Of a stretch of DNA of 34,321 bases, positions 1 through 34,321 are shown in pieces. Under the pieces are notes generated by a model. It had not been told where the DNA came from. It saw only the letters and a list, made by a program, of their open reading frames with translations, and did no database searches. The DNA lies in IMG/VR virus record IMGVR_UViG_3300017917_000193, positions 1 to 34,321 of that record; one strand, written 5' to 3'. The position numbers and the translations under genes are program-made. Each line of letters starts with the position of its first letter. Positions within the stretch are counted from its first letter, which is position 1. The DNA is from a virus.

Positions 1-94
1 CACCAGAAGTAATATTGGATAGCGATGTAGCCGCAAGGTCAAGAGATAACTTCAAAGATTCGCTTATAAACTGTATTCCAGTATTACTCCTAAT
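1..94 (+). other. Putative intervening segment of a permuted tmRNA gene
   Basis: The window opens with CACCA, which would fit the end of a tmRNA acceptor strand (discriminator A plus CCA). The bases from 6 to 94 would then be the spacer removed from the precursor before the coding piece starts at GGGGATG. No open reading frame or promoter is evident. The reading depends on sequence beyond the left edge, where a T-arm and a strand pairing with GGGGATG (CATCCCC or a wobble variant) should lie. Confidence 0.4.
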
Positions 95-278
95 GGGGAT
101 GAAATGGTTTCGACAGGGCAAAGAGTAACAGAGTGGACAGCACGGTAATGTGAAAACCGTAGGGTTGGGGGAACTCGGCCGAAGAAGCAAAAAACTTAAA
201 TGCAAACGATTCCGTTTTCGCATTGGCTGCTTGATAAAAGCATCCTAGGGTAAGACATACCTCGTAACAGAAACTCAG
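95..278 (+). ncRNA. ssrA: tmRNA, coding piece (phage-encoded, apparently permuted/two-piece)
   Basis: tmRNA with SmpB rescues stalled ribosomes and adds a degradation tag. The 5' acceptor strand GGGGATG (95-101) is followed by the hallmark D-loop region TGGTTTCGACAGGG. A pseudoknot-like stem pairs ACGGT (142-146) with ACCGT (156-160). The resume codon GCA at 187 opens a tag reading AKNLNANDSVFALAA, followed by tandem stops TGA TAA (232-237). The final ALAA is the classic ClpXP-type degron. Only about 40 bases separate the stops from a strong terminator, and they hold no T-arm, no CCA and no strand able to complete the acceptor stem. A one-piece tmRNA therefore does not fit; the 3' half probably lies upstream as in permuted genes. 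The exact 3' end is unknown. A degraded tmRNA is the alternative. Confidence 0.85.
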
Positions 279-301
279 AAAGGCACTTCGGTGCCTTTTT
301 T
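279..301 (+). terminator. Intrinsic terminator after tmRNA
   Basis: The stem AAAGGCAC / GTGCCTTT closes a TTCG tetraloop (287-290) and runs into a T-tract. It ends the tmRNA transcript and separates it from the oxygenase gene. Confidence 0.9.
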
Positions 302-326
302 CTTGGGTTGACAAAACAAAGTAAAT

Positions 327-1172
327 ATGTATATGTCACATGATTATAAAAACGTAGGGTATGTAACAAGGTGGCCTCATTTTGAGTACGAGCCTGTACC
401 CATATGTGGTGTGGGAACAAACAAGAGTCCTATCGTGTCCATGGACAAATACATTGACACAACAAAAAACCTAGAATTGCATCTTGAATGTTGCAAGGGC
501 CTTGCGATGGTAGATAGCTACAAAACCTCTATGTTCCCGGGTACAGTGCATAAATCAGAAGCAGAGAAGGGGAAGGTAAACTTTTCTGAAATGTTGTACG
601 ACATGAAGAAGTACGATCCTACTGGTATACACAGAGATAAAATTATAGAGTTAGAACGAACTGCCAAAGACCCCAGAAAAGCAATTTACAAATACATGTA
701 TTACGCTATGGGTGCAAACATTCCGTGGTTCTTCTCATACTATTTGCGAGTACAAGATTTTAGTAGTAAGACAAACGAACCAGAGGTTCTTTGGACAGAG
801 GAAGCAAAGCAACACTTCCCTAAATTAATTGAGTACATTGAAACATTACCGTTCAAGAACATTGGTAGGGTATTGTTCTTTACAACTTATCCCAATGCAG
901 GAGTCACTGCACACAGAGATTATTACAATGCACCTCACAAGGACCACAACATAAATCTGTTCTTCTCGGCAGGATGGCGACCTAGTTTTATCTGGGATGA
1001 TGTGAATGACAAGAAGGTATACTTGGATGAAGGATCTACTAGTTACTTCTTCAACAATCGTGATTATCATGGTGTAGACCCAGAGCCAAACTTTAGATAC
1101 ACCTTGAGAGTAGATGGGACTTTCGAAGATTGGTTGCAAGAGGAACTAGGTCTAGAAAACGGGTTCGTTTGA
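327..1172 (+). CDS. Putative Fe(II)/2-oxoglutarate-dependent oxygenase
   Basis: A 281-residue protein whose C-terminal half looks like a double-stranded beta-helix dioxygenase. An HxD pair (H196, D198) sits in a TAHRDYY context, a distal H248 in DYHGV, and an arginine follows at R257 (or R261) in the position that binds 2-oxoglutarate. The order HxD...H...R is the family signature. The substrate cannot be told; relatives in T4-like marine phages are mostly uncharacterised. The start is uncertain: ATG at 327 and at 333 both lack a Shine-Dalgarno sequence. A TTGACA at 308-313 has no good -10 at proper spacing, while AGTAAATA at 320-327 faintly resembles a late promoter. The first 150 residues match nothing I recognise. 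Confidence 0.6.
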   Translation: MYMSHDYKNVGYVTRWPHFEYEPVPICGVGTNKSPIVSMDKYIDTTKNLELHLECCKGLAMVDSYKTSMFPGTVHKSEAEKGKVNFSEMLYDMKKYDPTGIHRDKIIELERTAKDPRKAIYKYMYYAMGANIPWFFSYYLRVQDFSSKTNEPEVLWTEEAKQHFPKLIEYIETLPFKNIGRVLFFTTYPNAGVTAHRDYYNAPHKDHNINLFFSAGWRPSFIWDDVNDKKVYLDEGSTSYFFNNRDYHGVDPEPNFRYTLRVDGTFEDWLQEELGLENGFV

Positions 1173-1301
1173 CCATATAACTAGACACATTGAGTAAAGA
1201 AACTGTATACTTTGCGTCATGAACTATTTTATTGAGGTGCTTTTATCTCAATAAATATTATTCTAGCCTGTTAAACAGGTTTATTTTTTAAAGGAAAATT
1301 T
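1173..1301 (+). promoter_or_regulatory. Leader of the outer-membrane protein gene: promoter, two hairpins, possible leader peptide
   Basis: A sigma70-like promoter is plausible: TAGACA (1182-1187), 18-bp spacer, TATACT (1206-1211). Just downstream, ATG at 1219 opens an 11-codon frame (MNYFIEVLLSQ, stop at 1252-1254) that overlaps a hairpin with a 9-bp stem, TTTATTGAG / CTCAATAAA. A near-late promoter AATAAATA lies at 1250-1257, and a small hairpin CCTGT-TAA-ACAGG follows around 1267-1280. AAAGGA then serves as ribosome binding site for ATG 1302. The arrangement allows both early and late expression. Confidence 0.5.
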
Positions 1302-1853
1302 ATGAAAAAAATCTTAGCAATCTTGGCTCTTACCACTTTCGGTTCTGCGTTCGCCGCAGATTTCGTTTCTGTTGACGTTGACAACGTTCGCGGTCTAAAG
1401 GGAGCAAGTGGCAGCACTGCACAATACGTCCGTGCTGGTAAAGGATTCGGTGATTATCAACTAGGTCTACAATCTCGTACTGCTACAGTCGATGGTGGTG
1501 GAATGTTGAATAGCTTGGAAGCTACTGTTGCAAACAACAAAGTTTCTGTTGCAGGTGTTACTCCATTCGTTGGTGTTGGTCATGATCGTGGCTTCAACGG
1601 TGCAACAGGTGGTGTATACACATATGGTCTAGTTGGCGCAACTACCGGTGTTAAAGTAGGTCCAGGTTTTGCATTGTTGGGCGTTAAAACCCGCGTAGGT
1701 TCTGATGAAGCTACTCGCACTAAGCAAACTGTTGCATTCGCTACTTACAGTATCCCAGTTGCAAATAAAGTTTCCCTAAACTTGAATGCAAGCAAGTCTT
1801 ATCAGACTATCAAGGAAGATGCACTAGGTCTAGGCCTAACCTTCAGTTTCTAA
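1302..1853 (+). CDS. Secreted outer-membrane beta-barrel (porin-like) protein
   Basis: A 183-residue protein with a textbook Sec signal peptide: KK, a hydrophobic core, then AFA before the likely cut after residue 18. The mature part alternates polar and apolar residues in strands rich in Gly, Ser, Thr and Val. It ends GLGLTFSF, with the C-terminal phenylalanine that marks Bam-inserted outer-membrane barrels. The length fits a barrel of roughly 8 strands. It probably goes to the host outer membrane during infection, where surface change or superinfection exclusion is a reasonable guess, but no function is proven. Its own leader lies upstream and a strong terminator downstream, so it is a single-gene unit. 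A periplasmic adhesin-like product is less likely. Confidence 0.75.
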   Translation: MKKILAILALTTFGSAFAADFVSVDVDNVRGLKGASGSTAQYVRAGKGFGDYQLGLQSRTATVDGGGMLNSLEATVANNKVSVAGVTPFVGVGHDRGFNGATGGVYTYGLVGATTGVKVGPGFALLGVKTRVGSDEATRTKQTVAFATYSIPVANKVSLNLNASKSYQTIKEDALGLGLTFSF

Positions 1854-1868
1854 TTGAAACACTCACTC

Positions 1869-1892
1869 AAAAGGCTCTTCGGAGCCTTTTTT
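1869..1892 (+). terminator. Intrinsic terminator after outer-membrane protein gene
   Basis: The stem AAGGCTC / GAGCCTT (1871-1877 with 1882-1888) closes a TTCG loop and is followed by TTTT. It isolates the outer-membrane protein gene from the early island. Confidence 0.9.
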
Positions 1893-1898
1893 GTTGGC

Positions 1899-1927
1899 TT
1901 GACAATAAATGGACTCTAGTATAGAAT
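1899..1927 (+). promoter_or_regulatory. Early-type promoter (TTGACAATAAAT family)
   Basis: TTGACA 1899-1904, 17-bp spacer, TAGAAT 1922-1927. Six bases later comes the ATG of the next gene (1934), so transcription should begin at the start codon itself. Confidence 0.85.
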
Positions 1928-1933
1928 AGGCAC

Positions 1934-2188
1934 ATGGAAATCAAAACTGCATTAGAAGCCAGAGAAGTTTGCGATCAGTTGCGTAGCGAACTGTCCAAGC
2001 TAAGATACAATCCAGACCTTATCAAGATGTTAAAGAACATCGAGAAGATGGTCACTGAGGTTTCCAAACTTGAAGTCACTTGTCGCAGAATGGTAAGCCA
2101 AGTCATACTTGAAAAGCCACTTAGCGAATTGAACCAATCAATCGTTCATCTGAAAAAACTAATACTAGTTGCTAAACTAATGGAATGA
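1934..2188 (+). CDS. Small helical protein of unknown function
   Basis: An 84-residue, charged, leucine-rich product that looks almost wholly alpha-helical with coiled-coil-like heptads and a single cysteine pair region near residues 14 and 50. I recognise no family. It is the first gene of the early island. Its ATG falls at the predicted transcription start of the promoter at 1899-1927, and no Shine-Dalgarno sequence precedes it, so translation may be leaderless. The next gene starts one base after its stop. Confidence 0.6.
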   Translation: MEIKTALEAREVCDQLRSELSKLRYNPDLIKMLKNIEKMVTEVSKLEVTCRRMVSQVILEKPLSELNQSIVHLKKLILVAKLME

Positions 2189-2189
2189 T

Positions 2190-2402
2190 ATGTACAACTT
2201 AATTTTCATTGCTACTCAAACTGTGCTTGGTTCGTTTGTTTCATTGCCTTCATGTGAAAACGCAATGAAACAACATGCAATTTTTTCCATCACGGGCCCT
2301 TCTGTCAAAGCAACTCCTGAGATTGAACGTGCCGCGGAATCTATCGTGAAGTACTCCAACAAGTATCAATGCCTCAAGGTTGACAATAAACCCAAAATGT
2401 AA
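2190..2402 (+). CDS. Small protein with hydrophobic N-terminus, unknown
   Basis: A 70-residue product. Residues 2-20 are mildly hydrophobic (YNLIFIATQTVLGSFVSL) and could be a weak signal or membrane segment, followed by a polar domain with two cysteines (near residues 22 and 61) that could pair if exported. No family is recognised. It begins one base after the preceding stop, so it is probably translationally coupled. Its last codons contain the -35 box of the next promoter, and its TAA stop directly abuts the -10 element. Confidence 0.5.
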   Translation: MYNLIFIATQTVLGSFVSLPSCENAMKQHAIFSITGPSVKATPEIERAAESIVKYSNKYQCLKVDNKPKM

Positions 2403-2408
2403 TATACT
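2380..2408 (+). promoter_or_regulatory. Early-type promoter inside the end of the preceding gene
   Basis: TTGACA 2380-2385, 17-bp spacer beginning ATAAAC, TATACT 2403-2408. The next ATG (2415) begins exactly six bases downstream, again at the predicted +1. Confidence 0.85.
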
Positions 2409-2414
2409 TACAGC

Positions 2415-2822
2415 ATGGAATACAAAATCGAAGCTGGGAAGCGTAACAAAAAGTTCATCGAGGCAATCCTTCCCTCGATGCTACAGCAACTCAACCTGGA
2501 ACGTAGTAAAAGAGTATTACTTATTCGTGTAGCCGACGAATGTGGTGAGAACTACGGTGCAACAATGGACCTGGGCAAGAACCTCGGTATCGTTGTTGTA
2601 GTCAAGCCTCGTAGGAGTCTCATAGAGTTGGGGTCTACCCTTGCTCATGAAATGGTACATGTCAAGCAATTGGCTAAAGGTCAATTGAAAACTCGCAAGA
2701 CAGGTTCGTATGTTTGGGCTGGCAAACGCTACAGCAAAAAAACTGAATACTTGAGTATGCCCTGGGAAATTGAAGCATTTAGTAAGCAGGAACTAATCCT
2801 TCGTCGGGCCCTCGAGGTTTGA
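2415..2822 (+). CDS. SprT-like zinc metalloprotease
   Basis: A 135-residue protein with a gluzincin-type active site: HEMVH at residues 78-82 in a LAHEMVHVKQ helix. The third zinc ligand is probably a glutamate in PWEIEAF (residues 116-122). Small HExxH proteins of this type are common in tailed phages and are often annotated as SprT-like or putative metallopeptidase; the target is unknown. It is shorter than SprT/Spartan, with only the catalytic core and a basic linker (residues 88-110). No Shine-Dalgarno sequence precedes ATG 2415, which lies at the predicted +1 of its promoter. The stop TGA is embedded in the -35 box of the following promoter. Confidence 0.7.
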   Translation: MEYKIEAGKRNKKFIEAILPSMLQQLNLERSKRVLLIRVADECGENYGATMDLGKNLGIVVVVKPRRSLIELGSTLAHEMVHVKQLAKGQLKTRKTGSYVWAGKRYSKKTEYLSMPWEIEAFSKQELILRRALEV

Positions 2823-2856
2823 CAATAAATGGGTTTGGGCATATAATACATGTATT
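2819..2856 (+). promoter_or_regulatory. Early-type promoter with AATACNNGTATT dyad
   Basis: TTGACA 2819-2824 (containing the upstream TGA stop), 17-bp spacer with TTTGGG, TATAAT 2842-2847. A perfect 12-bp palindrome, AATACATGTATT (2845-2856), overlaps the -10 and the predicted start site, which suggests an operator. Confidence 0.85.
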
Positions 2857-2877
2857 GATTGATTAAAGGAGCACTGA

Positions 2878-3165
2878 ATGTCTAACAAGGAATGGATGGT
2901 TGCAGTTTACAAGCGTGATCGCCGTTGTAAAGCAGGTGAGCGTTTCGTTGCTAAGTACCCGTTCTCGGGTATGGATCGTGCAGGTGTCGAACGTGAACTG
3001 CGTGAACTGACCATGCAACTGTATCCGAAGAAAGATGGCTGGCGCTTTGACGTTCAGGAGCGTTACATGACTGTCAAGAACTACATGACCGGTGAGGACG
3101 TTCAAATCGAGGCTGACACTCCTTGGTGTTGCAACCCTGCAAGCGAATCCTACTGGAGCATGTAA
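2878..3165 (+). CDS. Unknown early protein
   Basis: A 95-residue product with a good ribosome binding site (AAAGGAG, 8 bases before ATG 2878). It is basic in the N-terminal half and acidic near the C-terminus, with a CC pair close to the end (TPWCCNP). I recognise no family. It is driven by the dyad-bearing promoter immediately upstream and shares its last base with the next gene's start codon, so the pair is probably translationally coupled. Codon use leans to CTG and CGT, unlike the late genes. Confidence 0.6.
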   Translation: MSNKEWMVAVYKRDRRCKAGERFVAKYPFSGMDRAGVERELRELTMQLYPKKDGWRFDVQERYMTVKNYMTGEDVQIEADTPWCCNPASESYWSM

Positions 3166-3341
3166 TGCGTAAGTACAAAGTAACACTGTTGTTTTCAAAT
3201 CTGGACAATTTCTTGGGCACTGACTCACAGGCTAAACTTTTCTATGACATTGAAACAGACAGCTATTCTCATGCCGTACTGTTGGCCCAACGTCTGTCTG
3301 ACCGTCTGGACGCCGATCTGTACGACATTGACGAGGCTTGA
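3165..3341 (+). CDS. Unknown small early protein
   Basis: A 58-residue product starting MRKYKVTLLFSN. The start is chosen at the TAATG overlap with the preceding gene rather than the longer in-frame extension. The content is acidic and looks like a small alpha/beta fold. The TGA stop lies within the -35 box of the following promoter. No family recognised. Confidence 0.55.
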   Translation: MRKYKVTLLFSNLDNFLGTDSQAKLFYDIETDSYSHAVLLAQRLSDRLDADLYDIDEA

Positions 3342-3375
3342 CAATAAATCCAAACTCTGATACAATACTTGTATT
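3338..3375 (+). promoter_or_regulatory. Early-type promoter with dyad
   Basis: TTGACA 3338-3343, 17-bp spacer, TACAAT 3361-3366, palindrome AATACTTGTATT at 3364-3375. The upstream TGA stop is inside the -35 box. Confidence 0.85.
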
Positions 3376-3399
3376 GACACTGAAACACAGGAGAACGAA

Positions 3400-3705
3400 A
3401 TGGCACTGACACCCCTGACTGAACGACAAAAGGCACTGATTGTTTCCAATGTCGTCAAGGCATGTAAGAACATCAATTCCCTAAACAACACCGGCTACAA
3501 GTTTATCAACTTGTGCAGTGGCTTCATCGCCCACTACGACCTGTATGGCTTCCAAAGCTTTTACAGCGACAACAGCCTCAAGCACGACATTGTGTCCTTT
3601 GCAGGTCAAAATCAATGGTCTAACTTTCGCCCAGGCGAAAACGGTTACGACTATGCAATGGCACAAAAGGATGTGTACAATCGCATTCTCGCCCAAATTC
3701 TGTGA
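3400..3705 (+). CDS. Unknown early protein
   Basis: A 101-residue soluble protein preceded by CAGGAG at good spacing. It is rich in aromatic residues and asparagine (LYGFQSFYSDNS, NQWSNFRPGENGYDYAM). No motif is recognised. It forms a single-gene unit between two early-type promoters and directly precedes the MoxR-like ATPase gene. Confidence 0.6.
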   Translation: MALTPLTERQKALIVSNVVKACKNINSLNNTGYKFINLCSGFIAHYDLYGFQSFYSDNSLKHDIVSFAGQNQWSNFRPGENGYDYAMAQKDVYNRILAQIL

Positions 3706-3711
3706 AAGTGT

Positions 3712-3740
3712 TTGACAATAAATCAAACATCGCATACAAT
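3712..3740 (+). promoter_or_regulatory. Early-type promoter, no dyad
   Basis: TTGACA 3712-3717, 17-bp spacer, TACAAT 3735-3740. The sequence after the -10 (ACAGATTC) lacks the GTATT half of the dyad seen elsewhere. It drives the ATPase gene. Confidence 0.85.
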
Positions 3741-3781
3741 ACAGATTCTTAATTTTCTTTCTTTCAACAACTGGAGTAAAC

Positions 3782-4882
3782 ATGTCTAAAGTTTCTGACA
3801 ATCTGACCATCACTAGCGTTCAAGCCCGTAAAGCCGTGCTGAAGGCATTTCAAGCAAAGCGTCCCGTGTTTCTGTGGGGCCCTCCTGGCATCGGTAAGTC
3901 TGAGGTCGTTCAAGAGATTTCCGATGAACTCGGCGGTTTCGTGATTGACTTGCGTATGGCTCAGATGGAACCCACTGACATTCGTGGTATCCCATACTTC
4001 AACAAGGATCTCGGTAAGATGGATTGGGCCGCGCCCGTCGATCTGCCTGACGAGGAATTTGCTAGTCAATATCCCGTTGTTGTTCTGTTCCTCGATGAAA
4101 TGAACAGTGCCCCGCCCGCTGTGCAGGCTGCAGGTTATCAACTGATTCTGAACCGTCGTGTCGGTAAGTACAAGTTGCCTGATAACGTTGTTATCGTTGC
4201 GGCAGGTAACCGTGACAGTGACAAGGGTGTGACTTATCGCATGCCGATGCCCCTCGCTAACCGATTCTTGCACTTGGAGATGCGCCCTGACTTTACTGCA
4301 TGGCAGAACTGGGCTGTTGACAAAGGCATTCACAAGGACGTGGTTGGTTACTTGTCTTTCGCAAAGCAAGACCTGTACGAATTCGATAGCAAGTCCGCTA
4401 GCCGTGCATTCGCTACCCCTCGCTCTTGGGTGTTTGTGTCTGATCTGCTGAAGGATGAGGACGTTGATACCGATACTCTGTTCAACTTGGTTGCAGGTGC
4501 TGTTGGTGAAGGTCTTGCTGTTAAGTTCATGGCACACCGTAAGGTTGCAGGTCGTATGCCCGACCCGGCAGATATTCTGTCTGGTAAGGTCAAGGATCTG
4601 TCTGTCAAGGAAATCTCTGCGATGTACTCGCTGACTGTTTCTATGTGCTACGAACTGCGTGACTCTCTTGAAAACAAGAAGGTCAACAACAAAGAGTTCC
4701 ATGACATGGCTAAGAACTTCTTCGAATACATCATGAAGAATTTCGAGACTGAACTGGTCGTGATGGGTGCTAAAATTGCGCTCAAGACTTACAAACTGCC
4801 GATCGAGCCTAGCTTGCTTGGTGCATCGTTTGATGAATTCCACAAGAAGTACGGTAAGTACATCGTGGAAGCTGGCAACTGA
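3782..4882 (+). CDS. MoxR-like AAA+ ATPase
   Basis: A 366-residue AAA+ protein. Walker A is GPPGIGKS (residues 33-40), Walker B VLFLDEMN (101-108), sensor 1 asparagine N143 in AAGNRDSD, and an arginine-finger candidate R161 in LANRFLH. The architecture matches MoxR/CbbQ-type ATPases, which remodel target complexes together with a VWA-domain partner. Such a partner is encoded 550 bases downstream (5430). The ribosome binding site is CTGGAG. A GNRA-loop hairpin and a terminator follow, so the VWA gene is expressed separately. A chaperone role on host or phage complexes is inferred; the target is unknown. Confidence 0.85.
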   Translation: MSKVSDNLTITSVQARKAVLKAFQAKRPVFLWGPPGIGKSEVVQEISDELGGFVIDLRMAQMEPTDIRGIPYFNKDLGKMDWAAPVDLPDEEFASQYPVVVLFLDEMNSAPPAVQAAGYQLILNRRVGKYKLPDNVVIVAAGNRDSDKGVTYRMPMPLANRFLHLEMRPDFTAWQNWAVDKGIHKDVVGYLSFAKQDLYEFDSKSASRAFATPRSWVFVSDLLKDEDVDTDTLFNLVAGAVGEGLAVKFMAHRKVAGRMPDPADILSGKVKDLSVKEISAMYSLTVSMCYELRDSLENKKVNNKEFHDMAKNFFEYIMKNFETELVVMGAKIALKTYKLPIEPSLLGASFDEFHKKYGKYIVEAGN

Positions 4883-4907
4883 TCCTAAGAGACAGTTGTT
4901 TACTCCC

Positions 4908-4958
4908 GGGGCAGAAATGCCCTGTTTAATGGGTGGGAGTGATATCCCACCCCTTTTT
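4908..4958 (+). terminator. GNRA hairpin plus intrinsic terminator
   Basis: A small hairpin GGGCA-GAAA-TGCCC (4909-4922) precedes a strong stem GGGTGGGA / TCCCACCC (4931-4938 with 4945-4952) followed by TTTTT. It ends the ATPase transcript. No promoter is obvious before the next gene, so some read-through is likely. Confidence 0.8.
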
Positions 4959-4971
4959 ATAAGGTAATGTT

Positions 4972-5124
4972 ATGAGTGGCAAAAAGTATTTTTACGCATT
5001 GGGGCAACGTGCCCGTGCACAAGGTCTGACAAAGGACCAAGGCGTTGCAAAGTTTCGATTGGATTGTGCATTACCGTTTGCCCTCATTGCATTTGATGCA
5101 GGATATCGAGGTCTGTCGCTATGA
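4972..5124 (+). CDS. Small unknown protein
   Basis: A 50-residue frame, MSGKKYFYALGQRARAQGL onward, with a weak ribosome binding site (AAGG) ten bases before the ATG. It ends in an ATGA overlap with the next gene, which supports it as real and coupled. It is slightly basic and has no recognised motif. Confidence 0.55.
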   Translation: MSGKKYFYALGQRARAQGLTKDQGVAKFRLDCALPFALIAFDAGYRGLSL

Positions 5125-5372
5125 GTGATGACAACAAAACCCCCAAGATAATTTTCGCTCCCGGTTGCTTTGACAGTTTTGAAGGCACACAAGAGGAACT
5201 GGATGAACTTGTAGCAGAGATTCAGCGACTGGCTGACTCTGGCGAACTATTCGACCGTTCGCAACCCGTGGACCTCGATTCCCTCACTGATGAACAATTA
5301 GAAATCTTGGAACAAACCATGGAGTTCATCGAATCTGATGACGAGGTTCCTCCCAAGCGCCTGCTCAACTGA
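5121..5372 (+). CDS. Small acidic protein, unknown
   Basis: An 83-residue, strongly acidic protein (many Glu and Asp, e.g. DEQLEILEQTMEFIESDDE) coupled by ATGA to the preceding gene. A helical C-terminal half is likely. Acidic small proteins of this kind sometimes mimic DNA or bind basic partners, but nothing here shows that. No family recognised. Confidence 0.55.
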   Translation: MSDDNKTPKIIFAPGCFDSFEGTQEELDELVAEIQRLADSGELFDRSQPVDLDSLTDEQLEILEQTMEFIESDDEVPPKRLLN

Positions 5373-5374
5373 GG

Positions 5375-5412
5375 TTGACAATAAATCCAGTATTTGCTAT
5401 AATACTAGTATT
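5375..5412 (+). promoter_or_regulatory. Early-type promoter with dyad
   Basis: TTGACA 5375-5380, 17-bp spacer, TATAAT 5398-5403, palindrome AATACTAGTATT at 5401-5412. It drives the metallopeptidase/VWA gene. Confidence 0.85.
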
Positions 5413-5429
5413 GCATAGAAAGGTATCGT

Positions 5430-6716
5430 ATGAGTCAAGTTATTGACAAGCGCAAAACTAAAAAACACAATGACAAGTTTGATAAACTTGTCGGTGAGAC
5501 TGACCCCAAAATCGACCATCAGGCACGTGAACGTCTGGTGACTGCACGTATCGGTTTGCTGTTGCGTCATTCATTCTTCGGCAATCTTGCAACCCGAATG
5601 CAATTGACCAACGCCGACGAATGGTGCTCTACTGCGGCAACCGACGGTCTCAAGTTCTATTACAACTCCCGATTCATTATGATGTTGCGCCCTAAAGAGG
5701 TTGAGTTCCTCGTGGCGCATGAGGTGCTTCACGTTGTTTACGATCACATGGGTCGCCGAGGTACCCGTGATCCGCAACTGTTTAACATTGCAAACGACTA
5801 CGCCGTTAACGCTGACTTGAAGCGACACAAGGTTGGCGAGTTCATCAAGACTGTGCCCTGTCTTTATGAGGCAAAGTATGATGGTAAATCGTCTGAGGAA
5901 ATCTATGATGACCTCATGAAGAATGTCCAGAAGATCAACATTGATGACCTTATCAATCAAATGATTGACGATCACCTTGATGGTGACGGTGACGGTGAAG
6001 ATAGCGATGGTGACGGTGATGGTGACAAAGAAGGCAAAGGCAAGCGTCCTCGCATGTCAGGTGAAGAACGTGAACGTGCCCGTCAAGAAATCAAGCAGGC
6101 TATTCTGAATGCCGCACAATCTGCCGAAGCAGGTTCACTGCCCAAAGGTGTTGAACGTCTGATTCGCAACGTTACTGATCCTGTCATGCCCTGGCGTGAA
6201 CTGATTCAGACTAACTTGACCAGTGCAATTCGTACTGACTTTTCTTGGATGCGTCCTTCTCGGCGTGGTTGGCACATGGATGCTATCATGCCCGGTATGA
6301 CTCCCGGTGAAGAAATCGATGTGGTTGTTGCTATCGACATGTCTGGTTCTATCTCTAACAAGCAAGCACAAGCATTCTTGGGTGAGATCGGTGGCATGAT
6401 GGAAGCATTCGATGGCTACAAGGTTCATGTGTTCTGCTTTGACACTGAAATCTATAACCCCGCTGACTTCACTAGCGAGAACCTCGATTCAATCGATGGC
6501 TACGAACCAGCAGGTGGCGGTGGCACTGACTTTGACGCTATCTTTACTTACTTGAAAGAAGTTGGTAATGTGCCCAAGCGTCTGATTGTTTTCACTGACG
6601 GTTATCCTTGTGGTTCTTGGGGAGATCCTGACTACTGCGATACGACTTGGATCATTCACGGTGACCCCGATCCGCATCCCCCATTCGGTACGTTCGCACT
6701 CTACGATGACAAATGA
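5430..6716 (+). CDS. Metallopeptidase-like plus von Willebrand A domain protein
   Basis: A 428-residue two-domain protein of the DUF2201/VWA-like metallopeptidase type. The N-terminal half has HEVLH at residues 97-101 followed by YDH, a zinc-site motif. A Gly/Asp-rich linker (about 184-200) leads to a charged helix. The C-terminal VWA domain carries an intact MIDAS: DMSGS at 303-307, a GGGTD loop and a FTDGYP strand. Proteins of this type pair with MoxR-like ATPases, and one lies just upstream (3782). The two probably act as a chaperone or remodelling module; the target is unknown. Its ribosome binding site is AAAGG. Confidence 0.8.
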   Translation: MSQVIDKRKTKKHNDKFDKLVGETDPKIDHQARERLVTARIGLLLRHSFFGNLATRMQLTNADEWCSTAATDGLKFYYNSRFIMMLRPKEVEFLVAHEVLHVVYDHMGRRGTRDPQLFNIANDYAVNADLKRHKVGEFIKTVPCLYEAKYDGKSSEEIYDDLMKNVQKINIDDLINQMIDDHLDGDGDGEDSDGDGDGDKEGKGKRPRMSGEERERARQEIKQAILNAAQSAEAGSLPKGVERLIRNVTDPVMPWRELIQTNLTSAIRTDFSWMRPSRRGWHMDAIMPGMTPGEEIDVVVAIDMSGSISNKQAQAFLGEIGGMMEAFDGYKVHVFCFDTEIYNPADFTSENLDSIDGYEPAGGGGTDFDAIFTYLKEVGNVPKRLIVFTDGYPCGSWGDPDYCDTTWIIHGDPDPHPPFGTFALYDDK

Positions 6717-6717
6717 T

Positions 6718-6840
6718 ATGACAACAATCATTCATATACTTGGTTATGCGGTTTTAATCGCAAGTGTCCTGGGAATCTTGTATGTCTTTTACAGGATTCT
6801 GTCAGGGTTTTTCAAGGCATTCATGACTAATGACGACTGA
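6718..6840 (+). CDS. Single-pass membrane peptide
   Basis: A 40-residue product whose centre (about residues 5-33) is one hydrophobic span, followed by FMTNDD. The start is chosen just after the upstream stop (TGA T ATG). It overlaps the next gene by eleven bases. No ribosome binding site is visible, so translation probably depends on coupling. A small inner-membrane effector is possible; the function is unknown. Confidence 0.5.
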   Translation: MTTIIHILGYAVLIASVLGILYVFYRILSGFFKAFMTNDD

Positions 6841-7084
6841 TGAAGCTCTGATATACGAATCACCTGATGGAGGTAAGACGGTCTACGCAAGAAAGCGTGG
6901 ATCGTCCGATCGCCATTTAGTCCATGTAGATCCTACATGGAAGCGTGAACAAGAGATATCCCAACGTTGGATCAATCTCAAAGAGGCAGTGTTCATGGCT
7001 GATTCTGACCCCACATTGAACGATGCCCTCTCAAAATTGGAGATGCTATACGCACTCAAGAAAAAGGAAAAGTCTAATGGTTGA
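6830..7084 (+). CDS. Unknown small phage protein
   Basis: An 84-residue, charged, soluble protein beginning MTTDEALIYESPDGGKTVYAR. The phrase SPDGGKTVYARKRG resembles small proteins seen across T4-like phages, but I cannot name a function. It overlaps its neighbours at both ends, so it is probably one translational unit with them. Confidence 0.6.
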   Translation: MTTDEALIYESPDGGKTVYARKRGSSDRHLVHVDPTWKREQEISQRWINLKEAVFMADSDPTLNDALSKLEMLYALKKKEKSNG

Positions 7085-7319
7085 CCAGATAACATTGAAG
7101 CCTGAGGTCTGGTTCATTGATAGAAACATGTCCCACAAGCCGGCACATTTTGTGCAAGCAACTACACCTGCAACAGATGCTTCCGTTGAATGGATTCTGT
7201 CTTCACTGACAGGTCGATTCTTTTTGGAATCAAGTATCGATGAAAATTTCATAGATAACACTCATGTGTCATTTGAGGACCCGTCAGAGGCAACTCTGTA
7301 TGAACTAAAGTGGTCCTAA
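7077..7319 (+). CDS. Unknown small protein
   Basis: An 80-residue product starting MVDQITLKPEVWFI; the start overlaps the end of the preceding gene by eight bases. It is acidic with several aromatics, and its C-terminal line (FEDPSEATLYELKWS) resembles the motif that ends several small paralogues at 32737-33651. Function unknown. Confidence 0.55.
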   Translation: MVDQITLKPEVWFIDRNMSHKPAHFVQATTPATDASVEWILSSLTGRFFLESSIDENFIDNTHVSFEDPSEATLYELKWS

Positions 7320-7375
7320 TAAAAATTTCACAAGCTATTTTAGCAATTAAATAATATCATTACAAGGAGAAAACT

Positions 7376-8062
7376 ATGAGTTTTTTAAGACACGTAGGCA
7401 AACACGGTGACCGCAAAGTCGCAGTTATTTTTAGAGAGGTCCCGGGCGAACCTCACATGTGCTTGGTAACTTATACCGAACTATTGAATCAGCATATTCA
7501 TGACCCAATGATTAAGTGCATTGAATCTGATATTGGACAGAACAGTGAGAACTTGGCTGATGCATTGAATCGCACTTACACTAAGGATGGTAAGCCAATT
7601 CTTCAAGTACTTCACTTGGAAGGACAGTTGAAGAAGGTCAATACTGAGTTAGTCGTAATGACTCCGGCACCTAACACTAAGATTAAGTTGAATGAACTCA
7701 ACAAGATTTTGGATGAAATGAAACAAGGCGAAGCCGCTGTTAAACGTCTTGCTGAAATGGATAAGAGCATGGGTCTACAAGATCCAGCAGACGTTGCACG
7801 TAGAATGCGCGGCCCACAGAATACTGAACCTGTACAGGCTGCGTCTGATGGTGCTCTGGGTGACTCTACTATTGCAAACAATTTGCGTCAACAAGCATTG
7901 AAGATGGCCGCTGAGGCTCGTGGATTGCTTGCCGAATCGGATCGCATGTTGAAAGAGGCTGCGGGTATGGATGGCGTTGGTCTAGAAACTACTCCAGCAG
8001 TATCAGCACAACCAGTTAAAAGAGGTCGCGGTCGTCCCGCTAAAGTCAAAGTAGCAGTATAA
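7376..8062 (+). CDS. Conserved-looking phage protein with C-terminal AT-hook motif
   Basis: A 228-residue protein with a strong ribosome binding site (AAGGAG). The N-terminal 90 residues look like a compact alpha/beta domain (MSFLRHVGKHGDRKVAVIF). Long helices follow (about 105-205), and the last residues read KRGRGRPAKVKV, an AT-hook (RGRP) that would bind the minor groove of AT-rich DNA. I believe similar proteins occur in T4-like marine phages, but I recall no function. It heads a cluster leading into DHFR and thymidylate synthase. The upstream ATTAAATA at 7346-7353 only weakly resembles a late promoter. Confidence 0.6.
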   Translation: MSFLRHVGKHGDRKVAVIFREVPGEPHMCLVTYTELLNQHIHDPMIKCIESDIGQNSENLADALNRTYTKDGKPILQVLHLEGQLKKVNTELVVMTPAPNTKIKLNELNKILDEMKQGEAAVKRLAEMDKSMGLQDPADVARRMRGPQNTEPVQAASDGALGDSTIANNLRQQALKMAAEARGLLAESDRMLKEAAGMDGVGLETTPAVSAQPVKRGRGRPAKVKVAV

Positions 8063-8066
8063 TTAA

Positions 8067-8363
8067 ATGTCACCCGAATTCATTGCGAAATGGGAACATA
8101 TCCTTGAAGATGTTGAAAAACAAAAGATACCAGTACAGTTTATCAAAAAGATTATTGTTAAGCTAGAAGGTAAAAGACAGCAAACTATCAATATCGAAAA
8201 GTTTCTGTCGCAAGGACTTGACCCTGAACAAATAGAGGACGCAGTTGGTAGAAAACTGCACGAACTCGATGACCAAATTACTACTGTAGAATTTGTTCTC
8301 AATGTTCAAAGTATTGCTGACACTGTTCAGCCGGAGACTGACAAGATTTTAGGAAGATTATGA
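8067..8363 (+). CDS. Small helical protein, unknown
   Basis: A 98-residue, helix-rich protein (MSPEFIAKWEHILEDVEKQK start). It lies four bases after the AT-hook gene and overlaps the DHFR start by four bases, so it belongs to the same operon. Its size is near that of T4 gp33, but I see no gp33 signature and do not assign it. Confidence 0.55.
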   Translation: MSPEFIAKWEHILEDVEKQKIPVQFIKKIIVKLEGKRQQTINIEKFLSQGLDPEQIEDAVGRKLHELDDQITTVEFVLNVQSIADTVQPETDKILGRL

Positions 8364-8806
8364 AACTAATAGTAGCATGTGACCCGAAAGGTGGAATAGG
8401 CTACGATAACAAATTGCCCTGGAGTAAAATCGAGGGCGATTTGCCAAGATTCAAGGCACTCACAACAGGCTTCCCTGTTGTCATGGGTCGCAATACTTGG
8501 GAAAGCCTACCAAAGAAACCACTACCCAATAGAATTAATTATGTGTTCTCAAGCAAAGCATTAGACGGTGCTATCACATTATCTGATCCTATATTCTTAG
8601 AATCAGTAAAAGATGGTTGGGTTATAGGTGGAGCCAAAGTCATTGAGACATGCTGGCATTTGATTGATGAAATACATTTAACAAGAGTACTGACCGAATA
8701 CACTTGTGATACCTTCATAAATTTAGTAAAATTAGAGAACGAGTTTACGTGTTGGTTCAAAGAACAACACACTGACCACACTTATGAAATTTGGAAACGT
8801 AAATGA
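8360..8806 (+). CDS. frd: Dihydrofolate reductase
   Basis: A 148-residue enzyme that reduces dihydrofolate to tetrahydrofolate with NADPH, replenishing the cofactor consumed by thymidylate synthase. Family marks are the N-terminal strand LIVACDPKGGIGYDNKLPW, the conserved helix GDLPRFKALT, the NADPH-binding VVMGRNTWESLP, and the later strand DGWVIGGAKV. The catalytic acid position lies in the GDLPRFK helix, as in the bacterial enzymes. The gene overlaps thymidylate synthase by four bases (ATGA), the same frd-td order as in T4. The enzyme is of short, single-domain bacterial type and looks intact. Confidence 0.95.
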   Translation: MKLIVACDPKGGIGYDNKLPWSKIEGDLPRFKALTTGFPVVMGRNTWESLPKKPLPNRINYVFSSKALDGAITLSDPIFLESVKDGWVIGGAKVIETCWHLIDEIHLTRVLTEYTCDTFINLVKLENEFTCWFKEQHTDHTYEIWKRK

Positions 8807-9702
8807 AACAATATCACGATTTACTACAAGACATTTTAGATAACGGAGAAGAAAAAGATGACAGAACTGGCGTTGGCACTATTAGTGTGTTTGGACGTAG
8901 TCTTCGCTTTGATCTGCGTAGGGGCTTTCCCGCAATCACTACTAAGAAGCTGGCATGGAAAGCTTGCGTCGGTGAACTTATTTGGTTTATTGAAGGCTCG
9001 GGAGACGAGAGGCGCCTCGCCGAGATTACGCATGGGACGAAGGACGGTAAGGTTACAATCTGGACACCAAATGCGCTTGCTCCGTATTGGAAGCAGAAAG
9101 CGAAGTTCGAGGGTGACCTGGGTCGTGTCTACGGAGTTCAGTGGAGGCACTGGAACAAGGACACAGTTGAAAAGGACATGGGCCCGGCGCACAAAGGCGG
9201 TACACGCCTCGCAGTGGATAGGACGGAAGTCGACCAACTTAAAAATCTCATCGAAGGGCTGAAACAAGACCCTAATGGGCGCAGGCACATTCTTACTGCC
9301 TGGAACGTGAGCGAGTTAGATCAAATGGCATTGCCACCTTGCCACGTTATGAGTCAATTCTATGTCAACAAAAACAAAGAACTATCTTGTCATATGTACC
9401 AGCGTAGCGTGGATGTATTTCTTGGGCTACCTTTTAACATTGCTAGCTATGCGTTACTCACTCATTTGATTGCACATCACTGTGGATTAAAGGTCGGTGA
9501 GTTGATTATCAGTACAGGCGATACACACATCTACAAGGATCATATTGAGCAGGTGAAGGAACAACTGTCACGTTCAGAATTCCCAGCGCCGACATTGTAT
9601 CTACCCGCAGATAAAACAGACATCTTTGAAATGACTCCGCAAGACATTGTACTAGATGGTTATCAGAGTCACGGTCAAATCAAAGCCAACATGGCAGTAT
9701 GA
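8803..9702 (+). CDS. td: Thymidylate synthase (ThyA type)
   Basis: A 299-residue enzyme that methylates dUMP to dTMP with methylenetetrahydrofolate. R21 in DDRTGVGT binds phosphate. The catalytic cysteine is C180 in LPPCHVMSQFYV, followed by the QRSVDVFLGLPFNIASYALL signature and the C-terminal methionine-alanine-valine tail. No intron is seen, unlike T4 td. Between about 8990 and 9260 the DNA is visibly richer in G and C than its surroundings, which could mark a recombined patch. It is coupled with DHFR upstream and with the next gene by ATGA. Confidence 0.97.
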   Translation: MKQYHDLLQDILDNGEEKDDRTGVGTISVFGRSLRFDLRRGFPAITTKKLAWKACVGELIWFIEGSGDERRLAEITHGTKDGKVTIWTPNALAPYWKQKAKFEGDLGRVYGVQWRHWNKDTVEKDMGPAHKGGTRLAVDRTEVDQLKNLIEGLKQDPNGRRHILTAWNVSELDQMALPPCHVMSQFYVNKNKELSCHMYQRSVDVFLGLPFNIASYALLTHLIAHHCGLKVGELIISTGDTHIYKDHIEQVKEQLSRSEFPAPTLYLPADKTDIFEMTPQDIVLDGYQSHGQIKANMAV

Positions 9703-9941
9703 AACGAAGTGTAATAGTTCACTCATTTAGAATGAGCGATGTAGAAGATCCTGATCTATGGGCAGGACAAACATTGTATGAATGGGAACACAGTGACGCT
9801 GGTCAGTGGATTATAAAAAACAGTGTAGAACAACCTTCATGGCATAGACATATGGATCCCAGTACGTATGGCTATGTCTATACAATCAGAGCCTATCTCA
9901 CTGACAAAGCATATACGTATTGGAAATTAAAGTATGAGTAA
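9699..9941 (+). CDS. Unknown small phage protein
   Basis: An 80-residue protein (MKRSVIVHSFRMSDVEDPDL start) rich in Tyr, Trp and His in its C-terminal half. It overlaps thymidylate synthase by four bases and the epimerase by eight. Similar short proteins occur in T4-like phages, but I cannot name a function. Confidence 0.6.
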   Translation: MKRSVIVHSFRMSDVEDPDLWAGQTLYEWEHSDAGQWIIKNSVEQPSWHRHMDPSTYGYVYTIRAYLTDKAYTYWKLKYE

Positions 9942-10908
9942 AATTTTAGTAACAGGTGGACTAGGTCTTATAGGACACCATGTAGTAGCAAAGTTAGAAA
10001 AGCTAGGTCATGAGGTAGTGATCTTTGATACACAGACAAACTACGGTATCATCACGCAGTCAGAGATAGAATATCTCATGTCTGAAAGAAAGAAGAAGAT
10101 CAAAACACACCATATTTACAAGTATGACATTTGTGATTCTAACGGAAATATCAATTGGATGTTTAAGGCTCACAAGTTTGATATTGTGATTCACATGGCA
10201 AGCTTCCCTCGACAGAAGGTTGTCAATGCTAATCCTCAATGGGGTAGTAGAGTAATGAGCGAAGGTCTGTTGAACCTGTGCGAATTAAGCAAAACCAACA
10301 ACGTAAGAAAGTTCGTATACATCAGTTCAAGTATGGTCTATGGTGACTTCACTGACGATGTAACAGAAGATTATAACTGCAAGCCACAAGGACAATATGG
10401 AATACTCAAACTCACCGGGGAACACTTGGTTAAAGATTACACTCGCAGAGGCTGTTTTAATCATGTTATTATTCGGCCAAGTGCTGTTTACGGCCCGCTT
10501 GATGTGGAAGATAGAGTTATTGCAAAATTCATGCTCACAGCGATGCGTGATGGAACTCTTAAGGTTAATGGAGCAGGAGAAACCCTCGACTTCACCTACG
10601 TTGAAGATGCCGCGGAAGGAATCGTCAGAGCTAGTTTAAGTCCTGATACCGACAATAAAACATACAACATCACTAAGAGCCACAGTAGGAGTCTGCTTGA
10701 TGCGGCACAATTAGCTGTGAAGATTGTCGGTAAAGGCACCATTGAAGTTCGTGACAAAGATGCTGACTTCCCGAGCCGAGGCGCATTGAACATTGATGCG
10801 GCGCGCAGAGACTTTGGATTCGATCCTAAAGTCGATGTTGAAGAAGGCTTTCAGAAGTATTATGATTGGTTGAGTACTAGCGCATATTGGCAAGAAAAGA
10901 ATGTTTAA
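9934..10908 (+). CDS. NAD-dependent sugar-nucleotide epimerase/dehydratase (extended SDR)
   Basis: A 324-residue extended short-chain dehydrogenase/reductase. The N-terminal Rossmann motif GGLGLIG spans residues 8-14, the ISSSMVYGD strand holds the catalytic serine/threonine region, and the YxxxK pair is Y155 and K159 in QYGILK. These enzymes epimerise or dehydrate nucleotide-linked sugars; the exact substrate cannot be read. With the DegT-type aminotransferase at 11248 it could build an amino sugar, perhaps to decorate virion or host lipopolysaccharide. It overlaps the next gene by eight bases. Confidence 0.85.
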   Translation: MSKILVTGGLGLIGHHVVAKLEKLGHEVVIFDTQTNYGIITQSEIEYLMSERKKKIKTHHIYKYDICDSNGNINWMFKAHKFDIVIHMASFPRQKVVNANPQWGSRVMSEGLLNLCELSKTNNVRKFVYISSSMVYGDFTDDVTEDYNCKPQGQYGILKLTGEHLVKDYTRRGCFNHVIIRPSAVYGPLDVEDRVIAKFMLTAMRDGTLKVNGAGETLDFTYVEDAAEGIVRASLSPDTDNKTYNITKSHSRSLLDAAQLAVKIVGKGTIEVRDKDADFPSRGALNIDAARRDFGFDPKVDVEEGFQKYYDWLSTSAYWQEKNV

Positions 10909-11257
10909 CAAACTCACTATCCCTATCCTTCGCAAGTTGATGCCAGTTAGTATCGCAAAGGATATAGTTGGTGTACAGCCAATGACTGGTACAAATCCTA
11001 TCTTTCAGATGAAAGACGGTAAAGTAGGATTCAAGAACTATACACTAGCACGTAATCAAAACGAATGTGTCTTGTACGATAAACCTGACTGTACATATTA
11101 TGCAGTTGACGTTAGACCTATAGTAGAAGAATGGTTGATGGAGCAACCTCTTCACATGTGGAAGAATGCAGAAGAAATTGAAGATTGTCAGATTAGTTGC
11201 ACACGCTATATCGTCAGCGAAGAACTATTAACTTGGATGACATTACGATGGGGATGA
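10901..11257 (+). CDS. Small protein with gp23-like motif
   Basis: A 118-residue protein whose first 40 residues read LRKLMPVSIAKDIVGVQPMT, closely resembling the segment of T4-type major capsid proteins that carries the GVQPM motif. The rest (TYYAVDVRPIVEEWLMEQ onward) is not capsid-like as far as I can see, and at 118 residues this is far too short to be a capsid protein (about 500). It could be a decoy, an assembly factor or a derived accessory protein. It sits between two sugar genes and overlaps both. Confidence 0.5.
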   Translation: MFNKLTIPILRKLMPVSIAKDIVGVQPMTGTNPIFQMKDGKVGFKNYTLARNQNECVLYDKPDCTYYAVDVRPIVEEWLMEQPLHMWKNAEEIEDCQISCTRYIVSEELLTWMTLRWG

Positions 11258-12321
11258 ATATACCTCACTTTGGTCTAGCAAGGCAATATGCTAACTTGAA
11301 AGACGAGTTATTAGATGCAACTCATCGTGCCTTGAAAGATGGTTACCTCGTTGGCGGTCACTATACTCGTTCATTTGAAGAATGGTTGAAACATAGAACG
11401 CAAACAAAGTATGCTATCACTGTTCACAGTGGTACACAAGCACTTGAGATTATTGCACGATGGAAAAAGATTAAGCATCACGAAAGTATTACGTCTAACC
11501 CATTGATAAGGCTACCTAATCTAACTTATCCAGCAACACTAAACGCATTCTTGACCGCTGGTTGGGATGTTGAAATAGGTGACACAGATAGGCACGGCAT
11601 CCTACGTAGAGATACCCCTCCCGGTGGAAGAGGTAGTTACGATTGCGTTGTGGGGTTCAGCGGTAGACGACCATGGCCAGAAGCTACCTATCGTGACAGC
11701 TTTAGTGTTATTGTCGATGGAGCACAACATTGGTTAGCATGTGATGGCAATGTTGGTAGTGGTATGGCAATCAGTTTTGATCCTACAAAGAATCTACCTG
11801 CATCAGGCAATGGAGGTGCTATCGTAACAAACAACGAACATTTGTATCTCTATGCAACAAGGTACAAAGACAACAACAAGCCTTACTTTGATGCTGTAGG
11901 TACTAATAGCAAAATGTCCGAGCAAGACTGCGCCCAATTACTAGTACGCACAAAACACATTGATCGTTGGCAAGACCGCAGAAAAAAGATAGCAGACTAC
12001 TGGTGTGAACAATTTAAAGATTTGCCATTTGAATGTCTCAATGACACTAGGACACCTCATGCAAATCAAAAGTTTGTATTGTACATGTCTGATCGAAACT
12101 CATTCCATACTCACATGCTACTCAATGGCATAGATACAAAGATTCATTATGAATATGTATTGGGCGATTTACCTACATCAATAGGATTAACGAAACCAGA
12201 TATGCTTTCTACAAGTGTAATGCTATCTAGGGGCGTGATTAGCTTACCAATCTATCCTGAATTGACTGATTCCGAAGTCAATTATATAGCCGAGAAAGTG
12301 GATGAATTCTTCGGGGAATGA
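11248..12321 (+). CDS. DegT/DnrJ/EryC1-type sugar aminotransferase
   Basis: A 357-residue PLP-dependent enzyme. The substrate side begins with PHFGLARQYANL and GYLVGGHYTRSFEEWL. PLP binding uses the HSGTQALE loop, D157 in VDGAQ, and the Schiff-base lysine K181 in SFDPTKNLPA followed by GNGGAIVT. These enzymes transaminate keto-sugars on nucleotide carriers, and the partner may be the epimerase at 9934. Two starts are possible: ATG 11248, used here, and ATG 11254, which would overlap the previous stop as ATGA. Neither has a strong ribosome binding site. Confidence 0.85.
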   Translation: MGMNIPHFGLARQYANLKDELLDATHRALKDGYLVGGHYTRSFEEWLKHRTQTKYAITVHSGTQALEIIARWKKIKHHESITSNPLIRLPNLTYPATLNAFLTAGWDVEIGDTDRHGILRRDTPPGGRGSYDCVVGFSGRRPWPEATYRDSFSVIVDGAQHWLACDGNVGSGMAISFDPTKNLPASGNGGAIVTNNEHLYLYATRYKDNNKPYFDAVGTNSKMSEQDCAQLLVRTKHIDRWQDRRKKIADYWCEQFKDLPFECLNDTRTPHANQKFVLYMSDRNSFHTHMLLNGIDTKIHYEYVLGDLPTSIGLTKPDMLSTSVMLSRGVISLPIYPELTDSEVNYIAEKVDEFFGE

Positions 12322-12329
12322 GTATCTAG

Positions 12330-12337
12330 TATAAATA
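12330..12337 (+). promoter_or_regulatory. T4-type late promoter TATAAATA
   Basis: A perfect TATAAATA lies eight bases before the ATG of the spanin-like gene (12346). In T4-like phages this octamer is read by a gp55/gp33/gp45-modified polymerase. Neither gp55 nor gp33 is recognisable in this window. Confidence 0.75.
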
Positions 12338-12345
12338 CGGGTACT

Positions 12346-12789
12346 ATGTGGATACTATCAATACTACCTGAATCAGCCATACATATCATATTTGTCGTTG
12401 GCACACTGGGCGTAATCGCAGGCTTTGTCCTAGGATTTATACCCTTTATTAAATCCTATAAATTAGCAATACAAGTATGTAGTATACTATTGCTAGTTTT
12501 CGGCGTTTACCTTGAGGGCGGACTAGCTGACTACAAAGAGTGGGAACTTAAAGTCAAAGAAATGGAAGCCAAAGTAGCGAAGGCAGAAGCCGAAGCCGCT
12601 AATAAAAATATTGAGATCCAAGAAAAAGTTGTTGAAAAGACTAAGATTGTGCGTGAGAAAGGTCGTGAGATTATCAAGTACATTGACCGCGAAGTTGTCA
12701 AAGACAATGAAGTAATAAAGTTCGTTGAACAATGCCCTAATGTCCCTGCTTCTGTAATTGAACAAATGAATAAGGCGGCCACAAAATGA
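12346..12789 (+). CDS. Inner-membrane spanin-like protein (Rz-like)
   Basis: A 147-residue protein with two hydrophobic spans (about residues 8-33 and 38-58), then a long charged coiled coil (about 65-130) reaching into the periplasm. The tail is CPNVPASVIEQMNKAATK; Cys-Pro near the end is typical of i-spanins in T4-like phages. The next two genes encode lipoproteins, as expected of a spanin cassette that fuses inner and outer membranes at lysis. The two-span N-terminus is less usual. The start lies close to the late promoter and has no Shine-Dalgarno sequence. Confidence 0.6.
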   Translation: MWILSILPESAIHIIFVVGTLGVIAGFVLGFIPFIKSYKLAIQVCSILLLVFGVYLEGGLADYKEWELKVKEMEAKVAKAEAEAANKNIEIQEKVVEKTKIVREKGREIIKYIDREVVKDNEVIKFVEQCPNVPASVIEQMNKAATK

Positions 12790-13049
12790 GATACTTACTA
12801 ATCGCCTTATTACTTGCAGGATGCTCTACAACTGTGCCCGTAGCCCCTAAGTTCCCTAATGCTACCCCAGAACTCATGAAAAAATGTGAGGATTTGAAGA
12901 AGATTGAGGGTGATAAAGTATCAATTACTGACATGCTAAAGGTAGTTGTAACCAACTATACCATGTACTATGAATGTTCGACCAAAGTAGATGGTTGGCA
13001 AGAGTGGTATAATGAACAGAAGAAAATCTACGATGAAGCTGGTAAGTAA
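12786..13049 (+). CDS. Lipoprotein, candidate outer-membrane spanin
   Basis: An 87-residue protein with a lipoprotein signal peptide, MRYLLIALLLAGC; lipidation would occur at C13. The mature part (about 75 residues) is polar with two more cysteines, and it is not proline-rich as in lambda Rz1. It is coupled by ATGA to the spanin-like gene and overlapped by the next lipoprotein gene. An o-spanin role is inferred from this order; the alternative is an unrelated periplasmic lipoprotein. Confidence 0.6.
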   Translation: MRYLLIALLLAGCSTTVPVAPKFPNATPELMKKCEDLKKIEGDKVSITDMLKVVVTNYTMYYECSTKVDGWQEWYNEQKKIYDEAGK

Positions 13050-13302
13050 TAGCATATTATCGGTGGCTTTGCTAGCAGGATGTGCATCCACTAACGATTA
13101 CCAGATATACGTAGACACTCAGAAAACCCTCAACAAAGACTACACCATGGCTGAATTAGCTAGGATTTCAGCCCTCACTGAGATTGTCAAGGAAACTCAG
13201 GACGTAAGTGTCAGAATACAAGCAATTAAAGCCCTACAAGAGATACAACGTAGCAAGAAACCGCTGACTATTGAGCGCCCCAAGTCTTGGTTTGAAAGAT
13301 AA
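13033..13302 (+). CDS. Second lipoprotein of the cassette
   Basis: An 89-residue protein starting MKLVSNSILSVALLAGC; the lipobox LAGC places lipidation at C17. The mature domain is helical (TMAELARISALTEIVKETQ). It begins inside the end of the preceding lipoprotein gene. Two consecutive lipoproteins after one inner-membrane spanin candidate is unusual: one could be the o-spanin and the other an accessory protein. The start was chosen for the signal peptide rather than the longer upstream frame. Confidence 0.6.
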   Translation: MKLVSNSILSVALLAGCASTNDYQIYVDTQKTLNKDYTMAELARISALTEIVKETQDVSVRIQAIKALQEIQRSKKPLTIERPKSWFER

Positions 13303-13305
13303 ATA
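13298..13305 (+). promoter_or_regulatory. Late promoter variant GATAAATA
   Basis: GATAAATAC overlaps the stop of the lipoprotein gene. The transcript would start near 13312, leaving a short leader with AGGA (13317-13320) before ATG 13329. Confidence 0.65.
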
Positions 13306-13328
13306 CTACATATGCTAGGATTTACACA

Positions 13329-14276
13329 ATGACCACCCCAGAAATAATCAATACCGGCGACTTGCCGAACGATGGTTCGGGTGATCCGCTACGTCTTGCT
13401 TTTGAGAAGATCAACAATAATTTCTCTAGTTTATTTGAATTGACCTCAACTGAAGGCCAGTTGATAGCTACTGACGAAAACTCATTACGCCTTGCCTTTG
13501 AGCAGATTAATGACAACTTCACCAATCTGTTCGCTGTTACGACAGGTGACGGAGAAGTATTACCTACTGAACAAGTAGTGGACACACAACCAGTTAACGA
13601 ATTTAGTGGAAACATCAATATTGGGCTGTTAGCTAACAATGTTTACTATACTTTGCCTGAATCACCTACTACTGTTGAGGTGATGCAGTTTGATGCACTA
13701 TCGTATATTGCAAACTTAGCTACACCAACTGGTCCATATGGAGCACAAGAGTACATTAACATCGGTGCTCAACCAAACGATGGTGAGGGCGACCCTTTAC
13801 GTACTGCGTTTGCTAAGATTAACAACAATTTCTCAAACTTATTCTTTACTGCAACTACTACAGGGAATACGTTTACTGCAGGTCTAACACCTGAACAGGT
13901 TATCTATCAAACGGCAGCTAATACATTTTCACAAGGAAAGTTTCAGATACGATCATCTGATCCAAATACAATTGACATGCAGGATATAACTATCACTGCT
14001 GCCATTACAAATAACCTAGACGGTGTAAAGTTCAATGCTTACGGTACATTATTCGATGGTAATGCACTATGTCGTTATGACATGGATGTGTTTGAGGGTA
14101 ATGTGAGACTGTTAATTAATCCTATCAAAGATGCTGTTATCTTACACTTCATAGCATCAGAGGTCACATTCATCGGCGATTATGCATCCGGATTAAACTT
14201 AGGGTTAGATGGATATCCTGATGGTTCTGTAATGGGAACTGAGGACGACATTATTTTAACTACGGAATCTATCTAA
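13329..14276 (+). CDS. Virion structural protein with repeated NDGxGDPLRxAF motif
   Basis: A 315-residue protein with an internal repeat. Residues about 11-37 (LPNDGSGDPLRLAFEKINNN), a degenerate copy near 48-70 (ENSLRLAFEQINDNFTNLF) and a third near 150-175 (QPNDGEGDPLRTAFAKINNN) follow the same plan. This repeat is common in tail or baseplate-associated proteins of T4-like marine phages. The C-terminal 140 residues look beta-rich. Its own late promoter supports a virion role. A precise part of the particle cannot be assigned. Confidence 0.65.
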   Translation: MTTPEIINTGDLPNDGSGDPLRLAFEKINNNFSSLFELTSTEGQLIATDENSLRLAFEQINDNFTNLFAVTTGDGEVLPTEQVVDTQPVNEFSGNINIGLLANNVYYTLPESPTTVEVMQFDALSYIANLATPTGPYGAQEYINIGAQPNDGEGDPLRTAFAKINNNFSNLFFTATTTGNTFTAGLTPEQVIYQTAANTFSQGKFQIRSSDPNTIDMQDITITAAITNNLDGVKFNAYGTLFDGNALCRYDMDVFEGNVRLLINPIKDAVILHFIASEVTFIGDYASGLNLGLDGYPDGSVMGTEDDIILTTESI

Positions 14277-14671
14277 TGAGAGCTAGAGAATTTATCACGG
14301 AAGAAACAGGATCGATACAGCCTGCTGTAAGACATACCTTACCGGCAGCATGGGTGATTGACTCACTAAAGAACAATGATTTCTATATGCAATATCGCTT
14401 TGGTGTTGCCTTAGCCGGAGCTAAAGGTCGTGAACAACGTGAAAAAGATGATGTTCCTGAGTTTGAGAAAGAAACGCCGTGGGGTGAGAATGAGGTAATT
14501 GTTTCTTATGCTGGTAAAGATCCCTTACAGAAGTACTTAGATGATGCAATGCACGAAATGGGGTTAAGGCCCAGCGATGCTAAATTAGTAACTACTGCAA
14601 AGAGTGAAGAACCTACTGACACTACACCAAAGAGTACATTAAAACCCTTTAAAGGATATAAGAGAAAATGA
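14276..14671 (+). CDS. Candidate internal head protein with capsid-targeting-like N-terminus (paralogue A)
   Basis: A 131-residue protein whose start MRAREFITEE resembles the T4 capsid-targeting peptide MKTYQEFIAE found on internal proteins. Cleavage after I-T-E would fit the T4 gp21 prohead protease rule (I/L-x-E). The C-terminus STLKPFKGYKRK is shared with the next gene's product. The middle domain is charged and unrecognised. The gene begins on the last base of the structural gene before it and overlaps its paralogue by four bases. A packaged internal protein, ejected with DNA, is inferred, not shown. Confidence 0.55.
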   Translation: MRAREFITEETGSIQPAVRHTLPAAWVIDSLKNNDFYMQYRFGVALAGAKGREQREKDDVPEFEKETPWGENEVIVSYAGKDPLQKYLDDAMHEMGLRPSDAKLVTTAKSEEPTDTTPKSTLKPFKGYKRK

Positions 14672-15042
14672 GAGCTACAGAATTCGTATCCGAAGGACGC
14701 AAGGGTAAAATAACTAAACGTCAACAATGGGCTACTAGAGGGGTTAACACCTTTATCGACCCATCGCATACTGATCGTTTCTATGAATTGAATCGTATCA
14801 TGATGGCTGCTGCCTGTACAGACGGCGAGATAACACCTGAGGTTAACGGTGAAAGCTGGATCGGACGCAATAATTCAGCGCATCCATACACCGATGTAGA
14901 GCAAAAGATGCTTGAGAAAGCATATAAGGTTATTGGTAGTGATATACGTGATATAAACAAAGGTGACCTACGTAGCCAAGAGTTACCTGATACCAACACA
15001 AAGAGTCTTGTGAAGCCTTTCAAGGGCTACAAGAAAAAATAA
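14668..15042 (+). CDS. Candidate internal head protein (paralogue B)
   Basis: A 124-residue protein starting MRATEFVSEG and ending SLVKPFKGYKKK, the same terminal plan as the protein before it but with an unrelated middle. The N-terminus again resembles a capsid-targeting sequence with a possible prohead-protease site (V-S-E, slightly off the I/L-x-E rule). Terminal conservation with a divergent core fits cargo proteins that share delivery signals. It is ATGA-coupled to paralogue A. Confidence 0.55.
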   Translation: MRATEFVSEGRKGKITKRQQWATRGVNTFIDPSHTDRFYELNRIMMAAACTDGEITPEVNGESWIGRNNSAHPYTDVEQKMLEKAYKVIGSDIRDINKGDLRSQELPDTNTKSLVKPFKGYKKK

Positions 15043-15046
15043 TCAG

Positions 15047-15092
15047 AAGGAGAAATCGCATAAGTATTCTCATATAATTTCAGGATACTTAT
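15047..15092 (+). other. Orphan Shine-Dalgarno and hairpin over the next start codon
   Basis: AAGGAG at 15047-15052 has no ATG, GTG or TTG at useful distance. Downstream, ATAAGTAT (15060-15067) pairs with ATACTTAT (15085-15092), closing a loop that contains TATAAT (15073-15078) and running into the methyltransferase ATG at 15091. It could hide or expose that start codon. A displaced or lost small gene is the alternative. Confidence 0.4.
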
Positions 15093-15783
15093 GATCGATA
15101 TCAACTCAACACTTGACCTAGTCAAACTTAAATTCTACAATGAATGGCTTTATACCGCCCACATCTACGATGAGGGTGACAGTCAGTTTCACAAAGAATT
15201 GACGACCAACGTTGTCAAGACATACATTGACCCTCTTAACATTCCCAAAGACGCTAAGGTCTTAGATTTGGGGTGTGGTCCTGGCTATTTCTTAGACGAA
15301 ATGAAGACCAGAGGATACAATGACGTTACCGGCGTCACATTAAGTCCTGGCGATATCGCCCTGTGCGAGAGTAAAGGACATACAATTAAGCAGTATGATC
15401 TAAGCTTTATCCCTCAAAAGGATGGATACCATGACGAATCCGTCGATTTTATCTTTTTGCGACATGCACTAGAACATAGTCCATACCCTATCTTTAGCTT
15501 GATGGAATACAATCGTGTATTGAAACAAGGTGGAAGAATCTATATCGAAGTTCCTGCCCCTGACTGCGAACGTAGACATGAATGGAACCTGAATCACTAT
15601 AGTATTTTAGGTGAGCAACAATTATTAGCACTATTACACAGAACTGGATTCGATACTAACGTGTTGAATAGCATCGAGTTTGACTTGGGCATTGCTGATC
15701 CTGAAGGTGGCGAACCAAAGAAAGTCCGCGAGAAGTTCTACTGTATCATAGCTACAAAAGCTAGACCGCTTGATATCAAGTAA
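15091..15783 (+). CDS. Class I SAM-dependent methyltransferase
   Basis: A 230-residue Rossmann methyltransferase. Motif I is VLDLGCGPGYFLDE (about residues 56-69), the acidic strand is VTGVTLSP, and post-I/IV DFIFLRHALEHSP is followed by the strand GGRIYIEVPAP. This resembles Methyltransf_11/23-type small-molecule or sugar methyltransferases rather than DNA methylases (no DPPY or PC motif). With the epimerase and aminotransferase upstream it could methylate a sugar, but the substrate is unknown. No ribosome binding site sits at proper spacing; see the hairpin upstream. Confidence 0.85.
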   Translation: MIDINSTLDLVKLKFYNEWLYTAHIYDEGDSQFHKELTTNVVKTYIDPLNIPKDAKVLDLGCGPGYFLDEMKTRGYNDVTGVTLSPGDIALCESKGHTIKQYDLSFIPQKDGYHDESVDFIFLRHALEHSPYPIFSLMEYNRVLKQGGRIYIEVPAPDCERRHEWNLNHYSILGEQQLLALLHRTGFDTNVLNSIEFDLGIADPEGGEPKKVREKFYCIIATKARPLDIK

Positions 15784-15785
15784 AC

Positions 15786-15813
15786 GATAAATACTCTCTA
15801 CTTAGAGAGTATT
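15786..15813 (+). promoter_or_regulatory. Late promoter GATAAATA overlapping a terminator-like hairpin
   Basis: GATAAATA (15786-15793) is a late-promoter variant. From 15790, AATACTCTCT pairs with AGAGAGTATT (15804-15813) around an ACTT loop and runs into TTTTAT, resembling a weak terminator for the methyltransferase. The same DNA may end one transcript and start another. The next ATG (15817) has no clear ribosome binding site. Confidence 0.6.
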
Positions 15814-15816
15814 TTT

Positions 15817-16794
15817 ATGGCTACACCGGATCCAGCAAACGTAAGTCCTTGGTACTTACGCAACATTAACCAAGCATTAGCATTAGATGAAGTCACCGGC
15901 ACGGTTTATCTAAACACTAATGCACAAATTATCGGTAATGTGACCATTGGCGCGGCAATAGATGCCCATGTCTCTGAATTGGGAAACATAGACATATCCG
16001 GTAACACAATGCCAGTTACTGGTCAAGTATCCGTAACACAAGATACAAACCCATGGATAGTCTCATTAGATAATACTAACAACATAGATAACGCGCCTTG
16101 GAACTTACAGGTTGCTAGAAATCAAGTGCCCGGGGTACAAGGACTGAGTATTTCAGGATATAGCTCAAACGTTGGAACTACCTTTATCCCTGCTTGGGAC
16201 GATGGGACATATGTATATTTTGATTCCGCACATCAAGTTCGTGTATGGAGTTCCAGTGCAAGTGATACTAACGTTAGTGTGTTAGTCAGTGGTCTTGATG
16301 CAAGTTATAATATTCTTACAGAGACTGTTACATTGACGAATGGCACAACAGGTGTACTAACAACTAGTAGTTTCTTGAGAGTCAATAGCATCAGCTTGAC
16401 AAGAGTTCCACAAAACGTCGGAACAATTCGTGCAGGCAGCAGTGACAAAACTATTACACTTGCATTCATTGGAACAACTTCAAATAATAGTGCAGGAAGA
16501 AGTCAAATGACAGTCTATACCGTTCCTGCAGGGTATACTTTTTATCTTACGCAAAGTAACTGGTATACTAACCAAACAGGTAGTCAGACCGCAACGTACA
16601 GAAGTTGGACACGAACTCCTACTGGTCTAATCACTGTTGTTCTTACTTTCCCTATGCAACAACAATACAACTCTACTAAAGTTGTTCCTAGACCATATCC
16701 AGAAAAAACTGACATTCAATGGCAAGTGGCAAGTAGCTCTGGAACGAGCAACATTGGTGGCCAAATTGAAGGTTATTTAATAGCTAATATATAA
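15817..16794 (+). CDS. Virion structural protein (beta-rich)
   Basis: A 325-residue protein almost free of cysteine and rich in Ser, Thr, Asn and Val, with repeated beta-strand patterns typical of tail, fibre or head-decoration proteins. The first 75 residues include short turns such as GNVTIGAAID and GNIDISGNTMPVTGQVSV. The remainder resembles a jelly-roll or receptor-binding fold but matches nothing I can name. A late promoter directly upstream supports a structural role. It is joined to the next gene by a one-base overlap. Confidence 0.6.
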   Translation: MATPDPANVSPWYLRNINQALALDEVTGTVYLNTNAQIIGNVTIGAAIDAHVSELGNIDISGNTMPVTGQVSVTQDTNPWIVSLDNTNNIDNAPWNLQVARNQVPGVQGLSISGYSSNVGTTFIPAWDDGTYVYFDSAHQVRVWSSSASDTNVSVLVSGLDASYNILTETVTLTNGTTGVLTTSSFLRVNSISLTRVPQNVGTIRAGSSDKTITLAFIGTTSNNSAGRSQMTVYTVPAGYTFYLTQSNWYTNQTGSQTATYRSWTRTPTGLITVVLTFPMQQQYNSTKVVPRPYPEKTDIQWQVASSSGTSNIGGQIEGYLIANI

Positions 16795-17054
16795 TGTTTG
16801 ACGCATTTAAACAAGCCAAGCTACAAAACGCATACCAATCCATGAAGGAGTATAAACCTGCTCCTGAGAAAGATATGCCGTTGGATGATCTAAAAAGATT
16901 GAGTGGTGTTAGCAATATCAAATCAGAATCAACTATGCCAAAAATAGACAAGGGTAAGTATATGCGTGAGAACAATATCAAACCCGGTTCAGATGAATGG
17001 TTCAAGCTTTGGTTCGCAAGACCAGACATAACGGGCGAAAATCCTTTTAGTTGA
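16794..17054 (+). CDS. Small protein preceding the terminase, unknown
   Basis: An 86-residue charged protein. Its position just before gp17 is where T4 has the small terminase gp16, but this protein is about half the usual length and shows no helix-turn-helix I can defend. The phrase LDDLKRLSGVSN resembles LLRDLKKRAGVRN in the large virion protein at 18653, which may be a shared assembly motif. Function unknown. Confidence 0.5.
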   Translation: MFDAFKQAKLQNAYQSMKEYKPAPEKDMPLDDLKRLSGVSNIKSESTMPKIDKGKYMRENNIKPGSDEWFKLWFARPDITGENPFS

Positions 17055-17063
17055 ATCTACCCA

Positions 17064-17071
17064 TATAAATA
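17064..17071 (+). promoter_or_regulatory. T4-type late promoter TATAAATA
   Basis: A perfect octamer lies exactly six bases before the terminase ATG (17078). The predicted +1 is the A of that start codon. Confidence 0.8.
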
Positions 17072-17077
17072 GTTACT

Positions 17078-18625
17078 ATGAGTGGAGCACCTTCCTTAGT
17101 TAAAACGCCGTACACTAAAACAAAGTTCAAGACGCAAAAGGATCTTGACGACTTTATCAAGTGTTGCGACCCCGATACCGGTTATCTGTACTTCATGGAT
17201 AACTTCTTTATGATTCAGCACCCAACTAAGGGTAGCATGAACTATCACCCCTGGCCCTATCAGGAACGACTGATTGAAACATATCACAAGTATCGATATT
17301 CAATCAGTCTAATGCCTCGACAGTCAGGTAAGTCTACCAGTGCTGCTGGATACTTATTGTGGTATGCTATGTTTGTACCTGATAGTACCATTCTTATTGC
17401 AGCGCACAAATATACTGGTGCACAAGAAATTATGCAACGTATTCGTTATGCATATGAAAACTGCCCCGATCACATTAAAGCAGGGGTAGTTACTTACAAT
17501 AAGGGCTCATTAGACTTTGAGAACGGCTCACGTATCGTTTCAGCTACAACTACTGAAAACACAGGTCGCGGTATGTCTATCTCTCTACTGTATCTGGACG
17601 AATTTGCGTTCGTTCGACCTAGTATCGCTGAATTGTTCTGGACTTCTATTACTCCTACATTGTCAACTGGTGGTAAAGCGATTATCACAAGTACACCTAA
17701 CAGTGACGAGGATCAATTCGCTTTGATCTGGAAGCTTGCTAATAAGTGTGAAGATGCATATGGCAATGAAACCGAACTAGGAGTCAACGGCTTTAAAGCG
17801 TATCGTGCTTACTGGACAGAGCAGCCTGGCAGAGATGCTAAGTGGGCCGAAGAGATGAAGGCACAATTAGGTGAAGAGCGTTTCCGTCGAGAGATTGGTT
17901 GTGAGTTCATTATTGCTGATGAAACATTAATTGCAGCCACGACACTAGTTGATATGGAAGGTATTGAGCCTGTCAATAGAATGGGCCAAGTGCGTTGGTA
18001 TAGCAAGCCTAAGAAAGGTAATATCTACACAGTTGCATTGGATCCTAGCTTGGGTACTGGTGGTGACCCAGCCGCTATTCAAATCTTTGAAGCAAACACA
18101 ACAACACAAGTAGGGGAATGGAAGCACAATAAAACTGACATTCCTACACAAATCAAATTGATGGCTCAGATAAACAAGTACATTGAAGATTGTACCGGTG
18201 AAGCTAGTAACATCTATTACTCTATCGAAAACAACAGCATCGGCGAAGCCGCGTTAATCTCATTGAATGAATACGGGGAAAGCAACATCCCTGGTATCTT
18301 TTTGAGTGAGCGTGGTAAAAAGCGTAAAGGATTCAATACTACGCACAAGGTCAAGTTATCGGCGTGTGCCAAGTTCAAGACCCTAGTAGAAACCAAAAAA
18401 ATGACCATTAACAGCAGGAGTCTAGTTTCTGAACTAAAGTCTTTTGTTGCTGTAGGTGGTAGTTATGAGGCAAAAATCGGAGAAACTGACGATTTGGTCA
18501 TGGCCAGCTTATTGACAGTCAGAATGTTCCAGGAATTGTCGGATTATCACACTAGTTTAGAAGACCAGATCAGGGACCATGATGAATACATACAACCCTT
18601 ACCCTTCTTTGCTGTGATAAGTTGA
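17078..18625 (+). CDS. 17: Terminase large subunit (gp17-like)
   Basis: A 515-residue motor and nuclease that packages DNA into proheads. The ATPase domain has Walker A PRQSGKST (residues 80-87), Walker B LLYLDEFAF with D174 and E175, and a coupling motif near ITSTPN. The RNase-H-like nuclease domain begins around residue 320 with ALDPSLGTGGDPAA, followed by a second acidic strand (YSIENNSIG) and a late DDLVMA aspartate pair. Length and order fit T4 gp17 without its N-terminal extension. The ATG is at the predicted start of the late promoter and lacks a Shine-Dalgarno sequence. The TGA stop overlaps the next late promoter. Confidence 0.95.
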   Translation: MSGAPSLVKTPYTKTKFKTQKDLDDFIKCCDPDTGYLYFMDNFFMIQHPTKGSMNYHPWPYQERLIETYHKYRYSISLMPRQSGKSTSAAGYLLWYAMFVPDSTILIAAHKYTGAQEIMQRIRYAYENCPDHIKAGVVTYNKGSLDFENGSRIVSATTTENTGRGMSISLLYLDEFAFVRPSIAELFWTSITPTLSTGGKAIITSTPNSDEDQFALIWKLANKCEDAYGNETELGVNGFKAYRAYWTEQPGRDAKWAEEMKAQLGEERFRREIGCEFIIADETLIAATTLVDMEGIEPVNRMGQVRWYSKPKKGNIYTVALDPSLGTGGDPAAIQIFEANTTTQVGEWKHNKTDIPTQIKLMAQINKYIEDCTGEASNIYYSIENNSIGEAALISLNEYGESNIPGIFLSERGKKRKGFNTTHKVKLSACAKFKTLVETKKMTINSRSLVSELKSFVAVGGSYEAKIGETDDLVMASLLTVRMFQELSDYHTSLEDQIRDHDEYIQPLPFFAVIS

Positions 18626-18631
18626 TAAATA
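18624..18631 (+). promoter_or_regulatory. Late promoter variant GATAAATA
   Basis: GATAAATAC overlaps the terminase stop codon and lies 21 bases before ATG 18653. Confidence 0.65.
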
Positions 18632-18652
18632 CATTATTAAAATAAAAGCCAA

Positions 18653-20470
18653 ATGCCAATACAAACAGATTCATTAAACCGTAAACTATACGATTTGCTC
18701 AATTCTCGTGGGTATGATCCTGTTCCTAGAGACAGTGACGTTTCAAATGCTGGTAAAACAGTGCCACCTGAAGAAGCAGACGTATTCAAATTTACATTCA
18801 AACAAGCCGGCAAACCCGTCGATGACGCATGGGTTTCTGTCGATGGTGCAGAGAACTTGACTCTTTACTATGACCAAGACGTTGCATCTACTGCTAGTAA
18901 CAAAACACCAGGAACGCAGTTTGATGATAGTTGGTATGGATTACTCAGACATTTGAAAAAGTGGGCACACGCTCGTCAGTTGAGCTTTAAACTAGAACCC
19001 AAAGAAAAAATTGACAGCGACATGTCACAAAGGACCTATATGAAAAAGAAAGAACAAATCGCCGAAGGCTACTACCCAATGGGTAAATCAGCAAGTTACA
19101 ATGATGCTGTACCTACAGTAAAGATCATTCTACAACATACTCGCCAGATTCAAGAAGGTGAGCAACGTTATCGTAACATTGCTAAGATTTTCTTAGAGAA
19201 CACACAAGGTGAAAGAATTTTAGCACCTACAAACAAGCCCGGTCTTGCACAAGTATATGCTAGACATATCGCAGAAGGTGGCGTTCCTAACGATGATCGT
19301 TGGAATCACATCAAAGGTCTATGCGAAGAATATTCTAAGATGGCAGGATTCGTTCGTGCAGTACGTGGCAATCAGTTCAATGAATCAGCACAACGTTTAA
19401 TCAACGAAGGATTGAACCACTATCAACAACTACGTGAATCTCTAGGTAGAATGCGCGGATCACGTGGTTACAATGCTTACTTTGAATCATATACACCTGC
19501 ATTAATGGAAGATGACAGTGACGAAAGTGCGCTAAACGAATTATTTGTCCAAGAGACATTGGACCCTCGCATTGAGTCAGTCATGCCTATATTAAACAAA
19601 CTAAGTAAGAACTTGGGTGAGATGAAAGAAGTCAACGAACTAGCAGAGTGGGCTGACAGCTTACTTGAAGGTGGTGACGGTGGTGAAGCAAGTGAGGAAC
19701 CAGAAGAGCAACTAGATGAAGCCCCAGGTGCAGAAACACTGGCGCACAATCAAGCAACAGAAAAATCTAGACTAGATGCATTTGACTTGGATGAGGGTGA
19801 CGGTGGCCAAGAGGCATTGAACCCACAGGGTATTCCCGAAGACAACGAATTGGACGAAGAAGGCAAAGGTCTATGGGCTAACATTCATGCCAAGCGTGAC
19901 CGTATCAAAAATGGCTCTGGTGAGAAGATGCGTAAACCTGGTAGTAAAGGCGCACCGTCAGCACAAAACTTCAAAGATGCCGCTAGCGAAGGTCTAGGTG
20001 ACGTTGCTAAAAAGGTCGGTGGAGCATTGAAGACTGGTGCAAAGGCTGTTGGTAAAGCAATCGTTGGTAAAGACGATGATGAACTACTAAGAGACTTGAA
20101 GAAACGTGCAGGTGTTCGCAACCCACAAACTGGCAAGCCAAGCATGGCATACAGCGATGTTGAAAAGGTTGACGAAGATGAGTTTGCAGGTGACTACGCT
20201 ACAGGTGAAGCAGGTCAATGGCGCAACAAAGGCCCGAAAGCAAACAGACCAGCGACAATCGGTGATCTAGTGGGTGAGAGTCAATTGTCTGAAATGGACA
20301 AGAGCGAAGATAAGAAGGGCCCAGAGGGCAAAGCTACACCTATCAAAGCAAAAGACATGGTCAAGAAAGGTGCTAAAGCACTAGACAAGGCAATGGATGA
20401 CGCACACAAAAAAGAAGTCAAAGAGGGTCAAGAAGACCTAGACGCATTGCTCAAATTATTGGGTAAATAA
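18653..20470 (+). CDS. Large acidic virion/prohead-associated protein
   Basis: A 605-residue protein in three parts. An N-terminal globular region covers about 1-290. An acidic, low-complexity stretch spans about 300-400 (EEPEEQLDEAPGAE and similar). A basic motif, WANIHAKRDRIKNGSGEKM and on (about 415-445), resembles the phage-associated DUF5872 domain. The tail has Lys/Ala-rich helices and LRDLKKRAGVRN, ending DLDALLKLLGK. I believe proteins of this plan occur in T4-like marine phages as virion components. Acidic-plus-basic composition suits a prohead core or internal protein, but this is inference. No strong ribosome binding site precedes the ATG; a late promoter does. Confidence 0.6.
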   Translation: MPIQTDSLNRKLYDLLNSRGYDPVPRDSDVSNAGKTVPPEEADVFKFTFKQAGKPVDDAWVSVDGAENLTLYYDQDVASTASNKTPGTQFDDSWYGLLRHLKKWAHARQLSFKLEPKEKIDSDMSQRTYMKKKEQIAEGYYPMGKSASYNDAVPTVKIILQHTRQIQEGEQRYRNIAKIFLENTQGERILAPTNKPGLAQVYARHIAEGGVPNDDRWNHIKGLCEEYSKMAGFVRAVRGNQFNESAQRLINEGLNHYQQLRESLGRMRGSRGYNAYFESYTPALMEDDSDESALNELFVQETLDPRIESVMPILNKLSKNLGEMKEVNELAEWADSLLEGGDGGEASEEPEEQLDEAPGAETLAHNQATEKSRLDAFDLDEGDGGQEALNPQGIPEDNELDEEGKGLWANIHAKRDRIKNGSGEKMRKPGSKGAPSAQNFKDAASEGLGDVAKKVGGALKTGAKAVGKAIVGKDDDELLRDLKKRAGVRNPQTGKPSMAYSDVEKVDEDEFAGDYATGEAGQWRNKGPKANRPATIGDLVGESQLSEMDKSEDKKGPEGKATPIKAKDMVKKGAKALDKAMDDAHKKEVKEGQEDLDALLKLLGK

Positions 20471-20478
20471 GTTCTCAA

Positions 20479-20503
20479 AAACCTCACTTAAAACGTGAGG
20501 TTT
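20479..20503 (+). terminator. Intrinsic terminator after virion protein gene
   Basis: AAACCTCAC pairs with GTGAGGTTT around a TTAAAAC loop. The T-tract is short. Confidence 0.7.
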
Positions 20504-20514
20504 CCCACATCTGG

Positions 20515-20587
20515 CATAAATACTATTGACAAAGGTGATTGTGATTTGCTACACTATCACTTGTGTTAGACACTAATAGGTAGTGTC
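20515..20587 (+). promoter_or_regulatory. gp32 control region: late and early promoters and leader hairpin
   Basis: CATAAATA (20515-20522) is a late-promoter variant. TTGACA (20526-20531), an 18-bp spacer and TACACT (20550-20555) form a sigma70-type promoter, starting near 20562. The leader then opens with a hairpin, GACACTA (20569-20575) and TAGTGTC (20581-20587), about 43 bases before ATG 20631, followed by an AT-rich stretch. T4 gene 32 mRNA has a 5' pseudoknot plus unstructured sequence through which gp32 represses its own translation; this layout is similar, though I could not confirm the pseudoknot. Confidence 0.6.
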
Positions 20588-20630
20588 GAATATTAAAACG
20601 AGACCATCTCAATTTTATAAGGAAAATATC

Positions 20631-21632
20631 ATGGCATCATTAGCAGAAATCCGCGCTCGTATCGCAGCGCAAGAAAACAAGCAACAAAAAGGCGCATCCG
20701 GCGCCCAATCTGATAACTCAATCTACCCCCACTGGAACATGGACGAAGGCACTACAGCCACAGTTCGTTTCTTGCCTGACGCAAACAACTCTAATACATT
20801 CTTCTGGGTTGAACGTCAAATCATCAAACTTCCATTCAATGGTGTTAAGGGTGACCCTAACGTCAAGCAAACTGTTGTACAAGTTCCTTGTATGGAAATG
20901 TATGGCGATGCTTGCCCTATCTTGGCAGAGGTTCGTCCTTGGTACAAGGATGAGTCATTGAAAGAAATGGCTAACAAGTATTGGAAGAAACGTAGTTATC
21001 TATTCCAAGGTTTTGTTAGACAAAACCCAATTGGCGATGACAAGACTCCTGCGAACCCTATTCGCCGATTCATCATCAGCCCACAAATCTTCACTATCAT
21101 TAAGTCCAGCTTGATGGACCCTGAAATGGAAGAATTGCCAACTGACTACCTACGTGGTCTTGACTTCAACGTTAAGAAAACATCTAAGGGTGGTTACGCA
21201 GACTACTCTACTTCTAACTGGGCACGTAAAGAAAGCCCATTGACAGAAGCAGAACAAGCCGCTATTGAAGCACATGGCTTGTACAACTTGGCTGACTTCT
21301 TGCCTAAGAAGCCCGGCGAAGCAGAGTTGCGTGTCATCAAAGAAATGTTTGAGGCATCAGTTGATGGTCAGCCCTTCGACAACGAACGTTGGGGTGCGTA
21401 CTATCGTCCTTATGGTGTAGAAGCACCTGCAGGGGCTACAGCAGGAACAACCGCGACTACTGAAACTAGCGCACCTGTAGCGACACCAGTAGCAGAAACT
21501 TCAACAGCACCTTGGGATGATGACACAACTTCATCTTCACAGCCTGTACAAGTTCCAAAGACTGCACCAGCATCAAGCGACAAAGCACAAGACATTCTAG
21601 CAATGATTCGTGCTAGACAAAACAAGTCTTGA
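20631..21632 (+). CDS. 32: Single-stranded DNA-binding protein (gp32-like)
   Basis: A 333-residue gp32-type protein that coats single-stranded DNA in replication and recombination. The N-terminal basic segment MASLAEIRARIAAQ mirrors the gp32 self-association region. The core holds the OB-fold strands (TATVRFLPD, FFWVERQIIKLPF) and PCMEMYGDACPILAE with C87 and C95, a reduced version of the T4 zinc site. The C-terminal 60 residues are low-complexity Thr/Ala/Pro with acidic WDDDT, as expected of the partner-binding tail. The start is ATG 20631, with AAGGA before it, not the longer upstream frame. A terminator follows. Confidence 0.93.
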   Translation: MASLAEIRARIAAQENKQQKGASGAQSDNSIYPHWNMDEGTTATVRFLPDANNSNTFFWVERQIIKLPFNGVKGDPNVKQTVVQVPCMEMYGDACPILAEVRPWYKDESLKEMANKYWKKRSYLFQGFVRQNPIGDDKTPANPIRRFIISPQIFTIIKSSLMDPEMEELPTDYLRGLDFNVKKTSKGGYADYSTSNWARKESPLTEAEQAAIEAHGLYNLADFLPKKPGEAELRVIKEMFEASVDGQPFDNERWGAYYRPYGVEAPAGATAGTTATTETSAPVATPVAETSTAPWDDDTTSSSQPVQVPKTAPASSDKAQDILAMIRARQNKS

Positions 21633-21639
21633 TCGGAAC

Positions 21640-21662
21640 AAGGGAGCTTCGGCTCCCTTTCT
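21640..21662 (+). terminator. Intrinsic terminator after gp32
   Basis: AAGGGAGC pairs with GCTCCCTT around a TTCG loop, followed by a short T-run. Confidence 0.9.
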
Positions 21663-21674
21663 TAGGAGAACACC

Positions 21675-21911
21675 ATGACACTACCAGACGAACGCTACCG
21701 TGCCCTCAAGCAAGGTAAAAAGTTGTTAGAGGAACTATGTGACCCTGGGCGTACTCCTAGGGTTCCGGCATTAGTTAGAGATAGGGCAAGAGGGGTACTG
21801 AGACATTTCCCAAGTGATTACGAGCTAGAACGTATTGCGGATAATTGTCCAGAGTTCCTTGACAAAATCTCATTCTCTGATAAAATGTATCTCAATATCG
21901 CACAAAAATAA
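21675..21911 (+). CDS. Small protein resembling the BPSL0761 family
   Basis: A 78-residue protein with a clear ribosome binding site (AGGAGA). Its pattern LPDERYRALKQGKKLLEEL, then PRVPALVRDRARGVLRHFPS resembles the short BPSL0761-family proteins I recall from Burkholderia and relatives, whose function is unknown. If right, it was probably taken from a betaproteobacterial host. It stands alone after the gp32 terminator and before the UvsX group. The family name comes from memory, not a search. Confidence 0.6.
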   Translation: MTLPDERYRALKQGKKLLEELCDPGRTPRVPALVRDRARGVLRHFPSDYELERIADNCPEFLDKISFSDKMYLNIAQK

Positions 21912-21923
21912 TAGGAGAAGAAT

Positions 21924-22115
21924 GTGGCAAAATTAAGCAAACTGACAAAAGTAAACGACTCCATCACCATCAACCGTTATGATAACGGCTTCATGGTTGA
22001 AGTTAGTGGTCGTGATAAAAAAGAAGATTGGAAGAACGCAAAGGTTCTGTGTAACAACGAAGAAGAATTGATTCAACTAATCAAAGAATACAACACTATG
22101 GACTTGGATAACTGA
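21924..22115 (+). CDS. Small protein before UvsX, GTG start
   Basis: A 63-residue protein (MAKLSKLTKVNDSITINRYD start) with a GTG initiation codon at 21924 and AGGAGA upstream. The out-of-frame ATG two bases earlier is not used. A small beta-sheet fold is likely, and VSGRDKKEDWKNAKVLCN is well conserved-looking. It is placed directly ahead of uvsX and is probably co-transcribed. Function unknown. Confidence 0.65.
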   Translation: MAKLSKLTKVNDSITINRYDNGFMVEVSGRDKKEDWKNAKVLCNNEEELIQLIKEYNTMDLDN

Positions 22116-22116
22116 T

Positions 22117-23184
22117 ATGGCAAAACCTTTTGACATTAGCAAGTTCCGTAAGGACATTACAAAAGCAATCGATGGGTTGAGCATCGGTTTCAACGATCCT
22201 ACAGACTGGATCAGTACAGGTAACTATGCACTGAACTATCTTATCAGTGGTGACTTCCATCGAGGTGTGCCACTAGGTAAAGTTACTGTGTTCGCAGGTG
22301 AATCAGGCTCAGGCAAATCATTCATCTGTTCAGGTAACCTAGTTCGTAACGCACAAGAGCAAGGCATTTACGTTGTTCTTATTGACTCTGAGAACGCACT
22401 TGACGAAGCATGGCTACACGCATTAGGTGTTGACACCGATGAAAGCAAGTTACTGAAATTGAACATGGCTATGATCGATGACGTAGCTAAGACTATTTCA
22501 GAATTCATGAAGTCATACAAGGCATTGCCTGAAACAGACAAGCCTAAGGTCTTGTTCATTATTGATTCATTGGGCATGTTATTGACTCCTACTGACGTTA
22601 ATCAGTTTGAAGCAGGTGACATGAAAGGTGACATGGGTCGTAAGCCTAAGGCACTGACTGCACTTGTTCGTAACTGTGTTAACATGTTCGGTAGTCATAA
22701 CGTTGGTCTAGTTGCTACTAACCACACTTATGCATCACAAGACATGTTCGACCCTGATGACAAGATCAGCGGTGGTCAAGGTTTCGTTTATGCTAGCTCC
22801 ATCGTTGTTGCTATGCGTAAGTTGAAGCTGAAGGAAGACGAAGATGGTAACAAAGTATCTGATGTACGCGGCATTCGCAGTGCATGTAAGATCATGAAAA
22901 CTCGTTACGCTAAACCTTTCGAGTCTGTTCAAATCAAGATTCCTTATGAGACAGGTATGAACCCTTACTCTGGTATGCTAGACATGATTGAGAAGGACGA
23001 GCTTGTTAAGAAGGAAGGCAACAGTCTTGTTTACGTAACAGAAGATGGTGAAATCATCAAGAAGTTTCGTAAGGCTTGGGAAGCAAACACAGACGGATGC
23101 CTAGACAAGGTCATGGCTGAATACCAGAAAAAAACATCAAATAAGCTAAGTACAGTAACACCGGAGGAGGAGGTTACTGAATGA
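22117..23184 (+). CDS. uvsX: UvsX, RecA-like recombinase
   Basis: A 355-residue strand-exchange protein of the T4 UvsX/RecA family. Walker A is GESGSGKS (residues 61-68), Walker B is VLFIIDSLGML (about 146-156), and a DNA-binding loop region follows (FEAGDMKGDMGRKPKAL). The substrate is gp32-coated single-stranded DNA, loaded with help from the UvsY-like protein at 23439. No UvsX features are missing. It overlaps the next gene by four bases (ATGA). Confidence 0.95.
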   Translation: MAKPFDISKFRKDITKAIDGLSIGFNDPTDWISTGNYALNYLISGDFHRGVPLGKVTVFAGESGSGKSFICSGNLVRNAQEQGIYVVLIDSENALDEAWLHALGVDTDESKLLKLNMAMIDDVAKTISEFMKSYKALPETDKPKVLFIIDSLGMLLTPTDVNQFEAGDMKGDMGRKPKALTALVRNCVNMFGSHNVGLVATNHTYASQDMFDPDDKISGGQGFVYASSIVVAMRKLKLKEDEDGNKVSDVRGIRSACKIMKTRYAKPFESVQIKIPYETGMNPYSGMLDMIEKDELVKKEGNSLVYVTEDGEIIKKFRKAWEANTDGCLDKVMAEYQKKTSNKLSTVTPEEEVTE

Positions 23185-23438
23185 GCTTAGACTTTGTTGC
23201 GGAGGTATGGGAAGTACTAAATTCCCATATCGATTTCAATGAACGCAGTGATGCGGCAGATTCGTTAGTCAACTTTTTAATCGAAAACAACTACGAGGCA
23301 GATGATATCAAAGATGCTTTCAGAGGCGAGAAAGAAATTTTAAAGGCTCTGAAAAATTACATATTTGAACATGAAGCCGAAGAGGAAGTTTACGAAGATG
23401 AAGATGACTACGATTCTGACGATGACGAATGGAATTAA
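23181..23438 (+). CDS. Acidic small protein between uvsX and uvsY
   Basis: An 85-residue protein with a helical N-terminal part (VAEVWEVLNSHIDFNERSDA) and a highly acidic end (YEDEDDYDSDDDEWN). It is ATGA-coupled to uvsX and abuts the next gene with no gap, so all three recombination-region genes form one unit. It may bind a basic partner in the recombinosome; this is inferred only from charge and position. Confidence 0.6.
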   Translation: MSLDFVAEVWEVLNSHIDFNERSDAADSLVNFLIENNYEADDIKDAFRGEKEILKALKNYIFEHEAEEEVYEDEDDYDSDDDEWN

Positions 23439-23897
23439 ATGAATTGGTACACAAAAGTATCGCAGGATCTTTCTGCGATACCTGATTTCATCACACACTA
23501 CGAAACGGAAATGGCAGAAGCCAAAAAAGAGGTAAAGATTTACGGCAATGTTGAAAAGAACATTGCCGCTTTGCCCGGTATAACTGAACACCGTTTTAAT
23601 CAATTACAGGAGATAGAGGCTGTACTCAACTATCTCAACATTAAACTTCGGCAAATTCGCCGAAAACATTTTCAAAAATATTTAGAAGCGTATAATAGAG
23701 CATTGACTAGCCGTGATGCAGAAAAGTATGTAGACGGCGAATCCGAAGTCATTGATTTTGAGGTTCTAATTAACGAAGTAGCGTTGATGCGAAATCGTTG
23801 GTTGGGTATATTAAAGGGACTCGATGCCAAACAATGGCAGATGGGTCATATTGTTAAACTCCGTACTGCAGGTATGGAAGATATTTCTATAGGTTAA
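23439..23897 (+). CDS. uvsY: UvsY-like recombination mediator
   Basis: A 152-residue, helix-rich protein. Its length is close to T4 UvsY (137), it lies directly downstream of uvsX, and its C-terminus (YWGILLD-like NRWLGILKGLDAKQWQMGHI) resembles the UvsY segment before the end. UvsY loads UvsX onto gp32-coated single-stranded DNA as a hexamer. The N-terminal half is charged and helical (YNRALTSRDAEKYVDGE). There is no ribosome binding site, so translation is coupled. A remote relative of another mediator cannot be excluded. Confidence 0.65.
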   Translation: MNWYTKVSQDLSAIPDFITHYETEMAEAKKEVKIYGNVEKNIAALPGITEHRFNQLQEIEAVLNYLNIKLRQIRRKHFQKYLEAYNRALTSRDAEKYVDGESEVIDFEVLINEVALMRNRWLGILKGLDAKQWQMGHIVKLRTAGMEDISIG

Positions 23898-23899
23898 TC

Positions 23900-24724
23900 A
23901 TGTCAGCACAAATTTACACCCTTTCTAATCTGCCTTCCAGTATCAGTATCTCTGGTGCTACCGGTGCAGTTGGTTCAACTACAATCGGCGGTCAATTGCA
24001 AACACTCTCATTGAGTAATCTTAATTCTAGTGCCGGTTTTAATCTTTTCTCAAACACACAGAATGTAAAGAAGTACGAAGTGATCGAAACTACCGAAGAC
24101 CTATTAGCCCTTAGTTGCACATGGTATCGTATTAGGAATTCCAAAGATACGCTGAGGCCCATGATTACATCACTTGTATCAGAGGATCTATTCCGTCAAG
24201 TAACCCCTGAGGATCGAGTACATGCCGATGAAGTACGTGAGTACTACAGCAAGAAGTTTATGGTCATGGCATTGAAAGAAGAACGCCTCACCCAGTTTAG
24301 ACAAGACTTGAAAGAGTATATCAACGGTGACCCTAAGAAGTTTACCGAAAAGACTATTCCAATGGTCTATCGTCTCCCTGAGTTCCATGCACATGATATT
24401 GAGTTTGATGTTATCAAGCGAGAGTTTGATAAAGAGATTCCGCAATTCAATCAACAAAGCCGTCGTACAAGTGATAAGCCTGTCAGACTGACACCAGTTA
24501 AGTCATTCAAAAAGAACAGCAAGCTCCGTGGTAAGTTTGTTGAATACTGGTTGAAGGACCCCAAGAATCGTGCATATCGATTTGGGTTGAATGCTTCTAA
24601 CCCACTATTAGGCTTGTGGGACAATCAATTCAACTCAGGCGACATGCACTTGACTATCAACTATCAGGTGGCGCGCCGAGACGACCTGCAATTCTTCAAC
24701 ATTGGGTCAGTACTACCTGATTGA
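23900..24724 (+). CDS. Unknown phage protein downstream of uvsY
   Basis: A 274-residue protein. The first 45 residues are Ser/Thr/Gly-rich (SISGATGAVGSTTIGGQLQT) and probably flexible. The rest is charged and compact (YEVIETTEDLLALSCTWYRI, later FVEYWLKDPKNRAYRFGLNA). I recognise no family. It follows uvsY by two bases and ends with a TGA that lies inside the -35 box of the next promoter. Confidence 0.55.
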   Translation: MSAQIYTLSNLPSSISISGATGAVGSTTIGGQLQTLSLSNLNSSAGFNLFSNTQNVKKYEVIETTEDLLALSCTWYRIRNSKDTLRPMITSLVSEDLFRQVTPEDRVHADEVREYYSKKFMVMALKEERLTQFRQDLKEYINGDPKKFTEKTIPMVYRLPEFHAHDIEFDVIKREFDKEIPQFNQQSRRTSDKPVRLTPVKSFKKNSKLRGKFVEYWLKDPKNRAYRFGLNASNPLLGLWDNQFNSGDMHLTINYQVARRDDLQFFNIGSVLPD

Positions 24725-24749
24725 CAATAAATCATTTTGGTAGTACAAT
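24721..24749 (+). promoter_or_regulatory. Early-type promoter, start codon at +1
   Basis: TTGACA 24721-24726 (containing the upstream TGA), 17-bp spacer with TTTTGG, TACAAT 24744-24749. ATG 24756 begins six bases after the -10. There is no dyad. Confidence 0.85.
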
Positions 24750-24755
24750 GCAAAT

Positions 24756-24950
24756 ATGTACTACAAAATGTCAACATACGAACGCATTGCTGAAAAACTA
24801 CTGAAGGGCCAGCCCAAAGCAAAGCCCTTTGGTAAGCTTATCGACGGCAAGTTTCTCACAGGAACCAAGAGCCTACACCGAACCAAACAATCTGTTCGGT
24901 GGCGCCTGTTTTGGCGCCTAAAATTTCAGCGAGTCAAACAAAAAGGTTGA
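24756..24950 (+). CDS. Small basic protein or small RNA
   Basis: A 64-residue, very basic frame (MYYKMSTYERIAEKLLKGQP start; second ATG at 24768). No ribosome binding site exists, and the ATG is at the predicted +1. The RNA would hold three hairpins: AAGGGC with GCCCTT (24804-24829), CACCGAAC with GTTCGGTG (24876-24901), and two GGCGCC copies (24901-24918). Either a leaderless mRNA or a structured small RNA fits. The stop lies inside the next -35 box. Confidence 0.4.
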   Translation: MYYKMSTYERIAEKLLKGQPKAKPFGKLIDGKFLTGTKSLHRTKQSVRWRLFWRLKFQRVKQKG

Positions 24951-24984
24951 CAATAAATCATTTTGGGCATACAATATGTGTATT
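24947..24984 (+). promoter_or_regulatory. Early-type promoter with near-perfect dyad
   Basis: TTGACA 24947-24952, 17-bp spacer with TTTTGGG, TACAAT 24970-24975, AATATGTGTATT at 24973-24984 (one mismatch to the palindrome). Confidence 0.85.
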
Positions 24985-25005
24985 GATTGATTAAAGGAGT
25001 CTGAC

Positions 25006-25245
25006 ATGACTATCAAGCGTTTCAAGCAAACCCAAAAGTTTCGTGTTATTGTTGGTAATGCATGTTTCTATGCTACTGCCAAGCAAATTCGTAACGGTAT
25101 CGGTGACTTTACGAAGTGTAATGCGGCTACTCAAAAAGCATTAGATTCTCTGGAGTACACTCGCTCCTGCGGTGGCGTTCTGTCCAGCACTGTTGGTCAG
25201 TCAGGTACTTGGGAGGGTTTGCAAGTTCAAATTAACGTGGCTTGA
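25006..25245 (+). CDS. Unknown early protein
   Basis: A 79-residue protein with a good ribosome binding site (AAAGGAG). It is basic at the start (MTIKRFKQTQKFRVIVGN) and has three cysteines. No family recognised. A single-gene unit whose TGA lies in the next promoter's -35 box. Confidence 0.6.
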   Translation: MTIKRFKQTQKFRVIVGNACFYATAKQIRNGIGDFTKCNAATQKALDSLEYTRSCGGVLSSTVGQSGTWEGLQVQINVA

Positions 25246-25270
25246 CAATAAATCGTTTTGGGTCTATAAT
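25242..25270 (+). promoter_or_regulatory. Early-type promoter, no dyad
   Basis: TTGACA 25242-25247, 17-bp spacer with TTTTGGG, TATAAT 25265-25270. It contains the upstream stop codon. Confidence 0.85.
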
Positions 25271-25299
25271 AGAGTCTTATTCAGTTGAAAGGGGTCTTT

Positions 25300-25506
25300 A
25301 TGTCTTATGTCGTTTTCAAGCACAATCAAGAATACGGTCCTCGCAAAGGTCTGGAGGGTCCGTTTCACTACCCCAACGGTCAGGTTCTGTACTACGATGT
25401 GAAAGAAGGAATGTACTACGATCCTACTACCGATTTCTACGTTGAACTGGATCAAGTCAACGAACTCCAAAATCAAATTTTCGATCTGCTCCGCAAGAAA
25501 GGTTAA
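25300..25506 (+). CDS. Unknown early protein
   Basis: A 68-residue protein starting MSYVVFKHNQEYGPRKGLEG, preceded by GAAAGGGG. The ATG at 25300 is preferred to the in-frame TTG at 25285 because of spacing. It is rich in Tyr and Asp with a C-terminal helix (NELQNQIFDLLRKKG). No motif recognised. Confidence 0.6.
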   Translation: MSYVVFKHNQEYGPRKGLEGPFHYPNGQVLYYDVKEGMYYDPTTDFYVELDQVNELQNQIFDLLRKKG

Positions 25507-25507
25507 A

Positions 25508-25678
25508 ATGTCTAAAATGTCCGAACTACACATGGAGATCCTGGAAATGCTTGAGAAGGGTGATCGCCCTATCAAGATTGCTACCCTGCTGGACGTCCCG
25601 GTTGAGATTGTATATGATGTCCTTGAACAAGAGGACCAAGTTGAGAACTATAGCCCTTTTGAAACTGTCAACTCCTGA
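25508..25678 (+). CDS. Small helix-turn-helix-like protein
   Basis: A 56-residue product. Residues about 18-40 (DRPIKIATLLDVPVEIVYDV) fit a helix-turn-helix in which IATLLDVP would be the second helix and turn, followed by an acidic tail. It could bind DNA, perhaps the operators of this island, but that is a guess. It starts one base after the preceding stop and is probably coupled to it. Confidence 0.5.
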   Translation: MSKMSELHMEILEMLEKGDRPIKIATLLDVPVEIVYDVLEQEDQVENYSPFETVNS

Positions 25679-25680
25679 GG

Positions 25681-25718
25681 TTGACAATAAATCGTTTTGG
25701 GCATATAATACATGTATT
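25681..25718 (+). promoter_or_regulatory. Early-type promoter with dyad
   Basis: TTGACA 25681-25686, 17-bp spacer with TTTTGGG, TATAAT 25704-25709, AATACATGTATT at 25707-25718. Confidence 0.85.
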
Positions 25719-25741
25719 GAATGACAAAACGGAGTCGCAAA

Positions 25742-25930
25742 ATGCGTAATCAAAAAGTACTCAAATTGGAACAGGCTATCAACACTCTGGAATACGCAAA
25801 AGTCCAGATCAAGGAAGCCCTCGGCGACACCGATTCCTACCAAATGTCTGCTAACGAAATTGATGCCCTGATCGAGGACCTGAATGTGGACATCGAATAC
25901 CTGGCTCAATCTCGCTATCAGCGCGGTTGA
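25742..25930 (+). CDS. Unknown early helical protein
   Basis: A 62-residue, helical, acidic protein starting MRNQKVLKLEQAINTLEYAK. ATG 25742 follows CGGAG at good spacing; an upstream in-frame ATG at 25721 is less likely. The TGA lies in the next -35 box. Confidence 0.55.
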   Translation: MRNQKVLKLEQAINTLEYAKVQIKEALGDTDSYQMSANEIDALIEDLNVDIEYLAQSRYQRG

Positions 25931-25964
25931 CAATAAATCGGTTTGGGTATATAATACTTGTATT
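25927..25964 (+). promoter_or_regulatory. Early-type promoter with dyad
   Basis: TTGACA 25927-25932, 17-bp spacer with TTTGGG, TATAAT 25950-25955, AATACTTGTATT at 25953-25964. It drives the AAA+ gene. Confidence 0.85.
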
Positions 25965-25991
25965 GACAGTTAACTAACGGAGCAAATTTCA

Positions 25992-27023
25992 ATGTCTACG
26001 ATTCGCATTCTTTCTGGTTCTTATCGCAATCAACCCGTCAAAGGTGAGGTGTTCACTTTGGTTCGTGGTTTTCAATCCGGTAAGAAAGGCAACTACGTCA
26101 CTGTGAAGAATGACGGTCAATTCAATATTGACATTGAGGTTGTCAAGGTCAAGGTCGATTCTATGTCTGACATTCAGTTCCTAAATGGTACTGAACCCGT
26201 TGTCGAAGTGCCCACTGCTGAGGCAGAAGTCGTGCAGGCTGAAACTGATGAACAAGCAATGGATCGCATTGCTAGCCGATTCGCTGTCCTTGATGAAATG
26301 GCAGGTGCTTGCATCAAAGGTGACATTCGTGCTATGATTGTGACTGGTCCTGCTGGTATCGGTAAGTCGCACGGTGTGACTACTCAAATGGAAAAGGCTA
26401 GCATGTTTGACAAGCTGGCTGGCAAGCGTCCTCGCTTTGAGATTGTCAAAGGTGCTATCTCTGGTATCGGGCTGTTTGCTACCCTGTACAAGTACTCGGA
26501 CAAGAAAAACGTTCTGGTGTTCGATGACTGCGATGTGTGGGAAGATCAGGATGCTCTGAACGTCCTCAAGGGTGCTCTGGATTCCGGCAAGACCCGTCGT
26601 ATTTCTTGGAACAAGGATTCTCGTCTGTTGCGTGAAGAAGGTGTGCCGAACACTTTTGACTTCAACGGTTCTGTGATTTTCATCACCAACAAAACTTTCG
26701 ATAACAAGAAGGCTAGCAAGATTCAACCTCACTTGGATGCTCTCCAGTCTCGTTGTCACTTTCTTGACCTGACTGTTGACAGTGAGCGTGACAAGATGCT
26801 CCGCATTCGTCAGGTGCATCGTGACAGCCAAGACACTGGTGGTCTGTTCGCCGACTACGATTTCTCCGAGCAACAGGTCGAGGAACTGATGAACTTCATT
26901 TGGGACAATCACAACAAACTGCGTGAAGTGTCTCTGCGTATGTGCCTCAAGATTGCTGACCTCGTCAAGATTTCTAGCAACTGGCGTGAACTGGCTAAGG
27001 CAACTTGCATGAAGGGTGCTTAA
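25992..27023 (+). CDS. AAA+ family ATPase (second in the window)
   Basis: A 343-residue protein. The N-terminal 90 residues look like a small beta-barrel (SGSYRNQPVKGEVFTLVRGF) followed by an acidic linker. The ATPase core has Walker A GPAGIGKS (119-126), Walker B VLVFDDCD (about 174-181) and a sensor-1-like FITNK near 230. It is not a close copy of the MoxR-like protein at 3782. Its role may be replication, remodelling or takeover; the target is unknown. The ribosome binding site is CGGAG. Confidence 0.75.
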   Translation: MSTIRILSGSYRNQPVKGEVFTLVRGFQSGKKGNYVTVKNDGQFNIDIEVVKVKVDSMSDIQFLNGTEPVVEVPTAEAEVVQAETDEQAMDRIASRFAVLDEMAGACIKGDIRAMIVTGPAGIGKSHGVTTQMEKASMFDKLAGKRPRFEIVKGAISGIGLFATLYKYSDKKNVLVFDDCDVWEDQDALNVLKGALDSGKTRRISWNKDSRLLREEGVPNTFDFNGSVIFITNKTFDNKKASKIQPHLDALQSRCHFLDLTVDSERDKMLRIRQVHRDSQDTGGLFADYDFSEQQVEELMNFIWDNHNKLREVSLRMCLKIADLVKISSNWRELAKATCMKGA

Positions 27024-27024
27024 T

Positions 27025-27264
27025 ATGAAAGCGCAACGTGGATACACACTGATTGAGGTGATGGTTGTTGTAGTGTTTATTCTGACAATCGGCTTGATGG
27101 TCATTGGTGCTGTCACTGGTTCTAGTCAAGGCAACACTATTAGCTGGGGCTACAATGGGCTAACCGAAATGCGATGCATTGATGGTTACAAGTTTATCGT
27201 AGGTGAACAAGGTCACGTTCGTCAAGTAATGGATGAGTTTGGCAAAGGTGTGAAGTGTCAATGA
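27025..27264 (+). CDS. Type IV prepilin-like protein
   Basis: A 79-residue protein. After a short basic leader MKAQRG comes YTLIEVMVVVVFILTIGLMV, the class III signal of type IV pilins and pseudopilins. Cleavage would fall after G6, and the invariant glutamate is position +5 of the mature protein. Two cysteines (C51, C78) frame the C-terminal region like the D-region loop of pilins. The head domain is very small. If processed by host PilD it could enter or jam host pili or a type II secretion pseudopilus. It directly follows the AAA+ gene (one-base gap) and overlaps the next gene by four bases. A simple membrane-anchored protein is the alternative. Confidence 0.6.
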   Translation: MKAQRGYTLIEVMVVVVFILTIGLMVIGAVTGSSQGNTISWGYNGLTEMRCIDGYKFIVGEQGHVRQVMDEFGKGVKCQ

Positions 27265-27611
27265 ATTTCTCAACTGCATTTCACTTCACAATGTGGGTAG
27301 TGACAAAATTGCTGAAAACGATTTTTCAACTCCCGATGAAGTTTCATAAAAACTACATGGCAGTCTATCAAGATAGTCGTGGCGCAGGAACATTTGCTTG
27401 GTTCATTGTATCGGCTGTCATTATTGCTATTGCTGGTGCATCTGCATTGGGTATCGGTGACACTGTTAAAGAAAGCGTTGACAACATGGTGTTCACTGTA
27501 TGCGTACTAACTGGAATCTCGTTGTCGTATTACATCACGTGTGTACTTATTGACCAGTACGAACAGTTTCAATCTGAACGTGAAAGAACTTGGAAAACAT
27601 TAAAGGATTGA
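27261..27611 (+). CDS. Two-span membrane protein
   Basis: A 116-residue protein with two hydrophobic segments (about 43-63, AWFIVSAVIIAIAGASALG, and about 75-95) and a charged C-terminal helix (QFQSERERTWKTLKD). The N-terminal 35 residues are amphipathic. It is ATGA-coupled to the prepilin-like gene, so the two membrane proteins may act together. Function unknown. Confidence 0.6.
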   Translation: MNFSTAFHFTMWVVTKLLKTIFQLPMKFHKNYMAVYQDSRGAGTFAWFIVSAVIIAIAGASALGIGDTVKESVDNMVFTVCVLTGISLSYYITCVLIDQYEQFQSERERTWKTLKD

Positions 27612-27612
27612 T

Positions 27613-28410
27613 ATGAGTATCATTCAAGCATACAAATCTGATGCCGATGGCAAGATTTTCGAAGATAAAAAGAAGTACCAGGCACATTTGCGTAAGTTGG
27701 CTACTGCCCGCCGTGCTGAAAAGAAAGTTGAGCAGATGGAAGCCGAGCGTGAACTGTTCCTAGAAAAGATGGGACAAGTCAAGTCTATTGACGAACTGAA
27801 CCAGTTTATCAAAGACAATTGGAAGTGGTTCTGGGCCAATGGAGCACAGCATGACTTTTACAAATGGAGTAGCAACAAAGGCAAAGCCGCAGACTTCCAC
27901 GAGTACCATGAGGTCACTATTAGTGATGTGTTCTTTAAAGAAGACCTGTCTAACAGTCACTCTAGTCCTCGCAAAGGTGTTCAAAACTTTGATACCCGTG
28001 CTGACTACAACAAAGGTAAGCCTACTGGTTACCCCGGCTGGCAAGGTCGAATCAACATCAAAGTCAAGCCTCCAATGTCAAAGCACAAGAAAGACCCATA
28101 CATGCATGATGGTTGGGGTAGTTCTTACTTTAATGACACTACTATCAACACTGGTTCAGGTGGTGGTGGCGGTGGTAAAGACTTCAAGAGCTACAGCTAC
28201 GATGTTAAACTGTTTGCCGCAGACTTCCCTGCAATGTACGAAGCATTACGTAAGGATCAATGGATTCAAAACGAGAACAATGAACGAATGTATGTTTGGC
28301 GTCAACTCGGTGGTAAGGGGTTGACTCAAAGTGTCACTGAGGCAGATATCCCAAGTGATTGGGCACCATCTGACCCACTCAAAGGGGATTATAGTCGAGC
28401 AATTTGGTAA
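27613..28410 (+). CDS. Unknown phage protein
   Basis: A 265-residue protein. The first 60 residues are a charged helix (KKKYQAHLRKLATARRAEKK). The centre has many aromatics and a Gly-rich loop (TGSGGGGGGKDF, about 181-192) separating two domains. The N-terminal YKSDADGKIFEDKKKYQAHL has the spacing of a phage C2H2-like repeat but lacks the cysteines. No function can be named. A terminator follows. Confidence 0.55.
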   Translation: MSIIQAYKSDADGKIFEDKKKYQAHLRKLATARRAEKKVEQMEAERELFLEKMGQVKSIDELNQFIKDNWKWFWANGAQHDFYKWSSNKGKAADFHEYHEVTISDVFFKEDLSNSHSSPRKGVQNFDTRADYNKGKPTGYPGWQGRINIKVKPPMSKHKKDPYMHDGWGSSYFNDTTINTGSGGGGGGKDFKSYSYDVKLFAADFPAMYEALRKDQWIQNENNERMYVWRQLGGKGLTQSVTEADIPSDWAPSDPLKGDYSRAIW

Positions 28411-28426
28411 GTAGTTAATAGACTTT

Positions 28427-28450
28427 AGGGGACTTCGGTCCCCTTTTTTT
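28427..28450 (+). terminator. Intrinsic terminator
   Basis: GGGGAC pairs with GTCCCC around a TTCG loop, followed by a long T-tract. It ends the second early island. Confidence 0.92.
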
Positions 28451-28460
28451 GCCTGTTAAG

Positions 28461-28489
28461 TTGCTTATTTGATACAGATTAGTTATACT
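28461..28489 (+). promoter_or_regulatory. Sigma70-like promoter before the HARP-like gene
   Basis: TTGCTT, 17-bp spacer, TATACT; positions are good to about one base. ATG 28498 follows eight bases after the -10, with no Shine-Dalgarno sequence. The palindrome CTGTACAG overlaps the -10 (28488-28495) and recurs at 28505-28512. Confidence 0.6.
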
Positions 28490-28497
28490 GTACAGCT

Positions 28498-29511
28498 ATG
28501 ATTCCTGTACAGACAAAAGAACACCTTATCTATTTCATGCAAACTGGCATGATGCGGCTTAGTAAGTATGACCTTAGATTCGTACAAAATTTACAGACCA
28601 TTAGCCTACAGAAAAACAATCTAACCACAAACCAAGTTGCATTGTTTGACAAACTGGTTGACAAGTATCGAAGGCAATTACATAAGCATGGTATAACCAG
28701 TGAGATTCTAGAAGGGCTAACATGGGAGTCAACTATTGTACCAAGTGATCCCAAGTTCACCGAAGCATACGTAACCATTAACGATCATACCATAACATTC
28801 AGAAGCCCATTCAGCAAGAAGTTTGTTGACGCCTTTCACAAAGTGCCCTATAACTCTTTCAAATGGTATAAGGAGAAAAAGGTATACGAAGCACCATACA
28901 GTACTCATGCATTACGTGTGATACTACAGTCAGCGGCAGAGCATTATCCTGTCGTCAATTATTGCCCGGTCACTAGCGAATTGTTAAATAGTACTGTACA
29001 GTACAATGCCAAATACTGGTCTCCCACATTAATCAAATTAGATAACCATTACCTTATTGCTGCCACTAACAGATTTGTGGATGAAGCAATCAAGGATTTG
29101 CCGTTGTCGTCTGATATTGAGTGCCTAGTTAATTTGAGTACACACGGGGTAGCAGTTGATAGTAGCGTTACAAATGGCGATCCGTTGCTTGAGTTTGCAT
29201 CAACTTATGAGGTAAACATTGACTTTGCTGAGGTCGATACCCTAGTAACATATCTCAAAGCAATGAACTGTGATGCCGTATTAGTTACTGGTCAAGCATC
29301 AATGCTAGTACAATACAGAAGAATACTCAAAAGCAAACTAGCAGATAGTGGTATTCATGTTGACGAAAAGAACAACATCGTGTTGGAAGCTAGGCTCAAG
29401 GATTATAGCAGACCAGTTCTAATTAATCTATCGTCAATGGCTGTGCAAGAGTCATCAAAATTTAAGAAAGTTATAAGAATGAAAAATTCATTACCGGTGG
29501 TTGTTAGATGA
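28498..29511 (+). CDS. Protein with HARP-like domain, uvsW neighbour
   Basis: A 337-residue protein. Residues about 95-140 (RSPFSKKFVDAFHKVPYNSF then KWYKEKKVYEAPYS) match the plan of the HARP module of SMARCAL1-type annealing helicases: a helix, F-x-W, a lysine-rich turn and a strand. The rest has no visible ATPase motif. It overlaps uvsW by four bases, so the two products may cooperate in fork remodelling. The start lies close to the predicted +1. The HARP call is by pattern only. Confidence 0.5.
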   Translation: MIPVQTKEHLIYFMQTGMMRLSKYDLRFVQNLQTISLQKNNLTTNQVALFDKLVDKYRRQLHKHGITSEILEGLTWESTIVPSDPKFTEAYVTINDHTITFRSPFSKKFVDAFHKVPYNSFKWYKEKKVYEAPYSTHALRVILQSAAEHYPVVNYCPVTSELLNSTVQYNAKYWSPTLIKLDNHYLIAATNRFVDEAIKDLPLSSDIECLVNLSTHGVAVDSSVTNGDPLLEFASTYEVNIDFAEVDTLVTYLKAMNCDAVLVTGQASMLVQYRRILKSKLADSGIHVDEKNNIVLEARLKDYSRPVLINLSSMAVQESSKFKKVIRMKNSLPVVVR

Positions 29512-30995
29512 AAGAATGTAAGTTAATTATTAAAGATGAAGTCAACGTAAAGCTTGAGGGTCTTGAACTCGGTGATCGCAAGACACTGATGAAGATGTTT
29601 GAGTTTGAAGTACCCGGTGCACGATATCTGCCGAGTGTCAAACTAGGTCGTTGGAATGGCAAGACAAGCTACTTTGCATTAGGTGGCTCAACATACATTA
29701 ACTTGTTACCTGAGATACTCCCATTGTTAACTCAGGCAGGGTATGATATTGAATTGGATGATATGCGTGACTACCAGCAGACATTCAATTTTACTCAAGT
29801 AACAGAAGAAACGTTCAAGCATAAAGTCTGGCCCGCAAAGCATCCAATGGCAGGTCAACCTGTTGTGTTGCGTGATTATCAGATTGAGATTATCAATCGT
29901 TTCCTGGAGAATCCACAGTGCATTCAAGAAGTCGCTACAGGCGCAGGTAAGACATTGACAACAGCGGCATTGAGTTTAAGCGTAGAGAACTATGGCAGAT
30001 CAATTGTTATTGTCCCTAACAAGGACTTGGTACGACAAACGGAAGCGGACTATATTAACTTGGGCTTGGACGTTGGTGTATATTTTGGTGACCGTAAAGA
30101 ACTCGGAAAGCAACATACTATTTGTACTTGGCAATCGCTGAACAACATGATGAAGAAAACTCAGTCAGGTGAGGCTGAGGTCACTATCATTGAGTTTATT
30201 GAAGATGTTGTTTGTGTCATGGTTGACGAGGTGCACATGGCTAAGGCTGATGCATTGAAAGCATTGTTGACTGGCCCCATGTCACGTATTCCTATTCGTT
30301 GGGGATTGACTGGAACTGTGCCTAAGGCTAAGTTTGAATACATGTCATTGTTCGTGTCACTAGGTCCTGTTATCGGTAAGTTGTCAGCAAGCGAACTGCA
30401 AGAGAAGGGCGTTCTTGCACAGTGTCACGTTAACATCGTTCAATTGAAAGACGATGTAGAGTTTAGTAACTACCAAAGTGAGTTGAAGTACTTAACCGAG
30501 AATAAGGAACGACTAGATGCGATTGCTGAACTAATCAACAAAGTATCTCAGACAGGTAACACACTGATCCTAGTTGATCGTATTAGCGCAGGAAAAGAAC
30601 TACAGCGCAGACTAAGTGATATTTTCAGTCTGTTGAAAGATGCACCTGATGTTGCATTTGTTTCGGGCGAGACCAACTTAACAGAACGTAGGGAAAACTA
30701 TGATGAAGTTGCGACTGCTACTAACAAGATCATTGTAGCTACGTATGGTGTGGCTGCTGTGGGTATTAACATCCCTCGTATCTTTAACTTGGTTCTATTA
30801 GAGCCTGGTAAGAGTTTTGTTCGTGTCATCCAAAGTATCGGGCGAGGTATTCGTAAAGCCGAAGATAAAGACTTTGTTCAGATTTGGGACATAACAAGTA
30901 ACTGCAAGTTCGCAAAGCGACACCTTACACAACGGAAAGCTTTCTACAAAGAAGCTAACTACCCGTTTGACCTTGAAAAACTAACATATAAGTGA
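29508..30995 (+). CDS. uvsW: UvsW, superfamily 2 helicase
   Basis: A 495-residue helicase of the T4 UvsW type, which unwinds branched DNA and R-loops and helps shift to recombination-dependent replication. The N-terminal 100 residues form the UvsW-specific domain (GARYLPSVKLGRWNGKTSYF). Motifs: Q-type RDYQIEII, Walker A ATGAGKT (143-149), DEVH box (240-243), motif III LTGT, and motif VI QSIGRGIRKA near the C-terminus. It looks complete. It is ATGA-coupled to the HARP-like gene. Confidence 0.93.
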   Translation: MKECKLIIKDEVNVKLEGLELGDRKTLMKMFEFEVPGARYLPSVKLGRWNGKTSYFALGGSTYINLLPEILPLLTQAGYDIELDDMRDYQQTFNFTQVTEETFKHKVWPAKHPMAGQPVVLRDYQIEIINRFLENPQCIQEVATGAGKTLTTAALSLSVENYGRSIVIVPNKDLVRQTEADYINLGLDVGVYFGDRKELGKQHTICTWQSLNNMMKKTQSGEAEVTIIEFIEDVVCVMVDEVHMAKADALKALLTGPMSRIPIRWGLTGTVPKAKFEYMSLFVSLGPVIGKLSASELQEKGVLAQCHVNIVQLKDDVEFSNYQSELKYLTENKERLDAIAELINKVSQTGNTLILVDRISAGKELQRRLSDIFSLLKDAPDVAFVSGETNLTERRENYDEVATATNKIIVATYGVAAVGINIPRIFNLVLLEPGKSFVRVIQSIGRGIRKAEDKDFVQIWDITSNCKFAKRHLTQRKAFYKEANYPFDLEKLTYK

Positions 30996-31001
30996 TACAA
31001 T
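30973..31001 (+). promoter_or_regulatory. Sigma70-like promoter in the end of uvsW, start codon at +1
   Basis: TTGAAA (30973-30978), 17-bp spacer, TACAAT (30996-31001). ATG 31008 lies exactly six bases downstream and there is no Shine-Dalgarno sequence. Confidence 0.65.
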
Positions 31002-31007
31002 ATACAT

Positions 31008-31508
31008 ATGCGAATACTAACCCTTGACAATCAATTTTACAATCTGGAGACTCTACCAGATGAAATTGATGACCTGCGTTTTGCGATACTGGATAACAGT
31101 AACCCAAACAACGTAGATTACCATTACATCCCACTAATCTTCTTAGAATCGTTTAACGCACCTGCATTGGTACTGCGTGTAGGAGATGCTACAATCAAGA
31201 TGCCAGTTGACTGGCAAATATTGATCGGTGAAAAGGATCACGGTGACTTAGAAACACTACCCCTGACTAGTATTAATGATAGGGGCTTCAGTGCTTTCGA
31301 GTTCAACCCTTTGTCTAGTTTCAGACCTGACTTTTTACAAATCGAAATTGTAGATATCTATCATGACGTAACATGGTACGCTCCTAGACTAAAGAACGGA
31401 CAATTTTTATGTGTACCTTTAGATGACGGACCCAAACCCAGATGTGTTTACTTTGTCAAAGAGATTAGTAGAAACTGTGAAATCGTAGATTACAACCAAG
31501 CATTCTAA
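31008..31508 (+). CDS. Unknown T4-like protein
   Basis: A 166-residue, acidic, beta-rich protein (MRILTLDNQFYNLETLPDEI start). No motif is recognised. It shares one base with the next gene's start. Its ATG is at the predicted +1 of a promoter in the end of uvsW, so it may be leaderless. Confidence 0.6.
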   Translation: MRILTLDNQFYNLETLPDEIDDLRFAILDNSNPNNVDYHYIPLIFLESFNAPALVLRVGDATIKMPVDWQILIGEKDHGDLETLPLTSINDRGFSAFEFNPLSSFRPDFLQIEIVDIYHDVTWYAPRLKNGQFLCVPLDDGPKPRCVYFVKEISRNCEIVDYNQAF

Positions 31509-32104
31509 TGGCAACTAAAAAACCACAACTAGCTAAAGACGAAAAGTTTGAGAACGTAGATGTAGACCTGTTTGAAATCTTGGCTGCACTAGACAAGAAA
31601 GATTACGGTTTCTATGATCGACTAACTGCCGAGCAACAAAAGAAGATCGTGCCCTTCATGCTGACTCATTGGATGAGTGCAATCAAAGCTAGTGAAGGGT
31701 TGGCTCGTTACTATGTAATGAGTACGAATGAGTATGCCAACAAGTATCTGTTCTCTGAATTTGTGCAGAAACATCCCAAGCTTCAATGGATGATGCTGTG
31801 CAGTGCAAGCGCAGGCTTAGGTAAACAATTTCATCAGTGGATCCCACACATAAGAGATAGGGTTATCAAATACAAAGAGGCTGCTACTCTGAAAGAAGCG
31901 AAAGACTATTACACAAAGATATATCCCAAAGCAGATGCAGAGAGTATCAATGAAGTAGCTAAAGCTTATGTAGCAGAACAGAAACGAAAAATGTATCTAG
32001 GTCAAATCTACCCTCATATGAAGGTGTCTGACTTAGAAGTACTTAACCAGATTGTGACAGATGAAGATATCGAGCAGTATGAAAGAGACAGAGGAAACCT
32101 CTAA
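31508..32104 (+). CDS. 62: Probable clamp-loader small subunit (gp62-like)
   Basis: A 198-residue helical protein. Its size fits T4 gp62 (187). The segment FEILAALDKKD followed by PFMLTHWMSAIKASEGLARY lines up by eye with the N-terminal gp62 pattern (FFEIIGAINNK, then a FMVENALSQ helix). gp62 forms the clamp loader with gp44 and opens the gp45 clamp. No gp44 or gp45 is seen in this window, which weakens the call; in T4 gp62 lies next to them. The alternative is an unrelated helical protein. Confidence 0.5.
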   Translation: MATKKPQLAKDEKFENVDVDLFEILAALDKKDYGFYDRLTAEQQKKIVPFMLTHWMSAIKASEGLARYYVMSTNEYANKYLFSEFVQKHPKLQWMMLCSASAGLGKQFHQWIPHIRDRVIKYKEAATLKEAKDYYTKIYPKADAESINEVAKAYVAEQKRKMYLGQIYPHMKVSDLEVLNQIVTDEDIEQYERDRGNL

Positions 32105-32780
32105 ACCCAAGTATGGGTGTGAATTCTGCGGAAGAACATTCCTGCGTGAATCCACGGTGCTTAAACATATTTGTGAATACAAACATCGATGGTTAGAGAA
32201 AGATCGTCAAGGCAATAGATTGGGGTTTCAAGCTTGGTTGCAATTCTACAAAAAGAATTCGTCTAGTAAGAAGCAACGAACCTACGAAGAATTCATTAAG
32301 AGTGCATACTATACTGCGTTTGTTAAGTTCGGATCGCATTGTGTTGAAATTAATGCACTGAATGTCAGTAGATTTGCAGACTGGTTGGTAAAGAATCAAG
32401 TCAAGATTGACACTTGGACCAGCGATCAAAACTATACCAAGTACCTGTTAGAGTATCTGCGTACAGAAGATGCATTGGATGCGATTCATCGAAGTGTAGA
32501 GACTACCATCGAATTGGCAACTATCGAAACGATTCAAGGCAAAGACTACTTACGTTTCGGCAATAGAAACAGAATCTGTCATGCAATCACTACAGGCAAG
32601 ATCAGCCCATGGATGTTGTTTCAATCTAAGAGCGGTATTGAATTCATGGATAGTCTAGATCCTACACAAGTGAAGATGATTATCGAATACATCGACCCCG
32701 AGAAGTGGGCATTGAAATTTCACAGAGAGCCAGAGAATGTCAGAACAGTTAAAGAAATCTTACACGCTGGGGGGTATTGA
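32079..32780 (+). CDS. C2H2 zinc-finger protein
   Basis: A 233-residue protein that begins inside the gp62-like gene. The N-terminus has one C2H2 finger, CEFCGRTFLRESTVLKH then YKHR, with two cysteines, a hydrophobic pair and two histidines (H spacing C-x2-C...H-x6-H). The remaining 190 residues are helical, with no catalytic motif seen. Similar fingers occur in T4-like marine phages. A nucleic-acid-binding role is likely. The 26-base overlap makes the exact start uncertain. Confidence 0.6.
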   Translation: MKETEETSKPKYGCEFCGRTFLRESTVLKHICEYKHRWLEKDRQGNRLGFQAWLQFYKKNSSSKKQRTYEEFIKSAYYTAFVKFGSHCVEINALNVSRFADWLVKNQVKIDTWTSDQNYTKYLLEYLRTEDALDAIHRSVETTIELATIETIQGKDYLRFGNRNRICHAITTGKISPWMLFQSKSGIEFMDSLDPTQVKMIIEYIDPEKWALKFHREPENVRTVKEILHAGGY

Positions 32781-32991
32781 TGTTGACCACGATTTTCGTG
32801 TGAGAATACCTTTTCAAAATGTCATGGGTACCACTGAGGGCATAACCCTATGGAACGAAACATGTGCTATAGCGATTGAAAAGTTTGGCTTACCCGGGGA
32901 CAAGTACACATGCAGATTCACAAAAGAAGCAATTGAGTTTTGGTTTCGTGATGAAAAAGATGCTATGATGTTTGAACTATGTTGCGGTTAA
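32737..32991 (+). CDS. Small paralogue 1 (FxFRxExD motif)
   Basis: An 84-residue protein ending IEFWFRDEKDAMMFELCCG. The C-terminal pattern (aromatic, basic, Glu, Asp, then hydrophobic-Phe) recurs in the next two genes. It overlaps the zinc-finger gene by 44 bases; no in-frame ATG lies nearer the stop, so this long overlap seems real. Function unknown. Confidence 0.5.
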   Translation: MSEQLKKSYTLGGIDVDHDFRVRIPFQNVMGTTEGITLWNETCAIAIEKFGLPGDKYTCRFTKEAIEFWFRDEKDAMMFELCCG

Positions 32992-33401
32992 GAGCAAGAT
33001 TTCGTAAGTGGAAAGCCGAGCGTAAGCTCAAAAAGAGTGGCTATAAATCATGGGAACATTATAGGCGTAACAACGACCCTAATGTATCTTGGCGATCAAC
33101 GAAAGTAAAGGACTTCTATTATGGTTACAAGTATGTCTATTGCTTTGAAGATAGAAATCATTACGCCTACGAATTGTTATATGACTATGGGCCAGGCGGT
33201 ATAAGATACGGCAACGATGACATATATGATTGGATGGATCAAAACGCAAGGTTCACTAGTAGGTTAGATGTGTTTAGAGTTATCAAGTATCCTTCTACTA
33301 GCAATGAGTGGGAAATGAATGACTTAGGTGGCGGTGACTACATATTTGCTGCCTTCAAAAACGAGCGAGAGTACCTGCATTTCATGTTGAGATGGGCATA
33401 A
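32979..33401 (+). CDS. Small paralogue 2
   Basis: A 140-residue protein with a very basic start (MLRLRARFRKWKAERKLKKS), many tyrosines, and the end IFAAFKNEREYLHFMLRWA, matching the paralogue motif. It overlaps the preceding gene by thirteen bases. The basic N-terminus could bind nucleic acid. Function unknown. Confidence 0.55.
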   Translation: MLRLRARFRKWKAERKLKKSGYKSWEHYRRNNDPNVSWRSTKVKDFYYGYKYVYCFEDRNHYAYELLYDYGPGGIRYGNDDIYDWMDQNARFTSRLDVFRVIKYPSTSNEWEMNDLGGGDYIFAAFKNEREYLHFMLRWA

Positions 33402-33402
33402 T

Positions 33403-33651
33403 ATGGCTCTCCCGTATGAATTAAGACACGATTGGTACGATTGGGAAAAGGGCTATGAGAACACTAATGTGGGTTGGCACGAACACATTGTTCATAGTGA
33501 ATCTACCCAAACTCACGATGATGTAATACTTTGGTTGTATAAAAATGTAGGAAACCCAGAACGACATTGCCGTTGGGTTAGACTTAAATCCGAAGTTCGT
33601 GTAAAATTCAGATATGAACGTGACTATCTTTTATTTGCATTGAGTTGGTAA
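33403..33651 (+). CDS. Small paralogue 3
   Basis: An 82-residue protein ending VKFRYERDYLLFALSW, the clearest form of the paralogue motif. It is rich in Trp, His and Tyr. It lies one base after the previous stop, and its last base is the first base of the next ATG. Function unknown. Confidence 0.55.
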   Translation: MALPYELRHDWYDWEKGYENTNVGWHEHIVHSESTQTHDDVILWLYKNVGNPERHCRWVRLKSEVRVKFRYERDYLLFALSW

Positions 33652-34004
33652 TGAGAACAAGCATTTGGTATCGTACAGAATTACAGCAACCTCCTAAGTC
33701 GGGCTACTATCTCAGCTATCGTGGCTGGGGTATTGGTGGCAAAGCCGACGGAGACAGTGATTGGGGTTATGTTTATTACGATAAGAAAATAAACGAGTGG
33801 CGTGATTATCAAAGCGATAGTAGCAGTTATGCTATTGTTTATTACTGGACTGATGCTACGCCAGACGATTGGACAGAGCAAGACCCACCTAGCATTACTC
33901 TACGCAAAGTAAAAGAAGAACATAACGTAGCACTAGAAGATGCGTGGAAAAAAGTGTGTGAGGCAATCGACCAGTACAACATGATTAAAGAGTTGGTAAG
34001 ATGA
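33651..34004 (+). CDS. Unknown protein
   Basis: A 117-residue protein (MRTSIWYRTELQQPPKSGYY start) with tryptophan- and tyrosine-rich repeats (YYWTDATPDDW) and a C-terminal helix. The PPKSGYYLSYRGWG and WRD patterns recall small phage DUF551-like proteins that coordinate a metal or bind sugar, but I cannot confirm this. It ends in ATGA with the next gene. Confidence 0.5.
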   Translation: MRTSIWYRTELQQPPKSGYYLSYRGWGIGGKADGDSDWGYVYYDKKINEWRDYQSDSSSYAIVYYWTDATPDDWTEQDPPSITLRKVKEEHNVALEDAWKKVCEAIDQYNMIKELVR

Positions 34005-34321
34005 CAATATACAACCATCAATTGAATACGATAAAGCAGTTGGCTGTGGACATTGAAGGCTGGAAGCCCGGTGAATTGTATGTTATCGCCGGGGGCAGAC
34101 GAACCGGTAAGAGTTACTATCAGAAACAAATTCTAAACGCTATATATGGCACTAATCTTTGCAAAGAAATTTTGCTACCGATGAAAGAAGAAAAATACAA
34201 ATTCAGTCGTGCTAATTGGTATCAAGCAGAATTCAATGATAAGGATTACTTTGAAGTAGACGCATGGTGTAGTCAACACTTTGGTCCTCATCCTGCTAAT
34301 CCAGATGCGTGGAGTCGATGG
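34001..34321 (+). CDS. P-loop protein, 3'-truncated by the window edge
   Basis: The first 107 codons of a protein with Walker A GGRRTGKS (about residues 31-38) after a strand ELYVIAG, as in phage ATPases, kinases and helicases. No Walker B is visible before the edge. The gene is ATGA-coupled to the previous one. Its class cannot be decided without the rest. Confidence 0.6.
   Translation, partial: MTIYNHQLNTIKQLAVDIEGWKPGELYVIAGGRRTGKSYYQKQILNAIYGTNLCKEILLPMKEEKYKFSRANWYQAEFNDKDYFEVDAWCSQHFGPHPANPDAWSRW

Follow-up and report, generated by a model that had tools for sequence, protein, structure and literature searches.

A probable circularly permuted tmRNA gene of a PA5oct-like jumbo phage and candidate protein genes in the spacers of its relatives

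Known permuted tmRNAs

Two-piece tmRNAs encoded by phages have already been published: 53 such structures have been reported in reference phages, and one example is carried by the Methylophilales phage Melnitz, MZ577097 (PMC9004378). The Melnitz gene, which has a spacer of 142 nt and matches the Rfam model RF04321 with 113 bits, resembles the lineage described here in being permuted, phage-borne, located in a T4-related myophage and provided with a helix-closed spacer. Nevertheless, it was filed as alphaproteobacterial by its authors (PMC9004378), whereas the relatives of our gene are partly of the beta type. Additionally, it is annotated under a glutamine riboswitch, while the corresponding upstream region of our gene lies beyond the contig end.

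The bacterial tmRNAs described by RF01850 (betaproteobacterial) and RF01849 (alphaproteobacterial), now merged in RF04321, share with the phage genes the order acceptor piece, spacer, coding piece, as well as the T-arm, the CCA end and a tag ending in ALAA. In contrast, bacterial genomes almost entirely lack the core motif of the phage genes. With the contig of L215 set aside, the sampled bacterial spacers measure 5-47 nt, apart from one of 115 nt, whereas those of phages reach 494 nt and often include an open reading frame (ORF). Since the beta-type search gave four strong loci only, whose crude scan was unusable, this comparison applies mainly to alphaproteobacterial-type genes. One nominally archaeal permuted tmRNA has a tRNA gene in its spacer and another has a repeat, and the tmRNA database paper that mentions them does not mention protein genes (PMC11915505). 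The phage spacers are similar in holding something else, but what they hold is many unrelated protein genes, for which we found no description in the open-licence literature.

Taken alone, the gene analyzed here is a further phage permuted tmRNA of the kind already published. What sets its lineage apart is a helix-closed and often gene-bearing spacer, of which the copy analyzed here has the helix and not the gene.

The tmRNA gene at the left contig end

The window, i.e., the whole stretch of 34,321 nt that was analyzed (IMG/VR record IMGVR_UViG_3300017917_000193), carries the following features at its left end.

1-5, + strand: CACCA, comprising the final base of the acceptor 3′ strand, the discriminator A and CCA, the acceptor piece being otherwise missing (sequence; RF04321 alignment; same context in contig L199, which has a complete acceptor piece and T-arm)
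6-94, + strand: intervening sequence (spacer, IVS) of 89 nt with no qualifying ORF (identical in L199; ORF tests)
8-19, + strand: 5′ arm of the 12-bp spacer-closing helix, pairing with 77-88 (RNA fold; the partner-swap test supports the helix class)
77-88, + strand: 3′ arm of the spacer-closing helix (RNA fold; partner-swap test over phage spacers)
95-101, + strand: GGGGATG, with which the coding piece begins and which supplies the 5′ strand of the acceptor stem (RF04321 alignment; sister genes)
95-278, + strand: coding (mRNA-like) piece, 3′ end approximate (RF04321 match to 234; alignment with complete relatives)
105-114, + strand: TGGTTTCGAC, conserved motif of the tRNA-like domain of tmRNA (RF04321 alignment; conserved in relatives)
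202-237, + strand: tag frame with resume codon GCA at 202-204, ANDSVFALAA and stops TGA TAA at 232-237 (sequence; tags of relatives by ARAGORN)
279-301, + strand: intrinsic terminator, stem aaaggcac/gtgccttt with a TTCG loop, then a T run

An earlier note, based on the letters of the window, had proposed that a phage encodes a two-piece, permuted tmRNA here. The parts that it listed, namely GGGGATG, TGGTTTCGAC, a resume codon, tandem stops and a close terminator, are all present, as is the CACCA with which the window opens. Rfam cmscan gave RF04321 (tmRNA_permuted) as its sole match, at positions 1-234 (65.9 bits, E 9.5e-11, gathering score 47). The match spans positions 59-213 of the model and is cut on its 5′ side exactly at the contig end, which is in line with the proposal that CACCA closes an upstream acceptor piece. 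ARAGORN called no tmRNA in the window, a silence explained by the missing acceptor half. The source record in IMG/VR is linear and identical to the window; therefore, the contig could not be extended to the left. No acceptor piece was found at the right contig end, where it would lie if the contig were circular. Based on its sequence, we read the region from 1 to about 278 as a permuted tmRNA gene that lacks its acceptor piece, the contig beginning inside the gene. The spacer at 6-94 is presumably absent from the mature tmRNA.

The tag, from GCA at 202-204 to GCT at 229-231, is ANDSVFALAA, with a resume codon and the hydrophobic ALAA end, and the tandem stops directly follow its frame. The tag first proposed, AKNLNANDSVFALAA, was five residues too long, as its N-terminal AKNLN precedes the resume codon. 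This position follows from the 10-residue tags of the ANDxxFALAA type that ARAGORN called at the same place in most relatives and from L085, whose upstream GCA belongs to another frame. The suggested betaproteobacterial likeness of the tag stands in part: three relatives (L084, L085 and L090) pass RF01850, whereas others pass the alpha model RF01849. For the truncated window itself, RF01850 was not among the Rfam matches, the subtype gathering score not being reached. Elsewhere in the lineage, the permuted tmRNAs of L116, L151, L178, L185 and L206 have tags of 28-30 residues (e.g., ANADTFDFTALNFTGNTVANDSRFALAA), in which a normal tag seems to be extended at its N-terminus, and those of L133, L196 and L212 have unusual tags ending in EAVLA or EAVMA.

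The missing acceptor piece in related genes

Contig L199 (IMGVR_UViG_3300032265_001134, 4,455 nt) carries a spacer that is letter-for-letter the same as the 89-nt spacer of the window, preceded by CACCA and followed by GGGGA. Upstream of it the acceptor piece is complete: GGAC, the T-arm GGGAG-TTCGAAT-CTCCC, CTTCTCC and ACCA, with CTTCTCC pairing with the GGGGAAG of the same gene. In the seven detected sister genes with GGGGATG, the strand opposite is CATCTCC in every case. The partner of GGGGATG in the window, predicted as CATCTC/C (the stroke marking the contig end), would accordingly sit to the left of that end. Among 105 sister genes whose acceptor piece was located by T-arm and ACCA only, without the use of pairing, the acceptor stem is paired at 7 of 7 positions in 104; when partners were swapped among them, 28.8 genes were fully paired on average, with a maximum of 42 in 500 shuffles.

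The G3-U70 pair is an identity element for alanine. All 195 sister genes of a set selected for full pairing have it; in the window, G3 is present and the position of U70 lies beyond the left contig end.

Outside the spacer, which is identical over its 89 nt (6-94), the window and L199 differ in their coding pieces (79% overall). This suggests recombination inside the tmRNA gene, which could possibly also explain the assembly break at the left contig end. The same trace of recombination, and the fact that only part of the gene is visible, would fit a decayed remnant, in which a past exchange, rather than just the end of the contig, had broken the gene. We consider such a remnant improbable: no damage is seen in the coding piece, tag frame, tandem stops, terminator or spacer helix, CACCA coincides exactly with the contig end, and complete sister genes exist. 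A standard one-piece tmRNA, with its T-arm and CCA downstream or elsewhere, would agree with the lack of a permuted call by ARAGORN, but it hardly deserves credence. The terminator begins only about 41 nt after the stops, which, as the earlier note had argued, leaves no room for a T-arm and an acceptor strand; no tmRNA or T-arm was matched elsewhere in the window; the only Rfam model matched is the permuted one; and L199, with the same spacer, is permuted.

Phage identity and distribution

The contig encodes a T4-type terminase large subunit, UvsX, a gp32-like single-stranded DNA-binding protein (SSB), a phage helicase, thymidylate synthase and DHFR. Its nearest terminases among reference phages, at 50% identity, are those of the Pseudomonas jumbo phages of the PA5oct group, and 80 IMG/VR loci have a terminase 81-91% identical to that of the window. 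Complete RF04321 matches above the cut-off were obtained in 8 of 40 contigs with such a terminase, the contigs reaching 524 kb. A ninth contig of the clade (L092/L093) also has the gene, its match being split by the covariance model because the spacer is 382 nt long. A terminase of the window type (55-84% identity) was found on 11 of 24 contigs from the spacer sets, picked mostly for spacers of the ORF or Shine-Dalgarno (SD) type. No permuted tmRNA was found in PA5oct, Atu_ph07 or CBB, and one was found in the Sinorhizobium phage Phosso. The latter is an isolated jumbo phage whose record leaves this tmRNA unannotated (L254, PV764938.1:349596-350198); its 410-nt spacer has no ORF by the rule given below.

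In IMG/VR, at least 119 contigs carry the core motif GGTTTCGACAGGGCAAMRAGTAAC, these being viral by the classification of that database with phage genes checked in a subset, versus 2 contigs in 84,980 bacterial and archaeal genomes. One of these two, 3 kb long with seven tRNAs and a spacer equal to that of viral contig L130, may itself be phage DNA. With the two-piece structures published for reference phages, this count speaks against the rarity that had been attributed to phage permuted tmRNAs. We regard the lineage as more important than the window gene, being widespread in uncultivated jumbo phages with a core motif that bacterial genomes hardly ever contain. Against this background, a bacterial tmRNA gene fused to phage DNA by misassembly or misbinning is extremely unlikely: the contig does break inside the gene and the tag looks betaproteobacterial, but the coding piece is continuous with the contig sequence that encodes terminase, UvsX and SSB, and eight other contigs of the clade carry the gene.

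Other searches with the region gave little. No match was returned when the 310-nt region was compared with reference phages by BLASTN or when an exact 30-mer was sought in viral contigs. The ORF at 327-1172, which adjoins the tmRNA, matched nothing in Pfam or PHROG; used as bait, it found one relative, on a 73-kb contig without an RF04321 match. Its HRD...H spacing, noticed by eye only, suggests a fold like that of Fe(II)/2-oxoglutarate oxygenases. At 9934-12321, the window has genes for an NAD-dependent epimerase and a DegT/DnrJ aminotransferase, sugar-nucleotide functions inside the phage gene cluster.

Proposed function of the RNA

Very probably, then, window positions 1-301 represent the 3′ part (acceptor end, spacer, coding piece and terminator) of a circularly permuted tmRNA (ssrA) of a jumbo T4-related, PA5oct-like phage, acting in ribosome rescue. 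The gene anatomy, the pairing across relatives, the phage context and the absence of SmpB from the searched records are shown by the sequences; processing, charging, tagging and a benefit to the phage are inferred. No SmpB was detected in 30 phage records by a search that was positive in 10 of 14 control genomes; the RNA would thus use the SmpB of the host, on which, as far as these records go, the lineage must rely.

In the precursor, the acceptor stem would fold in line with the 12-bp spacer helix, and host tRNA-processing enzymes would cleave behind CCA and in front of GGGG, so that the spacer is freed while the two RNA pieces remain paired. The two-piece product would be charged with alanine and partner with host SmpB, enter ribosomes stalled on broken mRNAs and add ANDSVFALAA. 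The tagged fragment would then be destroyed and the ribosome freed for phage translation. The tmRNA of the window could have lost its activity.

The helix that closes the spacer

The ends of the window spacer pair by RNA folding over 12 bp. Using a partner-swap test on non-redundant phage spacers, we obtained duplexes of -10.7 kcal/mol between own partners versus -4.6 kcal/mol between swapped ones in spacers classed as ORF-free by the strict rule (z -18, n=62, a few of these having ORFs under a relaxed rule). In ORF-bearing spacers, the values were -8.0 versus -5.5 kcal/mol (z -9.4, n=48). Based on these comparisons, a predicted covarying helix closes the removed spacer in phage permuted tmRNAs. 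When an ORF is present, the SD usually forms one arm of the helix, and the opposite arm is provided by the final codons of the ORF. The repeated occurrence of VSL and VFL as C-termini would follow from this arrangement.

Some spacers contain other structures. That of L089 (IVS of 96 nt) has two additional T-arm-like hairpins, GTGGTTCAATTCCAC and TGAGGTTCGAATCCTCA. Those of L135, with TGATGGTGGTGCTCCACCA in mid-spacer, and L368, with TGATGGGTCAGCCAGGTTCACCA, resemble leftovers, tandem or nested, of a further junction between acceptor and coding pieces.

Candidate protein genes in the spacers of related phages

We counted as a qualifying ORF one that runs from just past the CCA to just ahead of the coding piece, a rule fixed after the first examples had been seen; the excess over shuffles is large. 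Such an end-to-end ORF was present in 16 of 20 non-redundant spacers of at least 130 nt (0.01 expected from dinucleotide shuffles) and in 11 of 33 spacers of 76-129 nt (1.5 expected), both counts coming from a set found mainly via the coding piece, plus clade relatives. A second set, selected by its SD pattern and hence biased and not independent, was counted apart; with both sets pooled, 48 of 116 spacers have an ORF versus 3.0 expected. The typical spacer gene opens with an SD (UAAGGA or AAGGA) close behind CCA; its start codon lies at +8 to +15, and its stop codon, most frequently the TGA of TGATGGG, falls at most 16 nt from the coding piece. The spacer of L356 has two ORFs in succession.

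The encoded products are diverse. One family, found in the spacers of L163, L107, L113, L293, L339, L388, L112, L148 and L149, comprises peptides of 23-24 aa with a single transmembrane (TM) segment, MNDDLT..IGVVVVLVVFAIVLL, with pN/pS 0.37 over 28 pairs. In L286 and L374, a 101-aa protein shows pN 0.15 and pS 0.64. These values indicate purifying selection on both families. Further cargo includes other TM peptides and unrelated proteins of up to 152 aa. Among the longer proteins, Pfam and PHROGs gave no match above cut-off except for an IscU/NifU-like Fe-S scaffold of 128 aa (Pfam NifU_N, E 3e-55; PHROG NifU-like), whose complete gene lies in the 405-nt IVS of L373 (IMGVR_UViG_3300023179_000058, 89,765 nt), a member of the SD-selected set.

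In the window spacer, as in the identical spacer of L199, ORF tests revealed no gene. An ATG at 25 is directly followed by TAG, and a TTG frame from 15 has no SD and continues into the coding piece; both were rejected. The spacer ORF of L085, although preceded by an SD, stays open into the coding piece and was therefore not counted.

We think it likely that the spacer of the permuted tmRNA in jumbo T4-related phages and their relatives is a cargo slot for protein genes, one transcript yielding both a split rescue RNA and the mRNA of a small protein, with the window copy as a gene-free form. This reading takes in the SD almost directly after CCA, the stop often overlapping TGATGGG, the single-TM peptides, the soluble proteins of up to 152 aa and IscU/NifU. 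Translation of the spacer genes would take place either on the precursor or on the spacer after its release, the SD being partly sequestered by the helix. As the SD usually lies in a helix arm, RNA processing or opening of the helix may control this translation. If the spacer genes are translated, a segment that is discarded from a stable RNA also serves as an mRNA, and the expression of a phage protein could be linked to tmRNA processing. Both the tmRNA and the spacer gene can escape tools that regard the spacer as filler or cap its length; for example, the G009 gene was split by the covariance model into two partial matches.

In L335, L345, L286 and L374, spacer ORFs beginning with MRIN or MRIK are preceded by TTGAATAAATACTAG, which we take to resemble the T4-type late promoter TATAAATA. 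Judging from this likeness, the second half of the tmRNA might have an additional late transcript that lacks the first half.

Follow-up and report, generated by a model that had tools for sequence, protein, structure and literature searches.

The analysed stretch of DNA (the window) is a virus record of 34,321 bases that contains genes for a T4-type large terminase, a UvsX-like recombinase and a UvsW-type helicase, which makes the label 'T4-like' a fair one. Among isolated phages, the PA5oct-type Pseudomonas jumbo phages have the nearest terminases, with 50% identity. On the plus strand, an ORF of 79 amino acids at 27025-27264, translated as MKAQRGYTLIEVMVVVVFILTIGLMVIGAVTGSSQGNTISWGYNGLTEMRCIDGYKFIVGEQGHVRQVMDEFGKGVKCQ, lies second in an operon. 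The features of the operon and the parts of the encoded protein are as follows.

25927..25955, plus strand: promoter of the operon, sigma-70 type, TTGACA-17-TATAAT, 12/12 match
25992..27023, plus strand: AAA ATPase of PHROG 1250, the upstream operon partner, with its stop 1 base before the prepilin ATG
27025..27264, plus strand: prepilin-like gene, 79 amino acids (from the ORF, PF07963, TIGR02532 and relatives)
27025..27042, plus strand: positively charged leader MKAQRG, with a predicted prepilin-peptidase cut after G6 (from PF07963/TIGR02532; G-1 in 44/47)
27043..27117, plus strand: stem, a hydrophobic N-terminal helix of residues 7-31, with E11 as mature +5 (model helix 9-31; E+5 in 43/47)
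27136..27261, plus strand: miniature all-beta head, residues 38-79, ~42 residues (from a model of 4 strands and from selection)
27175..27177, plus strand: Cys51, probable disulphide partner, invariant in 47/47
27256..27258, plus strand: Cys78, probable disulphide partner, invariant in 47/47
27255..27611, plus strand: overlapping downstream gene for a membrane protein with hydrophobic segments, starting at GTG 27255 or ATG 27261
27613..28410, plus strand: last operon gene, 265 amino acids
28427..28444, plus strand: terminator-like hairpin with a T run at the operon end

Translation could also start from a GTG at 27016, three codons upstream, and the ATG at 27025 fits the relatives. A sequence-only reading had assigned the protein a class III signal with the key Glu at +5, and signal models bear this out with scores above their curated cut-offs, 26.6 bits with Pfam N_methyl PF07963 (E 4e-6, cut-off 21.2) and 20.7 bits with NCBIfam TIGR02532 (cut-off 16.3). 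The basic leader MKAQRG ends in G and is followed by the aromatic Y+1, TLI, E+5 and a hydrophobic helix, as the class requires; the 19-residue Kyte-Doolittle mean of the hydrophobic stretch after YTLIE reaches 3.0. That reading was also right about the two cysteines of the head, C51 and C78, and about a head far below normal pilin size. All matches to the NCBIfam pilin equivalogs (PilA, PilV, GspG-J and ComG) are far under cut-off and limited to the signal region. A full-size head of the FimU/GspH kind is absent, as the GspH model scores 19 bits against a cut-off of 80, from the signal only. PADLOC gives no match.

Structure prediction, a check proposed with the sequence-only reading, yields an N-terminal helix (residues 9-31) plus a small four-strand head for the whole protein in AlphaFold2, with a mean pLDDT of 77.8 and a pTM of 0.40. 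Modeled alone, the head again has 4 strands, with a pLDDT of 89.8 and a pTM of 0.63, so that the small beta head is predicted confidently for its size. A C51-C78 disulphide is probable, because both cysteines are invariant and the location would be periplasmic. Solved pilins are matched at the N-terminus only, at most over about profile positions 2-42. Neither the whole model nor the head retrieves a convincing fold among solved structures (best Z 3.1 and 3.7, respectively), and Foldseek hits in the PDB have E-values of 1.9 or worse.

Relatives were collected by a whole-protein search, which finds 18 viral loci, and by a head profile, which finds 62 virus contigs ranging from a few kb to 374 kb. 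The alignment holds 47 distinct proteins, and conservation was counted over all of them. N_methyl is detected in 43 of the 47; 44 retain G-1 and 43 retain E+5, and R50, C51, F57, Q67, G73, G75 and C78 are invariant. The window protein has the head pattern R-C-x-x-G-Y-x-F ... G ... Q-x-x-D ... G-x-G-x-x-C. Codon comparison used the 41 members whose signal is close to standard, and gives pN/pS values of 0.22 in the signal, 0.67 in the rest of the stem and 0.25 in the head; the signal value is somewhat biased because these members were chosen for the motif, a bias from which the 47-member counts are free. Signal and head are thus under purifying selection at the codon level, while the rest of the stem drifts. 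There are exceptions: E+5 is replaced by Q in locus L030 and by N in L058, and the G/YTLIE signal is wholly missing in the close relatives L038, L073 and L077.

The gene occurs as one copy per record in all 37 phage records tested, a second match in one of them covering 10 positions only (E 0.009) at a contig edge. When N_methyl was searched through the whole genomes of six related phage records, the prepilin-like gene was the sole match in five, and the L018 record gave none. A family-profile scan of 84,980 bacterial and archaeal species genomes returned 37 pattern matches, with no relative among them. Among isolated phages, Synechococcus phage BUCT-ZZ01, whose host is Synechococcus elongatus PCC 7942, encodes a full-length homologue at 84785-85036 (37% identity over all 79 residues, E 2e-11) with both signal and head as in the window protein, annotated merely as a hypothetical protein. 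Xanthomonas phage X1 has a more diverged homologue, weak in tblastn (E 0.8) and found by the head profile at E 0.0013. By these comparisons the protein family is real, conserved and uncharacterised.

The promoter of the operon is one of eleven near-identical promoters TTGACAATAAA...TATAAT in the window, with 0-1 mismatch in 12, all on the plus strand and in two clusters at 1899-5403 and 24721-25955, where 0.32 would be expected by chance. Most relatives also have promoter-like sites matching at 11-12/12 positions ahead of the gene, in many cases at a distance of about 1.0-1.3 kb. From their sequence, the eleven are probably early promoters and the prepilin-like gene is apparently expressed early. 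Since TTGACA-17-TATAAT sites are a signature of early host-polymerase promoters, the prepilin operon points to early host takeover. A tail or virion role was set aside, given the early-type operon and given that T4-late-like TATAAATA sites occur in the window only at 12330 and 17064.

Two gene orders recur in the family. In one, as in the window, the PHROG 1250 AAA ATPase and the prepilin-like gene are followed by a 337-aa gene and the UvsW-type helicase. In the other, the prepilin-like gene comes after a Band_7/SPFH lipoprotein gene, which is directly upstream at L043:4890-5687 and at 23 further loci (neighbour cluster 1); in Xanthomonas phage X1, too, an SPFH gene is near the homologue. Related phages also carry a hairpin with the nearly fixed loop CAAYRWCAATAAGT, often right after the prepilin-like gene, with loop starts at L003:810, L007:5271, L010:551, L011:1867, L012:2168, L028:2170, L055:6194 and L074:5599. 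Its stem covaries (AGAGG/CCTCT, AACGG/CCGTT, GAGGG/CCCTC, TGGGG/CCCCA). It is absent from the window, has no Rfam match over gathering score in the loci scanned, and has the look of an RNA or DNA element not described before.

Other parts of the window gave further observations. A permuted tmRNA at 1-234 (Rfam RF04321, 65.9 bits), its 5′ end cut by the window edge, has the tag frame ANDSVFALAA followed by a stop. RF04321 was found in 8 of 37 related phage records, in seven of them with a score over the cut-off; contigs of 331 and 374 kb are among the eight. The tag has no exact match in bacterial genomes, so no host was assigned. The 183-aa product of 1302-1853 has a signal peptide, a sequence pattern resembling that of a beta-barrel and no Pfam match, and is possibly a phage-encoded outer-membrane protein. 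At 3782-6716, a MoxR-type AAA ATPase lies beside a DUF2201 metallopeptidase/VWA protein as a chaperone-like pair. Nucleotide-sugar epimerase and DegT-type aminotransferase genes at 9934-12321 perhaps serve glycan modification, and two overlapping small ORFs at 12786-13302, the first Rz-like and spanin-like (PHROG 456), are a probable spanin pair.

The head is also found on other anchors. It sits on a plain hydrophobic transmembrane anchor in ACP17 (an Acidovorax phage), in RG-2014 (a Delftia phage) and in L073 and L077, and on a lipoprotein-type signal in ORF355 of Xanthomonas phage XacN1. Against 10,182 ORFs, the head profile scores ACP17 at E 1.5e-5, XacN1 at 0.0034 and RG-2014 at 0.094, with the first unrelated ORF at ~2; these E-values are optimistic because the candidates were pre-chosen by similarity searches. 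In Foldseek, the head model superposes on the ACP17 and RG-2014 models over 33 columns with a TM-score of 0.72 and rmsd of 0.9 and 0.8 Å. The three distant proteins thus have the cysteine pattern in common with the window family, and ACP17 and RG-2014 a predicted fold likeness as well, but they differ by their transmembrane or lipoprotein anchor. Expansion searches in viral contigs found none of the XacN1 lipoprotein form and, for the RG-2014 form, only itself. Relatives with a hydrophobic segment but lacking G/YTLIE, which the sequence-only reading had named as evidence against itself, therefore do occur (L038, L073 and L077, and the distant ACP17, RG-2014 and XacN1), but they are a minority, and the head can accordingly exist without the prepilin stem.

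A looser likeness of the head in Foldseek is to DUF6440 proteins (prob 0.99, TM 0.83, rmsd 2.0 Å) and to phage lipoproteins, and no sequence match to Pfam DUF6440 is listed in the 47 members or the three distant heads. The XacN1 lipoprotein head (L090:1495-1713) ends in DKDGNGIPCE and scores 19.4 bits with the Excalibur calcium-binding model, under the cut-off of 22, hinting that the XacN1-type head may have derived from a calcium-binding ancestor. For the window head, a calcium-binding function was dropped, as the DxDxDG ligands are missing (MDEFGKG).

Small prepilin-like stems are not confined to this family. The sequence-only reading knew of no described T4-like example, which turns out to be incorrect. 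Aeromonas phage Aeh1 ORF040c and PX29 gp038, both of Straboviridae, carry annotations of similarity to the N-terminus of pilins, a gene of Synechococcus phage ACG-2014f is named pilin, and ORF231 of the KVP40-like ValKK3 is reported as PilE-like (PMC13142089). The same class III signal and small size are seen in T4-like phages in Aeh1 ORF040c (28 aa), PX29 gp038 (31 aa), the KVP40-like VH7D (67 aa) and nt-1 (61 aa) and the ACG-2014f 'pilin' (127 aa), and outside them in PAK_P3 (59 aa), PhiW-14 (44 aa) and Acibel004 (107 aa). Unlike the window family, however, all eight lack the C-x-x-G-Y-x-F ... Q-x-x-D ... G-x-G-x-x-C head. Altogether, 168 isolated-phage records have small prepilin-like stems, with hosts Synechococcus (49), Pseudomonas (47), Vibrio (32), Aeromonas (22), Acinetobacter (6), Xanthomonas (3) plus a few others. 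There are zero Escherichia or Klebsiella phage records among them, though 632 and 328 records for these hosts in the collection match the T4-like terminase; the host counts are a lead rather than a test, because the records are redundant and related.

Pilus interference by a phage protein has known precedent. Tip (D3112 gp05) and Aqs1 (DMS3) are small phage proteins that inhibit PilB, shutting down type IV pili and excluding other phages (PMC11436027). Neither works as a false pilin, their target being the PilB ATPase, whereas the window protein has a prepilin signal and a membrane helix. A closer case is P-FimU, a minor pilin of Pseudomonas prophage JBD68 that takes the place of host FimU and is believed to stop infection by similar phages, according to the review PMC12826054, which describes the study of Sztanko et al. 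2024 (doi 10.1101/2024.03.29.587342). Like the window protein, P-FimU is a phage-encoded protein of the pilin type, and for P-FimU a pilus-directed anti-phage role is reported there. F10 gp11, with a prepilin signal and E+5 as in the window protein, may be of the same kind as P-FimU; it has a large head at a length of 210 aa, and its neighbours are tail genes, in contrast to the 79 aa, 42-residue head and early-type operon of the window protein. A literature search with phrases for phage-encoded pilins gave no match, and no prior description of a prepilin family with a swappable head was found in the literature, so this family and its swappable head are new as far as found.

On the reading that we favour, to which we give about even credence, the window protein would act early in host takeover by slipping into the type IV filament pathway of the host as a false pilin. 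The protein would be produced early from the strong host-type promoter and be inserted in the inner membrane, where host prepilin peptidase would trim it after G6 and N-methylate it, leaving mature Y/F+1 and E+5 free to dock in pilin style. With a head of ~42 residues vs ~100, it would compete with real pilins for the peptidase and the platform, or alternatively join the growing filament and then weaken, stop or alter it. The infected cell would lose normal pili, so that later pilus-dependent phages would be excluded and DNA uptake or twitching stopped. We infer that the protein is cleaved and docks, that pili are affected and that the phage gains from it, and assume that the host of the window phage has type IV pili and PilD. 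Cleavage by PilD with a block of pilus or secretion function, as the sequence-only reading had proposed, is plausible.

The false-pilin reading draws on the N_methyl match, the upkeep of G-1 and E+5, the operon and its promoter, the single copy and the phage-only distribution, as well as on the hosts of other phages with small prepilin-like stems, which do not include Escherichia or Klebsiella, and on the P-FimU precedent. Counted against it are the loss of E+5 in L030 and L058 and of the whole signal in L038, L073 and L077. In filaments, E+5 pairs with the N-terminus of the neighbour subunit (PMC10191384), and since this pairing residue is conserved, docking is favoured over anchoring alone. 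It is known, moreover, that slower PilD processing leads to phage resistance (PMC13170266) and that pilus dynamics are set by the minor:major pilin ratio (PMC13249403).

On the other hand, the prepilin stem could be just one anchor of several, with a disulphide-type head that works in the periplasm, for example by excluding superinfecting phage DNA or by binding an envelope protein, and leaves the pilus untouched. We consider this a possibility of some substance, short of probable. The heads on lipoprotein and transmembrane anchors speak for it, together with the profile scores and superpositions given above, although there are only a few distant head matches, with low sequence similarity, and it leaves G-1 and E+5 unexplained amid a drifting rest of the helix. 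Since conservation of the head equals that of the signal and other anchors carry this head too, its own target may outweigh the pilus. Conservation of E+5 favours the false pilin and the anchor swaps favour an independent head; both could hold.

It is unlikely that the protein is instead a working substitute minor pilin, displayed outside in host pili whose assembly continues, and altering phage or surface binding as P-FimU does in the account of PMC12826054. That precedent and an intact E+5, unlike the caps lacking Glu5 (PMC10191384), agree with such a role. Large heads are seen in full-size phage pilins such as F10 gp11, however, while a 42-residue head offers little surface, and working pili would be of little use to a lytic phage. 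Still less probable is that the type II secretion pseudopilus is the target instead of the pilus, even though both systems depend on PilD (PMC13170266) and the signal gives similarly weak matches with T2SS pseudopilin and with pilin profiles. The Escherichia and Klebsiella phages of the collection are without small prepilin stems, although the Pul type II system of Klebsiella is well known. That an ordinary small membrane protein resembles a prepilin by chance is scarcely credible: the motif is short and small hydrophobic ORFs are common in phages, but curated cut-offs are passed and the motif is under purifying selection across dozens of diverged relatives.

More speculatively, lytic phages might repeatedly have made the pilin stem a delivery device, in which one effector head is put on a pilin, membrane or lipoprotein anchor according to the host, the stem form using the pilus machine as target or carrier. 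We put this forward as a tentative idea that is rather improbable as it stands; if true, it would be an envelope-targeted takeover of a kind without earlier description. The pilus-directed phage proteins described so far, as found, come mainly from temperate Pseudomonas phages. Here a minimal prepilin family with a separable head occurs in T4-like and jumbo-sized phage contigs, with isolated homologues in BUCT-ZZ01 and, as a weaker match, X1. With this family, a direct test becomes possible of whether host pili are shut down by lytic phages at an early stage of infection, and of whether a tiny pilin suffices for this.
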